Positions 1 to 64,000 of a DNA stretch of 64,000 nucleotides are shown here, piece after piece. The translations under genes were made by a program, and so were the position numbers. The notes beneath the pieces are model-generated. The model searched no databases. It was not told the DNA's origin and saw nothing but the letters and a program-made list of their open reading frames with translations. Within the stretch, counting starts at the first letter, position 1; every line of letters begins with the position of its first letter. The stretch lies in assembly GCA_031761405.1 (NCBI GenBank), contig JASEVX010000088.1:620001-684000 (forward strand), read 5' to 3'. The DNA is from Serripes groenlandicus. Its lineage: Eukaryota > Mollusca > Bivalvia > Cardiida > Cardiidae.

Positions 1-362
1 TTTGACCTAGTGACCTACTTTTTAAACCGACGTGACCCATGTTCGAACTTGACCTACATATCATCAAGACAAACATTCTGATAAAGTTTCAACATGCTCA
101 AGTTGAAAATGTGGCATCAAGAGTGTTAACAAGATTTCCCTTCAATTCGACCTAGTGACCTAGTTTTTGACCTCATATGGCCCAGTTTCGAACTTGTCCA
201 ACATTTTATGGAGATAAACGTTCTGATAAACTTTCATGAAGATTGGATGCAAAATGTAGCCCATAGAGTGTTAACAAGCTCAAATGTTGACGACGCCGGA
301 CGGACGCCGGACAAAATGTGATCACAATAGCTCACCTTGCACTTCGTGCATAGGTGAGCTAA
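1..362 (+). repeat. Family A tandem-core element, 3' part
   Basis: Units built around 'gacctagtgacctagttttt' lead into a GACGCCGGACGGACGCCGG stretch and the terminal hairpin GCACTTCGTGC followed by ATAGGTGAGCTAA. The same end closes the copies at 32.9-33.6 kb and, inverted, at 23.2 kb. The 5' end lies left of the window. No protein-coding capacity. Confidence 0.8.
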
Positions 363-880
363 AAAGCACAACAAACTCACATGCGAGCCAGCCCTTTTTT
401 TTTTATAGATATGACGTCAAATCAAAGGTCACCCTTATATCGCAGTGAGTTTTGGAAAATACATGTTGTTCTAAAAATGACTCCTAAGCTGTCGATAAAG
501 CTAAAATCAGTCGGAGGGTATTCATCTTTATTATAAACACTTTCAACTTACAACAAAATCATTATTGTCCAATGGGAGACCAATTCAGTGTCATGAATTC
601 ATCCGAAATCCCCTGGTCAAAATTGTCTGCCCGGCAAGCAGATCTGATTTACTTCCCTTTGACCTAAAGAGAAAGGTTTTTTTCGATTTACCGCATAACA
701 AAACCATTTTAGTATAAGAATGAATAATGCGGATAAGTTTTCAAAGTTTTTGGTTCATTTCGTTCAACGGTTAGCAAAATAAAGCAATTACCCTTTGCCC
801 GGTACGGTGTTGTTTGCTGACATATTGAAAGCTTCCTTTGGTAATGATTGATGTTTTCAGCATTTATCAAGAGAACAACA
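363..880 (+). repeat. Solo, diverged copy of the 3.2-kb array spacer
   Basis: From 'acaaactcacatg' through 'attattgtccaatgggaga' and 'gatttacttccctttgacc' this follows the non-coding spacer of the 53-63 kb array (compare 53170-53640) in the same order, with many substitutions. No transposase or endonuclease sequence follows. The second half recurs near 2100-2320 and 44470-44690. Confidence 0.7.
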
Positions 881-1115
881 ACACCAACTAGAATTGTTTT
901 TGACACAAAAACAGATGTCTCCCCCTCAAATATCTGTCAAAATCCCCCAAAACATTCTAAGCTATAAAGCAGACACAAATTTGGCCAATTCGGACAGTAT
1001 TCAACTTTTAATTACTAATTTTATCTTGACCTTGTACAAAGTGGACATGATAGCAAACACATCTTTTTACTGCAGCTGTAACATTCAAGACTGAAGTATT
1101 CCTCAAAACAGTTAA
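881..1115. other. No feature seen
   Basis: AT-rich sequence with short open frames only. I recognise no gene or repeat family here. Confidence 0.5.
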
Positions 1116-1860
1116 CAACTGTTGCTAAACATAAGCAATGGCAAATAAAAACTAAATGTGCGAGTTGTGCACATCATGTTAATGAGCTGAACATGTGACT
1201 GAACTTCGGTGAAATCCTTCGCGGCATCTTGGACACGAAATAAAGCCTCAAACCTTTGACCTTCAATCGTGACCTTGACCCTAGATGGTCGATACATGGG
1301 TTCTGCACAACGCCTTGATGAGGTGAACATGTGACCCCAAGCTTCATGAAAATCCTTCAAGCCATCTTGGAGATATGGAGCGGACACGAAATAAAGCCTC
1401 AAACATTTGACCTTCATGCGTGACCTTGACCTTGAACTCGTATGGTCGAGACATGGGTTCTGCACATTGCATTGATGAGGTGAACATGTGACTCAAGATT
1501 CTTAAAAATCCTTCAAGCCGTCTTGGAGATATGGAGCAGACACGAAATAAAGCATCAAACCTTTGACATTCAAGCGTGACCTTGACCTTAAATCAGTATG
1601 GTCGAGACATAGGTTCTGCACATCGCCTTGATGAGGTGAACATGTGACCCAAGTTTCATGAAAATCCTTCAAGCCGTCTTGGAGATATGGAGCGGACACG
1701 AAATAAAGCCTCAAACTTTTAACCTTCAAGCGTAACCTTAACCTTGAACCGGTATGGTCTAGACATAGGTTCTGCACATTGCCTTGATGAGGTGAACATG
1801 TTACTCAAGTTTCTTAGAAATCCTTCAAGCCGTCTTGGAGATATGGAGCGGACACGATTC
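1116..1860 (+). repeat. 156-bp tandem repeat block, about 5 units
   Basis: The landmark 'gacacgaaataaagcctc' recurs at about 1232, 1383, 1539 and 1695, with a last partial at 1851, giving spacings of 151-156 bp. Unit text includes 'accttgaccttgaa', 'gttctgcacat' and 'gtcttggagatatggagc'. Open frames here are periodic translations of the repeat. Confidence 0.85.
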
Positions 1861-1878
1861 GGGACAGACAGACAGTCG

Positions 1879-1912
<34 letters not shown>

Positions 1913-1934
1913 TAGACAGACAGACAGACATCCA
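1861..1934 (+). repeat. (GACA)n microsatellite
   Basis: About 70 bp of mostly perfect GACA/CAGA repeat directly follows the last 156-bp unit. Tandem cores ending in a tetranucleotide microsatellite are a known pattern in bivalve non-autonomous elements. A similar CAGA tract sits inside the element at 46777-47025. Confidence 0.95.
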
Positions 1935-1935
1935 G

Positions 1936-2780
1936 GACAAAAACAATCTGAGCCTCTGGGAGGTTTATGTCATTTTTCCCAACATTATATTGCTGACAGG
2001 TTAAATGAGCTTGCCTGAAAGTTTGGTCTGCAATATATGCTAGTCTACATAATGAAAAAGTAACGAACAAGGACAATTAATACCGAAACTTGATTCTTAT
2101 TTTAAAGAGAAAGTTTGTTTTCGTTTAAACGCATAACAAAACCATTTTAGTATAAGAATGAATAACGCGGATAAGTTTTCAAAGTTTTCGGTTGATTTCG
2201 TTCAACGGTTAGCAAAATATAGCAGTTACCATTGGCTCAGTACGGTGTTGTTTGCTGACATATTGAAAGCTTCCTTTGGTAATGATTGATTGTTTTCAGC
2301 ATTTAATAGGGTCTTGTTTTTCATACTAAAAAGTATCTTAGAAATTAAAGGGTGCAGAGTGAAAATTACTTGAATGTGAAAATATAAGAGTGCTTAGCTA
2401 TAATAACTATGAACGCAGGGGTGGCTTCTTTTACATCAATGACTCATTTGATAGTTAGGAAGTCTCTAGGATAAATTAAAGCATTTGAAACACAGAAATA
2501 TGGGGACAAAACCCTTTTTCTTAGCAAAATTTGGGCTAAAACAATTAATTCTGGTTGTTTTTTTATGAAACGAAACGAGAAAAGGGATATTTGGATAGGT
2601 GCAATTTGTGTGGATTTAGTGCATTTCTATTGGGTGTCGGGGAACCAAATCATACGCAGTCATTGTAATGATACAGAGAATTTGAAGGGTGCAGATTTTG
2701 ATCAATATGAACCCGTCCGTGGATCCAGATTTGTCGCGGATGTCCAAAAGCCAAGTATTTCCTTCCACAGCAGTTAAAAA
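1936..2780 (+). repeat. Duplicated block, copy 1 (matches 44290-45395 and 41838-42381)
   Basis: The order 'gacaggttaaatgagcttgc', 'gcataacaaaacca', 'ttgaaagcttcctttggtaa', 'gaaaattacttgaatgtgaa' and 'ggatccagatttgtcgcgga' is the same as at 44.3-45.4 kb. The second half also recurs at 41.8-42.4 kb. It ends exactly where the next element's CAAGAGG begins. Short open frames are not conserved between copies. Confidence 0.75.
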
Positions 2781-3817
2781 CAAGAGGCCCAAGAGGGCCA
2801 GTATCGCTCCACGGCCATAAGGCAAAAATAAAATCTCCAAACAGCCCTGCCCCGTGGTGGCTATTTTTTTTACCAACCACCATGGCTTAAAGGAATCTTG
2901 TAGAGTGTCACCAAAGGAAGGTTTCTGCAAAATTATTTGAAAATATGCCTGACACTTTCGGAGGAGAAGATTTTTTAAGTTTTCACTATGGTCATATAAG
3001 TCAAAATAGCCCCGCCCTCTGGCGGCCATGTTTTTCGACCAATCAACATTGGCTTGAAGGAATCTGATAGAGGGTCACCCAATGAACATTTCTACAAAAT
3101 TATTTGAAAATCGGCTGAACACTTTCGGAGAAGAAGATGTTTTAAGTTTTCACTATAGCTATATAAAGCAAAAAAGCCCCGGCCCCCTGGCGGCCATGTT
3201 TTTCGCCCAATCAACATTTCTTGAAGGAATCTAATTAAGGTTCACACAAGGAACATTTCTACAAAATTATTTGAAAATCGGCCTGACACTTTTGGAGGAG
3301 AAGATTTTTTAAGTTTGCTCTTTAGCCATATAGGCAAAATAGCCCCTGCCCTGTGACGGCCATGTTTTTTTACCAATCAACATGGCTTGAAGGAATCTGA
3401 TAGAGGGTCACCCACGGAACATTTCTACATAATTATTTGAAAATCTGCTGAACACTTTTTGAGAAGAAGATTATTTAAGTTTTCACTATAGCTATATAAG
3501 GCAAAAAAGCCCCGCCCCCTGGCGGCCATGTTTTTCGCCCAATCAAAATTTCTTGAAGGAATCTAATAAAGGGTCACCCAAGGAACATTTCTACAAAATT
3601 ATTTGAAAATCGGCCTGACACTTTCGGAGAAGAAGATTTTTTTAAGTTCTCACTATTTTTTTCTTTCGGTTGCCATGGAAACCAGAATTTTGAATGGATC
3701 AAAAAAATTTGAAGGAATTTAGTAGAGGACATTGAGAGGATGCTTCCCATGAAGTTTCAACCAAATTGGCCAAGTGGTTAGGGAGAAGAAGTCGTTTAAA
3801 GGAAAAAGTTAACGCAC
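2781..3817 (+). mobile_element. Family C tandem-core element, 3' end interrupted
   Basis: It starts CAAGAGGCCCAAGAGGGCC and holds about five 165-170-bp units with 'ccctggcggccatgttttt', 'ttctacaaaattatttgaaa' and 'gaagattttttaagttt'. It then enters the usual family C tail ('gaagtcgtttaaaggaaaaa'), which stops at 3817 where a satellite begins. The hairpin and GAGCTAA end are missing. Confidence 0.8.
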
Positions 3818-6425
3818 CCCAGTGAACCATTCGTTTCGGTGACAGCAACGTCTCCAATGGGTGTTGGTATGCAAGACGTTTGTACTACGTGCTTAATACG
3901 TTTCGGAGCAAATTGGAACACTATAGACGTCTGCAAGACGTCTGCCAAACGGCTTTAAGACGTATTGGTAACCAAAACCAAATGGACACTAAGTGAAGAC
4001 ATATACTAGACGTCTACATTACGTTTTTAATACGTATTGGTTACAAAAACCAAATGGACACAAAGTAAAGACATATAGTAGACGTCTTCAATACGTTTTT
4101 AATACGTATTGGTAACCAAAACTACATGGACACTAAGTGAAGACATATAGTAGACGTCTGCAATACGTTTTTAATACGTATTGGTAACCAAAACCAGATG
4201 GACACTAAGTGAAGACTTTGAAAACAATACAGTAGACGTCTACCATACGTTTTTAATACGTATTGGTAATCAAAACCATATGGACACTAAGTGAAGACTT
4301 TCAAATAATTACAGAAGACGTCTGCCATACGTTCTTAATACGTAATGGATACCAAAACCATATGGACACTAAATGAAGACTTCGAAAAAAATACAGTTGA
4401 CGTCTGTCATACGTTTTTAATACGTACTAGTAACCAAAACCATATTGACACTAAGTGAAGACTTTGAGTAAATAAACAGTTGACGTCTGCCACGCGTTTT
4501 TAATACGTATTTGTAACCAAAACCATATGGACACCAAGTGAAGGGTTTGAAAAAAATCAAGTCGACGTCTGCCGTACGTTCTTAATACGTAATGGATATC
4601 AAAACCATATGGACACTAAATGAAGACTTCGAAAAAAATACAGTTGACGTCTGTCATACGTTTTTAATACGTACTAGTAACCAAAACCATATTGACACTA
4701 AGTGAAGACTTCGAAAAAAATACAGTTGACGTCTGTCATACGTTTTTAATACGTACTAGTAACCAAAACCATATTGACACTAAGTGAAGACTTTGAGTAA
4801 ATAAACAGTTGACGTCTGCCACGCGTTTTTAATACGTATTTGTAACCAAAACCATATAGACACCAAGTGAAGGGTTTGAAAAAAATCAGTAGACGTCTAT
4901 CATACGTTTTTAAGACGTATTGGTAACCAAAACCATATGGACACAAAATGAAGCTTTAGAAACAAAAACAGATGACGCCTGCAATACGTTTTGAATACGT
5001 ATTGGTAACCAAAACCATATGGACACTAAGTTAAGACTTTGAGAAAATAAACAGTCGACGTCTGCCATGCGATTTTAATACGTATTGGTTACAAAAACCA
5101 AATGGACACAAAGTAAAGACATATAGTATACGTCTGCAATACGTTTTTAAAACGTATTGGTAACCAAAACTACATGGACACTAGGTGAAGACATATAGTA
5201 GACGTCTGCAATACGTTTTAATACGTATTAGTAACCAAAACCATATGGACACTAAGTGAAGACTTTCAAATAATTACAGAAGACGTCTGCCATACGTTTT
5301 TAATACGTAATGGATACCAAAACCATATGGACACTAAATGAAGACTTCGAAAAAAATACAGTTGACGTCTGTTATACGTTTTTAATACGTACTGGTAACC
5401 AAAACCATATTGACACTAAGTGAAGACTTTGAGTAAATAAACAGTTGACGTCTGCCACGCGTTTTTAATACGTATTTGTAACCAAAACCATATGGACACC
5501 AAGTGAAGGGTTTGAAAAAAATCAGTAGACGTCTATCATACGTTTATAAGACGTATTGGTAACCAAAACCATATGGACACAAAATGAAGCTTTAGAAACA
5601 AAAACAGATGACGCCTGCAATACGTTTTTAATACGTATTGGTAACCAAAACCATATGGACACTAAGTTAAGACTTTGAGAAAATAAACAGTGGACGTCTG
5701 CCATGCGATTTTAATACGTATTTGTTACCCAAACCATATGGACATTAAATGAAGACTTTGAAAAAATAAGCAGTTGACGTCTGCCATACGTTTTTAATAC
5801 GTTCTGGTAACCAAAACCATATGGACACTTAGTGATGACTTTGAAACGAATTCAGATGACGTCTGCCATACATTTTTAATACGTATTGGTAACTAAAACC
5901 ATATTGACACTAGTTGGAGACTTTGAGGAAATAAACAGTTGACGTGTGCTATGCGTTTTTAATACATATTGGTAACCAAAACCATATGGACACTAAGTGA
6001 AGACTTAGAAAAAAAATCTGTACACGTCTGCCATACGTTTTTTAAACGTATTGGTAACCAACAAGATATTGACAATAAGTGAAGACTTTGAAAAAATAAA
6101 AAGTTGACGTCTGCCATGCGTTTTTATTACGTATTGGTAACCAAAACCATGTGAATACTAAGTGATGATTTTGAAACAAATACTGATGACGTCTGCAATA
6201 CGTATTGGTAACAAAACTACATGGACACTAAGTGAAAACTTTAAAAAATAAAAGGTTGACGTCTGCAATACGTTTTTAAGACATATTGGTTAGCAAAGCC
6301 ATATGGACACTTAGTGAAGACTTTGTAAAAATAAACAATTGACGTCTGCCATGCGTTTTTAATACGTATTGGTAACCAAAACCATATGGACACTAAATGA
6401 TGACTTTGAAACAAATGCAGATGAC
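3818..6425 (+). repeat. 83-bp satellite array, left part
   Basis: About 30 monomers of 81-84 bp. GACGTC landmarks at 4235, 4318 and 4399 give the period. Monomer text includes 'ttttaatacgtattggtaac' and 'catatggacactaagtgaag'. The first 100 bp are diverged, beginning CCCAGTGAACCATTC and 'ggtgacagcaacgtct', like the 164-bp array at 24.4-27.4 kb. Higher-order copies exist: blocks near 4560-5040 and 5340-5700 are nearly the same. Confidence 0.93.
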
Positions 6426-7620
6426 GTTGCTGCTGGTCCTGTCAGGCTTCTGAAGCAAACTGTGCGACGTGCTTCGAAGGGTACGGCACCAATAAATCCA
6501 TCCACAATCCGTGACATTCCTGTTCTATTCCCTGTTTTTTTTTAACCAATGTCATATATGACAACGAGTCGCCAGATAGCCGTATCCTCATGTTTGCCAC
6601 TGTGACAGTCTCCGCTTTCTAGAAAGCGCAAGCTGGTTCATGGACGGTACACATTCAACAATCCCCTCTCAGTTCCAGCAACTGTTCGTGATTCGTGTGC
6701 CCCTCAGTTACTTTTGTGCCTCAGATGTCTACGTACTGTTGCATGCCCTCTAAGCAACAGACTATATGAAGAGATGCTGACTTCCCCCACTAGATGTGTG
6801 TCTGCAGCGAGGTATTAGACCCAACCCAGAGCGCATCCTGGCAGACTACGAGGTAGCGATACAAAATGCCGTCAGAACTGTCTTCACATACAACATTCAT
6901 ATACAGGGATGCTTCTATACCATCTAACCGAGGCTACCTGCCTGCAGGCTGGAGAAGATTTCAATCAGAGGGTTTGCAGTCTGACTTTAACAATGATGAT
7001 GAGGTTAGGACATTCTGCGCAAAGCTTGATGATCTTGCAATTCTACCATCCAACGACGTGATAGACGGCATGGCGGTCTTTCGCGAACAAGCCCCTCAAC
7101 AACTGCAGTGCCTGGTGGAGTACTTTGACTCAAATTGTGTGAACGGCTCATTTCGTGCAGTAATGTCAGCAAGCGGGCATATGAGGTTCCGGCGCTTATC
7201 GCCTAGATTCCCCCAGTACTTTGGAATGTACACAGTGCCACCACCATTGAATACCAGGACTGCACAAATAATCAGTGCGACTCGTGAATTATTCATTTAA
7301 ACATCTGGTGGGACATAACAACCCTTCTCTTTGGAATGTAGTGAAATGCGTTGGAAAAGATACAACAATTTATGGTGGCAGCTGACATTCTTCGGTGTGA
7401 CCTTGGTGAACCGACGATGAAACGTGTTAAGAAGGCAAAACACGCAAATCAGCAAAGGCTAAAATACCTATGTGTTCAGTATGTGAGTGGTGCCAAGTTC
7501 CTTGCGGAAATTCTGTCGCGTATTCAACATGTGATAAGAATAAAATTAACTCGGTGTTTGAAATGCCATGTGATTTTGTGGACTGGTGCTAATGTGGAAA
7601 TGTGCTAAAATAGAATAAAA
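6426..7620 (+). pseudogene. MULE (Mutator-like) DNA transposase remnant
   Basis: A cut-and-paste transposase relic lying inside the 83-bp satellite. Reading across frames, the family landmarks appear in order: SWFMDGTHS with a candidate catalytic Asp codon at 6643, then FQQLFVIRVPL, then ADYEVAIQNAV with a second candidate Asp at 6844, QGCFYHLTEAT, LDDLAILPSNDVIDGM, LVEYFDSNCVNGSFR, RRLSPRFPQYF, and a C-terminal LRCDLGEPTMKRVKKA. Spacing fits MULE transposases with the DGT...LPxxDV...YF layout. It is dead: TAA and TGA codons lie between the two Asp motifs, and the frame changes near 6920 and again near 7300. No terminal inverted repeats were found at its edges. It is either a MULE inserted into the satellite or the former core of the satellite-bearing element. 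The family call is firm, the boundaries are not. Confidence 0.85.
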
Positions 7621-8034
7621 ACAGCTAGTGCTTGCAGTATATGATTTATTTGATAAAACAGTTTTTAAACTTTTTCATATTATCTATAAGTTCTGCACAA
7701 TTAAATTAAATAATGCATATTTATGAATTAAAATGATTAAATTTGCTCATTATTTCATTTGGCTTTCACTTGGCTTATATTAGCATATTCCCTTTCCTAC
7801 ATACATAAGTTTTCATCAGACAACAAAGAAAACATATTGACACGTCCGGTTTTCTAATTGAATACATTTTCCTCTTCAACACCTTTGAATAGTCTTTTAT
7901 TTTTGTCATGGGGAGTTTGACTACCCATCGTGGGAATTTGAATACCCTGTCATTTTAGCCATGGGAATTTTGAGTACTATGCAATTTTTGAACCATGGGG
8001 ATTTTGATATGTATACACTCACCCAAACCATGTG
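7621..8034. other. AT-rich non-coding stretch with a short degenerate repeat
   Basis: No gene seen. Between about 7905 and 8015 a roughly 30-bp degenerate repeat 'catgggaattttga' occurs four times before the satellite resumes. Confidence 0.5.
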
Positions 8035-8290
8035 CACATTAAGTGAAGCCTTTGAAGAAAAAACAAACGGTTGACGTCTGCCTTGCGATTTTAATACGTA
8101 TTGGTAACCAAAACCATATGGACACTAAGTGAAGACTTTGGAAAAAATACAGTTGACATCTGCCATACGTTTTTAATACGTATTGGTAACGTCTGCCATG
8201 CGTTTTTAGTACGTATTGGTAACCAAAACCATATGGACATTTTAGATAAGTGGAGACTTTGAAACAAATGTAGTAGACGTTTAATTTGCA
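8035..8290 (+). repeat. 83-bp satellite array, right part
   Basis: About three monomers in the same orientation as the left part ('ttttaatacgtattggtaac', 'gacgtctgcc'), one shortened. It decays into unrelated AT-rich DNA at about 8285. The same orientation on both sides argues against these being terminal inverted repeats of the MULE. Confidence 0.88.
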
Positions 8291-8499
8291 CTACATTTTA
8301 AAAAACATACTGATAATCAAACACTTAATTTAACAAATAACATGCTTAATTGTTACACTATAGATAGCTATAAAATATGAAATTTTCAATTGCCACATTT
8401 CTAAAAATGGGAAATAAAATAATTCCTTATCACACAGAGTCTAAATAGAACATCTTCAGAATAAAATTTTACTGAATCATATATGGATGCGTTTTATTC

Positions 8500-8653
8500 A
8501 CATATTCGTGCAGTGACGTTTGTAAAACGTCATCAAACTGTCACGTTACATCCGGGTACTTTAACTGAAATCGAGGCTGCCGCCATATTGGATGAAACGA
8601 TAGTGGATGATTCCGAATCAAAAGTGTTGTAGCTGTTTTGTCTGGAATTGCAG
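8500..8653 (+). promoter_or_regulatory. Candidate promoter / non-coding first exon
   Basis: A locally GC-richer island in AT-rich DNA. It holds the imperfect palindrome TGACGTTTGTAAAACGTCA (8513-8531) with two CRE-like TGACG half sites, then 'gctgccgccatattggatg', the kind of sequence often seen in 5' UTRs. It ends TTGCAG|GTAATAT, a plausible splice donor at 8654. No long open frame. Proposed as exon 1 of the gene whose coding exon starts at 9050; this is inference. Confidence 0.35.
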
Positions 8654-8966
8654 GTAATATAGGCCGTCAAGTATATATGTGCATGCCAATACATACTATG
8701 ATAATTACAAAATGTGTGTAACGATCAATGGAATATTGCCACCCTGTATGAAGCCAGTAATTAGCATTCCCGCCCTGTTTGGCGCGTGTAAAACTTTGAA
8801 AGAAGAATATGCTAGCTTCTTTTTAACCGTTAAAAAGTTAGAATTATGTTTATTCTGAGATAACTAATATATAAATCTACCCATAGCTAGAGCTCTACTT
8901 GTCTTTTAATCACCCGTATGACTCTTTTGGATCACGAATATAGGTTTCAGCATTCTCAATAACTGA

Positions 8967-9047
8967 ATTGATTGATTGGGATTTAACGCCATTTTTAACA
9001 ATTTCTTGGTCATATCACGGCGGCCAGTTCACCTTCTCATGTGTTTC
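8967..9047 (-). mobile_element. Truncated SINE (S2 family), antisense
   Basis: The sequence from 'ttgattgattgggatttaac' through 'cggcggccagttcacc' to 'ctcatgtgtttc' is the reverse complement of the 3' part of the SINE at 21094-21386, including its AATC-repeat tail. The tRNA-like head is absent. Its inner end abuts the AG in front of the exon at 9050. Confidence 0.8.
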
Positions 9048-9049
9048 AG

Positions 9050-9268
9050 ATGAATACAGTTGTTAAAATGGCCAACAAGTCAAAGACATCTACATCTGAA
9101 TGGTGTGAGGACGTATCACTAACTAGGATTGAGGAATTTGGACGCTCATCAAGTGAAGAATTGGACATTGAACGGCAGTTCTGTGTTGACCTTCCAGTAC
9201 ACACCTTTGAAGACTTTTGGAAGTTGGAGGAGGAGTTGGAGAGTAACTCTACGAAACGAAAGGCCCTG
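9050..9268 (+). CDS. Coding exon, DUF4806-like region (uncharacterised protein)
   Basis: A 219-bp candidate exon bounded by 'gtgtttcag' and 'ggccctg|gtgagt', a consensus donor leaving phase 0. The ATG at 9068 (AAAATGGCC) has the better start context; the one at 9050 touches the acceptor. It encodes about 67-73 residues: a Lys/Ser/Thr-rich start, an acidic middle (SSSEELDIE), then VHTFEDFWKLEEELE ending KRKAL. The last segment resembles the first helix of DUF4806-type domains found in transposon-linked and uncharacterised animal proteins ('F..LE..L....R..L'). If so, the rest of the domain should lie in a downstream exon, which I did not find. Codon use and intact splice signals make it more gene-like than nearby open frames. 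It could also be an old domesticated or dying TE exon. Confidence 0.5.
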
Positions 9269-9389
9269 GTGAGTATTAAAGAGATTGTTGAATGATTTCT
9301 GGTGTGTACTTTCCCTCCTACAACAATTATGCAGCAGACGACTTTAAACAAATTTTGTCAAAAAGTGGAAAATCTCTATAATTGAATGA

Positions 9390-9530
9390 ATAAGCTATGA
9401 CTAAAAGTGGAAAACATTGTGGCAAAAGGAGAAATTGCATGTTTTGTGCAATTTTTTATTTGTCACTGTTTTCAAAAAGCTGTCGGCTGCAGAGGCGTCT
9501 ATATGAGGGAAAGAGTTAACCCTTATCTCG
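9390..9530 (-). mobile_element. TTAA-type MITE, degraded copy
   Basis: It carries 'gtggaaaacattgtggcaaa', 'gtcactgttttcaaaaagct', 'gcagaggcgt' and an end TATATGAGGGAAAGAGTTAA, in the reverse direction of the better copy at 19855-20084. The left terminus is lost. Confidence 0.65.
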
Positions 9531-9837
9531 CAAGTCACAACTACATTAATGATGGGTATTTTGGCAAAAAACTTGGATCCAGATCATCACCGAGTTACTC
9601 AGTGTCTGATCCAGATCCAAGCTGGTTGACTATACTCCAATTGTTTCGCAAATTGTCAATGTAATAGGATGGACTTTATAGTTGCAATAGACGAGATTAT
9701 GAGCACACGACAATTTGTTGCAGGGTTGCAATAAGTGTCAGTTTCTGTCTTTATAAAATGGATAAACTTGAAATAATTTCCTCAAATGAGTCGTGAGTGA
9801 GAAATCAGTTCTAATCAGGGTATATATTGCAAACTGG

Positions 9838-10020
9838 TTACAGTCTTCAACACACAAACACTTACTAAGCCCCTCATCAATGTCTGTTACAGTTTTCGAC
9901 TCACAACCACTTAATAAGCCCCAACCAATGTCTGTTACAGTCCTCGACTCACAACCACTACCTAAGCCCCTCGCCACTCTCTGTTACAGTCTTCTACTCA
10001 CAACCCCATAGCCTTTCACC
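9838..10020 (+). repeat. Minisatellite, about 51-bp units, 3-4 copies
   Basis: Repeats of 'tctgttacagt' plus 'cgactcacaaccact' plus 'aagcccc' run without interruption. Flanking DNA to 10315 shows nothing recognisable. Confidence 0.8.
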
Positions 10021-10315
10021 ACTGTTTGTGGGTTGGTTCAGATTTTAATATGGGGAAGTCTTCCGGCTGACTTATAGTTGGTGGGTGGTTCTACCTATGT
10101 GCCCGCTTGTGACTGAAGGAACATGTTGGCTTCTTTGGTCTTCCTATGCCAGTAATTAGCTGGGCATTGCAAATTGACTGAAATACTATCGAAGCAAGCG
10201 TCTTTAAACCCATTAAAAACGAAACAAACAGTTCTAATCAAACACTGAATTAAATCTGATATTATATATATTGTGAGTTTATAATGACATGTTATTCATT
10301 TCCAAGTCAAATAAT

Positions 10316-11045
10316 TACGGTGGCACAGAGGTGACATGTGTATGTTTTTATTTATCTCGTGCGCACGACATACTAAGTTGTGCGCACCACTTAGTAACTC
10401 GTGCGCACCACTTAGTAACTCGTGCGCACGACATAGTAACTCGTGCGCACGACTTAATTATCTCGTGCGCACGACTTAGTATCTCGTGCGCACGACTTAG
10501 TATCTCGTGCGCACGACTTAGTAACTCGTGCGCACGACTTAGTAACTCGTGCGCACGACATAGTAACTCGTGCGCATGACTTAATTATCTCGTGCGCACG
10601 ACTTAGTATCTCGTGCGCACGACATAGTAACTCGTGCGCACGACTTAATTATCTCGTGCGCACGACATACTATCTCGTGCGCACGACTTAGTATCTCGTG
10701 CGCACGACTTAGTATGTCGTGCGCACGAGATACTATGTCGTGCGCACGACTTAATTAAGTGGTGCGCACGACTTAGTAACTCGTGCGCACGACATAGTAT
10801 CTCGTGCGCACCACTTAGTAACTCGTGCGCACGACTTAATTATCTCGTGCGCACGACATAGTATCTCGTGAGCACGACTTAGTATCTCGTGCGCACGACT
10901 TAGTAACTCGTGCGCACGACTTAATTATCTCGTGCGCACGACATAGTATCTCGTGCGCACGAGTTACTAAGTGGTGCGCACGACTTAGTATGTCGTGCGC
11001 ACGAGATAAATAAAAACATACACATGTCACCTCTGTGCCACCGTA
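10316..11045. mobile_element. Inverted-repeat element filled with palindromic 20-bp tandem repeats
   Basis: Outer arms of about 42 bp are inverted copies of each other: TACGGTGGCACAGAGGTGAC at the left and its complement ending CCACCGTA at the right, each with 'atgtgtatgtttttattta'. Between them lie about 32 units of a 14-bp palindrome, GTCGTGCGCACGAC or CTCGTGCGCACGAG, joined by 6-bp linkers such as TTAGTA, ATAGTA and TTAATT. AATAAT flanks both ends and may be a target duplication. The one long frame here is repeat-driven. Confidence 0.88.
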
Positions 11046-11139
11046 AATAATGCAGTAATAATGCAGTATTCATTTTTCCACTGATATACATGAGTAGATA
11101 CTTGATAGAAACATAAGGTATACGTTTACGATCACCCGA

Positions 11140-11300
11140 GCCGAATGAAATTCTCTATAATTGAATGGGTAACATATGACAAAAAGTGGAAAACATTGTG
11201 GCAAAGAGAGAAATTGCATGTTTTTTGCAATTTCTTGTTTTGTCACTGTTTTCAAAAAGCTGTCTGCTGCAGAAGCACCAGAAAGCGTTAAATTTTTAAA
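11140..11300 (-). mobile_element. TTAA-type MITE, degraded copy
   Basis: Nearly the same text as the fragment at 9390-9530 ('gtggaaaacattgtggcaaa', 'gtcactgttttcaaaaagct', 'ctgctgcagaagc'). Neither terminus is intact. The two fragments flank the palindromic element. From 11300 to 11970 I see nothing recognisable. Confidence 0.6.
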
Positions 11301-11978
11301 TATACCCCTGTTAAATACAACTTTATATTCAGAGCATATAAACAGTAGTATTAAACAGGATTAGATGAAATAAAACTTGTGTGTCAAGTTTACAGAGCTC
11401 CCGTTGTCAGTTATATTATATATAGAAGTTAAAGGCCAGGCTGCTTTACAACACTTGATGGTATGATAACTAAATTATAACCAGATACTGGCCATGATGA
11501 TTATAATGAGTTACCCCGGTATTAGGTTTGGTTGAGAAAAATAGATTTTTTTATAATGTATTTCTCTTATCAGTTATCTTGAGCCCACAACAAAGTTACA
11601 TTGAATCTTCAAAAGCGGTTTAAATCTGCAAATGACGGATCTTTAATGTAATTAATAGAGCTATGACGAAGCTTTGCCAAATATATTTCATAAAGACTCG
11701 TCGTAATACAGTCTTACTAATTAATTAATATGAATATAAATTAAAATATGTAGTTTTCAAGGCTGAAACCATTAACAAAAGTAGTATTATTAAAGTTTAG
11801 GATTAGTCCGAGTTCAATTGTATTCCCTGACAGAAAATGTTGTTAAACCCAAATTAACTAGTCTGGATTACCTGTCCCTACCACTATGTTACACTATGTT
11901 ACGGGTCAGGCATACTAGAACAATGGCGGCTCCCACAGGACCATTGTATTACGGTTAAAGTCAATGTTGTCTGCTGGA

Positions 11979-13159
11979 TAGGGCTGTCACAATATACCGA
12001 TAAACCGGTATATCCCAATACAGTTGTCAACCAATACGTACCGCGATACAACAGACACGTACCGGTATTTTGCGATATTTTCATTCCAGTTCATCCGTTA
12101 TTATTTCCGTCATTCAATCGATAAAATGAAGCTTCGGTGTCAAATGTTGTGTCAATCAGACGATAAATAATAAGTTGATATCAAGTGCGCGTGACAATGG
12201 CTGAGTTCGTTCGCTAACTATGGTCGAGTGTATTTCGCAAAAACTTAAAATTTAGAATTTCAACGAACTTCGAATCAGAACTATTAAAGTTCAATTCCTA
12301 TAAAAGTATTATCAATTTATCATACATGTTTGTATTTTTGCAACTCTCCTGGGCAGTCCTGGCTATAAATGCGCACAAGTGTAAAACCAAAACTAAACTA
12401 TAAAATACGAACTCATCGGTTGTCATGTAGGACCTACTTGATTCACACGTCAATATTTCATAACGAATAATCGAACATCCTTGTCTGAATATTTAGTGAA
12501 TAAACTCTAAACGGCATTAAACAAATAACAATAATATTATGGTGTTATATTTCATAATTAAATCACATCAACCTTACGAAATGGAGAGTCGGAACTTCTG
12601 AAGAACATTATTCCAAAAATCAAGGAAATTGAAACAAGTACGATCATATACAACAATGGCTGCGCCTATTGAACAGATGGAGTATGATAAAATACCAAAT
12701 AAAAAGCAAAATCTGATGTATGTGGCCATTGTTTGCTTAAAAGGGAAAAACATTCCAATAAATTAATTGAAGGTATAGTGTTATGCAGACATTATGTGTT
12801 AGTGTTAGTGCGATGCATCTGTTAAATACAGTGGTTGTACAACAAATTTAAACAAGCATGTCAATCGTCATCACCCAGTCTCGAAAACGAAAGTTAAAGT
12901 AGTTCCTACAGTTCTCAAGTTTTCTTTATCTTTTTCATTTTTTCACTAAAATCAAGTGATTTCATCTTTTACATGTGCTGTTATTTATTATTTGTGTTAT
13001 TTAAATGAAAATACATTGTTAAAAAGGGTTCCAAGTTGAAATAATCATAGAATCCAATCAATCCATAAATAAAGCAATATATTGTGGTACGTATCGCAAT
13101 ACGGTTCCACTGTATTGCAATATATCGTGGTACGCTTGAAGCGTATCGTGACAGCCCCA
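11979..13159. mobile_element. hAT-superfamily transposon remnant, 1.18 kb
   Basis: Terminal inverted repeats TAGGGCTGTCACAATAT (left) and the complement of ATCGTGACAGCCCCA (right) are flanked by an 8-bp duplication CTGCTGGa/g (11971-11978 and 13160-13167). Both features fit hAT elements. Subterminal DNA is rich in ACCGGTAT/CGATAC motifs in both orientations. Only a zinc-finger relic remains inside, so it is non-autonomous. Confidence 0.88.
12700..12890 (+). pseudogene. zf-BED finger relic of the hAT transposase
   Basis: Two fragments in different frames recall a BED zinc finger, the N-terminal DNA-binding domain of hAT transposases. At 12715-12735 is DVCGHCL, giving the CxxC pair. At 12836-12877 is CTTNLNKHVNRHHP, the typical 'TtNLxxHl..HH' second half. 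Stops and at least one frame change separate them, and no catalytic domain follows before the right terminus. The position inside hAT-type ends supports the call. It produces nothing now. Confidence 0.65.
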
Positions 13160-13489
13160 CTGCTGGGCACTTTCATAGCAGTAGTTTTTTCGTGTGAATA
13201 TTATAACAAAGAAGTCATTGGTAACTTCATATTTTATTGCCTTTAATGCTTACCGTTGAATTTAATGCATTCGTTAAGTAGACGTATTTCGGATGCCTTG
13301 TAATTTCGGATAAACTTTACCTTTAATTTCGCACAACCTATATGTTGACCACATGGCATAAAACTAGGTTTAAAAAATAGGAGTAAATGAAAAGAAAAGT
13401 GTATAGAAGCAACATATTTGTATTTTTTTGCAAGAATACATATTATTTAGTCAAATAAATGAAAGCTTCATTCACAATCAATAGCCCTT

Positions 13490-13928
13490 CTTAGTGATCA
13501 GAAAGCAGCTGAAACATGTTATGGTCTTTTTGTAAACACTGGTAAGACAGTTATACCAGCAGACTTACAAATGGAACATCTTGTACGACTATTCAAGGGA
13601 CATTTGCGTGCAATGTGCTCCAATATCACTGACAATTCTTTGGTGATTGAAGCGAAGTGGTGCTTTTTTCGGGACGGACGAGGTAACCAATAACTTTGAC
13701 AAGGAAACGGCAGTAATCAAGTGGGCTCAGAAGCATAAAACGCTTTCGTCTGTTGAAGATGAAATGAAAATTATGAAAAACTTGAGACAAGAAAGACCAT
13801 TCCTTGAAACTCCGGGAAGGCATAGTTCATTTAAAAAAGAGCCGAAAAGTCCTGTGGTAAAACTTAACTTCGATGATTTTACATTATGGATTGAAAAACA
13901 CAAAACACTGTTATTTTATGAACTTTAG
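13490..13928 (+). pseudogene. DUF6589-like protein remnant (TE-associated)
   Basis: Two frames join into one recognisable stretch. The first (13490-13645) reads LLSDQKAAETCYGLFVNTG, then KTVIPADLQMEHLVRLFKGH and CSNITDNSLVIEA; this resembles the 'FVNT.G....IP.DLHMEHLNR..K.......N.T' block of DUF6589 proteins, a family common in invertebrate and fungal genomes and often linked to mobile elements. After a frameshift near 13640 a second frame (from about 13665) reads VTNNFDKETAV, SSVEDEMKIM, FLETPGRHSSF and DDFTLWIEKHKTLL to a stop at 13928, matching the family's C-terminal 'FD...PGR.H..F....WI' layout. No start or upstream domain was found. It could be a relic in an intron of the 9-21 kb gene or a separate element. 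Confidence 0.6.
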
Positions 13929-14005
13929 ATTGTTAGTGTTGGCAATTCTGTCTGCAACAGGTCAGGTTATCAATAACAAAGAATATCATTAAATGTTATG
14001 GTTTA

Positions 14006-14483
14006 TTAACCCTTTCAATCATATAGGCGGTTTCTGGCGCCTCTTCGGCAGACAGCTTTTTGAAAACATAGTGACAAAAGAAGAAATTACTTAAAACAAG
14101 CAATTTATCCTTTTGCCACTATGTTTTCCACTTTTAGTCCATTCAAATTCAATTATAGAGATTTTCGTTTTTTTTTACAAAATATGTTCAAAGTCGTCTG
14201 CAACAGATCCGGTTATCGTTAACACCGAATATCATTAACTTTTATGGTTTATTAACCCTTTCAATCATATATGCGCTTTCTGACGCCTCTGCAGCAGACA
14301 GATTTTTGAAAACATGGTGACAAAAGAAGAAATTACTTAAAACAAACGATTTATCCATTTGCCACTATGTTTTCCACTTTGAGTCATAATGTTACCCATT
14401 CAAATTCAATTATAGATATTTTTTATTTTGTTTTACAAAATATGTTCAGTCGTCTGCTGTAGATTTGTATGAGGGAAAGAGTT
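14006..14483 (+). mobile_element. Two MITEs of the TTAA type in tandem
   Basis: Both copies begin TTAACCCTTTCAATCATAT and carry 'tttttgaaaacat', 'gtgacaaaagaagaaatta' and 'actatgttttccacttt'. The repeat of about 246 bp includes some flank ('gaatatcatta'), so the pair arose by tandem duplication. The second copy ends TGTATGAGGGAAAGAGTT. Confidence 0.75.
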
Positions 14484-14586
14484 CATTTTAACTCTTTGCA
14501 AGTCTGCTAAACTGTCGTCTGCAACATTTTTGAAAAATATATTTCTGTTCCAAATATTTGCTTAGATAGAAACCGAGTGTCAAACA

Positions 14587-14648
14587 GTTTGGATCTCAGA
14601 TCAGGCCCCTTGTTTTCTTGGCCTGATCTGTGTCCAAACTGTTTGAAA
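14587..14648. repeat. Imperfect hairpin, about 25-bp arms
   Basis: CAAACAGTTTGGA...AGATCAGGCC is followed after about 12 bases by GGCCTGATCT...TCCAAACTGTTTG. It probably is the residue of a short palindromic element; related but broken text lies near 20380-20500. Confidence 0.8.
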
Positions 14649-15297
14649 ACACCACCAACGGTTAACGAAATCTGCAGCTAGCATGCAAATAGTTAATCCA
14701 GTTGGTAAGCAACAGAGGCAATCGTAACCTGCAAATAACTTTTTCAATGTATCTTGTTGCAGAGTCTTAAGTGTTTGTATATGTGTTGAACAAAGCTGAT
14801 TGTATTTGGTAATTGCATCAGAAATAACCTAAAAAAAACAAAATTATATCAAATTGTAAATACCCAAGTAAGCCACTTCAAGGTATAAAACCAAATGATA
14901 TTTATATTCAATGTTTTACGTAGCCACCCCTTAATACATTGACAGATACTATCTCGAAACAGAATATACTCTTATGTGTATCCGTAATACATAACACCAT
15001 CCGAAATGTAGCTACTTGATAAGTAAATAAATTGAGGAATTATATCTTAAACCTACGAAAGAGGGACAAAATGAAGATATTTTCTTTTAACATACACAAA
15101 TATAAGTGCAAGTTTAAATTTTAAAAAGTGTGCCCTACAGGGTATAGGAGTTACTCATTGCTATATTTGTCTTATCGGATACACTGGGCTCCGCCATGTT
15201 TGTGGTGTGCCTGACGTAGTATTTGTCATATAGTACGCAGGGAACCAGACTACAAAATTAACATACAAACATAAGTTCATGTGTCAAATATCTACAA
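14649..15297. other. No feature seen
   Basis: AT-rich DNA without long open frames or a repeat that I recognise. Confidence 0.5.
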
Positions 15298-15465
15298 TTA
15301 ACCCTTTCCTCCACACAAGCGCCTTTTAGCGATTGCTTTCATTTCATACACTGTTCTCAATACAATTCTAAAATGGCATTTTTCTTTTACCTATATGTTC
15401 ATATTTTTCATCAGATCCTTTCCTTTTGGATTAGTCTAAACATAGCTTGTGGAGGAAAGGGTTAA
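15298..15465. mobile_element. TTAA-flanked MITE, about 160 bp
   Basis: The ends TTAACCCTTTCCTCCACA and TGTGGAGGAAAGGGTTAA are exact inverted repeats with TTAA on both sides, the target of piggyBac-type elements. The interior is AT-rich and non-coding and differs from the copies at 14.0 and 19.9 kb. Confidence 0.85.
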
Positions 15466-15612
15466 ACTTACATGATCTGCTATAAAAAAGAACATATATT
15501 GGTATAATTTTGATTGTTGCAGTTCAGATATTCATGTGTAATTAAAAAGTTCAAGGAATTAAAAACGTTTGGAACCTAACTATTCAACTAAAGTGAGCTC
15601 TATATTTCATTT

Positions 15613-16547
15613 TTAGCTCCACTGGCTGAAAGCCAGTCGAGCTTATGTCATGGCGAATTGTCCGTCGTGCGTGCGTGCGTGCGTAAACTTTTTCCTTTAA
15701 ACGACTTCTTCTCACTAACCACTTGGCCAATTTGGTTGAAACTTCATAGGAAGCATCCTCTCAATGTCCTCTCTTAAATTCCTTCAATTTTTTTTGATCC
15801 ATCCATAATTCTGGTTTCCATGGCAACCAAAAGAAAAAAATAGTGAAAACTTAAAAAATCTTCTTCTCTGAAAGTGTCAGGCCGATTTTCAAATAATTTT
15901 GTAGAAATGTTCCTTGGGTGACCCTTTATTAGATTCCTTCAAGAAATGTTGATTGGTCGAAAAACATGGTCGCCAGAGGGCGGGGCTATTTTGCCTTATA
16001 TGAACATAGTGAAAACTTAAAAAATCTTCTTCTCCGAAAGTGTTCAGCCGATTTTCAAATAATTTTGTAGAAATGTTCCTTGGGTGACCCTCTTATCAGA
16101 TTCCTTCAAGCCATGTTGATTGGTCGAAAAATATGGCCGCCAGAGGGCGGGGCTATTTTGCTCTTTATGACCATAGTGAAAATTTAAAAAATCTTCTTCT
16201 CCGAAAGTGTTGAGCAGATTTTCAAATAATTTTGTAGAAATGTTCTTTGGGTGACCCTCTATCAGATTCCTTCAAACCATGTTGATTGGTTCAAAAATAT
16301 GGCCGCCATGGGGTGGGGCTATTTTGCCTTATATGGCTATTGTGAAAACTTAAAAAATCTTCTCCTCCGAAAGTGTCAGGCCGATTTTCAAATAATTTTG
16401 CAGAAACATTCCTTGGGTGACACTCTACAAGATTCCTTTAAGCCATGGTGGTTGGTAAAAAATATGGCCACTAGGGGGCAGGGCTGTTTGGAGATTTGAT
16501 TTTTGCCTTATGGCCGTGGAGCGATACTGGCCCTCTTGGGCCTCTTG
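15613..16547 (-). mobile_element. Family C tandem-core element, full length
   Basis: Read on the minus strand it runs from CAAGAGGCCCAAGAGGGCC (16547) to a GCACGCACGCACG tract, the hairpin CTGGCTTTCAGCCAG and TGGAGCTAA (15613). Four 165-170-bp core units lie between. This copy has both ends of family C. Confidence 0.85.
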
Positions 16548-16549
16548 TT

Positions 16550-18147
16550 TAAGCTCACCTGAGCTTGGCTCAAGGTGAGTTATTGTGATCACCTTTTGTC
16601 CGTCGTCTGTCAACTTCTTTTTCTCAGTAACCAGTGGGTCAATTGGGCTGGAACTTCACAGGAAATATCCTCTCAATGACCCCATCAGAATTCCTTCAAA
16701 TTTTTAGGATCCATGCAGAATTCTGGTTTCCATGGCAACGAAACGAAAAAAAACTTCAAAAATTCTTATTCTCCCAAACTGTTTGGAAAATTTTGAAATT
16801 ATTTTGTAGAAATTATCTTTGGGTGACCCTCTATCAGATTCCTTGAAGCCATGTTGATCGGTCAAAAAACATGGCCGCCAGGGGGGCGGGGCTATTTTGC
16901 CTTAAATGACTATATAGTGAAGACTTAAAAAATCTTCCTTCTCCAAAAGTGTCGGGCGGATTTTCAAATAATTTTGTTGAAATGTTATTTGGGTGATCCT
17001 CTATCAGATTCCTTCAAGCCATATTGATTAGTCAAAAAAAATGGCCGCCAGGGGGCTGGGCTATTTTGCCCTATATGGCTATCGTGAAAACTTAAAAAAT
17101 CTTCTCCTGAAAGTGTCGGGCCGATTTTCCAATTATGTTTCCTCTAAGCCATGTTGTTAGGAATCCGCTGTGGTCGAGTGGTTAGCGTCGGGGATTTCGA
17201 AACAGGGTGTCCCTGGTTCTATCCCCAGTCGCGGCAATTGGTCATGGTGGAGTGCCCTTGGGCAAGGCACACTTTCTAGCCTAGTTCTGGTATGTTTACC
17301 CAGGGATCATGAATATTTAAATTTAATTGCGCGCTAAATGACCTTAGCTGTCGATGCGCCATAAAACAATATACATTCATTCTAAGCCATGTTGATTGGC
17401 GCAAAAACATGGCCACCAGGGGAGGGGGTGCTATTTAGCCTGTTATGGCTAAAGTGAAAACTTAAAAAATCTTCTCCTCCGAAAGAGTCGGGCCAATTTT
17501 CAAATTATTTTGTAGAAATGTTCTTTGGATGACCCTCTATTAGATTCCTTCATGCCATGTTGATTGGTCAAAAAAACATGGCCGCCTGGAGGGCGGGGCT
17601 TTTTGCGTTATATGACTATAGTGAAAACTTAAAAAATCTTCTTCTTAAAAAGTGTCAGGGCGTTTTCAAATAATTTTGTAGAAATGTTCCTTGGGTGACC
17701 CTCTATCTGATTCCTTGAAGCCATGTTGATTGGTAAAAAAACATGGCCTCCAGGGGGCGGGGCTATTTTGCCTTGTATGGCTATATTGAAAACTTAAAAA
17801 ATCTTTTCCTCCAAAAGTGTCAGGCCGATTTTCAAATAATTTTGAAGAAATTTTCCTTTGCTCTCTATCAGATTCCTTCAAGCCATGTTGATTGGTTGAA
17901 AAAACATGGCCGACAGGGGGCGGGGCTATTTTGCCTTATATGGCTAAAGTGAAAACTTAAAAAATCTTCTCCTCCGAAAGTGTCTGGCCGATTTTCAAAA
18001 GATTTACTAGAAATGTTCCTAGGGTGCCCTCTATCAGATGTCTTCAAGTCAAGCCAGTGTAGGAAACTACCAGGGGGGCAGGGCTTATATGGCTTAAATG
18101 AAAAAAAAAAACAAGATGAGCGATCCAGGGCCATCATGGCCCTCTTG
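16550..18147 (-). mobile_element. Family B tandem-core element carrying a SINE
   Basis: On the minus strand it begins CAAGAGGGCCATGATGGCCC and closes with the hairpin GAGC..GCTC and GGTGAGCT, directly touching the family C copy on its left. Core units of about 168 bp are interrupted at 17157 by a SINE. Confidence 0.85.
17157..17381 (+). mobile_element. tRNA-derived SINE, family S1, 225 bp
   Basis: An exact 13-bp target duplication, CTAAGCCATGTTG, lies at 17144-17156 and 17382-17394. The head has a pol III A box (TGGTCGAGTGG) and a B-box-like GGTTCTATCCC. The body includes 'gtgcccttgggcaaggcaca' and the tail 'ttatggcgc...' in reverse sense. Reverse-strand copies lie at 34797-35023 and 47693-47827. 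Confidence 0.92.
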
Positions 18148-18522
18148 TTTATTGTATCTTACCAAACTTATACAGTAGTTAGATATCCATCAGAGCTCGG
18201 TTCCTTTCGAAAACCAGCCAGAACTCCATGCATGACTGGATTATGGGCCTTAAAATTGTCAAAATTGCTATAACAGAGCTTGTTAACAAAATACAATCTT
18301 TATTTTTTATTGTATCTCAATCAAACTTATACAGTTGTTAGAAATCCATAAGAGCTTGGTTCCTTTCCTAAACCAGCCAGATCCGCCCATGCATGACTGG
18401 ATTACGGACCTTGAAATTGTCAAAATTGTTATAATATAGCTGGTTAACAAAATACAATTCTTTATTTTTGATTGTCACAATAACACCTTCAATATCCATG
18501 CCAGTAGAGCATGGGCCTCTTG
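18148..18522 (-). mobile_element. Family D element, 5' part
   Basis: On the minus strand it starts CAAGAGGCCCATGCTCTACTGG and holds two units with 'actgtataagtttggt' and 'tggattatgggcctt' (complement sense). It stops at 18148, where a family B 5' end was inserted in the sequence GATACAATAAA; the same junction occurs at 50506. From 18523 to 18813 nothing is recognised. Confidence 0.8.
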
Positions 18523-18813
18523 TTAGTAAATATCTCTTTAAACACCAGTGGCAACATTAGTAAATGTTTAGGATAATCTAGAGTTTGTGACATAACAATT
18601 GAATAGCGATCATTATGCCTGTACTTTAGATGTCATGTACAAAGATTAATGCTTGTCTTGAAAGTGTTTGTTTGTAATATATATGTATATCAAATAACAG
18701 CAGCAATTATACAACACTGTCTTGAACAGAACAGTACAAGTAGTTAACTTCCAGTGCCATTTGATTTTAAATTGTTTTCTGCAATTTAAATGTAACTTTC
18801 ATGTAATTGTTTT

Positions 18814-20258
18814 TTAGCTCACCTGAGCTTTGCTCAAGGTGAGTTATTGTGATCGCCTTTTGTCCGGCGTCCGTCAACTGAAACTTCACATGAAGCATCC
18901 TCACAATGGCCTCACCAGAATTCTTTCAAATTTTTGGGATCCATGCAGGATTCTGGTTTCCATGGCAACAAAATAAAAAAAATAGTGAAAACTTAAAAAT
19001 CTTCTCCTCCAAAAGTGTCAGGGCCGATTTTTCGAATAATTTTGTAGAAATGTTTCCTGGGTGAGCCTCTATCAGATTCCTTGAAGCCATGTTGATTGGT
19101 CGAAAAACATGGCCAAACAGGGGGTGGGGCTATTTTGCCATATATGGCTATAGTGAAAACTTAAAAAATCTTCTACTCCAAAAGTGTCTGGCCGATTTTC
19201 AAATAATTTTGTTGAAATGTTCCTTGGTTGACCCTCTATCAGATTCCTTCAAGTTATGTTGATTGGTTGAAAAACATGGCCGCCAGGGGGTGGGGCTATT
19301 TTGCCTTATATGGCTATAGTGAAAACTTAAAAAATCTTCTCCTCCAAAATTGTCAGGCTGATTTTTAAATACTTTTGTAGAAATGTTTCTTGGGTGACCC
19401 TCTATCAGATTCCTTGAAGCCATGTTGATTGGTCGAAAAACATGGCCGCCAGGGGGTGGGGCTATTTTACCTTATATGGCTATAGTGAAAACTTAAAAAA
19501 TCTTCTCCTCCAAAAGTGTCTGGCTGATTTTCAAATAATTTTGTAGAAATGTTCCTTGGGTGACCCTCTATCAGATTCCTTGAAGCCATGTTGATTGGTT
19601 GAAAGACATGGCCGCCAAGGGGGGGGGGGGGGGGGGGCTATTTTGCCTTATATGGCTATGGTGAAAACTTAAAAGATCTTCTCCTCCAAAAGTGTCGGGC
19701 CAATTTTCAAATAATTTTGTAGAAATGTTCCTTTAAATGACCCACTATCAGATATCTTTAAGCCATGTTGATTGGTTAAAAAACATGGCCGCCAGGGGGC
19801 GTGGCTATTTTGCCTTATATGGCTAAAGTGGAAACTTAAAAAATCTTCTCCTCCTTAACCCTTTCCCTCATATAGACGCTTTCTGACGCCTCTGCAGCAG
19901 ACAGCTTTTTGAAAATATAGTGACAAAAGAAGAAATTGTACAAAACGTGCAATTTCTCCTTTGGCCACAATGTTTTCCACTTTTTGTCATAGGTTATCCA
20001 TTCAATTATGGAGATCTCCTATCTTTTGACAAAATACGTTCAAAGTCGTCTGCTGCAGAATTGCCGTATGAGGGAAAGGGTTAAGTGTCTGGCCGATTTT
20101 CAAAAGATTTACTAGAAATGTTCCTAGGGTGACCCTCTATCAGATTTCTTCAAGCCAAGCCAGTGTAGGAAACTACCAGGGGGGCGGGGCTTATATTGCT
20201 AAAGTGATAAAAAAATCAAAAATCAGGTGAGCGATCCAGGGCCATCATGGCCCTCTTG
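18814..20258 (-). mobile_element. Family B tandem-core element carrying a MITE
   Basis: Complete ends on the minus strand: CAAGAGGGCCATGATGGCCC (20258) to GAGCTTTGCTC-type hairpin and GGTGAGCTAA (18814). Seven or so 168-bp units follow one another, one with a run of about 20 G (19620-19637). A TTAA-type MITE interrupts the sixth. Confidence 0.88.
19855..20084 (+). mobile_element. TTAA-flanked MITE, best copy of its family
   Basis: Inverted ends TTAACCCTTTCCCTCATAT and TATGAGGGAAAGGGTTAA with TTAA at both sides, inserted into a family B unit between 'cttctcctcc' and 'gtgtctggccga'. Internal landmarks 'gacgcctctgcagcagacag' and 'gtcgtctgctgcagaa' are themselves inverted. Non-coding; most likely mobilised by a piggyBac-like enzyme. 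Confidence 0.9.
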
Positions 20259-20563
20259 TTTATGGGATTTAAGCCTTAAAATAACTTTAACGTTAAACTT
20301 TCTGATAATTGTATTAGTTGGCTTGCGATCTTCAGGCTTTGCAAATTATGTAGACCAAGCCCAGCGACCACGTTGTGAACGCGACGCCTGATCAGGGTTT
20401 ACACTATTTAACGCTGGTAAAGATAATTTCATCCAATACTATCTCAAACAGTTTAGACCCTGACCAGACATTGACAACGCGGAGGCTGATCTGTGTAAGC
20501 ATTGTTTTCGATTCTCGAAGGATGCCTGTCATTTTAATTATCATTTCCTTATTTTCATAACAG

Positions 20564-20778
20564 GTGTATTGCGAAGGAAAACGCCACAGAAAACTGAATG
20601 CAGTCTAAGGTCAAGGGCCAGTGATGTACTGAAGCGGTCAAGCGGGCTAAAGGGTGGTGCAGCTTATAAAGCCAAAAAGATCAAACTGGCGTCTTCATTT
20701 GGCACTCCAAAAATTGAACAATTCGAACTCGATGAAACTTCATCCTCATCCAGTGACAATGAAGAAATAAACGAGTGA
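20564..20778 (+). CDS. Candidate terminal exon, basic then acidic Ser-rich C-terminus
   Basis: A good acceptor (TTCCTTATTTTCATAACAG, ending 20563) leads into an open frame that begins with two bases of a split codon and stops at TGA 20776-20778. It encodes about 70 residues: basic RRKTPQKTE, a Lys-rich YKAKKIKLAS that could be a nuclear signal, and an acidic tail ETSSSSSDNEEINE. No domain recognised. The incoming phase (one base from the previous exon) does not fit direct splicing from the phase-0 donor at 9268, so at least one exon between is required if they belong to one gene. No clear AATAAA follows within 200 bp. It may instead be the last exon of a different gene or element. Confidence 0.45.
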
Positions 20779-21093
20779 TTACAACTTTACCCTGTCCTCC
20801 ACAGAAACTGTTTTACTGATGATTATTGAAATATTTGTAGGAAAAAGAACACTTGGTCATAACAATGCTCCATTTCCTACACGATTTCAATCCAATTGAA
20901 AAAATTGCTCTTATCTATGGAAGGGAATATCCCCCAAAATGCTATGGGTCTTTATGACATTCTTATTTATAAACATTATATGCTCATGTGTCTTGATGAC
21001 ATTCTCATTTATAAACATTACATGCTCAAACTCTATGGGTCTTTATTACATTCTTATTTATAAACATTACATGCTCATGTGTCTTCTTTCTTA

Positions 21094-21169
21094 GCCGAGC
21101 CCCATTAGCTCAGTCGGTGTCGACGAGGGCTGTCAATCCAGGGGTCGTGAGTTCGAATCCCGGCTCGGC
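21094..21169 (+). tRNA. tRNA-like SINE head (pseudo tRNA, Asp-type GTC loop)
   Basis: 76 nt starting GCCGAGC and ending GCTCGGC, which pair as a perfect 7-bp acceptor stem. An A box (TAGCTCAGTCGG) and B box (GTTCGAATC) are present. The anticodon loop reads CTGTCAA with GTC in the anticodon place, but its stem pairs at only 2-3 positions and the T stem has a mismatch. This is a SINE promoter, not a working tRNA gene. Confidence 0.8.
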
Positions 21170-21386
21170 CAACATTCTTTCTGACATTTGACAAAAGTCA
21201 ATGCGACATGCGTCATTTGTCTTTCACCAATAGGCTTAGTCTATGTGGAAAAGCAGCCAGTTGCTTGGAAAGAATGTTGTGTGTTGTACTGGTGTGAGAA
21301 AACCAGGAAACATATGAGTAGGTGAACTGGCCGCCGTTATATGACTGAGAAATTGTTAACAATGGCGTAAAACCCCAATCAATCAA
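21094..21386 (+). mobile_element. tRNA-derived SINE, family S2, 293 bp
   Basis: Flanked by the 11-bp duplication CTTCTTTCTTA (21083-21093 and 21387-21397). It consists of a 76-nt tRNA-like head, a body with 'tgacatttgacaaaagtc' and 'gtaggtgaactggccgccg', and a tail 'ggcgtaaaaccccaatcaat'. The unoccupied site survives in the other arm of the foldback element. Confidence 0.93.
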
Positions 21387-22019
21387 CTTCTTTCTTAATA
21401 TTGTTCGTCTAAGTCATATTATGACACCAGATGGCGCTTTAAATTAAATTCTTATTGAACTCCCAGCTATAATGAATCACTCTTAATATATATACATTTC
21501 ACAATTATTAATATAAACTCGTTTGTGATAGAATGCTACCTAAACACCAGTTACCTCTATTTTGAAGAGTAGTGACACTTAGGGATCCTTCATTAAATGT
21601 GGGATATTTTCCGTTCATATGCGGTTATCTCCCTGGAATAAGAATTCAATTTAAAGCGCCATCTGTTGTCATAATATGACTTAGACAAACAATATTAAGA
21701 AAGAAGACACATGAGCATGTAATGTTAATAAATGAGAATGTCATCAAGACACATGAGCATGTAATGTTTATAAATAAGAATGTAATAAAGACCCATAGAG
21801 TTTGAGCATGTAATGTTTATAAATGAGAATGTCATCAAGACACATGAGCATGTAATGTTTATAAATGAGAATGTCATCAAGACACATGAGCATGTATTTT
21901 TAATAAATAAGAATGTCATAAAGACCCATAGAGTTTTGGCGGATATTCCCTTCCATACTTTTCTGCCTAGATTCTCATATTCTTTCCTTGTTAGATCACC
22001 TGGGAGCGTTAACTTTTAG

Positions 22020-23190
22020 CTTTAAACATCATCTCCTCCCAAACTACATGAATAATTTACTTAAAACATCACAGGAATGTTCCTCTGGTTGGCCTCTTTC
22101 AAATTTGTTCAAAACATTTAATTCCATCCAGAACTGTTGTTGCTGCGGCATCAGGAAGGGGGCAAAATGTCCAATCTTTGAAAATCTTCTTCTCCAAATC
22201 TGCTGTTCTGATTTCACTATCACTTGGTAGAAATGTTCCTTAGCTGACCTTTTTAATTCCATTGAAACTTTGGTTGCTGTGGCATCAGAAAGGGGGGCCA
22301 ATTTCAAGCCAAATTGATTGGTTAAAAATCATGGCAGTCAAGTGGCATCAAAAAAGGGGCAAAATTACAAAATTGGGAAATTTCTTTTTTTCAACATCTT
22401 CTAAACCTCAAGACTTATTTCTACCAAACTTCACAGGAATGTTCAATTGGTAGGCCTCTTTAAAAGAAAATCAAACATTTTAATACCATTGAGAACCTTG
22501 GTTGCTGTGGCATCAGAAAATAGGCAAAATGTCCAAACTTTAAAAATCTGCTTCTCCAAAGCTGTTTGTCATATTTCAATGTAATTTGGTTGAAGTGTTC
22601 CTTGGGTAACCCTCTACAAAGAGTGTTCAAACCATACTTATTTGTTGAAAAACATTGCATTTAGGAGACATCAGAAAAGGGATAAAATAACAAAATTTGG
22701 AAATTACAATTTTTTGAAAATCTTTGTCTGATTATAAAAAAAACTTGAGGAGGAAATTACTTCAGTGATCCTCTACGGAATTTGTTCAAGCTGTTGTGAT
22801 TGGTAACAAAATCATAGCAACCATGCATCATCACAAAAGGGATAAATTGAACCTCTACCTACAAATGAAAACCGTCCTACCATTCCACTCTGCCAATTTC
22901 ATGGTAACTTAACAGGGATGTTCCTTTGATGGTCCTCCAAATTTGTTCAAGACTTACATTCTGTGTAGAACTTTATAGAAATGCTGTGGCATCAGAAAAT
23001 GAAAAAATACCCAAACTTTCAAAACCTTAAACCTTTTCCTCCATAAAATCGATAAATTCATTAGTAAGATTCCAAGATAGTTTGGCAGTAATGTTCTTTT
23101 GAGGTATTCTCTACACAATCTGCTTAAATCTTATAGATAGTGATTTTGTTGACAAACAGGGCAGCAAAGTGGCATCATGAAAGGTGCAAC
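22020..23190 (+). repeat. Diverged family B-like tandem core, no ends
   Basis: About five units of 220-230 bp with 'ttgttgctgcggcatcag', 'caggaatgttcctctggt' and 'aatcttcttctccaaa', recalling family B units in weaker form. An inverted relative is at 36240-36690. No gene. Confidence 0.7.
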
Positions 23191-23246
23191 ATAACAAAAG
23201 TTCTTGTTACGTTTCGAGATACAAATGGCCTTTACTGATAAGCTTT

Positions 23247-24300
23247 TTAGCTCACCTATGCACAAAGTGCAAGGTGAGCTATTGGGATCAAATTTTGTCC
23301 GGCGTCCGTCCGGCGTCAACATTTACCATTGTTAACACTCTACAGCCTACATTTTGCATCCAATCACGATGCAAGTTTGTCAGAACATTCGTCTCCATGA
23401 AGTCTCTGAAATTGGGTCATGTCCGGTCAAAAACTAGGTCACCAGGTCAAATTTAAGCAAAATCTTGTTAACACTCTTGAAGCTATATTTTTGGTTGGAG
23501 CATGTTGAAACTTTGTCAGAATGTTTGTCTTAGTCATATCTAGGTCAAGTTTGAAACTGGGTCATGTCCGGTCAAAAACTAGGTCACTTGGTCAAATTTA
23601 AGGAAAATCGTGTTAACACTCTGGAAGCCACATTTTTGGCTTGAGCATGTTGAAACTTTGTCAGAATGTTTGTCTTAGTGATATCTACCTAGGTCAAGAT
23701 TGAAACTGGGTCATGTCTAGTCAAAAACTAGGTCACTAGGTCAAATTTAAGGAAAATCTTGTTTACACTATAGAAGCTATACTTTTGGATTGGGCATGTT
23801 GAAATTTTGTCAGAATGTTTGTCTAAGTGATATCTAGGTGAAGGTTGAAGCTGGGTTATGTCCGGTCAAAAACTAGGTCACTAGGTTAAATTTGTGGAAA
23901 ACCTTGATAACACTCTGGAAGCTATATTTTTATATTATGCATGTTGAAGCTATGCCAGAATGTTTGTCTTAGTGATATCTAGGTCATGTTCGAAACTGGG
24001 TCATATCCGGTTAAAAGCAAGGTCACAAGGTCAAATTTAAGGAAATTCTTGTTAACACTTTGGAAGCCACATTTTTTACTTGAGCATGTTGAAACTTTGT
24101 CAGAATGTTTTTTCTTAGTGATATCTAGGCAATGTTCAAAACTTGGTCATGTCCAGTCAAAAACTAGGTCACCAGGTCAAATTTAAGCAAAATCTTGTTA
24201 ACACTCTTAAAGCTATATTTTTGGAGGGAGCATGTTGAAACTTTTGTCAGAATGTTTGTCTTAGTGATATCTAGGTCAAGTTTGAAACTTGAGTTTTCAG
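23247..24300 (-). mobile_element. Family A element, 5' end lost
   Basis: On the minus strand the 3' end GGTGAGCTAA with hairpin GCACTTTGTGC is intact at 23247. About seven units of 147 bp follow ('tcaaaaactaggtcac', 'catgttgaaactttgtcaga', complement sense). The 5' hairpin and CAAGAG are missing; text degrades near 24300. Confidence 0.85.
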
Positions 24301-24379
24301 TTTATAGTTTTTTTTTTATATCGAAGTTTTAAAGAAAAATAAAAGGAACATTATATACATGTCTTCGCTTTGTCATTAA

Positions 24380-25194
24380 AACCTTTTAAGCACTACTGTA
24401 AAACGTCTTCAGGGGGTTTCTGTCTTCTTTTCATTCTGTCTTGCAAACGTAGTGATGCGGTTTGCAAAACGTTACTATAAGGGAAACGTTTTAAGAACCT
24501 TTTAAAGACGTGTACATTGCAGGTCTTGGCAAAGCCTTTGAAAGGTTTTCTAGCAGTTTTCAGCACGTGTTAGCTGGGAAACGTCTTAAGATCGTCCTAA
24601 AGACGTGTATATTGCAGGTCTTGGCAAAGCTATTTAAAGGTTTTTTAGCAGTCTTCAACACGTTCAGAAAACTAAACCGATACGTTGACGATATGTAACA
24701 TTGTTGGGTGACGGCAACGTTTTCAGCACGTGTTATCTGGGAAAACGTATTACGATCGTCCTAAAGACGTGTACATTACAGGTATTGGCAAAGCCATTTA
24801 AAGGTGTTTTAGCAGTCTTCAACACGTTCAGAAAACTGAACCGATACGTCGACGAAATGTAACAAATTTGGGTGACGGCAACGTCTTCAGCACGTGTTAT
24901 CTGGGAAAACGTCTTACGATCGTCCTAAAGACGTGTACATTGCAGGTCTTGGCAAAGCATTTTAAAGGTTTTCTAGCAGTCTTCAACACGTTCAGAAAAC
25001 TAAACCGATACGTCGAAGAAATGTAACAAAAAAGGGTGACGGCAACGTTTTAAGCACGTTTTATCTTGGAAAACGTCTTACGATCGTCTTAAAGACGTGT
25101 ACATTGCAGGTATTGGCGAAGCATTGTAAAGGTTTTCTAATAGTCCTCAACACGTTCAGAAAACTAAACCGATACGTCGAATAAATGTAACAAA
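24380..25194 (+). repeat. 164-bp satellite array, left part
   Basis: GGTGACGGCAACGT landmarks at 24707, 24871 and 25035 give an exact 164-bp period. Monomer text includes 'cttacgatcgtcctaaagac', 'ggcaaagca' and 'aactaaaccgatacgtcga'. The array is split by a family B element. Confidence 0.92.
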
Positions 25195-26966
25195 CAAGAG
25201 GGCCATGATGGCCCTTGAATCGCTCACCTGATTTTTTATTTTTTTTTCACTTTAGCTATATAAGCCTCGCCCCCTGGCAGCCATAGTTTCCGACCAATCA
25301 ACTTGGCTTGAAGGAATCTAATAGAGGGTCACCCTAGGAACATTTCTACAAAATTATTTGAAAATCGGCCAGATACTTTTGGAGGAGAAGATTTTTTAAG
25401 TTTTCACTATAGCCATATAATGCAAAATAGCCCTGCCTACTGGTGGCCATGTTTTTTGACCAATCAACATGGCTTGAAGGAATCTGAAAGTGGGTCATCC
25501 AAGGAACTATTTGAAAATCGGGCCGACACTTTTGGAGAAGAAGATTTTTTAAGTTTGCACTATAGCCATATAATGCAAAATAGCCCCGCCCCCCCTGGCG
25601 GCCATGTTTTTCGACCAATCAACATGGCTTGAAAGAATCTGATAGAGGGTCACCCAAGGAACACTTCTACAAAATCATTTGAAAATCAGCCTGACACTTT
25701 CGGAGGAGAAGATTTTTTAAGTTTTCACTATAGCCATATAAGGCAAAATAGCCCCGCCCCCCTGGCGGCCGTGTTTTTTGACCAATCAACATGGCTTGAA
25801 GGAATCTGGTAGAGGGTCATCCAAGTAACATTTCTACAAAATTATTTGAAAATCTGCCAACCAGTTTGGGAGAAGAAGAATTTGGAAGTTTTTTTCGTTT
25901 CGTTGCCATGGAAACCAGAATTCTGCATGGATCCCTAGAATTTGAAGGAATTCTGGTGAGGTCATTAAGAGGATGCTTTCTGTGAAGTTTCATCCCAATT
26001 GACGCACTGGTTACTGAGGAGAAGATGTTGAAGATTTTTTAAGTTTTCACTTTGGCCATATAAGGCAAAATAGCCCCCGCCCCCTGGCGGCCATGTTTTT
26101 CGACCAATCAACATTGCTTGAAGGAATCTGATAGAGGGTCACCCAAGGAACATTTCTACAAAATTATTTGAAAATCGGCCTGACACTTATGGAGGAGAAG
26201 ATTTTTTAAGTTTTCATTATAGCCATAAAAGGCAAAATAGCCCCGCCCCCTGGCGGCCATGTTTTTGGACCAATCAACATGGCTTGAAGGAATCTGATAG
26301 AGGATCACCCAAGGAACATTTCTACAAAATTATTTGAAAATCGGCCTGACACTTTTGGAGGAGAAGATTTTTTAAGTTTGCACTATAGCCATATAAGGCA
26401 AAATAGCCCCGCCCCCCCCTGGCGGCCATGTTTTTCGACCAATCAACATGGCTTGAAGGAATCTGATAGAGGGTCACCCAAGGAACATTTCTACAAAATT
26501 ATTTGAAAATCGGCCTTACACTTTCGGAGGAGAAGATTTTTTAAGTTTTCATTATAGCCATATAAGGCAAAATAACCCCGCCCCCCCCTGGCGGCCATGT
26601 TTTTCGACCAATCAACACGGCTTGAAGGAATCTGATAGAGGGTCATCCAAGGAACATTTCTACAAAATTATTTGAAAATCTGCCAACCAATTCGGGAGAA
26701 GAAGAATTTTGAAGTTTTTTCAGTTTCGTTGCCATGGAAACCAGAATTTTGCATGGATCCCAAAAATTTGAAGGAATTCTGGTGAGGTCATTGAGAGGAT
26801 GCTTTCTGTGAAGTTTCATCCAAATTGACCCACTGGTTACTGAGGAGAAGAAGTTGACGCACGACGGACGACGGACGACGCACGACGGACGACGGACGAC
26901 GGACGACGGACGCCGGACAAAAGGCGATCACAATAACTCACCTTGAGCAAAGCTCAGGTGAGCTAA
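25195..26966 (+). mobile_element. Family B element, complete, inside the 164-bp array
   Basis: It begins CAAGAGGGCCATGATGGCCC, with TCGCTCACCTGA just inside, and ends with an ACGG microsatellite, 'cacaataactcaccttgagc' and GCTCAGGTGAGCTAA. GCTCACCTGA and TCAGGTGAGC form a subterminal inverted pair. The neighbouring array monomers show the empty site (TAAC-A6-GGG); here it is TAAC-AAA, element, AAA-GGG once CTAA is counted as the end. Confidence 0.93.
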
Positions 26967-27401
26967 AAAGGGTGACGGCAACGTTTTAAGCACGTTTTAT
27001 CTTGGAAAACGTCTTACCATCGTCCTAAAGACGTGTACATTGCAGGTATTGGCAAAGCATTTTAAAGGTTTTCTAATAGTCCTCGACACGTTCTGAAAAC
27101 TAAACCGATACGAATAAATGTAACAAAAAAGGGTGACGGCAACGTTTTAAGCACGTTTTATCTTGGAAAACGTCTTACCATCGTCCTAAAGACGTATACA
27201 TTGCAGGTATTGGCAAAGCGTTTTAAAGGTTTTAAAGGTTTTCTAATAGTCTTCAACACGTTCAGAAAACTAAACCGATACGTCGAATAATACGTAAAAA
27301 TGTAACAATAAAGGGTGACGGCAACGTCTTCAGCACTTGTTAGCTGGAGACGTCGGGAAACGTCTCCGTCACGTTCAGATAACGTAGAATGGTTCACTGG
27401 G
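26967..27401 (+). repeat. 164-bp satellite array, right part
   Basis: Two more monomers (GGTGACGGCAACG at 26971, 27132 and 27316) and a diverged last piece that ends GAATGGTTCACTGGG. That 15-mer is the reverse complement of the left border of the 83-bp array (3818-3832). Confidence 0.88.
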
Positions 27402-27477
27402 ACGCACGCACGCACGCACGCACGACGGACAATTCGCCATGACATAAGCTCGACTGGCTTTCAGCCAGTGGAGCTAA
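27402..27477 (+). mobile_element. Family C 3' terminus
   Basis: An ACGC microsatellite, 'gacggacaattcgccatgac', the hairpin CTGGCTTTCAGCCAG and TGGAGCTAA. It implies that the 164-bp array was inside, or inserted into, a family C element. Confidence 0.85.
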
Positions 27478-27517
27478 AAATTGCTCGTTATATTCCAAGA
27501 AAAAAATGTGAGACATT

Positions 27518-27771
27518 TCCACTTAAAAAGAGTTCAATGAGACATCATAATGCTACAATCAAATGAAAAACATGCCATTAATATGGTTTTCAAAACAAAT
27601 GAAGGGAGATTACTCCAAAAGTATTTGTGTCTACAAAACAATCTGTGCTTTTTTGGATTTATAGCACCCTACATGATTGATTGAAGTTGTTTAAAGATTC
27701 AATCGCATGTTTTTCCATCACGTCTGGTCAAGGCGATGTTCAAAATAGACAAAAATCCAGGCTTTAATAAA
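27518..27771 (+). repeat. Duplicated flank, matches 45403-45674
   Basis: From 'catttccacttaaaaagagt' to 'ccaggctttaataaa' the order is the same as at 45.4-45.67 kb. Both copies end exactly at an ACAAGAG element start, but the element is family B here and family A there. Confidence 0.8.
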
Positions 27772-27920
27772 CAAGAGGGCCCTGGATCGCTCACCTGATT
27801 TTTTTTTTCAATTTAACTATATAAGCCCCGCCCTCTGGCAGCCATAGTTTCCGACCAATCAACTTGGCTTGAAGGAATCTGATAGAGGGTCACCCTATGA
27901 ACATTTCTACAAAATCATGT
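27772..27920 (+). mobile_element. Family B element, truncated 5' part
   Basis: It starts CAAGAGGGCCCTGGATCGC, in which part of the hairpin is lost, and stops after 'tttctacaaaatcatgt' where another B element begins. Confidence 0.8.
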
Positions 27921-27921
27921 A

Positions 27922-29505
27922 CAAGAGGGCCATGATGGCCCTTGAATCGCTCACCTGATTTTTTATTTTTTTTCACTTTAGCTATATAACCCTCGCCCCC
28001 TGGCAGCCATAGTTTCCGACCAATCAACTTGGCTTGAAGGAATCTGATAGAGGGTCACCCTAGGAACATTTCTACAAAATTATTTGAGAATAGGCCAGAT
28101 ACTTTTGGAGGAGAAGATTTTTTAAGTTTTCACTATAGCCATATGATGCAAAATAGCCCTGCCTACTGGCGGCCATGTTTTTTGACCAATCAACATGGCT
28201 TGAAGGAATCTGAAAGTGGGTCATCTAAGGAACATTTCTACAAAATTATTTGAAAATCGGGCCAACACTTTTGGAGAAGAAGATTTTTTAAGTTTGCACT
28301 ATAGCCATATAATGCAAAATAGCCCTGCCTACTGGTGGCCATGTTTTTTGACCAATCAACATGGCTTGAAGGAATCTGAAAGTGGGTCATCTAAGGAACA
28401 TTTCTACAAAATTATTTGAAAATCGGGCCGACACTTTTGGAGAATAAGATTTTTTAAGTTTGCACTATAGCCATATAAGGCAAAATAGCCCCGCCCCCCC
28501 CCCCCCTGGCGGCCATGTTTTTTGACCAATCAACATGGCTTCAAGGAATCTGATAGAAGGTCACCCAAGGAACATTTCTACAAAATCATTTGAAAATCGG
28601 CCTGACACTTTCGGAGGAGAAGATTTTTTAAGTTTTCACTATAGCCATATAAGGCAAAATAGCCCCGCCCCCCTGGCGGCCGTGTTTTTTGACCAATCAA
28701 CATGGCTTGAAGGAATCTGGTAGAGGGTCATCCAAGGAACATTTCTACAAAATTATTTGAAAATCTGCCAACCAGTTTGGGAGAAGAAGAATTTTGAAGT
28801 TTTTTTCGTTTCGTTGCCATGGAAACAAGAATTCTGCATGGATCCCAAAAAATTTGAAGAAATTCTGGTGAGGTCATTAAGAGGATGCTTTCTGTGAAGT
28901 TTCATCCCAATTGACCCACTGGTTACTGAGGAGAAGATGTTGAAGATTTTTTAAGTTTATACTTTGGCCATATAAGGCAAAATAGCCCCCGCTCCCTGGC
29001 GGCCATGTTTTTCGACCAATCAACATTGCTTGAAGGAATCTGATAGAGGGTCACCCAAGGAACATTTCTACAAAATTATTTGAAAATCGGCCTGACACTT
29101 ATGGAGGAGAAGATTTTTTAAGTTTTCATTATAGCCATAAAAGGCAAAATAGCCCCGCCCCCTGGCGGCCATGTTTTTTGACCAATCAACATGGCTTGAA
29201 GGAATCTGATAGAGGATCACCCAAGGAACATTTCTACAAAATTATTTGAAAATCTGCCAACCAATTCGGGAGGAGAAGAATTTTGAAGTTTTTTCGGTTT
29301 CGTTGCCATGGAAACCAGAATTTTGCATGGATCCCAAAAATTTGAAGGAATTCTGGTGAGGTCATTGAGAGGATGCTTTCTGTGAAGTTTCATCCCAATT
29401 GACCAACTGGTTACTGAGGAGAAGAAGTTGACGCACGACGGACGACGGACGCCGGACAAAAGGCGATCACAATAACTCACCTTGAGCAAAGCTCAGGTGA
29501 GCTAA
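27922..29505 (+). mobile_element. Family B element, complete
   Basis: CAAGAGGGCCATGATGGCCC to GCTCAGGTGAGCTAA. Nine or so units; two consecutive ones with 'gccctgcctactgg' are nearly identical (28140-28260 and 28305-28420), so the array has expanded lately. It joins the next element with no extra base beyond the shared AA. Confidence 0.9.
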
Positions 29506-30932
29506 CAAGAGGGCCATGATGGCCCTGGAATCGCTCACCTGATTTTTTTTTTCACTTTAGCTATATAAGCCCCGCCATCTGGCGGACATAGTTTCCGACC
29601 AATCGACTTGGCTTGAAGGAATCTGATAGAGGGTCACCCTAGGAACATTTCTACACAATTATTTGAAAATCGGCCTGACACTTTTGGAGGAGAAGATTTT
29701 TTAAGTTTTCACTATAGCCATAAAAGGCAAAATAGCCCCGACCCCTTGTGGCCATGTTTTTTGACTAATCAACATGGCTTGAAGGAATCTGATAGAGGGT
29801 CATCCAAGGAACATTTCTACAAAATTATTTGAAAATCGGCCTGACACTTTTGGAGAAGAAGATTTTTTAAGTTTGCACTATAGCTATATAAGGCAAAATA
29901 GCCCCGCCCCCCTGGCGGCCATAATTTTTGACCAATCAACATGGCTTAAAGGAATCTGATAGAGGGTCATCCAAGGAACATTTCTACAAAATTATTTGAA
30001 AATCAGCCAGACACTTTTGGAGGAGAAGATTTTTTAAGTTATCACTATAGCCGTATAAGGCAAAAAAGCCCCGCCCCCCTGGTGGCCATGTTTTTCGACC
30101 AATCAACATGGCTTCAAGGAATCTGATAGAGAGTCACCCAAGGAACATTTCTACAAAATAAGTTCAAAATCTGCCAACCAATTTGGGAGGAGAAGAATTT
30201 TGAAGTTTTTTTCGTTTCGTTGCCATGGAAACCAGAATTCTGCATGGATCCCAATAATTTGAAGGAATTCTGGTGAGGTCATTGAGAGGATGCTTTCTGT
30301 GAAGTTTCATCCCAATTGACCCACTGGTTACTGAGGAGAAGATGTTGAAGATTTTTTAAGTTTTCACTATAACCATAAAAGGCAAAATAGCCCCGCCCCC
30401 TGGCGGCCATGTTTTTCAACCAATCAACATGGCTTGAAGGAATCTGATAGAGGGTCACCCAAGGAACATTTCTACAAAATTATTTGAAAATCGGCCTGAC
30501 ACTTTTGGAGGAGAAGATTTTTTAAGTTTGCACTATAGCCATATAAGGCAAAATAGCCCCCCCCCCCCTGGCGGCCATGTTTTTCGACCAATCAACATGG
30601 CTTGAATGAATCTGATAGAGGGTCACCCAAGGATCATTTCTACAAAATAATTTGAAAATCGGCCTGACACTTTCGGAGGAGAAGATTTTTTAAGAATTCT
30701 GAAGTTTTTTTCATTTCGTTGCCATGGAAACCAGAATTCTGCATGGATCCCAAAAATTTTAAGGAATTCTGGTGAGGACATTGAGAGGATGCTTTCTGTG
30801 AAGTTTCATCCCAGTTGACCCACCGGTTACAGAGGAGAAAATGTTGATGGACGACGCACGACGCATGACGGACGCCGGACATAGTGCGATCACAATAACT
30901 CACCCTGAGCACTTCGTGCACAGGTGAGCTAA
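29506..30932 (+). mobile_element. Family B element with a family A-like 3' hairpin
   Basis: Starts CAAGAGGGCCATGATGGCCC with B-type core units, but the 3' hairpin reads GAGCACTTCGTGC before ACAGGTGAGCTAA, which is the family A loop. A core and an end from different families are thus joined. Confidence 0.88.
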
Positions 30933-31881
30933 AAATCGGCCCGACACTTTCGGAGAAGAAGATTTTTTAAGTTTTCACTATAGCCATATAAGGCAAAATA
31001 GCCCCCCCCCCCCTGGCGGCCATGTTTTTCGACCAATCAACTTGGCTTGAAGGAATCTGATAGAGGGTCACACTAGAAACATTTCTACAAAATTATTTGA
31101 AAATCAGCCTGACACTTTCGGAGGAGAAGATTTTTTAAGTTTTCACTATAGCCATATAACGCAAAATAGCCCTGCCCCCCTGTTGGCCATGTTTTTTTAC
31201 CAATCAACATGGCTTGAAGGAATCTGAAAGTGGGTCACTTAAGGAACCTTTCTACAAAATTATTTCAATAATTGGCCTGACACTTTCGGAGGAGAAGATT
31301 TTTTAAGTTTTCACTATAGCCATATAAGGCAAAATAGCCCCGCCCCCCCTGGCGGCCATGTTTTTTAACCAATCAACATGGCTTGAAGGAATCTGATAGA
31401 AGGTCATCCAAGGAACATTTCTACAAAATTATTTGAAAATCGGTCTGACACTTTCGGAGGAGAAGATTTTTTAAGTTTTCACTATAGCCATGAGGCAAAA
31501 TAGCCCCGCCCCCCTGACGACCATGTTTTTTGACCAATCAACATGGCTTGAAGGAATCCGATACAGGGTCACCCAATAAACATTTCTACAAAATTATTTG
31601 AAAATCGACCAGACACTTTCGGAGAAGAAGATTTTTTAAGTTTTCACTATAGCTATATAAGGCAAAAGAGCCCCGCACACTGGTGGCCATGTTTTTCAAC
31701 CAATCAACATTTCTTAAAGGAATCTAATAAAGGGGCACCCAAGGAACATTTCTACAAAATTATTTGAAAATCGGCCTGACACTTTCTGAGGAGAAGATTT
31801 TTTAAGTTTTCTCTTTAGCTTATGTGAATCAGACAATTCGCCATGACATAAGCTCGACTGGCTTTCAGCCAGTGGAGCTAA
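30933..31881 (+). mobile_element. Family B/C core ending in a family C terminus
   Basis: Six core units continue without a new 5' end, then 'tatgtgaatcagacaattcg', the hairpin CTGGCTTTCAGCCAG and GGAGCTAA. It is probably the right part of an older family C element into which the B copies to its left inserted. Confidence 0.78.
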
Positions 31882-31984
31882 TCAAAGCGCTGAAGGCACT
31901 GCATTTCTTTGGGTACACCTACCTGTACACTTATTGAGTTTCCATGATATATTACATTAACATATATGTATGCATTGTGATGGA

Positions 31985-32842
31985 AATGGTTGGAAACCTA
32001 GTTTCGAACTTGGCCTAGATATCACTTAAAGTTTCAACATGTTAAGCCAATAATGCATCTTCCTCAGTGTTAACAAGGTTTTCCTTAATTTTGAACTAGT
32101 GTCCTAGTTTTGACACCACATGACCATGTTACGAACTTGTCCAGGTTCTTATCGAGATGATTGGATGCAAAAGTAGTCTGTAGAGTGTTCACATAATTAC
32201 AGATACAATTGCATCATTCCAATGTTTTTGAGAGTATATTTAACTTGTTCTTTTCTGCTATAGCTATTTTTTTTTTAACTCAAAGCAATATTTTTTACTT
32301 TCCTTGGTGCAGATTTACCATGTTTTCCAGGATGTTTAAGGTCCTGTGCTGCAGATATGTTTAATTTGAGAAAGTATTATAAAACATTGACTAGATATCA
32401 CTAAGACAAACATTCTTACAAAGTTTCAACATGCTCAAGCCAATAATGTGGCTTACAGTGTTAACAAGAGTTTCCTTGTGACCTAGTTTTTGACAGGAGA
32501 AGACCCAGTTTCGAACTTGACCTCATTATAACTTATACAAACATACTTACAAAGTTTTAACATGCTCAACCCAAAATATAGCTTCCAGAGTGTTAACAAG
32601 ATTTTTTTCTCAATTTGACCTAGTGACCTGGCTTCTAACCCAACATGACCCAAATTCGAACTTGTCCAAGATTTGATGGAAATGAATTTTCTGACAAATT
32701 GTCATGGTGATTGGATGTTAAATGCAGTCGGTAGTGTTTTTATAAGGGTAAATGTTGACGACGCAGGACAGATGATGGAATGAGGCCAGACAAAATGTTA
32801 TCCCAATACCTCAACTTGCACTGCGTGCATAGGTGAGCTTAA
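31985..32842 (+). mobile_element. Family A element, old and degraded
   Basis: Diverged units ('gtttcaacatgctcaagcca', 'gtgttaacaag') end with TTGCACTGCGTGCATAGG and a mutated GAGCTTAA. A poly-T/AT-rich piece at 32215-32390 interrupts it. Confidence 0.7.
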
Positions 32843-32907
32843 ACGGGCACAGGTCAATACTAAATCATCAATGACCACCGACAAACATGGAGCAAAGGTT
32901 TTGATAA

Positions 32908-33614
32908 CAAGAGGGCCACGACGGCCCTTGATCGCTCACCTAAATGTTAACAAGATATTCCACAAATTTGACCTTGTGACCTAGTTTTTGACTGGACATG
33001 ACCCAGTTTTGAACATTGCCTAGATATCACTAAGACGAACATTCTAACAAAGTTTCAACATGCTCAAGCCACACATGTGGCTTTTAGAGTGTTAACAAGG
33101 TTTTCCACAAATTTGACCTTGAGACCTAGTTTTTGACTGGACATTACCCAGTTTCAAGCTTGGCCTACATATCGCTAAGACAAACATTCTGGCAAAGTTT
33201 CAACATGCTCAAGTGAAAAATGTGGCTTCCAGAGTGTTAACAAGTATTTCCATAAATTTGACCTAGTGACCTTGCGTTTAACCGGATATGACCCAGTTCC
33301 GGACATGACCTAGATATCACTAAGACAAACATTCTGACAAAGTTTCAACATGCTCAATCCAAAAATATAGCTTCCAGAGTGTTTACAAGGTTTTCCACAA
33401 ATTTGACCTTGAGACCTAGGTTTTGACCGGACATAACCCAGTTCCAAACTTGCCCGATATTTCATGGAGACGAATGTTCTGGCAAACTTTCATGGTGATT
33501 GGAGGCAAAATGTAGCCTGTAGTGTGTTAACAAGGGTAAAATGGACGCTGGCCGGACGCCGGACAAAATGTGACCCCAATAGCTCACCTTGCACTTTGTG
33601 CATAGGTGAGCTAA
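32908..33614 (+). mobile_element. Family A element, complete, 707 bp
   Basis: CAAGAGGGCCACGACGGCCC and TCGCTCACCT open it. Four units of about 145 bp ('agtttcaacatgctcaa', 'gtgacctagtttttgac') lead to GACGCCGG text, hairpin GCACTTTGTGC and GGTGAGCTAA. GCTCACCT and AGGTGAGC are the subterminal inverted pair. Confidence 0.9.
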
Positions 33615-34712
33615 ACATATGGAAAATCTATGTAAAAATAAAGGTAGCATAGAAGAAAAGAGTTGAATACATAGTTGCAAATATATCACCACTATGATCA
33701 TTTTATATCCCTTTGTGACAATGTTTCCAGATGTCTTCAGGTGCAAATGTATTAAATGCTCTGCAAGTTGAAAAAGGGTTTTGCATTTCTGGGAACAAAG
33801 ATATTTTTTACAAGCATACTCAATTAAAAGCTGTGCTTTATGAAGTAAAGAAACTATTAGTTTCCCCCTTCTTACATACAAATAATATTTAAGATTCTAT
33901 CAGTTTTGTCAAGTGAAAACATTACCCAATAAACTGTCAATCAAACAGACAAGATTACTTCAGCAGATGACAATAAGAAAGTATCTGTGATGTGGCATCT
34001 GATCTTTTTCAAATCAAAACATCTCATGCTCAGACTAATATTGGTGGTAATAAACCATATAGTGAGTCGATCAATTCTTAACACATAAACACAGAGAATG
34101 AATTCACCAATCTTTTATATTTTTATTATTATTGTTAAATATTACTTTTGGGAAACAGGCTGGATACATGTATCACCATTACTCATTATAATAAGGTGAC
34201 AGTCTAAATCACTGACAAATTAAGTAGACCCAGATCAGAAAGCAATACTCCTCTAAAATGGGTATGCATACTGTACAAATTTCAGTTCATACTACTTGTG
34301 TCAACACATTTTAAAATGCATGCATCAACCTTGAACAATAAATTGGGTTTCATGCCATCTCAACAGTATATGGGTTATATCTAAGTATAACTGTGCTTAT
34401 ACATACTACAATTAAATTAGTATTGCTAAGAAATGTGCAGTACACTATGACCTGCTGTGGACAGAAATCCAGACTGCCTTTTCAAAGAGCAATGCAACAG
34501 TTCTAGTTATTCACACATGCGAATAATTAGAACTGCTGCATGGCTGTTTCCTTGATGCGCTATTAAAATGTGTTTACTTTTCATAACAAGAGGTTTATGA
34601 TGGCCCTATATTGCTCACCTGATTAATTAGATTGTTAATGTGTTTAAAACAACCATGTTTTTTAAGAAACATTTGTGCCAAATTTTAACAGTTTACAATT
34701 TACATATAAGAA
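33615..34712. other. No gene seen
   Basis: AT-rich, apparently low-copy DNA. A broken element start, ACAAGAGGTTTATGATGGCCC, lies at about 34584. An open frame on the minus strand around 33462-33881 is mostly antisense to family A sequence. Confidence 0.5.
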
Positions 34713-35592
34713 CAAGAGGCCCATGAGGGCCTTTGGTCAAAAGGAAACAAGCTCTCATGCATACATAGATACTGTATAAGTTTGGTAATCATTAGTGTGA
34801 ATGTATATTGTTTTATGGCGCATAGACAGCTAAGGTCATTTAGCACACAATTAAATTTTATTATTCATGATCCCTGGATAAACAAATCAGTACTAGGTTA
34901 GAAAATGTGCCTTGCCCAAGGGCACTCCACTATGACCGAATTGCCGCAACTGGGGATCGAACCAGGGACACCCTGTTTCGAAATCCTCGACGCTGACCAC
35001 TCGAGCACAGCAAATTCCTAGTACTCATTGGAACGTAAATGATGACTCTATCATGTTCACAAGGTCAATTATAGCAATTCAGCCAATTTAAAGGGTCATA
35101 ATCCTGACATGCATAAATGGTTTTCGAAAGGAACCAAGCTCTCACAGATATCTAGCTACTGAATAAGTTTGGTAAGCACCAGGTGATAAATAATGATTTA
35201 TTGTGCTCACAAGGTCAATTATAACTATTTTCCTGATTTTAAAGGGCCATAGTCGTGTCATGCATAAACATATCTGGCTGATCTACGAAAGGAGCCGAGC
35301 TGTCACAGATATCTAGCTATTGAATAAGTTTGATAAACATAAGATAATGAATGAAGCTTTTATCGCGTTCACAAGGTCAATTATAACAATCTTGCCAATT
35401 TTAAAGGGCCATAATCCAGTTGTGCATTGATGGACCTGACTGGTTTACGAAAGGAACCGAGCTCTGGATAAGTTTGATATAAATCTGATTAAAATAAGAG
35501 TTTATCGTGTTATTAAGAAATTGTGGACGTATGGCAGACACAGTGTGATTACAATATCTCACCTTGTCACTATGTGACAGGTGAGCAGATAA
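34713..35592 (+). mobile_element. Family D-like element with a SINE and a B-like end
   Basis: It starts CAAGAGGCCCATGAGGGCC and has D-type units ('gaaaggaaccaagctctcac', 'gtttggtaagcac'). The 3' end is 'atctcaccttgtcactatgt' and GACAGGTGAGC, a family B-type stem. An S1 SINE lies in the first unit. Confidence 0.8.
34797..35023 (-). mobile_element. SINE S1, antisense copy
   Basis: Reverse complement of the 17157 copy from its tail ('gtatattgttttatggcgca') to its head ('gaccactcgagcacagca'). Only an imperfect flanking repeat is seen, so this copy is older. Confidence 0.88.
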
Positions 35593-36831
35593 ACGCATCA
35601 GAGAAATGAATAACAGATCTGCCAAAGCAAAAATAATTGTATCATTATATATCTATTGACCACTTGAAAACATCAATAACTCTTTACGATAAACATCAAT
35701 CTGAGCATGCATATTATCTGATCAATCAGATCAAATTGCACAAAGGTGGAGGTTTGTCTGAATGTATTCTAGTCTCAAAGACCTTTGTTTCTGTTACAGA
35801 ATGACACTCAACTATGCTACTTAAACTGTTTCATTGTGTGCTTATAGAAATACAGCAAACAGTGTTTATACACATATCCATTTACATCAAAATTTAAGAC
35901 CAAGATTAGTAAAACATGCAGGTTTACAACATAGGAGCGAGTTTTAGTGTTACTCAAAATGAACATTTGTTTTCAAAGTGACTCTAAATGTTCATTTTTA
36001 TAGCATTGCAAGCTTTGTTGTACCATTTTGAAAGTTGAATTGTAGAACAGTTAACAAGATGGCCCTAAATCATGCACTCTTAGTGATAGTAAATTAGTAA
36101 CAAATATTTAACTGCAAATATCTGTGAAAATTTGAACAGGAGCTCATGTATATGATATTGCAAGGAATGGACACTCTGTTAAAGAAATAGCTTATCAGTA
36201 AAGGTCATTTGTTTCTTGAAATGTAACAAGTTTTGTCGTTTTGTACCTTTCCTAATGCCACATTGCTGCCCTGTTTGTCAACAAAATCAATAAGGCTTCA
36301 ACAGATTTTGTAAGAGGATCACTTTAAGAACATTACTGCCAAAATATCTTGGAATCTGACCAATGAACTTTATTGAGGAAAAGGTTTTGAAAGTTTGGGT
36401 ACTTTTCTCAATTTCTGATGATGCAGCAATCAAAGTTCTACACATAATGCCTACACAGATTGTAAGTTTTTGAAGAGATTGAAAAACACCCATCAAAGAA
36501 AAAATCCTATAAAGTTACCTTGAAATTGGTAGAGTGGAATGGTAGGGGTTGTCATTTGTAGGTAAAGGTTCAATTTACCCCTTTTGTAATGACGCATGGT
36601 TGCTATGATTTTGTAACCAATCACAACAGCTTGAACAAATTCAAAAACTGTATTATGGTAAACAATTTTTTTTATCTAAGGACACGTTGTTCAATAAAAA
36701 TTATTATAAGCAACATGTCAAAGTCCATACAGCAAACTTAAAACAAACGTACCATGTTTCGGTTATAATTTGGATTTACACCATTTCAACAGTATTTCAG
36801 TTATATACCGAAACCATTTAACTTAACCCTT
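35593..36831. other. No gene; diverged B-like units at 36240-36690
   Basis: 35593-36239 shows nothing recognisable. 36240-36690 has 'gatgatgcagcaatcaaagt', 'aatgacgcatggttgctatg' and related text, an inverted and weak relative of the array at 22.0-23.2 kb. Confidence 0.5.
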
Positions 36832-36965
36832 TACCACTGCAACAATTTTGCGGCAGATTGACTTTGAACATTATTTAAAAAATATCTCTATCATTGCATC
36901 AGAATGGATAAACTATTACTTAAAGTGGAAAACATTGTGATGAAAGGATAACTTGCTTGTTTTGA
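36832..36965 (+). mobile_element. TTAA-type MITE, diverged fragment
   Basis: Starts TTAACCCTTTACCACTGC and keeps 'gcggcagattgactttgaac' and 'aagtggaaaacattgtga'. The right end is absent. Confidence 0.55.
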
Positions 36966-37213
36966 AATATATGTTTGCAAGTGTTTATGAAGGTCACGTT
37001 ATCGTTACTTTTAGTAAATTAATACAGTGATTGTATTAAGTAGTAAATCGTATTCGTTTTGTTTGTGCAAGTATTGAATTTGAGAATGAATTCTCCTTTA
37101 GGCATTCAGAAAAATTAATATAGTCTCTTTCATCACAACATAATGTCTACAATTTATCACAGTTATTAAATTTAGATGGTTCAATGTTTTTAATAAATAT
37201 CACTGGCGATGCT

Positions 37214-38015
37214 TTAGTATCTGATTTGGCTCTTGTATGATTCAATGAGGAAGTTAGCGATTGATTTAGAGTCAATATTTCTCATCATTGTTTTTAGAGT
37301 GTTGTTATCACTGTCCTGCCCTAAGATGTCACCAAAATGTTTATGTCGTAGTTCCTTGTAGCCTAGGCACGACACAAGGAAGTGTGTCTTGTCTTACGTG
37401 TCCTTGGTTACAGGTTCTTCTATCTAGTGGTACTCGGGTCTCCTGTATCACTCCAATTCTATGGATAGTGGGAAAACACAGCATCTGAATCACATCAATG
37501 CGGATCTTTGTTTTATTGACAATTGTCTATCTACATATTGCTCAGTTTTAAAGCAGTCTTTGAACAGTTTATACGTCTGCAGCTTTCGCGATTGATGTAA
37601 CCCATCTCTCCAGGTTGTTTCCAGCTTGTGTCTCATACTAAGGTTCAAACACTTAATTATGTATTCATGCGACACATCTTTTATGGTATAAACATCAAAA
37701 AGGTTTATGAGGTAGTTGTCCTCCAGTATTTGCTTAACATCTGCCACGTGTCCCCTGAAAGCGTTGTTTTGCCTTTATCCCAGACAAAACGCAATGTGCA
37801 ACGCGTGAAACAGGTAAGCAAGATAGTCTATGCCAAAGACAAATTATATCAGTGTCTTCTGTAGAGTGGGCTATTAAGTCCTGTTTCACCGTCCAGGGCA
37901 ATAAAAGAAGTTTGCTTTCGATGCCCAGAAATGTTTGTATAGCCATGTGTTGGAGTTTGTTCATGTCGTCACAGTTTTTAAATCCCCAAACACCAGCTGT
38001 GTAGGGAAACAATTG
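37214..38015 (-). pseudogene. Non-LTR retrotransposon (LINE) ORF2 C-terminal remnant
   Basis: On the minus strand the frames follow the region after the reverse transcriptase domain of invertebrate LINE polyproteins. First (38012-37760) comes MFPYTAGVWGFKN and FLGIESKLLLLPW, the usual 'YgseiWGf....LG' block. After a frameshift near 37755 come VADVKQILEDNYL, LETTWRDGL and LQTYKLFKDCFKTEQYV, then KQRSAL, FRCCVFPLSIE, DKTHFLVSCLGYKELR and a tail ending IESYKSQIRY before TAA at 37214. Several nonsense codons (for example TGA at 37490) and at least one frameshift make it inactive. The catalytic reverse transcriptase and endonuclease parts are not in the window, as expected of a 5'-truncated LINE. 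No poly-A or short repeat tail was noted at 37200. Confidence 0.8.
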
Positions 38016-38326
38016 GAACAGTTTGATTGTTTACAGCCTTCAGATCCAATGGACCACAATTTTCTGACTTTGGCTATGATAGCTCCATCCGATCCATCCT
38101 TCTGGGAACTTCTGTCACATTGGAAATTTATAAATGATGTGTTACAGCACTGGAAAATAAAACAAAAGGTTAATAAATTAAATCTTTTTACCCAATTGTG
38201 TGAAATTCAACAGGCGACTCATAAAATATTAGTGACTATATAGCATTTCCCAACTCTGATTAGCGTAACTTAGGCCTCAATGATAAAGGGGAAAGCAGCT
38301 GGGTTTTTTAACTACAATACGTGTGT

Positions 38327-38481
38327 CCAGGCACGTAGCTGCTGTTACGCCAAAAAGCCCAAGCTTGTACATTATTTTCTTGATTCTACTTTTCTTCATA
38401 TCAATAATTAATTCATTAAAGTACATGCATGATTTCTGTATAGCGGCTTGCAAATCCTATTCGGTCCAGCTACGCGCCTGG
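38327..38481. mobile_element. Small MITE, 155 bp
   Basis: Ends CCAGGCACGTAGCTG and CAGCTACGCGCCTGG are inverted repeats with one mismatch, both beside GTGTC/GTGTC-like flanks. The interior is AT-rich. Superfamily unknown. Confidence 0.7.
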
Positions 38482-38819
38482 TGTCAGAGAGTTTTTTTAT
38501 GTTATAGTTATATACTTAAAAACCTGTTAACTGAATGAAAAATTTAACTCTTTGGAAAATCAGTAACAATAACACGAGTCAACACACATTTTAAAACAAA
38601 AATTGCATCACACATCAATTAAATATCCTTTCCCAGATACAAAAGAAAGACGACTTTATTGAGGTGTTATTAAGGCATATTTCTATAAATGAAAGTTATT
38701 GAAAGGAGTTTGTAACACTTTAACGAAAGTAGAAATAGCTGTCAAAATGAGTACAAAACTAGAAAGGTTGTTTTTATGAAAAAACATATGTATCCCCATT
38801 GCAGTTTGTCAATGACTAT

Positions 38820-40445
38820 TAAAATATTGAAAAGGGGGAGATAACTTTGCAACGAAGTAGCCCAGAGTTATAATTCTTGCAAGGTGCACAACTTCACATT
38901 GTCATCTATCTAAATTCCAAGTTTCAATACATTCCTTCAAGTAGTTTCTGAGTTGTGCTCTGGACAAAGTTTACACTATTAAAATATTGAACAAGGGGGA
39001 GATAACTCATAATTATTGCAAGGTGCACAACTTCACATTGCCATCTATCTATGTTCCAAGTTTCAATAAATTCCTTCAAGTAGTTTCTGAGTTCTGCTCT
39101 GGACAAAGTTTACACTATTAAAATATTGAAGAAGGGGGAGATAACTCATAATTATTGCAAGGTGCACAACTTCACATTTTCATCTATCTATGTTCCAAGT
39201 TTCAATAAATTCCTTCAAGTAGTTTCTGAGTTCTGCTCTGGACAAAGTTTACACTATTAAAATATTGAACAAGGGCAGATAACTTTGCAACAAAGTGGCC
39301 CAGAGTTATAATTCTTGCAAGGTGCACAACTTCACATTGCCATCTATCTATGTTCCAAGTTTCAATCAATTATTTCAAGTAGTTTCCGAGTTCTGCTCTG
39401 GACAAACAAAAGTTAAGAAGAAGAAGAAGAAGAATAATAATAAGAACTAGAGATTGTAACTGTAGCAACAGTTACGAACGATTCCCTTGCCATTTATTTA
39501 ACAAGGGGAGATAACAGAAATGAGTATTCGGTCATACACTTGCGAAAGTAGTACCACTTGATTAGGAACACATGTACTAAGTTTCAAGTCTCTATCACTT
39601 GTCGTTTTTGAGTTATACAATTCCGAAAAATCGACCAATCAGAAACGAGTATTCGGTCATGCGCTAATACACTTGAGAAAGTAGTACCACTTGATTAGAA
39701 ATACATGTACTAAGTTTCAAGTCTCTATCACTTGTCGTTTTTGAGTTATACAAGTCAGAAAAATCGACCAATCAGAAACAAGTATTCGGTCATGCACTAA
39801 TACACTTGAGAAAGTAGTACTACTTGATTAGAATCACATGTACTAAGTTTCAAGTCTCTATCACTAGTCAGTCTTTAGTTATACAAGTCAGAAAATCGAC
39901 CAATCAGAAGCGAGTATTCGGTCATGCTCAAATACACATGAGAAAGTAGAATCACTTGATTGGGAACATTTGTACTAAATTTCAAGTGTCTATCACTTTT
40001 CGTTATCGAGTTATACAAGTTCAAATCACCCAATTATTAAAATATTGAAAAAGGGGAGATAACTTTGCAAAAAAGTGGCCAATAGTTATAATTCTTGCAT
40101 GTTGTACAACTGCATAGTGCCATCTATCTATGTTCCAAGTTTCAATATTATCTGACCATTCGTTCACAAGATATCGCTCGGACAAAACTTGATTTAAATA
40201 TTGAAAAAGGGGAGATAACTTTGCAAAAAAAGGGCTCAGAGTTATCATTTTTGCCTCTTGCACAACTTCGCATTGCCATCTATCTATGTTGCAAGTTTCA
40301 ATCAATTGCATCAAGTAGTTTATGAGTATTGCTCTGGACAAGAATTTGGATAGAAGAAAGAGAATAAACAATAATAATAATAAGAAAAAACAATAGAAAA
40401 ACAATACGATTCCCAACTCTGTTTCTGTTGGGGAATCGTAATAAG
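38820..40445 (+). repeat. Two interleaved tandem arrays ending in a hairpin
   Basis: 38820-39410 and 40020-40360 repeat a 135-160-bp unit ('ttgcaaggtgcacaacttca', 'ccatctatctatgttccaag', 'ttctgctctggacaaa'). 39510-40020 repeats a 131-133-bp unit ('gagtattcggtcat', 'atgtactaagtttcaagtct', 'aaaatcgaccaatcagaa'). Each run ends in an AAG/AAT-rich tract. The right end is ACGATTCCCAACTCTG with TGTTGGGGAATCGT, a hairpin. Similar text 'acgattcccttgcc' lies at 39479. Probably tandem-core elements of another family. Confidence 0.8.
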
Positions 40446-40689
40446 AATAACTACAAATACAGCATGTCCCCCCTTTCGGAGAAGGGGAGACATAATAACT
40501 AGGGTACGAAGATAACTTTGTTTCAAATAAACAACATGGCAGATTGACAGTTCAATTGAACAATCACATTTTTTTATAAAAGCAAAACACAGAAATAATA
40601 CTTACAGAGAGGCTATACAACTTATTTCAAAACACCGAAATTGCATATAAAAGGAAAAACGAAAACATAACAGGTTTGCACGCTCGGGA

Positions 40690-41115
40690 TACATGGGAAA
40701 TACCGGAATACATTGAAATATACCGAAATATACTGAATATATACCGAAATACTCTGAATTACACTCGTGTAGTACACAAATAAGCAGTTTTGAATCGACA
40801 TACAGCACAGAAAAGTATTGTCTTTCATTACTTCATATTTGTTGAAATTTTCCCGGGTTGGATTCCATCTTGTCAGCTGACAACTTTACACCCGTTTTAT
40901 CCTTTTGACAGGATTGTGTATTTCACACTTTACTTGTTTTATTGTTGTGTAGTGTTAATTCATTTTTTAATCGGACTGAACAACAACTCTAAGCGGTATT
41001 GATACATATAAAAGGCCATGAGTCGATTCAAAAATGCTTATTTGTGTAATTACACAAGTGTATTTCAGTATATTAAAGTCTATTTCTGTATATTCAGTAT
41101 ATTCCGGTATTAACA
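40690..41115. repeat. Foldback sequence with diverged 70-bp arms
   Basis: The left arm 'ataccggaatacattgaaat...ctgaattacactcgtgta' (40700-40771) matches the complement of 41041-41111 ('acacaagtgtatttcagta...atattccggtat'), leaving a loop of about 270 bp. The loop shows no gene. Confidence 0.6.
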
Positions 41116-41639
41116 CGTACCCCATATTTGAAGTTACCTACTACATATGGGAATTTCCGGTAGCATATGTCAGTATATTCTTGCGCTATAAAAGACCATC
41201 AATTATACATATGTCAATGCGCTTTTGAAGATTAATTAAATCCTAATTATATTTTTTTCAATTTTCAGCAATTACTGGGTTCCTTTGATTGTACTTCAAG
41301 CGTAAGCGTTTAAAATCAGGTACTACATTGCGCGTAGGCTAATCATTTGGTACCGGTGTATCGGCAAATCGGTTGTGTGTACTTCGGTCGAAATAAGTGT
41401 AAGGATCAATTCTACCGCGTTCGATTATTTAAAACACTCTATTACATATCAATACGAAATTTCTTTCCAAAAACTAGACGACACTATACAACTTATAAGA
41501 TAACTATTGTGTTTCTTTATCAATAATGCTGAATTATTTGAAAATGCAGTGCATATTGGTAGAACTACATTCAGGCGTAGGCAACATGAGAACTGGAATT
41601 AACGAGGTTAGCCCTGAGTTTCCCGTAACTATACTTCTT

Positions 41640-41835
41640 TGGTAAACCAAAGAAATAAAAATGAAGGAATTTATGAGAGGACATTGAGAGGATGCTTCCT
41701 ATGATGTTTCAATCAAATTGACCAAGTGGTTAGGGAGAATAAGTTGTTTAAAGGAAAATGTTAACACACGCACAGACGCACGCACGACGGACAATTCACC
41801 ATGACATAAGCTCGACTGGCTTTCAGCCAGTGGAG
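41640..41835 (+). mobile_element. Family C element, 3' end only
   Basis: 'gaggacattgagaggatgct', 'gttgtttaaaggaaaatg', ACGC microsatellite, 'aattcaccatgacataagct', hairpin CTGGCTTTCAGCCAG and GGAGCTAA. No tandem core. Confidence 0.85.
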
Positions 41836-41837
41836 CT

Positions 41838-42381
41838 AAAAATCAATATTTAGATGATATTTCTCACTTAAAATGCTGTTTTGGAATGATTTTGATTCAG
41901 AAAGAAGTTGAACTGTTTCATGGTACTATATAACACTTTTATAGCCCAGATAATATTATACAGTACTGAACACCTTTATGTTGTCTATTCTATGCCTAAA
42001 TAAGGGTGCAGAGTGAAAATTACTTGAATGTGAAAATATAAGTGCTTTGCTGTAATATCTATGAAAGCAGGGTGGGTTCTTTTACAACAATGACTCATTT
42101 GATAGTTAGGAAACCCTTTTTCTTAGCAAAATTTGGGCTAAAACACTTAATTCTGGTTGATTTTTCTGAAACAACACGAGAAAAAGGGTATTTGGATAGG
42201 TGCAATTTGTGTGGATTTAGTGCATTTCTATTGGGTGTCGGGGAACCAAATCATTCGCAGTCATTAAAATGATACAGAGGATTTGAAGGGTGCAGATTTT
42301 TATCAAAATGAATCCATCCGTGGATCCAGATTTGTCGCGGATGTCCAAAAGCCTCTTTTTTCCTTCCACAGCAGTTAAAAA
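41838..42381 (+). repeat. Duplicated block H, copy 2
   Basis: Matches 44830-45395 and 2330-2780 ('aatgctgttttggaatgatt', 'gaaaattacttgaatgtgaa', 'ttgggtgtcggggaaccaaa'). It ends 'ccacagcagttaaaaa' at an element start, as at 2780. Confidence 0.82.
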
Positions 42382-43614
42382 CAAGAGGGCCAAGATGGCC
42401 CTAAATCGATCACTGAAATTTTGTCATTTTGCCTCTTTTCTGATGCCTCCTGAATGCCATGTTTTTCAACCAGACAGTATGCCTTGAACAATCTTTGTAG
42501 AGGCTCACCCAATAAAAATCTTTCTACCAAACTATATTGGAATCTGATATGCAGATTCAGAGGAGAAGATTTTTAAAGTTTGGACGTTTTTCCCCTTTTC
42601 TGATGCCGCAGCATCCCTGGCGGCCATGTTCTTCATTGGATCGGAAATATTTGAACAACCTTGGTAGAGGGTGCCCCAAGGAACATTTGTGCAAAATAAT
42701 TTCAAATCGGGTTAATACTTTTGGACAAGAAGATTTTTAAAGTTTTAACAATGCACATATAAGGAAAACAAGCTCCGCCCCCTGGCGGCCATGTTTTTTC
42801 AACAGATCGGAAATATTTGAACAATCTTGGTAAAGGGTGCCCCAAGGAACATATGTGCAAAATAATTTTCAAATCGGGCCAGTACTTTTTGACAAGAAGA
42901 TTTTTAAAGTTTTAACAATGCACATATAAGGAAAACAAGCTCCGCCCCCTGGCGGCAATGTTTTTCAACAGATCAGAAATATTTGAACAATCTTGGTAAA
43001 GGGTGCCCCAAGGAACATTTGTGCAAAATAATTTTCAAATCGGGCCAGTACTTTTGGACAAGAAGATTTTTAAAGTTTTAACAATGCACATAAATGGAAA
43101 GTAAGCTCCGCCCCCTGGCAGCCATGTTTTTTCAACGGATCGGAAATATTTAAAGAATCTTGGTAAAGGGTGTCCCAAGGAACATATGTGCAAAATAATT
43201 TTCAAATCGGGCCAGTACTTTTGGACAAGAAGATTTTTAAAATTTTAACAATGCACATATAAGGAAAACAAGCTCCGTCCCCTGGCGGCCATGTTTTTCA
43301 ACGGATTGGAAATATTTGAACAATCTTGGGAAAGGGTGCCCCAAGGAACATTTGTGAAAAATAATTTTCAAATCGGGCCAGTACTTTTGGACATGAATAT
43401 TTTTAAAGTTTTAACAATGCACATATAAGGAAAATAAGCTCAGCCCCCTGGCGGCCATGTTTTTCAATGGATCGGAAATATTTGAACAATCTTGGTAGAG
43501 GGTATCCCAAGGAACATTTGTGCAAAATAATTTTCAAATCGGGCCAGTACTTTAGGACAAGAAGATTTGTTAAGATTCGGCAATTTTCCCCTTTTCTTTG
43601 GCCAGTAGAGCTAA
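42382..43614 (+). mobile_element. Hybrid element: B-like core with family D 3' end
   Basis: It opens CAAGAGGGCCAAGATGGCCC. About six units of roughly 168 bp ('tccgccccctggcggccatg', 'atttgaacaatcttggtaaa', 'aatcgggccagtacttttgg') resemble family B cores but form their own group. The end is TTTGGCCAGTAGAGCTAA, which is family D. Confidence 0.85.
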
Positions 43615-44037
43615 AAATAAAGACTGTATCGTGTTAACAAGCTCTTTTATAGCAGTTTTGACCATTTCAAGGGCCATAATCCAGTCATGCATGGGTGGAT
43701 CTATGGCTGGTTTTTGAAAGGAACCGAGCTCTCATGGATATCTAACTACTGTATAAGTTTGGTTGAGATACAATCAAAAGTGAAGACTGTATCGTGTTAA
43801 CAAGCTCTTTTATAGCAATTTTGACCATTTCAAGGGCCATAATCCAGTCATGCATGAGCGGATCTGGCTGGTTTTCGAAAGGAATGGAGCTCTCATGGAT
43901 ATCTAACTACTGTATAAGTTTGGTTGAGATACAATCAAAAGACTGTATCGTGTTAACAAGAAATTGTTTACGGACGGACGCACGAAAGACGAATAGCCAC
44001 AACATAAGCCCTCCTGGCCTTTGGCCAGTAGAGCTAA
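43615..44037 (+). mobile_element. Family D core and 3' end
   Basis: Two units of about 165 bp ('gttaacaagctcttttatag', 'gggccataatccagtcatgc', 'ctaactactgtataagtttg') then GGACGGACGCACG and the hairpin CTGGCCTTTGGCCAG with TAGAGCTAA. Its 5' end is replaced by the hybrid element. Confidence 0.85.
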
Positions 44038-44289
44038 AAATAAAACAATCCAAACAAAGAAATCTTCTTCATTAAGAGGAATTTAGCCCCTTTTCCCAAA
44101 ATGTTCTGACAGGTGATTTGCTGGAGGTGCAAGAAATTGCATGTATGTGAGAGAAAAGTTAAGAACCTGGCAAAAAACTGTTGCTGAATATATATGGCTT
44201 GGTTGACATCCACAGAGTCCCAGGTAATCATTCTAGTATTCGATAACCCGCCTGACAGAGAACAACAACACCAATAACATTGATTGAAC

Positions 44290-45674
44290 CCCTACTTACT
44301 TAATTTGAGCCTCTAGGAGCTTTCTGGGGGTTGGTTTGTGTCCATTTTCCGCAGCATTTAATTGCTGACAGGTTAAATGAGCTTGCCTGAAAGTTTGGTC
44401 TGCAATATGCTAGTCTACACTACGAGAAAGTAACGAACAAGGAAAATTAATACCGAAACTGGATTCTTTTTTTAAAGAGAAATCTTTTTTTATCGATTAA
44501 CCGCATAACAAAACCATTGTTAGCATACAAATGAAAAACGCGGATAAGTTTTCAAAGTCTTTGGTTGATTTCGTTCAAACGGTTAGCAAAATATAGCAAT
44601 TACCCTTTACCCAGTACGGTGTTGTTTGCTGACATATTGAAAGCTTCCTTTGGTAATGATTGAATGTTTTCAGCCTTTAATTGGGTCTTGTTTTATCATA
44701 CTCAAAAGTCTTTTATGATGTTTTTCACTTTGAATGAGTTAATTCAACAAGTCAATATGTAAATTTTATATAAAAATTAAATCTTTCTAATTTTAATTAC
44801 TTTTTAAAGACATGAGCCACTTGTTTTGCTTGAAAAATTAATATTTAGATGATATTTCTCGCTTAAAATGCTGTTTTGGAATGATTTTGATTCAGAAAGA
44901 AGTTGAACTGTTTCATGGTACTATATAATACTTTTATAGCCCAGATATACAGTACTAAACATCTTTATGTTGTTTATTCTATGCCTAAGAAATTAAAGTG
45001 TGCAGCGTGAAAATTACTTGAATGTGAAAATATAAGAGTGCTTTGCTATAATAACTATGAAAAAAAGGGGTGGCTTCTTTTTACATCAATGACTCATTTG
45101 ATAGTTAGGAAGTCTCTAGGATAAATTAAAGCATTTGAAACACAGAAATATGGGGATAAAACTCTTTTTCTTAGCAAAATTTCGGCTAAAACACTTAATT
45201 CTGGTTGATTTTTCTGAAATGACACGAGAAAAGGGGTATTTGGATAGGTGCAATTTGTGTGGATTTAGTGCGTTTCTATTGGGCGTCGGGGAACCAAATC
45301 ATTCGCAGTCATTGTAATGATACAGAGGATTTGAAGGGTGCAGATTTTGATCAAAATGAACCAATCCGTAGATCCAGATTTGTCATGGATATCCGAAAGC
45401 CCCCATTTCCACTTAAAAAGAGTTCAATGAGACATCATCATGCTACAATTAAATGAAAAACATGCCATTAGTATGGTTTTCAAAACAAATGAAGGGAGAT
45501 TACTCCAAAAGTATTTGTGTAGACTTCTACAAAACAATCTGAAGCTTTTTTTGGATTTATAGCACTCTACATGATTGACTGAAGCTGTTCAAAGATTCAT
45601 AAATTTTTCATCTGTTTCCATCATGTCTGATCAAGGCGGTGTTTAAACTAGAGAAAAACCCAGGCTTTAATAAA
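44290..45674 (+). repeat. Duplicated block, copy 3 (largest)
   Basis: Contains the text of 1936-2780 in order, plus block H of 41838-42381, plus the flank of 27518-27771. From 44038 to 44290 nothing is recognised. Its open frames carry the same short residues as the other copies but with frame breaks, so I do not call genes. Confidence 0.8.
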
Positions 45675-46330
45675 CAAGAGGGCCATGATGGCCCTAGTTC
45701 GCTCACCTTAATTATACAATGTACTGCAATGTAAAATACATCAAGACAATTATTCTGAATGCAACCTCCACAGTGTTAACAATATTTTTCTTCATTTGGC
45801 CTAGTGATCAATATTTTTTTACCCGATATGACCCATATTCCAACATAGACTAGATATCATCAAGACAACATTCTGACATAGTTTCAACTTGCTCAAAGTA
45901 AAAATGCGCCCTCCAGAGTTTAAACAAAATTTTCCTTCAATTTGGCCTAGTGACCTAGTTTCTGACTCATATTCGAACTTGGCTTAGATATCATCAAGAC
46001 AAACATTCTGACAAAATTTCAAACTGCTGAAGCAAAAATTGGGGCCTCTGGAGTGTTAACAAGATTTTCCTTCAATTTAACCTAGTGACCTACTTATTGA
46101 CCCGACATGACCCATGTTCGAACTTGACTTACATATCATCAAGACAAACATTCTGATAAAGTTTCAACATGCTCAAGTTGAAAATGTGGCCTCTAGAGTG
46201 TTAACACAATTTATACCCTTCAATTTGGCCTATTGACCTAGTTTTTGACCTGGCATGACCCATATTGGAACTTGGCCTAGATATTATTCAGCTCAACATT
46301 CTGACTAAATTTCAAGCTGCTAAAGTAAAC
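45675..46330 (+). mobile_element. Family A element, 5' part
   Basis: CAAGAGGGCCATGATGGCCC and TCGCTCACCTTAATT, then four or five units ('tcaagacaaacattctgac', 'tagtgacctagtt'). It breaks at 46329 into a different element start. Confidence 0.82.
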
Positions 46331-46555
46331 AAGAGCTGTCGGAGGACAGCATAAAGATTCAACATGCTCAAATTGAAAATGTGGCCTCTAGAGTGTTAAC
46401 AAGATTACCCTTCAATTTGGCCTAGTGACCTAGTTTTTGACCCGGCATGACCCATATTGGAACTTGGCCTAGATATTATTCAGCTCAACATTCTGACTAA
46501 ATTTCAAGCAGCTAAAGTAAACAAGAGCTGTCGGAGGACAGCGCCCGACTATTAC
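46329..46555 (+). repeat. 192-bp tandem duplication with ACAAGAGCTGTCGG hairpin start
   Basis: ACAAGAGCTGTCGGAGGACA occurs at 46329 and 46521; GCTGTC and GACAGC pair. The first is followed at once by family A text ('aagattcaacatgctcaa'), the second by 'gcccgactattacacc'. The first junction therefore is a chimera produced by duplication. Confidence 0.75.
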
Positions 46556-46559
46556 ACCG

Positions 46560-47518
46560 CTTATTTAAGTAATGGACTCTAATGTAGTTGCATGCAAACA
46601 ATTAACCACAATTTCTTAAAGGGTGATAATTTGCATTATATGCAGGATAGAGTTATTTAACTTGATTATTTTAATAGGTGTGATGGTTAGGAAGGCAATG
46701 GAATGCATAGAGTAGTTAAGATATGGACTCTTAATGTAGTTGCACGCAAACCTTTAACCATAATTTCTAAGTAAAACAAGATGTGTTTGTGAAACACTGA
46801 TGCACCCGAATGGCAACATCTAGGTCAAAGGTCAAGGTCGCAAGGTCAAAAATACTGACAGAAAGGTCATGTCACAAGGAATACACATGTGAAATATGGT
46901 AGCCGTACCTGTTATGGTTCAAAAGTAGTGGTCAAGGTTAAAGTTTTTTTCGACAGACAGACAGACAGACAGACAGACAGGCCAAAAACTAGATGCCCAC
47001 CGAATCGGTGATTCCGGGGGCATAAAAACGGCAACAATTTGCAACATAGGTAGGATAGAGTTATCTTAATTGGTTGTGTTTATAGTTGTGAAATTGGGAA
47101 AGGTTGTATAAAGTTTCAATACAATGCTTCAAGTTGTTAATGAGATTACACTCTAAATGTAGTTGCAAAACTTAATCTAGAATTTCTAAGTCCAAACAGG
47201 GCCATAATTGGCATACAATGCTGGATAGAGTTATCGTACTTGATTGTTTACATAGGTGTGATGATTGGGAAGGGCTGTATAAAGTTTCAATGCAATGCAT
47301 GAAGTAGTTACTAAGATATATGGTCTCTTAATGTAGTTGCATGCAAAACTTGTACCAGAATTTATAAGTCCAAAAAGGGCCATAACTTGAATAAAATGCA
47401 GGATAGAGTTATTTAACTTGAAAATCAACATAGGTGTGAAAGTTGGATAGGGTTGCATAAAGTTTCAAAGCAATGCATAAAGTAAATACTAGGATATCGA
47501 CTCTTAATGTAGTTCACT
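46560..47518 (+). repeat. Family I tandem repeat, about 175-bp units
   Basis: Landmark GGATAGAGTTAT at about 46645, 47052, 47223 and 47402. Other text: 'gtagttgcatgcaaa', 'gggccataacttgcat', 'aaagtttcaatgcaatgcat'. It resumes at 49502-50045. Interrupted by the element at 46777. Confidence 0.85.
46777..47025 (+). mobile_element. Family J short element with CAGA microsatellite, 249 bp
   Basis: Starts CAAGATGTGTTTGTGAAACA and ends CCGAATCGGTGATTCCGGGGG plus CATAA; CCGAATCGG is a palindrome. A (CAGA)n tract precedes the end. It has four A before and five A across the 3' junction, as have families D and K in the same repeat position. Confidence 0.8.
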
Positions 47519-47640
47519 AGACCAGGCTGAATAAATTTTGGGCCTAAAAAGACCAGGCCGAATTAATTTTGGCCAGAAAAAGACCAGGCCGAATACATTT
47601 TGGGCCGAATACACCCGGATTCGGCTTGCCGGGCTGACAA
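47519..47640 (+). repeat. Short minisatellite, about 33-bp units
   Basis: Three copies of 'aaagaccaggccgaat' plus 'attttgggcc', then a related palindromic piece 'cccggattcggcttgccggg'. Confidence 0.8.
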
Positions 47641-47692
47641 TTTTGTCCAGTGGATTTCAGACGATGCATAAGACTGAAGTGGTCTCCCATTG

Positions 47693-47827
47693 GAATGAAT
47701 GTATATTGTTTTATGGCGCATCGACAGCTAAGGTCATTTAGCGCGCAATTAAATTTAATTATTCATGATTCCTGGGTAAACAAACCAGTACTTGGCTAGA
47801 AAATGTGCCTTGCCCAAGGGCACTCCA
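47693..47827 (-). mobile_element. SINE S1, antisense, head missing
   Basis: Matches the tail and body of the 17157 copy ('gtatattgttttatggcgca', 'tgccttgcccaagggcactc'). It stops at 47827, exactly where the next element's inverted repeat begins. Confidence 0.85.
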
Positions 47828-49501
47828 CAGAGCTCCAGATAATTTTTTGGCAAGAGGAGTAATTACTTATGAAAATTTTGTTTGATGAGTAACGCCCAAA
47901 GTACCATGAGTATTTTAATAAAGAATTAACTGTTAGTGACAAATGTAACATGTAAAACAACAGTTCAGTTACGGATACATTGTATAGAATGCTGGTTATT
48001 CTTATATTGTCAATATATTGTCAAGTTCTGTTCAGTAAATGTATACAATTTGACATAGCTTAGTCAACACATTTTGTTTTTGTTTTCTTGACTCTTGGTT
48101 CATTGTCCAACATTAATCGCCTCTTTCTTTTCGATTTTGCCAACCATTGTTTGGCACACTTAACAATCCAGTCAGAGGCAAACTCTTCAAGCCATCATTA
48201 AAAAGTTGTTTGTTTGCCCTTTACCAAATCTAGATTTTAGAGGTGGGGCGGTAGGTCGGAAAAATATTTTATTTTTTGGGATGGGAGGATTAATAAACTA
48301 ATATGAATGTTGAATGACATATAAATCGTAAAAACTGCCCTGTTTCAGTAACTGACCTAAATCAGTTACCTTGTTGTTTTGCATATACCCTTCAATTTGA
48401 AGAGTTCTATGGTATCAATTGTTTTTTGTGGTCTCAAGTGTAAACATATAAATACAGAAATGATTTTTTGGATAGGTCACAGCCCTTTTTATCATATAGA
48501 GGGTGTGCTTTAAGTGCAAAAGTATCTCTGTAGTGAATACAACTTGGGAAACCCAAAATATACAAGTGACCATTCCAGCCAATCGTATTTGTGATATGTA
48601 AATCAAAACTAATTTTAGACTTAGGAAAGCAAAAATGTATGCGGTAAACGTCATCAATATTGGGGCCGTTGAATAGGCATGCACACAAGACATGTATCGA
48701 TTGTAAACTTCCGCTAATATTGCAAAACTGAGTATACTCCCAGCCACTGGATAAATCTCAAAATTAACTGCAATTACTGCGATTTGTCAACGAAATAACC
48801 CTGTAAAAAATTGACGATTAGAAATGCGTATTATTCTGCCCAAAAAATTTCACTCGCAAAAATATGCTGGTGCCTGAAATCTCACCTCGCAATTCGGGAG
48901 TATGCTTAAATTCGAACCCTGTAAAAATGTATCGCATGGTGCATATATGAGAAATTCTTTCCTGTGTAATAGATTTCCAAATAAGGAGATGTTTACTACA
49001 GCTTCAAGAAAGCGCGCGAAAAAAAATCACGTGATCTGGATGTAAGTTTGCAAAAATATTCGTCAAGTAGAAAGCGACTCCATTGGATGAAGCTCCCCTT
49101 TTAACTGTCTCGCGAGTTTACAAATTAGCAAAGCAACCAATACACACTGATCACATGGTCAACATACTAGTTACAGCATTTGAGTGAGTTATTTATAGAA
49201 AAGTCTTTTTTGAAATAACAATGACAAAGATCGATTTGGTTTCTGATTTACGTAATAAGCTATGTAGAAAACGGGAACAATTACTTTTAGTTTTAAAAAA
49301 TTACTAGGTTTTTCCGAGAAACTTTGAAAGTATTATTGATTTGTGATTTTAAAAAGAAGATACGCATGACATGATATCGTGAACGGATGAGTAAATTGCA
49401 AAATGTATGCGTATTTGTAACTCGTGGAATTTGGAACACATGCGTATTTGGTCATTTTCCATTCGTAATTTACGCAGATACGCACGTTAGCTGGAGCTCT
49501 G
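47828..49501. mobile_element. 1.67-kb element with CAGAGCTCCAG inverted ends
   Basis: Left CAGAGCTCCAGATAA and right TTAGCTGGAGCTCTG are 15-bp inverted repeats with one mismatch. No direct repeat flanks them: the left side is SINE, the right side family I. The interior has no tandem repeats and looks low-copy, with one membrane-type frame on the minus strand. Superfamily unknown. Confidence 0.55.
48434..48747 (-). CDS. Candidate exon or relic with three membrane segments (ABCC TMD0-like?)
   Basis: An open minus-strand frame of about 110 residues whose upstream sequence has a possible acceptor (GAGATTTATCCAG). It shows three hydrophobic stretches: AGSILSFAILAEVY, APILMTFTAYIFAFL running into LKLVLIYI, and LAGMVTCIFWVSQVVF. 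The last two, joined by a short polar linker (SQIR), recall TM helices 3-4 of the N-terminal membrane domain of ABCC/MRP transporters, where 'G..tSG..F.FW' is typical; here the Ser-Gly pair is missing. No Walker motifs or further exons are seen. There is no good donor at the downstream end before the frame becomes polar after HTLYMIKR. It could be a captured host exon inside a transposon, an isolated exon, or chance; I prefer a relic. Low confidence. Confidence 0.3.
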
Positions 49502-50045
49502 AGTTGCATGCAAAACTTTAACCAAATTTCTAGTTAAAACAAGAGCACCGCGTACGGAACAGACGCTCAACCTATAGAAAACAGAAAAAAAGCCGAGCTG
49601 AACAAAAAACCTTAACCGGACAACCCCGCCGCCGCTGCCGACGCCAGGGTCATGACAATAGCTCTCGTATTCTACGAATAGTCAAGCTAAAAAGGGCCAT
49701 CAATTGCAAAATATACTGGATAGAGTTATCATACTTGATTGTTTACATAGGTGTGATGGTTGGGAATGGCTGTATATTAAAGTTTCAATGCAATGCATCA
49801 AGTAGTTACTAAAAGATGGTCTCTTAATGTAGTTGTATGCAAAACTTTAACCAGAATTTCTAAGTAAACAAAGGACCATAACTTGCATAAAATGCAGGAT
49901 AGAGTTATCGTACTTGATAATCTACATAAGTGTGATAGTTGGGTAGGGTTGTATAAAGTTTCAATGCAATGCATTTAGTAAATACCGAGATATGAACACT
50001 TAATTTAGTTGCTCGCAAAACTTTAATCTGAACTTCTAATTAAAA
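49502..50045 (+). repeat. Family I tandem repeat, continued
   Basis: Three units (GGATAGAGTTAT at about 49721 and 49899) around the short element at 49540. A further piece, 'gggccataatttgcataa', follows the D element at 52527. Confidence 0.85.
49540..49690 (+). mobile_element. Family K short element, 151 bp
   Basis: CAAGAGCACCGCGTACGG to TCAAGCTAA without a tandem core; it has 'ccccgccgccgctgccgac' and 'gacaatagctctcgtatt'. Same ends and the same target position as families D and J, so it may be the minimal form of the group. Confidence 0.8.
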
Positions 50046-52524
50046 CAAGAGGCCCATGAGGGCCTATGCTCTACTGGTACTGATCTGGTTTGTTTCAAAA
50101 GGAACCAATATGTCATCAATAATCAAATACCATCTAAGTTTGGTGAAGATCAGATAGTAAATGGAACCTCTATTGTGTTCACAAGCTGTATTATAGCAAT
50201 TTTGACAATTTCAAGGGCCATAATCCAGCCATGCATGGGTAGATCTGGCCGTTTTTTAGAAATGAACCAAACTCTCATGGATATCTAACTACTGTATAAG
50301 TTTGATTGAGATACAATAAAAAATAAGGACTGTATCATGTTAACAAGCCCTATTATAGCAATTTTGACAATTTCAAGGGCCATAATTCATATTCATATAT
50401 ACCAAACTTATACAGTAGTTAGATATCCATGAGAGCTTGATTCCTTTCGAAAACAAGCTCTCATGGATATCTAACTACTGTATAAGTTTGGTTGAGATAC
50501 AATAAACAAGAGGGCCATGATGGCCCTGGAATCGCTCACCTGATTTTATTTTTTTTTCACTTTAGCCATATAAGCCCGCCCCCTGGCAGCCATAGTTTCC
50601 GACCAATCAACTTGGCTTGAATGAATCTGATAGAGGGCCACCCTAGGAACATTTTACAATTTTTTTTGAAAATCGGCCAGACACTTTTGGAGGAGAAGAT
50701 TTTTTAAGTTTTCACTATAGCCATATAATGCAAAATAGCCCTGCCCACTGGCGGCCATGTTTTTTGACCAATCAACATGGCTTGAAGGAATCTGAAAGTG
50801 GGTCATCCAAAGAACATTTCTACAAAATTATTTGAAAATCGGCCGGACACTTTTGGAGAAGAAGATTTTTTAAGTTTTCACTATAGCCATATAAGGCAAA
50901 ATAGCCCCGCACCCCCTGGCGGCCATGTTTTTCGACCAATCAACTTGGATTGAAGGAATCTGATAGAGGGTCATCCAAGGAACATTTCTACAAAATTATT
51001 TGAAAATCGGTTTGACACTTTCGGAGGAGAAGATTTTTTAAGTTTTCACTATAGCCATATAAGGCAAAATAGCCCCGTCCCCCTGACAGCCATGTTTTTT
51101 GACCAATCAACATGGCTTGAAGGAATCTAATAGAGGGTCACCCAAGGAGCATTTCTACAAAATTATTTGAAAATCTGCCAACCAGTTTGGGAGAAGAAGA
51201 TTTTTTAAGTTTTCACTATAGCCATATAAGGCGAAATAGCCCCGCCCACTGGCGGCCATATTTTTCGACCAATCAACATGGCTTGAAGGAATCTGATAGT
51301 GGGTCACTTAAGGAACATTTCTACAAAATTATTTGAAAATCGGCCAGACACTTTCGGAGGAGAAGATTTTTTAAGTTTTCACTATAGCCATATAAGGCAA
51401 AATAGCCCCGCCCCCCTGGCGGCCATGTTTTTCGACCAATCAACATGGCTTGAAGGAATCTGATAGAGGGTCACCCAAGGAACATTTCCACAAAATTATT
51501 TGAAAATAGGCCTGACACTTTCGGAGGAGAAGATTTTTTAAGTTTTCACTATAGCCATATAAGGCAAAATAGCCCCGCCGCCCCCCCCCCTGGCGGCCAT
51601 GTTTTTCGACCAATCAACATGGTTTGAAGGAATCTCATAGAGGGTCATCCAAGGAACATTTCTACAAAATTATTTGAAAATCTGCCAACCAGTTTGGGAG
51701 AAGAAGAATTTTGAAGTTTTTTTCATTTCGTTGCCATGGAAACCAGAATTCTGCATGGATCCCAAAAATTTGAAGGAAATCTGGTGAGGTCATTGAGAGG
51801 ATGCTTTCTGTGAAGTTTCATCCCAATTGACCCACTGGTTACTGAGGAGAAGAAGTTGACGCACGACGCACGACGGACGCCGGACAAAAGGCGATCACAA
51901 TAACTCACCTTGAGCAAAGCTCAGGTGAGCTAAAAATAAAGACTATCGTGTTAAAAATCTATTATAGCAATTTTGACCATTTCAAGGGCCATAATCCAGT
52001 CATGCATGGGCAGATCTATCTGGTTTTCCAAAGGAACCGAGCTCTCATGGATATCTAACTACTGTATAAGTTTGGTTGAGATACAATCAAAAGTGAAGAC
52101 TGTATCGTGTTAACAAGCTCTTTTATAGCAATTTTGACCATTTCAAGGGCCATAATCCAGTCATGCATGGGGGGATCTGGCTGGTTTTCAAAAGAAACCA
52201 AGCTCTCATAGATATCTAACTAATGTATAAATTTGGTTGAGATACAATCAAAAGTGAAGACTGTATCATGTTAACAAGCTCTTTTATAGCAATTTTGACC
52301 ATTTCAAGGGCCATAATCCAGTCATGCATGGGCGGATCTGGCTGGTTTTCATAAGGAACCAAGCTCTTATGGATATCTAACTACTGTATAAGTTTGGTTG
52401 AGATACAATCAAAAGTGAAGACTGTATCGTGTTAACAAGAAATTGTTTACGGACGGACGCACGCACGCAACACAGACAAATCGCCACGACATAAGCCCTT
52501 CTGGCCTTTGGCCAGTAGAGCTAA
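50046..52524 (+). mobile_element. Family D element, complete, carrying a nested B element
   Basis: CAAGAGGCCCATGAGGGCC and GCTCTACTGG open it; CTGGCCTTTGGCCAGTAGAG and CTAA close it. GCTCTACTGG and CCAGTAGAGC are the subterminal inverted pair. Six units of about 165 bp ('actgtataagtttggttgag', 'gccataatccagtcatgc'). A part at 50385-50505 contains an inverted D unit. Both flanks are family I sequence. Confidence 0.9.
50507..51933 (+). mobile_element. Family B element, complete, nested in family D
   Basis: CAAGAGGGCCATGATGGCCC to GCTCAGGTGAGCTAA, eight units. The host unit at 50310-50340 shows the empty site CAAT-A6-TAAGG; here it is CAAT-AAA, element, AAA-TAAAG when CTAA is the element end. 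Confidence 0.92.
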
Positions 52525-52546
52525 AAAGGGCCATAATTTGCATAAA

Positions 52547-52950
52547 CAAGAGGGCCATGATGGCCCTGGATCGCTCACCTTAATTATACAATGTACTGCA
52601 ATGCAAAACACATCAAGACAATTATTCTGAATGCAACCTCCACAGTGTTAACAATATTTTCCTTCATTTGGCCTAGTGATCTATATTTTTTTACCTGATA
52701 TGACCCATATTACAACATGTACTAGATATCATCAAGACAACATTCTGACAAAGTTTCAACTTGCTCAAAGTAAAAATGCGGCCTCCGGAGTTTGAACAAT
52801 ATTTTCCTTTATTGACCTAATTTCTGATCCAATATGACCCACATTCAAACTTGACCTAGATATAATTCAGACAAACATTCTGACCAAATTCCAAGCTGCT
52901 GAAGCAAAAAATGCGGCATCCAAAGTGTTCACAAGATTTTCCTTCAATTT
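52547..52950 (+). mobile_element. Family A element, 5' part
   Basis: CAAGAGGGCCATGATGGCCC and TCGCTCACCTTAATT, then units nearly the same as at 45675-46000. Ends near 52950 without a 3' terminus. 52985-53060 is a piece of the 1936/44290 block ('gacaggttaaatgagcttg'). Confidence 0.82.
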
Positions 52951-53485
52951 GATCGAGTGACTATGATATGGTTTGATATGGTTTTTGTCCATTTTTCTCA
53001 GCATTTTATTGCCGACAGGTTAAATGAGCTTGTCTGAAAGTTTGTTCTGCAATATGCAGGAAACGAACATTTCCATAGGCGACCATTATAGCATTATGGG
53101 TTATGGTTCGTTACTAGCAAATGAATTAACACATATACCTGTATCAAACTAAAGTTCATCCTTAGAACTACCAAAAAAGCAAAACAAACTCACATGTTCA
53201 CCGTTTTTGACAGAGCTAGGAGGTCAAATCAAAGGTGACCCTTATCCTCCAATGAATTTTACTTTCAATTTCAGAAAATACATGTTCTAAAAATGGCTCT
53301 TAATGTGTCAACATAGCTAAAAGCAAACACTTTTTTTATTATAAATCAATCACAGGTTATTACACTTAATAAACAACACTTTAAACTTCCAACAAAATCA
53401 TTATTGTCCAATGGGAGACAACTTCAATCCCATATATTCATCTGAAATTCCCTGGACAAAAATTGTCTACCCAGCAAGTCAATCC

Positions 53486-53508
53486 GATTTACTTCCCTTT
53501 GACCTAAA
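53486..53508 (+). repeat. 23-bp inverted motif of the 3.2-kb unit
   Basis: GATTTACTTCCCTTTGACC plus TAAA here is an exact reverse complement of 56259-56281, just before the next unit's start. The pair frames the transposase and endonuclease (about 2.8 kb). It recurs in the other units (one base changed at 56704 and 63082) and alone near 646-668. Either a terminal repeat or an internal binding site. Confidence 0.6.
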
Positions 53509-53979
53509 TCAAATTCTGTTTTTCGATAAACAGCATAATCTTTACATTTTAGTATATGGCTGTCTATGGCGGACATACAAACAAAATTTCAATCAATTTG
53601 GTTGAACGGTTTTGGAAAAGTAGCAATTTCCCTTCACCCTCTGTGCACTGAGCTATAAAATTAATTCTTCAAGTTTACCGTCAAAGGGAGATAACTCAGT
53701 AGACCTTATGCACACAAAGCTAATTCAAGAGGTTTTCAGTTCTGATTGCCCATGATATTCCATAAACAGACTCAGTCAAACCCAAAACACATGAAGGAAA
53801 TACAATGAGTCAATCCATAGGTTATCTTTAAGAGAGAAAACATCCTGGGAAAAGGAGATATTGCTCACCTTTTTCCGCAATAATTTCAAATTATACCTGC
53901 TGCAGAAGTGTTTTCAGGAGAATAGGTCATGTAAATTAACAAAATGAGGAATCAGGCTTGTTTTTATACTCAATTTTAG

Positions 53980-55770
53980 CCAGGAGGATGACTGCTACAA
54001 AATATTTCACGTCAAAAAGCTCTTAGAGATGTTTAATATGGTCAATATGGAGCACAGGGCCAGTTTTCCAAACTGTCGAGGGAATCTCACATTCGACAAG
54101 AAAAGTGAAGACCGAAGAGGTCTTGTTTGGAGGGAGAGAATGACATGTTGCACATGTTTATATGTGTCTAAAATGCACAAGGTTTACACAGAGTTATCTT
54201 CCCCAACAAAGCGATGAGGTTGCAAGATGGCTACAGCAAATCTGGGCTTAAATATAGCGTTGACTCAAACCCCGATTGGGGGATCAAGTCTCGTTCGACT
54301 TTTGGCTGGTGGAAATATTGGGGGCCCATCACGTCGGGGCGTAACAAACAGTAGCAAAGCAGCTAGTGAAGTCATTGTTGCTGAGAATAAGGCTGACATG
54401 TCCAAACGACTGCATCAGTTGGGAAAAATTAACTGGTGGCAAGGTCGGCCAGAAAATGAGATTCCTGTGCAGGTAGACGGCGTATATAACAACAACCTTT
54501 ATTCTGGAGTTGGAAGAACCCCATTTCAGCCCGCAACCTAGTGCATTGTAACACTGGCAGAAAATATCACCCCACGTAAGCAATTGGTGGCAGTTGAGGC
54601 AGTCAGTAAATTATGCTCCAAGCATGGTTTTCACACAAAGGAGGATGTAGGGCAGTGTGATATTCAGGACGGTAAATGTTCAGCAACTGTCAGTATGGAG
54701 ACTAATATTGGGGACGAGCAACAATGGGCCGAAACATGCTTCCTTAACCTTAAAAATGATGGAATGGAGGTTAAATTTGTAACCACAGATGGGGATGGAA
54801 AATCGTTTCAGGCGGCACGCCAGCTTCACGCGTCTGGATATACAAAAACTATTCCTGTGCAACAACTTGACAAAAGGCATCTCGGTGCTAATCAGCAAAA
54901 GTACATCAAAGCATCAAACAAGGTTACCACAATCATGCCAGGGAAAACCAAGGCATATCGGCAGTATACACAAAACAGGTTTGTATTAGATATGTGCAAA
55001 CGCTGTCAGGCTGAATTTCATTATATCATCAAGAAGAAATCGAAAAATATCCTAGACAACATGTGCGTCATGATATCCACTATAAAGCAATGCTTTGCAG
55101 GGAACCATAGTCGGTGCAGGACAAATTTAGCCGTGTGCAAAGGGGAAACGAACAATAACTGGCTTTTCAACAGTATTTTTCTATCCAGCACATTCAAATA
55201 GACATAAAGAAGGAGGAGAACGAGAAAATCTTAATGGAGACGATTGAATATCGCCTGGGAGATGAAACGTTCCAACTAACCAGGCTACATACCAACACAC
55301 AGAAAGTCAAGGGGAAAAATAGAGCCATTAAAAGTTCCTTACCAAAAGACAAGACGTTTTCCAGGAACTTCCAGTCAAGTGCACACAGTGCCCTACACTT
55401 TGTCAATAATGGACCCAGAAATTCCTTGTGCAAACTTTGTTCTGCTGCCGGATGTGCAATTCCTTCAGGAAGTAGTGCTGACTGTCAGCTCGAGTCGCTC
55501 CAAACTTACTCTGAAGAGAAAAAAACATGCGAAAAGTCCATTGAATTCAAATTGAAGCGTAAGTTACGAAGATAGCGGCTATTCAAACTGTACGAAAAGC
55601 ATCGTGAGCAGAAAAAGTATGTGAAAAATCAACTGACGGCGCATCTACGAACAACACTGACTAAGACGCAAAATCTGCCACACATTATACAAGTCTGGGC
55701 CAACACTGACCATGATGGATATGCTCGGAAACAAATGAAGTTGAGGCAAAGAAGCAGTAGTGTACCTACA
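53980..55770 (+). pseudogene. Mutator-like transposase, copy 1 (second exon, decayed)
   Basis: DDE-type DNA transposase of the PF20700 'Mutator-like' group, which cuts and rejoins its element's ends. A clean acceptor (ATACTCAATTTTAG) precedes the frame. In order: YKIFHVKKLLEMFN, FPNCRGNL, RRGLVWRERMTCCTC, ANLGLNIALTQTPIGG, IPVQVDGVYNN (candidate Asp, codon 54476), RTPFQPAT, AENITPRKQ, VKFVTTDGDGKSF (second Asp, 54788), DKRHLGANQQKY, MPGKTKAYRQYT, KRCQAEFHY (candidate Glu, 55013), CFAGNHSRCRTN, and IEYRLGDETFQL with PKDKTFSRNFQS. Lesions: TGA at 54215 (from CGA), TAG at 54539, one lost A near 55197, TAG at 55573. The N-terminal exon is absent from the unit, so this copy cannot work. The tail runs toward the endonuclease on the other strand. 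Confidence 0.9.
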
Positions 55771-56150
55771 TCAGAAGATGCATGCAGGCTTGTGCCCAAG
55801 GCAGGACCCTCTGACCATACACTGACGACGTCCAGTGTTAACATAATGGGGTTCAACGGTAAGATGACCATCTTTTATGCATCTCTTATTGTGACAGAGG
55901 TGACTGACATCCATGCAATTTCCATGTGTGTCAACCTCTACCAGCTCGGACCTATGTCTAATCATCAAGATCAACAACTGAACACGGGTCTGTGTACATC
56001 TGCCATCAGGCCAAGTAACCCTCTTGACAGGATAACCATCCCTGTCTGTGTAACCCATCCACCCAGGCATTCTGACCCTCCCCCCAGGATCCTAGAGTGT
56101 TTTTCTATGGCATTCTCCAGCTTGACCCAACACTTGTATGGATATTCCAT
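55771..56150 (-). pseudogene. His-Me finger (I-PpoI-like) endonuclease, copy 1
   Basis: Small nuclease of the zf-His_Me_endon type, tail to tail with the transposase. It starts MEYPYKCWVKLENAI and reaches a WxGYTDRDGY strand, TWPDG, then DVSHLCHNKRC, DGHLTVEPHYVN, GRRQC, GSCLGHKPAC and stop. From the His of SHLC, the ligand spacing matches that remembered for I-PpoI: Cys +2, Cys +7, His +12, Asn +21, Cys +27, His +36 and Cys +40; the remaining Cys is one residue off. The first zinc Cys would be that in SECL. About 126 residues. The only break I see is one missing base between ECL and GW, present also in copy 2 and repaired in copy 3's text. Expected role: metal-dependent double-strand cleavage; target unknown. 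The long plus-strand frame opposite is its antisense shadow, at least in the right half. Confidence 0.88.
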
Positions 56151-56287
56151 TTCATAAACGTTTGATGATGAAGGTCTCAACCTTTCGTCCATATACAAGG
56201 AGTACAAGTGATGAAAATGAGCGAAAAGGGCAAAAAAGTACTGAAATCTAAGCCCTGCTTTAGGTCAAAGGGAAGTAAATCATTTTC

Positions 56288-57211
56288 CATAGGCGACCAT
56301 TATAGCACTACGGGTTATGGTTCATTACTAGCAAATGAAGTAACACATATACCTGTATCAAACTAATGTTCATTCTTAGAACTACCAAAAAAGCAAAACA
56401 AACTCACATGTTCACCGTTTTTTGACAGAGCTAGGAGGTCATATCAAAGGTGACCCTTATCCCGCACTCAATTTTACTTTAAATTTCAGAAAATACAGCA
56501 TGTTCTAAAAATGGCTCTTAATGTGTCAACATAGCTAAAAGCAAACACTATTTTTATTATAAATCAGTCACAGGTTATTACACTTAATAAACAACACTTT
56601 AAACTTCCAACAAAATCATTATTGTCCAATGGGAGACAACTTCAATCCCATATATTCATCTGAAATTCCCTGGACAAAAATTGTCTACCCAGCAAGTCAA
56701 TCCGATTTATTTCCCTTTGACCTAAATCAAATTCTGTTTTTCGATAAACAGCATAATCTTTACATTTTAGTATATATGGCTGTCTATGGCGGACATACAA
56801 ACAAAGTTTCAATCAATTTGGTTGAACGGTTATGGAAAAGTAGCAATTTACCTTCACCCTCTGTGCACTGAGCTATAAAATTAATTCTTCAAGTTTACCG
56901 TCAAAGGGAGATAACACAGTAGACCTTATGCACACAAAGCTAATTCAAGAGGTTTTCAGTTGATCTCCCATGATATTCCATAAACAGACTCAGTCAAACC
57001 CAAAACACATGAAGTAAATACAATGAGTCAATCCATAGGTTAACTTTAAGAGAGAAAACATCCTGTGCAAAGGAGATTTTGCTCAATATAATCATTTCAC
57101 CTTTTTCCGCAATAATTTCAAATTATGCCTGCTGCAGAAGTGTTTTCAGGAGAATAGGTCATGTAAATTAACAAAATGAGAAATCAGGCTTGTTTTTATA
57201 CTCAATTTTAG
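56288..57211 (+). other. Spacer of the 3.2-kb unit, copy 2
   Basis: Non-coding. It contains 'acaaactcacatgttcaccg', 'attattgtccaatgggagac' and the 23-bp motif (one change), ending at the splice acceptor in front of the transposase exon. The same layout holds at 53074-53979 and 59525-60428. A first transposase exon is not present. Confidence 0.75.
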
Positions 57212-59007
57212 CCAGGAGGATGACTGTTACAAAATATTTCACGTCGCAAAGCTCTTAGAGATGTTTAATATGGTCAATATGGAGCACAGGGCCAGTTTTC
57301 CAAACTGTCGAGGGAATCTCACATTCGACAAGAAAAGTGAAGACCGAAGAGATCTCGTTTGGAGGGAGAGAATGACATGTTGCACATGTTTATATGTGTC
57401 TAAAATGCACAAGGTTTACACAGAGTTATCTTCCCCAACAAAGCGATGAGGTCGCAAGATGGCTACAGCAAATCTGGGCTTAAATATAGCGTTGACTCAA
57501 ACCCCGATTGGGGGATCTAGTCTTGTTCGACTTTTGGCTGGTGGAAATATTGGGGGCCCATCACGTCGGGGCGTAACAAACAGTAGCAAAGCAGCTAGTG
57601 AAGTCATTGTTGCTGAGAATAAGGCTGACATGTCCAAACGGCTGCATCAGTTGGGAAAAATTAACCGGTGGCAAGGTCGGCCAGAATATGAGATTCCTGT
57701 GCAGGTAGACGGCGTATTTAACAACAACCTTTATTCTGGAGTTGGAAGAACCCCATTTCAGCCCGCAACCTAGTGCATTGTAACACTGGCAGAAAATATC
57801 ACCCCACGTCAGCTATTGGTGGCAGTTGAGGCAGTCAGTAAATTATGCTCCAAGCATGGTTTTCACACAAAGGAGGATGTAGGGCAGTGTGATATTCAGG
57901 ACGGTAAATGTTCAGCAACTGTCAGTATGGAGACTAATATTGTGGACGAGTAACAATGGGCCGAAACATGCTTCCTTAACCTTAAAAATGATGGAATGGA
58001 GGTTAAATTTGTAACCACAGATGGGGATGGAAAATCGTTTCAGGCGGCACGCCAGCTTCACGCGTCTGGATATACAAAAACTATTCCTGTGCAACAACTT
58101 GACAAAAGGCATCTCGGTGCTAATCAGCAAAAGTACATCAAAGCATCAAACAAGGTTACCACAATCATGCCAGGGAAAACCAAGGCATATCGGCAGTATA
58201 CATACACAAAACAGGTTTGCATTAGATATGAGCAAACGCTGTCAGGCTGAATTTCATTATATATCATCAAGAAGAAATCGAAAAATATCCTAGACAACAC
58301 GCGCGTCATGATATCCACTTTAAAGCAATGCTTTGCAGGGAACCATAGTCGTGCAGGACAAATTTAGCCGTCTGCAAAGGGGAAACGAACAATAACTGGC
58401 TTTTCAACAGTAATTTTCTATCCAGCACATTCAAAATAGACATAAAGAAGGAGGAGAACGAGAAAACCTTAATGGAGACGATTGAATATCGCCTGGGAGA
58501 TGAAACGTTCCAACTAACCAGACTAAATACCAACACACAGAAAGTCGAAGGGACAAATAGAGCCATTAAAAGTTCCTTACCAAAAGACAAGACGTTTTCC
58601 AGGAACTTCCAGTCAAGTGCACACAGTGCCCTACACTCTGTCAATAATGGACCCAGAAATCCTTGCGCAAACTTTGTTCTGCTGTCGGATGTGCAATTCC
58701 TTCAGAAAGCAGTGTTGACTGTCAGCTCGAGTCGCTCCAAACTTACTCTGAAGAGAAAAAAACATGCGAAAAGTTTATTGAATTCAAATTGAAGCGTAAG
58801 TTACGAAGATAGCGGCTATTCAACCTGTACGAAAAGCATCGTGAGCAGAAAAAGTATGTGAAAAATCAACTGACGGCGCATCTACGAACAACACTGACTA
58901 AGACGCAAAATCTGCCACACATTATACAAGTCTGGGCCAACACTGACCATGATGGATATGCTCGGAAACAAATGAAGTTGAGGCAAAGAAGAAGTAGTGT
59001 ACCTACA
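57212..59007 (+). pseudogene. Mutator-like transposase, copy 2 (decayed)
   Basis: Same order of motifs as copy 1: FPNCRGNL, ANLGLNIALTQTPIGG, VQVDGVFNN, TTDGDGKSF, KRHLGANQQ, MPGKTKAYR, RCQAEFHY, YRLGDETFQL. It shares with copy 1 the TGA after SPTKR (57447), the TAG after FQPAT (57771) and the TAG in the LRR*RLF segment. Its own lesions are a TAA at about 57951 (in DE*QW), an extra TACA near 58200, a lost base near 58350 and others. Acceptor conserved at 57211. The sharing of two nonsense codons puts copies 1 and 2 together as a younger pair. No activity expected. Confidence 0.9.
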
Positions 59008-59387
59008 TCAGAAGATGCATGCAGGCTTGTGCCCAAGGCAGGACCCTCTGACCATACACTGACGACGTCCAGTGTTAACATAATAGGGTTCAACGGTAAG
59101 ATGACCATCTTTTATGCATCTCTTATTGTGACAGAGGTGACTGACATCCATGCAATTTCCATGTGTGTCAACCTCTACCAGCTCGGACCTATGTCTTATC
59201 ATCAAGATCAACAACTGAACACGGGTCTGTGTACATCTGCCATCAGGCCAAGTAACCCTCTTGACAGGATAACCATCCCTGTCTGTGTAACCCATCCACC
59301 CAGGCATTCTGACCCTCCCCCCAGGATCCTAGAGTGTTTTTCTATGGCATTCTCCAGCTTGACCCAAACCTTGTATGGATATTCCAT
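59008..59387 (-). pseudogene. His-Me finger endonuclease, copy 2
   Basis: Nearly the same as copy 1, with the same missing base in the SECL/GW region and the same length. Residues DVSHLCHNKRC, DGHLTVEP, YVNTGRRQC and GSCLGHKPAC are kept, so all nuclease and zinc positions survive; a His before YVN has become Tyr, outside the ligand set. N-terminal start MEYPYKVWVKLENAI. The 3' end is again tail to tail with the transposase. One single-base event separates it from an open frame; whether a start further down is used cannot be told. Confidence 0.87.
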
Positions 59388-60428
59388 TTCATAAACGTTT
59401 GATGATGAAGGTATCAACCTTTCGTCCGTATACAAGGAGTACAAGTGATGAAAATGAGTGAAAAGGGGGAAAAAGTACTGAAAACTAAGCCCTGCTTTAG
59501 GTCAAAGGGAAGTAAATCATTTTCCATAGGCGACCATTATAGCATTACGGGTTATGGTTCATTACTAGCAAATGAAGTAACACATATACCTGTATCAAAC
59601 TAATGTTCATTCTTAGAACTACCAAAAAAGCAAAACAAACTCACATGTTCACCGTTTTTTGACAGACCTAGGAGGTCATATCAAAGGTGACCCTTATCCC
59701 GCACTCAATTTTACTTTAAATATCAGAAAATACAGCATGTTCTGAAAATGGCTCTTAATGTGTCAACATAGATAAAAGCAAACACTATTTTTATTATGAA
59801 TCAGTCACAGGTTATTACACTTAATAAACAACACTTTCAACTTCCAACAAAATCATTATTGTCCAATGGGAGACAACTTCAATCCCATATATTCATCTGA
59901 AATTCCCTGGACAAAAATTGTCTACCCAGCAAGTCAATCCGATTTACTTCCCTTTGACCTAAATCAAATTCTGTTTTTCGATAAACAGCATAATCTTTAC
60001 ATTTTAGTATATGGCTGTCTATGGCGGACATACAAACAAAATTTCAATCAATTTGGTTGAACGGTTATGGAAAAGTAGCAATTTCCCTTCACCCTCTATG
60101 CACTGAGCTATAAAATTAATTCTTCAAGACAGTCAAAGGGAGATAACTCAGTAGACCTTATGCACACAAAGCTAATTCAAGAGGTTTTCAGTTCTGATCT
60201 CCCATGATATTCCATAAACAGACTCAGTCAAACCCAAAACACATGAAGTAAATACAATGAGTCAATCCATAGGTTAACTTTAAGAGAGAAAACATCTTGG
60301 GAAAAGGAGATATTGCTCAATATAATCATTTCACCTTTTTCGGCAATAATTTCAAAGTGTTTTCAGGAGAATAGGTCATGTTAATTAACAAAATGAGGAA
60401 TCAGGCTTGTTTTTATACTCAATTTTAG

Positions 60429-62211
60429 CCAGGAGGATGACTGCTACAAAATATTTCACGTCGCAAAGCTCTTAGAGATGTTTAATATGATCAATATGGA
60501 GCACAGGGCCAGTTTTCCAAACTGTCGAGGGAATCTCACATTCGACAAGAAAAGTGAAGACCGAAGAGGTCTCGTTTGGAGGGAGAGAATGACATGTTGC
60601 ACATGTTTATATGTGTCTAAAATGCACAAGGTTTACACAGAGTTATCTTCCCCAACAAAGCGATGAGGTCGCAAGATGGCTACAGCAAATCTGGGCTTAA
60701 ATATAGCGTTGACTCAAACCCCGATTGGGGGATCAAGTCTTGTTCGACTTTTGGCTGGTGGAAATATTGGGGGCCCATCACGTCGGGGTGTAACAAACAG
60801 TAGCAAAGCAGCTAGTGAAGTAATTGTTGCTGAGAATAAGGCTGCCATGTCCAAACGACCGCAGCAATTGCAATAAATTAACCGGTGGCAAGGTCGACCA
60901 GATTCCTGTGCAGGTAGACGGCGTATATCACAACAACCCTTATTCTGGAGTTGGAAGAACCCCATTTCAGCCCGCAACCCAGTGCATTGTAACAGTGGCG
61001 GAAAATATCACCCCACGTAAGCAGTTGGTGGCAGTCGAGGCAGTCAGTTAATTATACTCCAAGCATGGTTTTCACACAAAGGAGGATGTAGGGCAGTGTG
61101 ATATTCAGGACGGTAAATGTTCAGCAACTGTCAGTATGGAGACTAATATTGGGGACGAGCAACAATGGGCCGAAACATACTTCCGCAACCTTAAAAATGA
61201 TGGCATGGAGGTGAAATTTGTAACCACAGATGGGGATGGAAAATCATTTCAGACGGCACTCCAGCTCCACGCGTCTGGATATACAAAAACTATTCCTGTG
61301 CACCAACTTGACACAAGGCATCTCAGTACTAATCAGTGAAAGTACATCAAAGCATCAAACAGGGTTATCACAATCATGCCAGGGAAAACCAAGGCATATC
61401 GGCAGTACACACAAAACAGGTTTGCATTAGATATGAGCTAACGCTGTCAGGCTGAACTTCATTATATCATCAAGAAGAAATCGAAAAATATCCTAGACGA
61501 CACGCGCGTCATGATATCCACTATAAAGCAATGCTTTGCAGGGAACCATAGTCTGTGCAGGATAAATTCAGCTGTGTGCAAAGGGAAAACGAACAATAAC
61601 TGGCTTTTCAACAGTATTTTTCTATCCAGCACATTCAAAATAGACATAAAGATGGAGGAGAACGTGAAAATCTTAATGGAGATGATTGAATATCGCCTGG
61701 GAGATGAAACGGTCCAACTAACCAGGCTAAATACCAACACACAGAAAGACGAGGGGACAAATAGAGTCATTAAACGTTCCTTACCCAAAGACAAGACGTT
61801 TTCCAGGAACTTCCAGTCACATGCACACAGTGCCCACACTCTGTCAATAATGGACCCGGAAATTCCTTGCGCGAACTTTATTCTGCTGCCGGATGTGCAA
61901 TTCCTTCAGGAAGTAGTGCTGACTGTCAGCTCGAGTCGCTCCAAACTTACTCTGAAGAGAAATAAACATGCGAAAAGTCCATTTAATTCAAATTGAAGCG
62001 TAAGCTACGAAGACAGCGGCTATTCAAACTGTACGAAAAGCATCGTGAGCAGAAAAAGTATGTGAAAAATCAACTGACGGGGCATCTACGAAAATCACCG
62101 ACTAAGACGCAAAATCTGCCACACATTATACAAGTCGGGCCCAACACTGACCATGATGAATATGCTCGGAAACAAATGAAGTTGAGGCGAAGAAGAAGTA
62201 GTGTACCTACA
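60429..62211 (+). pseudogene. Mutator-like transposase, copy 3 (decayed)
   Basis: Same family and layout. It keeps the ancestral Gln codon where copies 1 and 2 have TAG after FQPAT, and again in LRRQRLF, so it branched off before those changes. It shares only the TGA after SPTKR (60664). Its own lesions: frame damage with loss of several bases near 60870-60905, TAA at about 61048 (SKLCS region), TGA at about 61337 (NQ*KY), TAA at about 61439, and frame changes near 61850. Motifs still readable: IPVQVDGVYHN, AENITPRKQ, TTDGDGKSF, MPGKTKAYRQYT, YRLGDETVQL, LPKDKTFSRNFQS. The region around the first Asp is thus preserved in a broken frame. Confidence 0.88.
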
Positions 62212-62592
62212 TCAGAAGATGCATGCAGGCTTGTGCCGAAGGCAGGACCCTCTGGCCACACACTGACGACGTCCAGTGTTAACATAATGGGGTTCAACGG
62301 TAAGATGAACTTCTTTTATGCATCTCTTATTGTGACAGGTGACTGACATCCATGCAATTTCCATGTGTGTCAACCTCTACCAGCTCGGACCTATGTCTAA
62401 TCATCAAGATCAACCGCTGATCACGGGTCTGTGTACATCTGCCATCAGGCCAAGTAACCCTCTTGATATGATAACCATCCCTGTCTGTGTAACCTATCCA
62501 CTCCAGGCATTCTGACGCTCCCCCCGGGGTCCTAGCTCGTGTTTTTCTATGGCATTCTCCAGCTTTAGCCAAAACTTGTATGGATATCCCAT
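62212..62592 (-). pseudogene. His-Me finger endonuclease, copy 3
   Basis: In this copy the SECLEWIGYTDRDGY segment is in one frame, which shows that copies 1 and 2 lost a base there. Its own breaks lie elsewhere: frame changes near 62540 and 62500 in the N-terminal part and a 2-base loss near 62337 that ends the frame just after DVSHL. Beyond it the shifted frame still holds HNKRCIK, HLTVEPHYVN, GRRQC and GSCL. Different lesions in different copies mean that an intact ancestor is a safe inference. Confidence 0.85.
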
Positions 62593-62729
62593 TTCATAAA
62601 CGTTTGATGATGAATGTCTCAAGATATCGTATATATACAAGGAGTACAAGTGATGAAAATGAGCGAAAAGAGGGAAAAAGTACTGAAAACTAAGCCCTGC
62701 TTTAGGTCAAAGGGAAGTAAATCATTTTC

Positions 62730-63250
62730 CATAGGCGACCATTATAGCATTATGGGTTATGGTTCGTTACTAGCAAATGAATTAACACATAATTATATAC
62801 CTGTATCAAACTAAAGTTCATTCTTAGAACTCAACTACCAAAAAAGCAAAACAAACTCACATGTTCACCATTTTTTGACAGAGCTAGGAGGTCGAATCAA
62901 AGGTGACCTTTATCCCGCACTGAAATTTACTTTCAATTTCAGAAAATACAGCATGTTCTAAAAATGGCTCTTAATGTGTCAACTTCCAACAAAATCATTA
63001 TTGTCCAATGGGAGACAACTTCAATCCCATATATTCATCTGAAATTCCCTGGACAAAATGTTCTGCCCAGCAAGCCAATCCGATTTAATTCCCTTTGACC
63101 TAAATCAAATTCTGTTTTTCGATAAACGGCATAATTTTTACATTTTAGTATATGGCTGTCTATGGCGGACTTACAAACAAAATTTCAATCAATTTGGTTG
63201 AACGGTTATGGAAAAGTAGCAATTTCCCTTTACCCTTTGTGCACTGTGCT
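62730..63250 (+). repeat. Partial fourth copy of the 3.2-kb unit (spacer only)
   Basis: It follows the spacer from CATAGGCGACCATTATAGCA to 'gtgcactg', with a deletion of about 75 bp near 62978 relative to other copies, then changes to unrelated DNA. From 63250 to 63729 I see only AT-rich non-coding sequence. Confidence 0.9.
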
Positions 63251-63729
63251 ATTCTGTACACTTATAATAGGATGGCCTCCCTTGACCAAAAATTGAATTT
63301 TTTAATTCTTAAAAAGGGAAAACTTAAATTTGCTGATGTTAATTAACATTTAATGACATAGCCCACATTTGCTTTAAAATGTGATTCTTTTTTACATTAT
63401 TTTATATGTATCATACACTGAAAAGTCAGTTTTGGCATAAATCTGTTCCAAATGTTAGCAGCAATGTCTCATAGGTATAAACCTTTTCCTACAATGTTCT
63501 CTCATCATTTTATTATTGTTTTTTTGACAGCTGAGCAGGTCCAGTCCTTGATAAGGGACTCAAATGTGCTAGTCTAATAGGTTTAAGGTGACATATTGAC
63601 CTCCATGGAAGGGGCTCTTTGTGTCTCAGACATGACTCAGTTTGTAATAAGCAAGCCTTTAGGCAACACTAAAACAGGATACATACTCTTATTTGTTCAT
63701 ATAAATTGAGTTTTTGGAGGTTTTTCATC

Positions 63730-64000
63730 ATGAAAGGTGACAAGAAACGGAGAAAATCCATGTTCAAACATGGAAATAAATGTAGGTCGGGACGTCAAAG
63801 TGTTTCTAAAGTGACTCCTAGCAGTGAATATGTAAGACCGACTGCGGAAGAGGCTGAATTAATGGATGTAGACCAAGTTGTTCATGACGCAATGGCATCT
63901 ACGTCAACTTCAACAGACCAGAAGCCATGTTGTTGCGCCCCATACTCAAACAGCCAGAGTACAAGACTGTACTGGAAGCAGAAAGACAAGTTATTTTGGC
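63730..64000 (+). CDS. Candidate N-terminal exon of another Mutator-like transposase, cut by the window edge
   Basis: An ATG at 63730 opens a frame that stays open to the window end (90 codons). It begins MKGDKKRRKSMFKHGNKCRS, the Lys/Arg-rich start usual in PF20700-type transposases of invertebrates, and then has YVRPTAEEAELMD, again typical. After about 63925 the frame turns Cys-rich and unlikely, whereas the next frame reads LLRPILKQPEYKTVLEAE, which suits the family better; so there is a frameshift or the codon call is wrong near there. This N-terminal part is absent from the three array units. It may be exon 1 of a fuller element just beyond the window. Codon use is more even than in the repeats around it. 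Confidence 0.5.
   Translation, partial: MKGDKKRRKSMFKHGNKCRSGRQSVSKVTPSSEYVRPTAEEAELMDVDQVVHDAMASTSTSTDQKPCCCAPYSNSQSTRLYWKQKDKLFW

Follow-up and report, generated by a model that had tools for sequence, protein, structure and literature searches.

In each ~3.2-kb unit of a tandem array in the bivalve Serripes groenlandicus, a transposase gene on the plus strand and a nuclease gene on the minus strand run tail to tail. The locus raises the question of what kind of mobile element carries such a pair, and whether the nuclease drove the tandem growth. A preliminary description of the DNA took it for a Mutator-like element of a kind for which it knew of no published account, with an I-PpoI-like nuclease as its second gene. 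Here "the window" means the whole stretch of 64,000 nucleotides that was analysed.

Repeats and units of the array

The array consists of long terminal direct repeats (LTDRs) alternating with segments labelled INT. Its order in the window is (LTDR-INT)3-LTDR, after which comes a fourth INT or at least its beginning, all head to tail. Several LTDRs end in short terminal inverted repeats (TIRs) of their own:

53070–53505, plus strand: LTDR1, 436 bp, found by BLAST to LTDR2; the first ~22 bp, including the left TIR, are lost
53506–56261, plus strand: INT1, 2,756 bp, bounded by LTDR1 and LTDR2, with both unit 1 genes inside
56262–56723, plus strand: LTDR2, 462 bp, AG...CT, 20-bp TIR (19/20)
56724–59498, plus strand: INT2, 2,775 bp, transposase broken
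59499–59960, plus strand: LTDR3, 462 bp, AG...CT, perfect 20-bp TIR (AGGTCAAAGGGAAGTAAATC / GATTTACTTCCCTTTGACCT)
59961–62703, plus strand: INT3, 2,743 bp, transposase broken by lesions of its own
62704–63101, plus strand: LTDR4, 398 bp and thus shorter than LTDR2 and LTDR3, TIR at both ends (right 19/20)
63102–64000, plus strand: probable start of INT4; the first 151 bp are as in the other INTs (95%), after which it diverges and runs past the window

The three ~3.2-kb units are 94.9–97.1% identical in pairwise comparisons, and LTDR1 differs from LTDR2 by 3.4%. LTDR2 and LTDR3 are intact, while LTDR1 and LTDR4 are damaged. By chance, 1.4e-5 exact 20-bp inverted pairs would be expected in 3.2 kb. 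As to the outer ends of the array, the left LTDR is truncated and the right end lies beyond the window. The three units of the preliminary description are all present, but they are not the full count, since beyond them lie one more LTDR and 151 bp from the start of a fourth INT (62704–63252).

Exon 1 of the transposase could not be found in units 1–3. A peptide resembling this exon is encoded at 63731, in the stretch 63731–64000, with 39% identity over 66 residues to the Mercenaria protein P0055 (E 3.8e-9, computed against the fetched proteins P0001–P0136); P0055 itself is 56% identical to the unit transposase over 49% of the query. The intervening sequence (63253–63730) gave no good match when compared with the units. 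The exon 1 at 63731 suggests that the fourth unit continues beyond the window, and units 1–3 look like shortened derivatives next to a longer unit cut by the window edge.

Other parts of the window hold scattered related pieces. The region 361–800 resembles the 3′ part of an LTDR and the start of an INT in diverged form (identities of 71% and 65%). It includes the TIR GATTTACTTCCCTTTGACCT (646–665) and is, to judge from these matches, the remains of a related copy of the element. Short pieces resembling the 5′ part of INT lie at 2110–2227 and 44480–44612, and a short LTDR-like piece is found on the minus strand at 47616–47710. Tandem arrays with periods of ~166 bp and ~161 bp occupy 50579–51754, 51958–52439 and many places in 2839–43577, the ~166-bp unit having relatives in both orientations throughout the window. 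Scans of the window for Rfam families (gathering thresholds) and for tRNA genes were both empty.

The two convergent genes

The genes were located as follows:

53948–55800 (both limits approximate), plus strand: transposase of unit 1, PF20700, broken, exon 1 absent
55771–56150, minus strand: unit 1 nuclease (His-Me finger), disrupted by a 1-bp deletion, with the zinc loop in the open stretch 55771–56091
59008–59328, minus strand: zinc-loop ORF of the unit 2 nuclease, PF05551 E 1.8e-11, past the Pfam cut-off, with the same 1-bp deletion as unit 1
62215–62527, minus strand: nuclease of unit 3, its frame split by a 2-bp deletion at SHLC, with a 2-bp insertion further upstream

The preliminary description had named PF20700 and PF05551 (zf-His_Me_endon) as the profiles with which to check the pair, and both gave matches. 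In unit 1, PF20700 is matched past its cut-off by two pieces of the plus strand (E 4.6e-11 and 1.5e-9), and the minus ORF 55771–56091 matches PF05551 with E 1.5e-11 and 45 bits, the cut-off being 27 (hmmscan). The tail-to-tail arrangement of the two genes in each unit is thereby confirmed.

All three units carry a broken transposase. In unit 1 the gene is interrupted by TGA 54215, TAG 54539, a 1-bp frameshift near 55195 and TAG 55573. TGA 54215 is common to all three units and was not scored as a lesion, because the ORF of the closest relative, P0003, starts just past the matching point. Both D residues and the DxxH motif can be read in frames of the window. The last catalytic Glu is a Lys in copy 1 and is retained as E in copies 2 and 3.

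A search with the transposase, with X at the stops, returned 83 relatives, the best being P0003 (558 aa, 69%). We aligned 22 of the 83, hand-picked and mostly top-ranked, and the D, D, E and DxxH columns are invariant in all 22. So is a C-x4-H-x2-C-x6-C pattern between DxxH and the last E. After the first D, three C are invariant in the 22 and two H are kept in 21/22. Organism names are attached to 11 of the 83 relatives: ten bivalves (Mercenaria, Ruditapes, Pinctada and Mytilus) and one MAG. Searching viral contigs with the transposase and scanning genome contigs twice gave no relative.

The nuclease is likewise intact in none of the three units. Its lesions were mapped by tblastn of the relatives P0001 and P0002 against the window copies, and copy 3 was recovered in two frames. 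In copies 1 and 2 the 1-bp deletion hits the tryptophan that follows the first of the conserved cysteines and puts the ~30 N-terminal residues out of frame, so seven zinc ligands are readable from SHLC onward and the first cysteine is not. The zinc-loop pattern of the preliminary description is indeed kept in copies 1 and 2 and split by a frameshift in copy 3, but copies 1 and 2 lack the whole gene.

Used alone against 5.8 billion proteins, the nuclease query found two relatives, P0001 (131 aa, 73%) and P0002 (133 aa, 62%). With an alignment of these two and the window sequence as query, 53 relatives were obtained at E ≤ 0.001. The catalytic H and N are present in 34/34 aligned nucleases (34 of the 53, hand-picked and mostly top-ranked), and eight ligand columns are kept in 32–34 of the 34. 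These eight are presumably the zinc ligands, given the cysteine numbering of I-PpoI. The family thus has the catalytic H and N and the eight ligands of a His-Cys box, and it was also found to have the I-PpoI fold. We infer that the nuclease is a His-Cys box enzyme like I-PpoI and a predicted DNA cutter. The likeness to I-PpoI, the His-Cys box homing endonuclease from a Physarum group I intron, amounts to 18–20% identity in the structure alignment. P0001 and P0002 are shorter (131–133 aa versus 162–163), and the nuclease of the locus is encoded by a transposon and I-PpoI by a group I intron. In viral contigs the nuclease search found one locus, L001 (32% identical), which by our reading is an HNH-type ORF on a phage-like contig.

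Across the same bases the plus frame is open as well (55576–56157), which could mean that the minus ORF is open by chance on the strand facing the transposase gene. That plus ORF has no Pfam match at E ≤ 1, however, while the minus ORF has the PF05551 match (E 1.5e-11) and the 53 relatives. On these two grounds we reject a chance frame, the probability of which we regard as negligible.

The pair in other sequences and the KolobokP description

The closest relatives of the two proteins, the nuclease P0001 and the transposase P0003, list the same length for their longest contig, 6,367 bp. From the protein sequences alone, we asked of each codon whether it could pair with a reverse-complemented codon of the other protein. 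The last 42 residues of P0003 and the last 41 residues plus stop of P0001 can pair at 42/42 positions, and in the same register as in the window, whereas the tails of the 82 other transposases fit at ≤38%. The independent relative represented by P0001 and P0003 would then appear to have both ORFs open, convergent and overlapping by 42 codons. Such an overlap would place most of the nuclease zinc loop opposite the transposase tail. The part of PMC9587614 available to us, which describes elements of this kind (see below), holds no mention of antisense gene overlap.

A second pair comes from one MAG, where P0103 (PF05551) and P0035 (PF20700) carry the neighbouring tags KZQ70_14050 and KZQ70_14055 and both have a 2,256-bp contig. 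The MAG belongs to a symbiont of Lucinoma, a lucinid clam, and the pair is probably clam host DNA binned with the bacterium.

Four contig sizes are common to the 53 nuclease and 83 transposase matches (2256, 3734, 4139 and 6367). When the nuclease values were displaced by as much as 150, at least four shared sizes came up in 0.07% of the trials. The 6367 pair alone passes the antisense test, and no codon-register overlap was seen for P0035/P0103, P0006/P0088 or P0072/P0093. Of the 4/53 nuclease matches that have a transposase of equal contig size, two were counted as evidence (6367 and 2256), the 2256 pair because its locus tags adjoin. The 3734 pair (P0006/P0088) was not counted, nor was the 4139 pair (P0072/P0093), which falls in a crowded size range and has differing sources. 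The 2,291-bp contig of P0002 has no equal among the transposase matches. The other 49/53 nuclease matches are uninformative either way, many of their contigs being too short for both genes. By the preliminary description, its claim would be refuted if the two genes stood together in no other genomic copy. Two further pairs are found: one fits opposite strands, and the other has neighbouring tags on 2,256 bp. Judging from these sequences, the pairing is not peculiar to the S. groenlandicus locus.

Elements with this anatomy have been described by Kojima and Bao (2022, Mob DNA 13:24; PMC9587614) as KolobokP, with 228 families in seven animal phyla, especially in bivalves. According to that description, the transposase lies on the direct strand and in most families, though not in some, an I-PpoI-like nuclease is found downstream on the complementary strand. 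KolobokP LTDRs are ~450 or ~660 bp long, with 11–18-bp TIRs of their own and RR..YY ends, and the TSD is 3–5 bp (PMC9587614). Solo LTDRs are formed as well as multimers, (LTDR-INT)n-LTDR, often in arrays and especially in bivalves. The transposase is reported to have a zinc finger between DxxH and the last E and a CCHC finger after the first D, and oyster autonomous families measure 4,022–4,748 bp (PMC9587614). The paper has since been cited for the multimerisation of bivalve Kolobok elements (PMC12750733).

The locus agrees with this published description in its DDD/E transposase on the direct strand, its I-PpoI-like His-Me nuclease downstream on the complementary strand, its ~450-bp LTDRs with short TIRs and RR..YY ends, its multimers, and its named relatives, which are bivalves. 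It differs in a TIR of 20 bp versus up to 18 in PMC9587614, in having three broken units with outer ends damaged or outside the window, and in size: as monomers, units 1–3 would be ~3.7 kb versus the 4,022–4,748 bp of the oyster elements. We attribute the smaller size to the loss of transposase exon 1. We are highly confident, going by the published description of the group, that the locus is a KolobokP DNA transposon in multimeric, decayed form. As a side observation, the longest contig of 17/83 transposase relatives measures 4,000–4,249 bp, near the published size of autonomous elements; these contigs could be collapsed repeats or, perhaps, circles.

Mutator elements (MULEs) have long terminal inverted repeats and an 8–10-bp TSD. 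In the locus the long terminal repeats are direct and the inverted ends are 20 bp, and the window holds no complete outer end of the array. The transposase does pass the cut-off of the Pfam family PF20700, whose name is "Mutator-like transposase". It is this name that the preliminary description followed, and that would favour a Mutator-like element into which a selfish homing-endonuclease gene had recently inserted. The second gene of the locus is a nuclease, however, and the describing authors place the group in the Kolobok superfamily; the anatomy of LTDRs and TIRs seen here is the one in their description (PMC9587614). The pair also occurs in relatives that have diverged, namely P0001/P0003, with 73% and 69% identity to the window, and the MAG pair P0103/P0035, and the association is therefore not recent; the published account likewise reports the nuclease in most KolobokP families (PMC9587614). 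We reject a recent insertion, which is very improbable. The preliminary description was right to see one mobile element with two convergent genes, once intact together, one of them an I-PpoI-like His-Me nuclease. Its claim that no such element had been described does not hold, as this kind of element is already known and was named KolobokP in 2022 (PMC9587614).

History of the array and role of the nuclease

The relationship between the KolobokP units changes along their length. In the first 400 bp (the LTDR), units 2 and 3 are closest (1.7% versus 3.5% and 4.8%); between there and position ~1,200 the three are alike (1.6–3.0%); and from ~1,200 onwards units 1 and 2 are closest (1.5–3.3% versus 4.3–6.7%). 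Sites grouping units 1 and 2 lie to the right of position 1,230 in 94/106 cases, as compared with 40/75 for the other groupings. On the left side, the grouping of units 2 and 3 is backed by 23 sites and each of the other two groupings by 12. The mosaic statistic was reached by 0/5,000 shuffles. This pattern fits one unequal crossover that would have turned two units into three, with an exchange point that falls between the LTDR end and the 5′ portion of the transposase; such a footprint could be blurred by gene conversion. Unequal crossover is very probably the source of the array. Separate insertions are not favoured, as the junctions are common to the units and these are 94.9–97.1% identical.

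Units 1 and 2 have three lesions in common that unit 3 does not have: TAG 54539, TAG 55573 and the nuclease deletion. Both genes of the unit copied in the last duplication were therefore already defunct. Counted by codon position, the differences between copies 1 and 3 are 4/5/5 in the nuclease and 18/17/17 in the transposase (973 bases from 54218), and between copies 1 and 2 they are 1/0/1 and 8/6/4. These small numbers from the window copies do not suggest that either frame has been under constraint after the units separated.

In the proposed mechanism the element would have been mobilised by its DDD/E transposase, with the short inverted repeats that terminate the LTDRs as the sites of action. 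The nuclease may have cut DNA, either inside an LTDR or at the joint of two ends in a circular intermediate. When such a break was repaired from an adjacent LTDR, units would be gained or lost, which corresponds to the "induced unequal crossover" in the model of PMC9587614, called speculative and awaiting experiment by its authors. A near-palindrome common to the four LTDRs was not found in one simple scan; LTDR3 has two, neither of them in all four.

That the nuclease promoted the growth of the array is a possibility we place a little short of even. Our doubt stems from the shared lesions of units 1 and 2, since the duplicated unit had a broken nuclease, and from the lack of a common near-palindrome in that scan. 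Ordinary unequal crossover between direct repeats might instead have built the array, with the nuclease as a selfish passenger or serving another step of transposition; this reading disputes the mechanism and not the KolobokP identity. Tandem direct repeats recombine anyway, and both the duplication of a doubly dead unit and the even spread of unit 1 versus unit 3 differences over codon positions agree with it. On the other hand, a dead unit could be served in trans by a nuclease from another locus of the genome, and either unit 3 or the fourth, unseen one may still have been intact when the duplication took place. The catalytic residues are moreover kept in 34/34 aligned nuclease relatives, so the gene has been retained for something. 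We consider ordinary crossover plausible, though somewhat less than an even bet.

The pairing of transposase and nuclease is thus real and was published in 2022, and the point on which this locus bears is whether the nuclease drives tandem growth. What the array shows is a crossover-like footprint together with the duplication of an already broken unit. KolobokP arrays might also grow by a nuclease acting in trans, with the LTDRs of dead units still being cut and repaired. This is unlikely in our estimation, and the shared lesions and the crossover mosaic that it predicts are predicted equally by passive crossover. If it were true, the repeat would become a self-expanding satellite.
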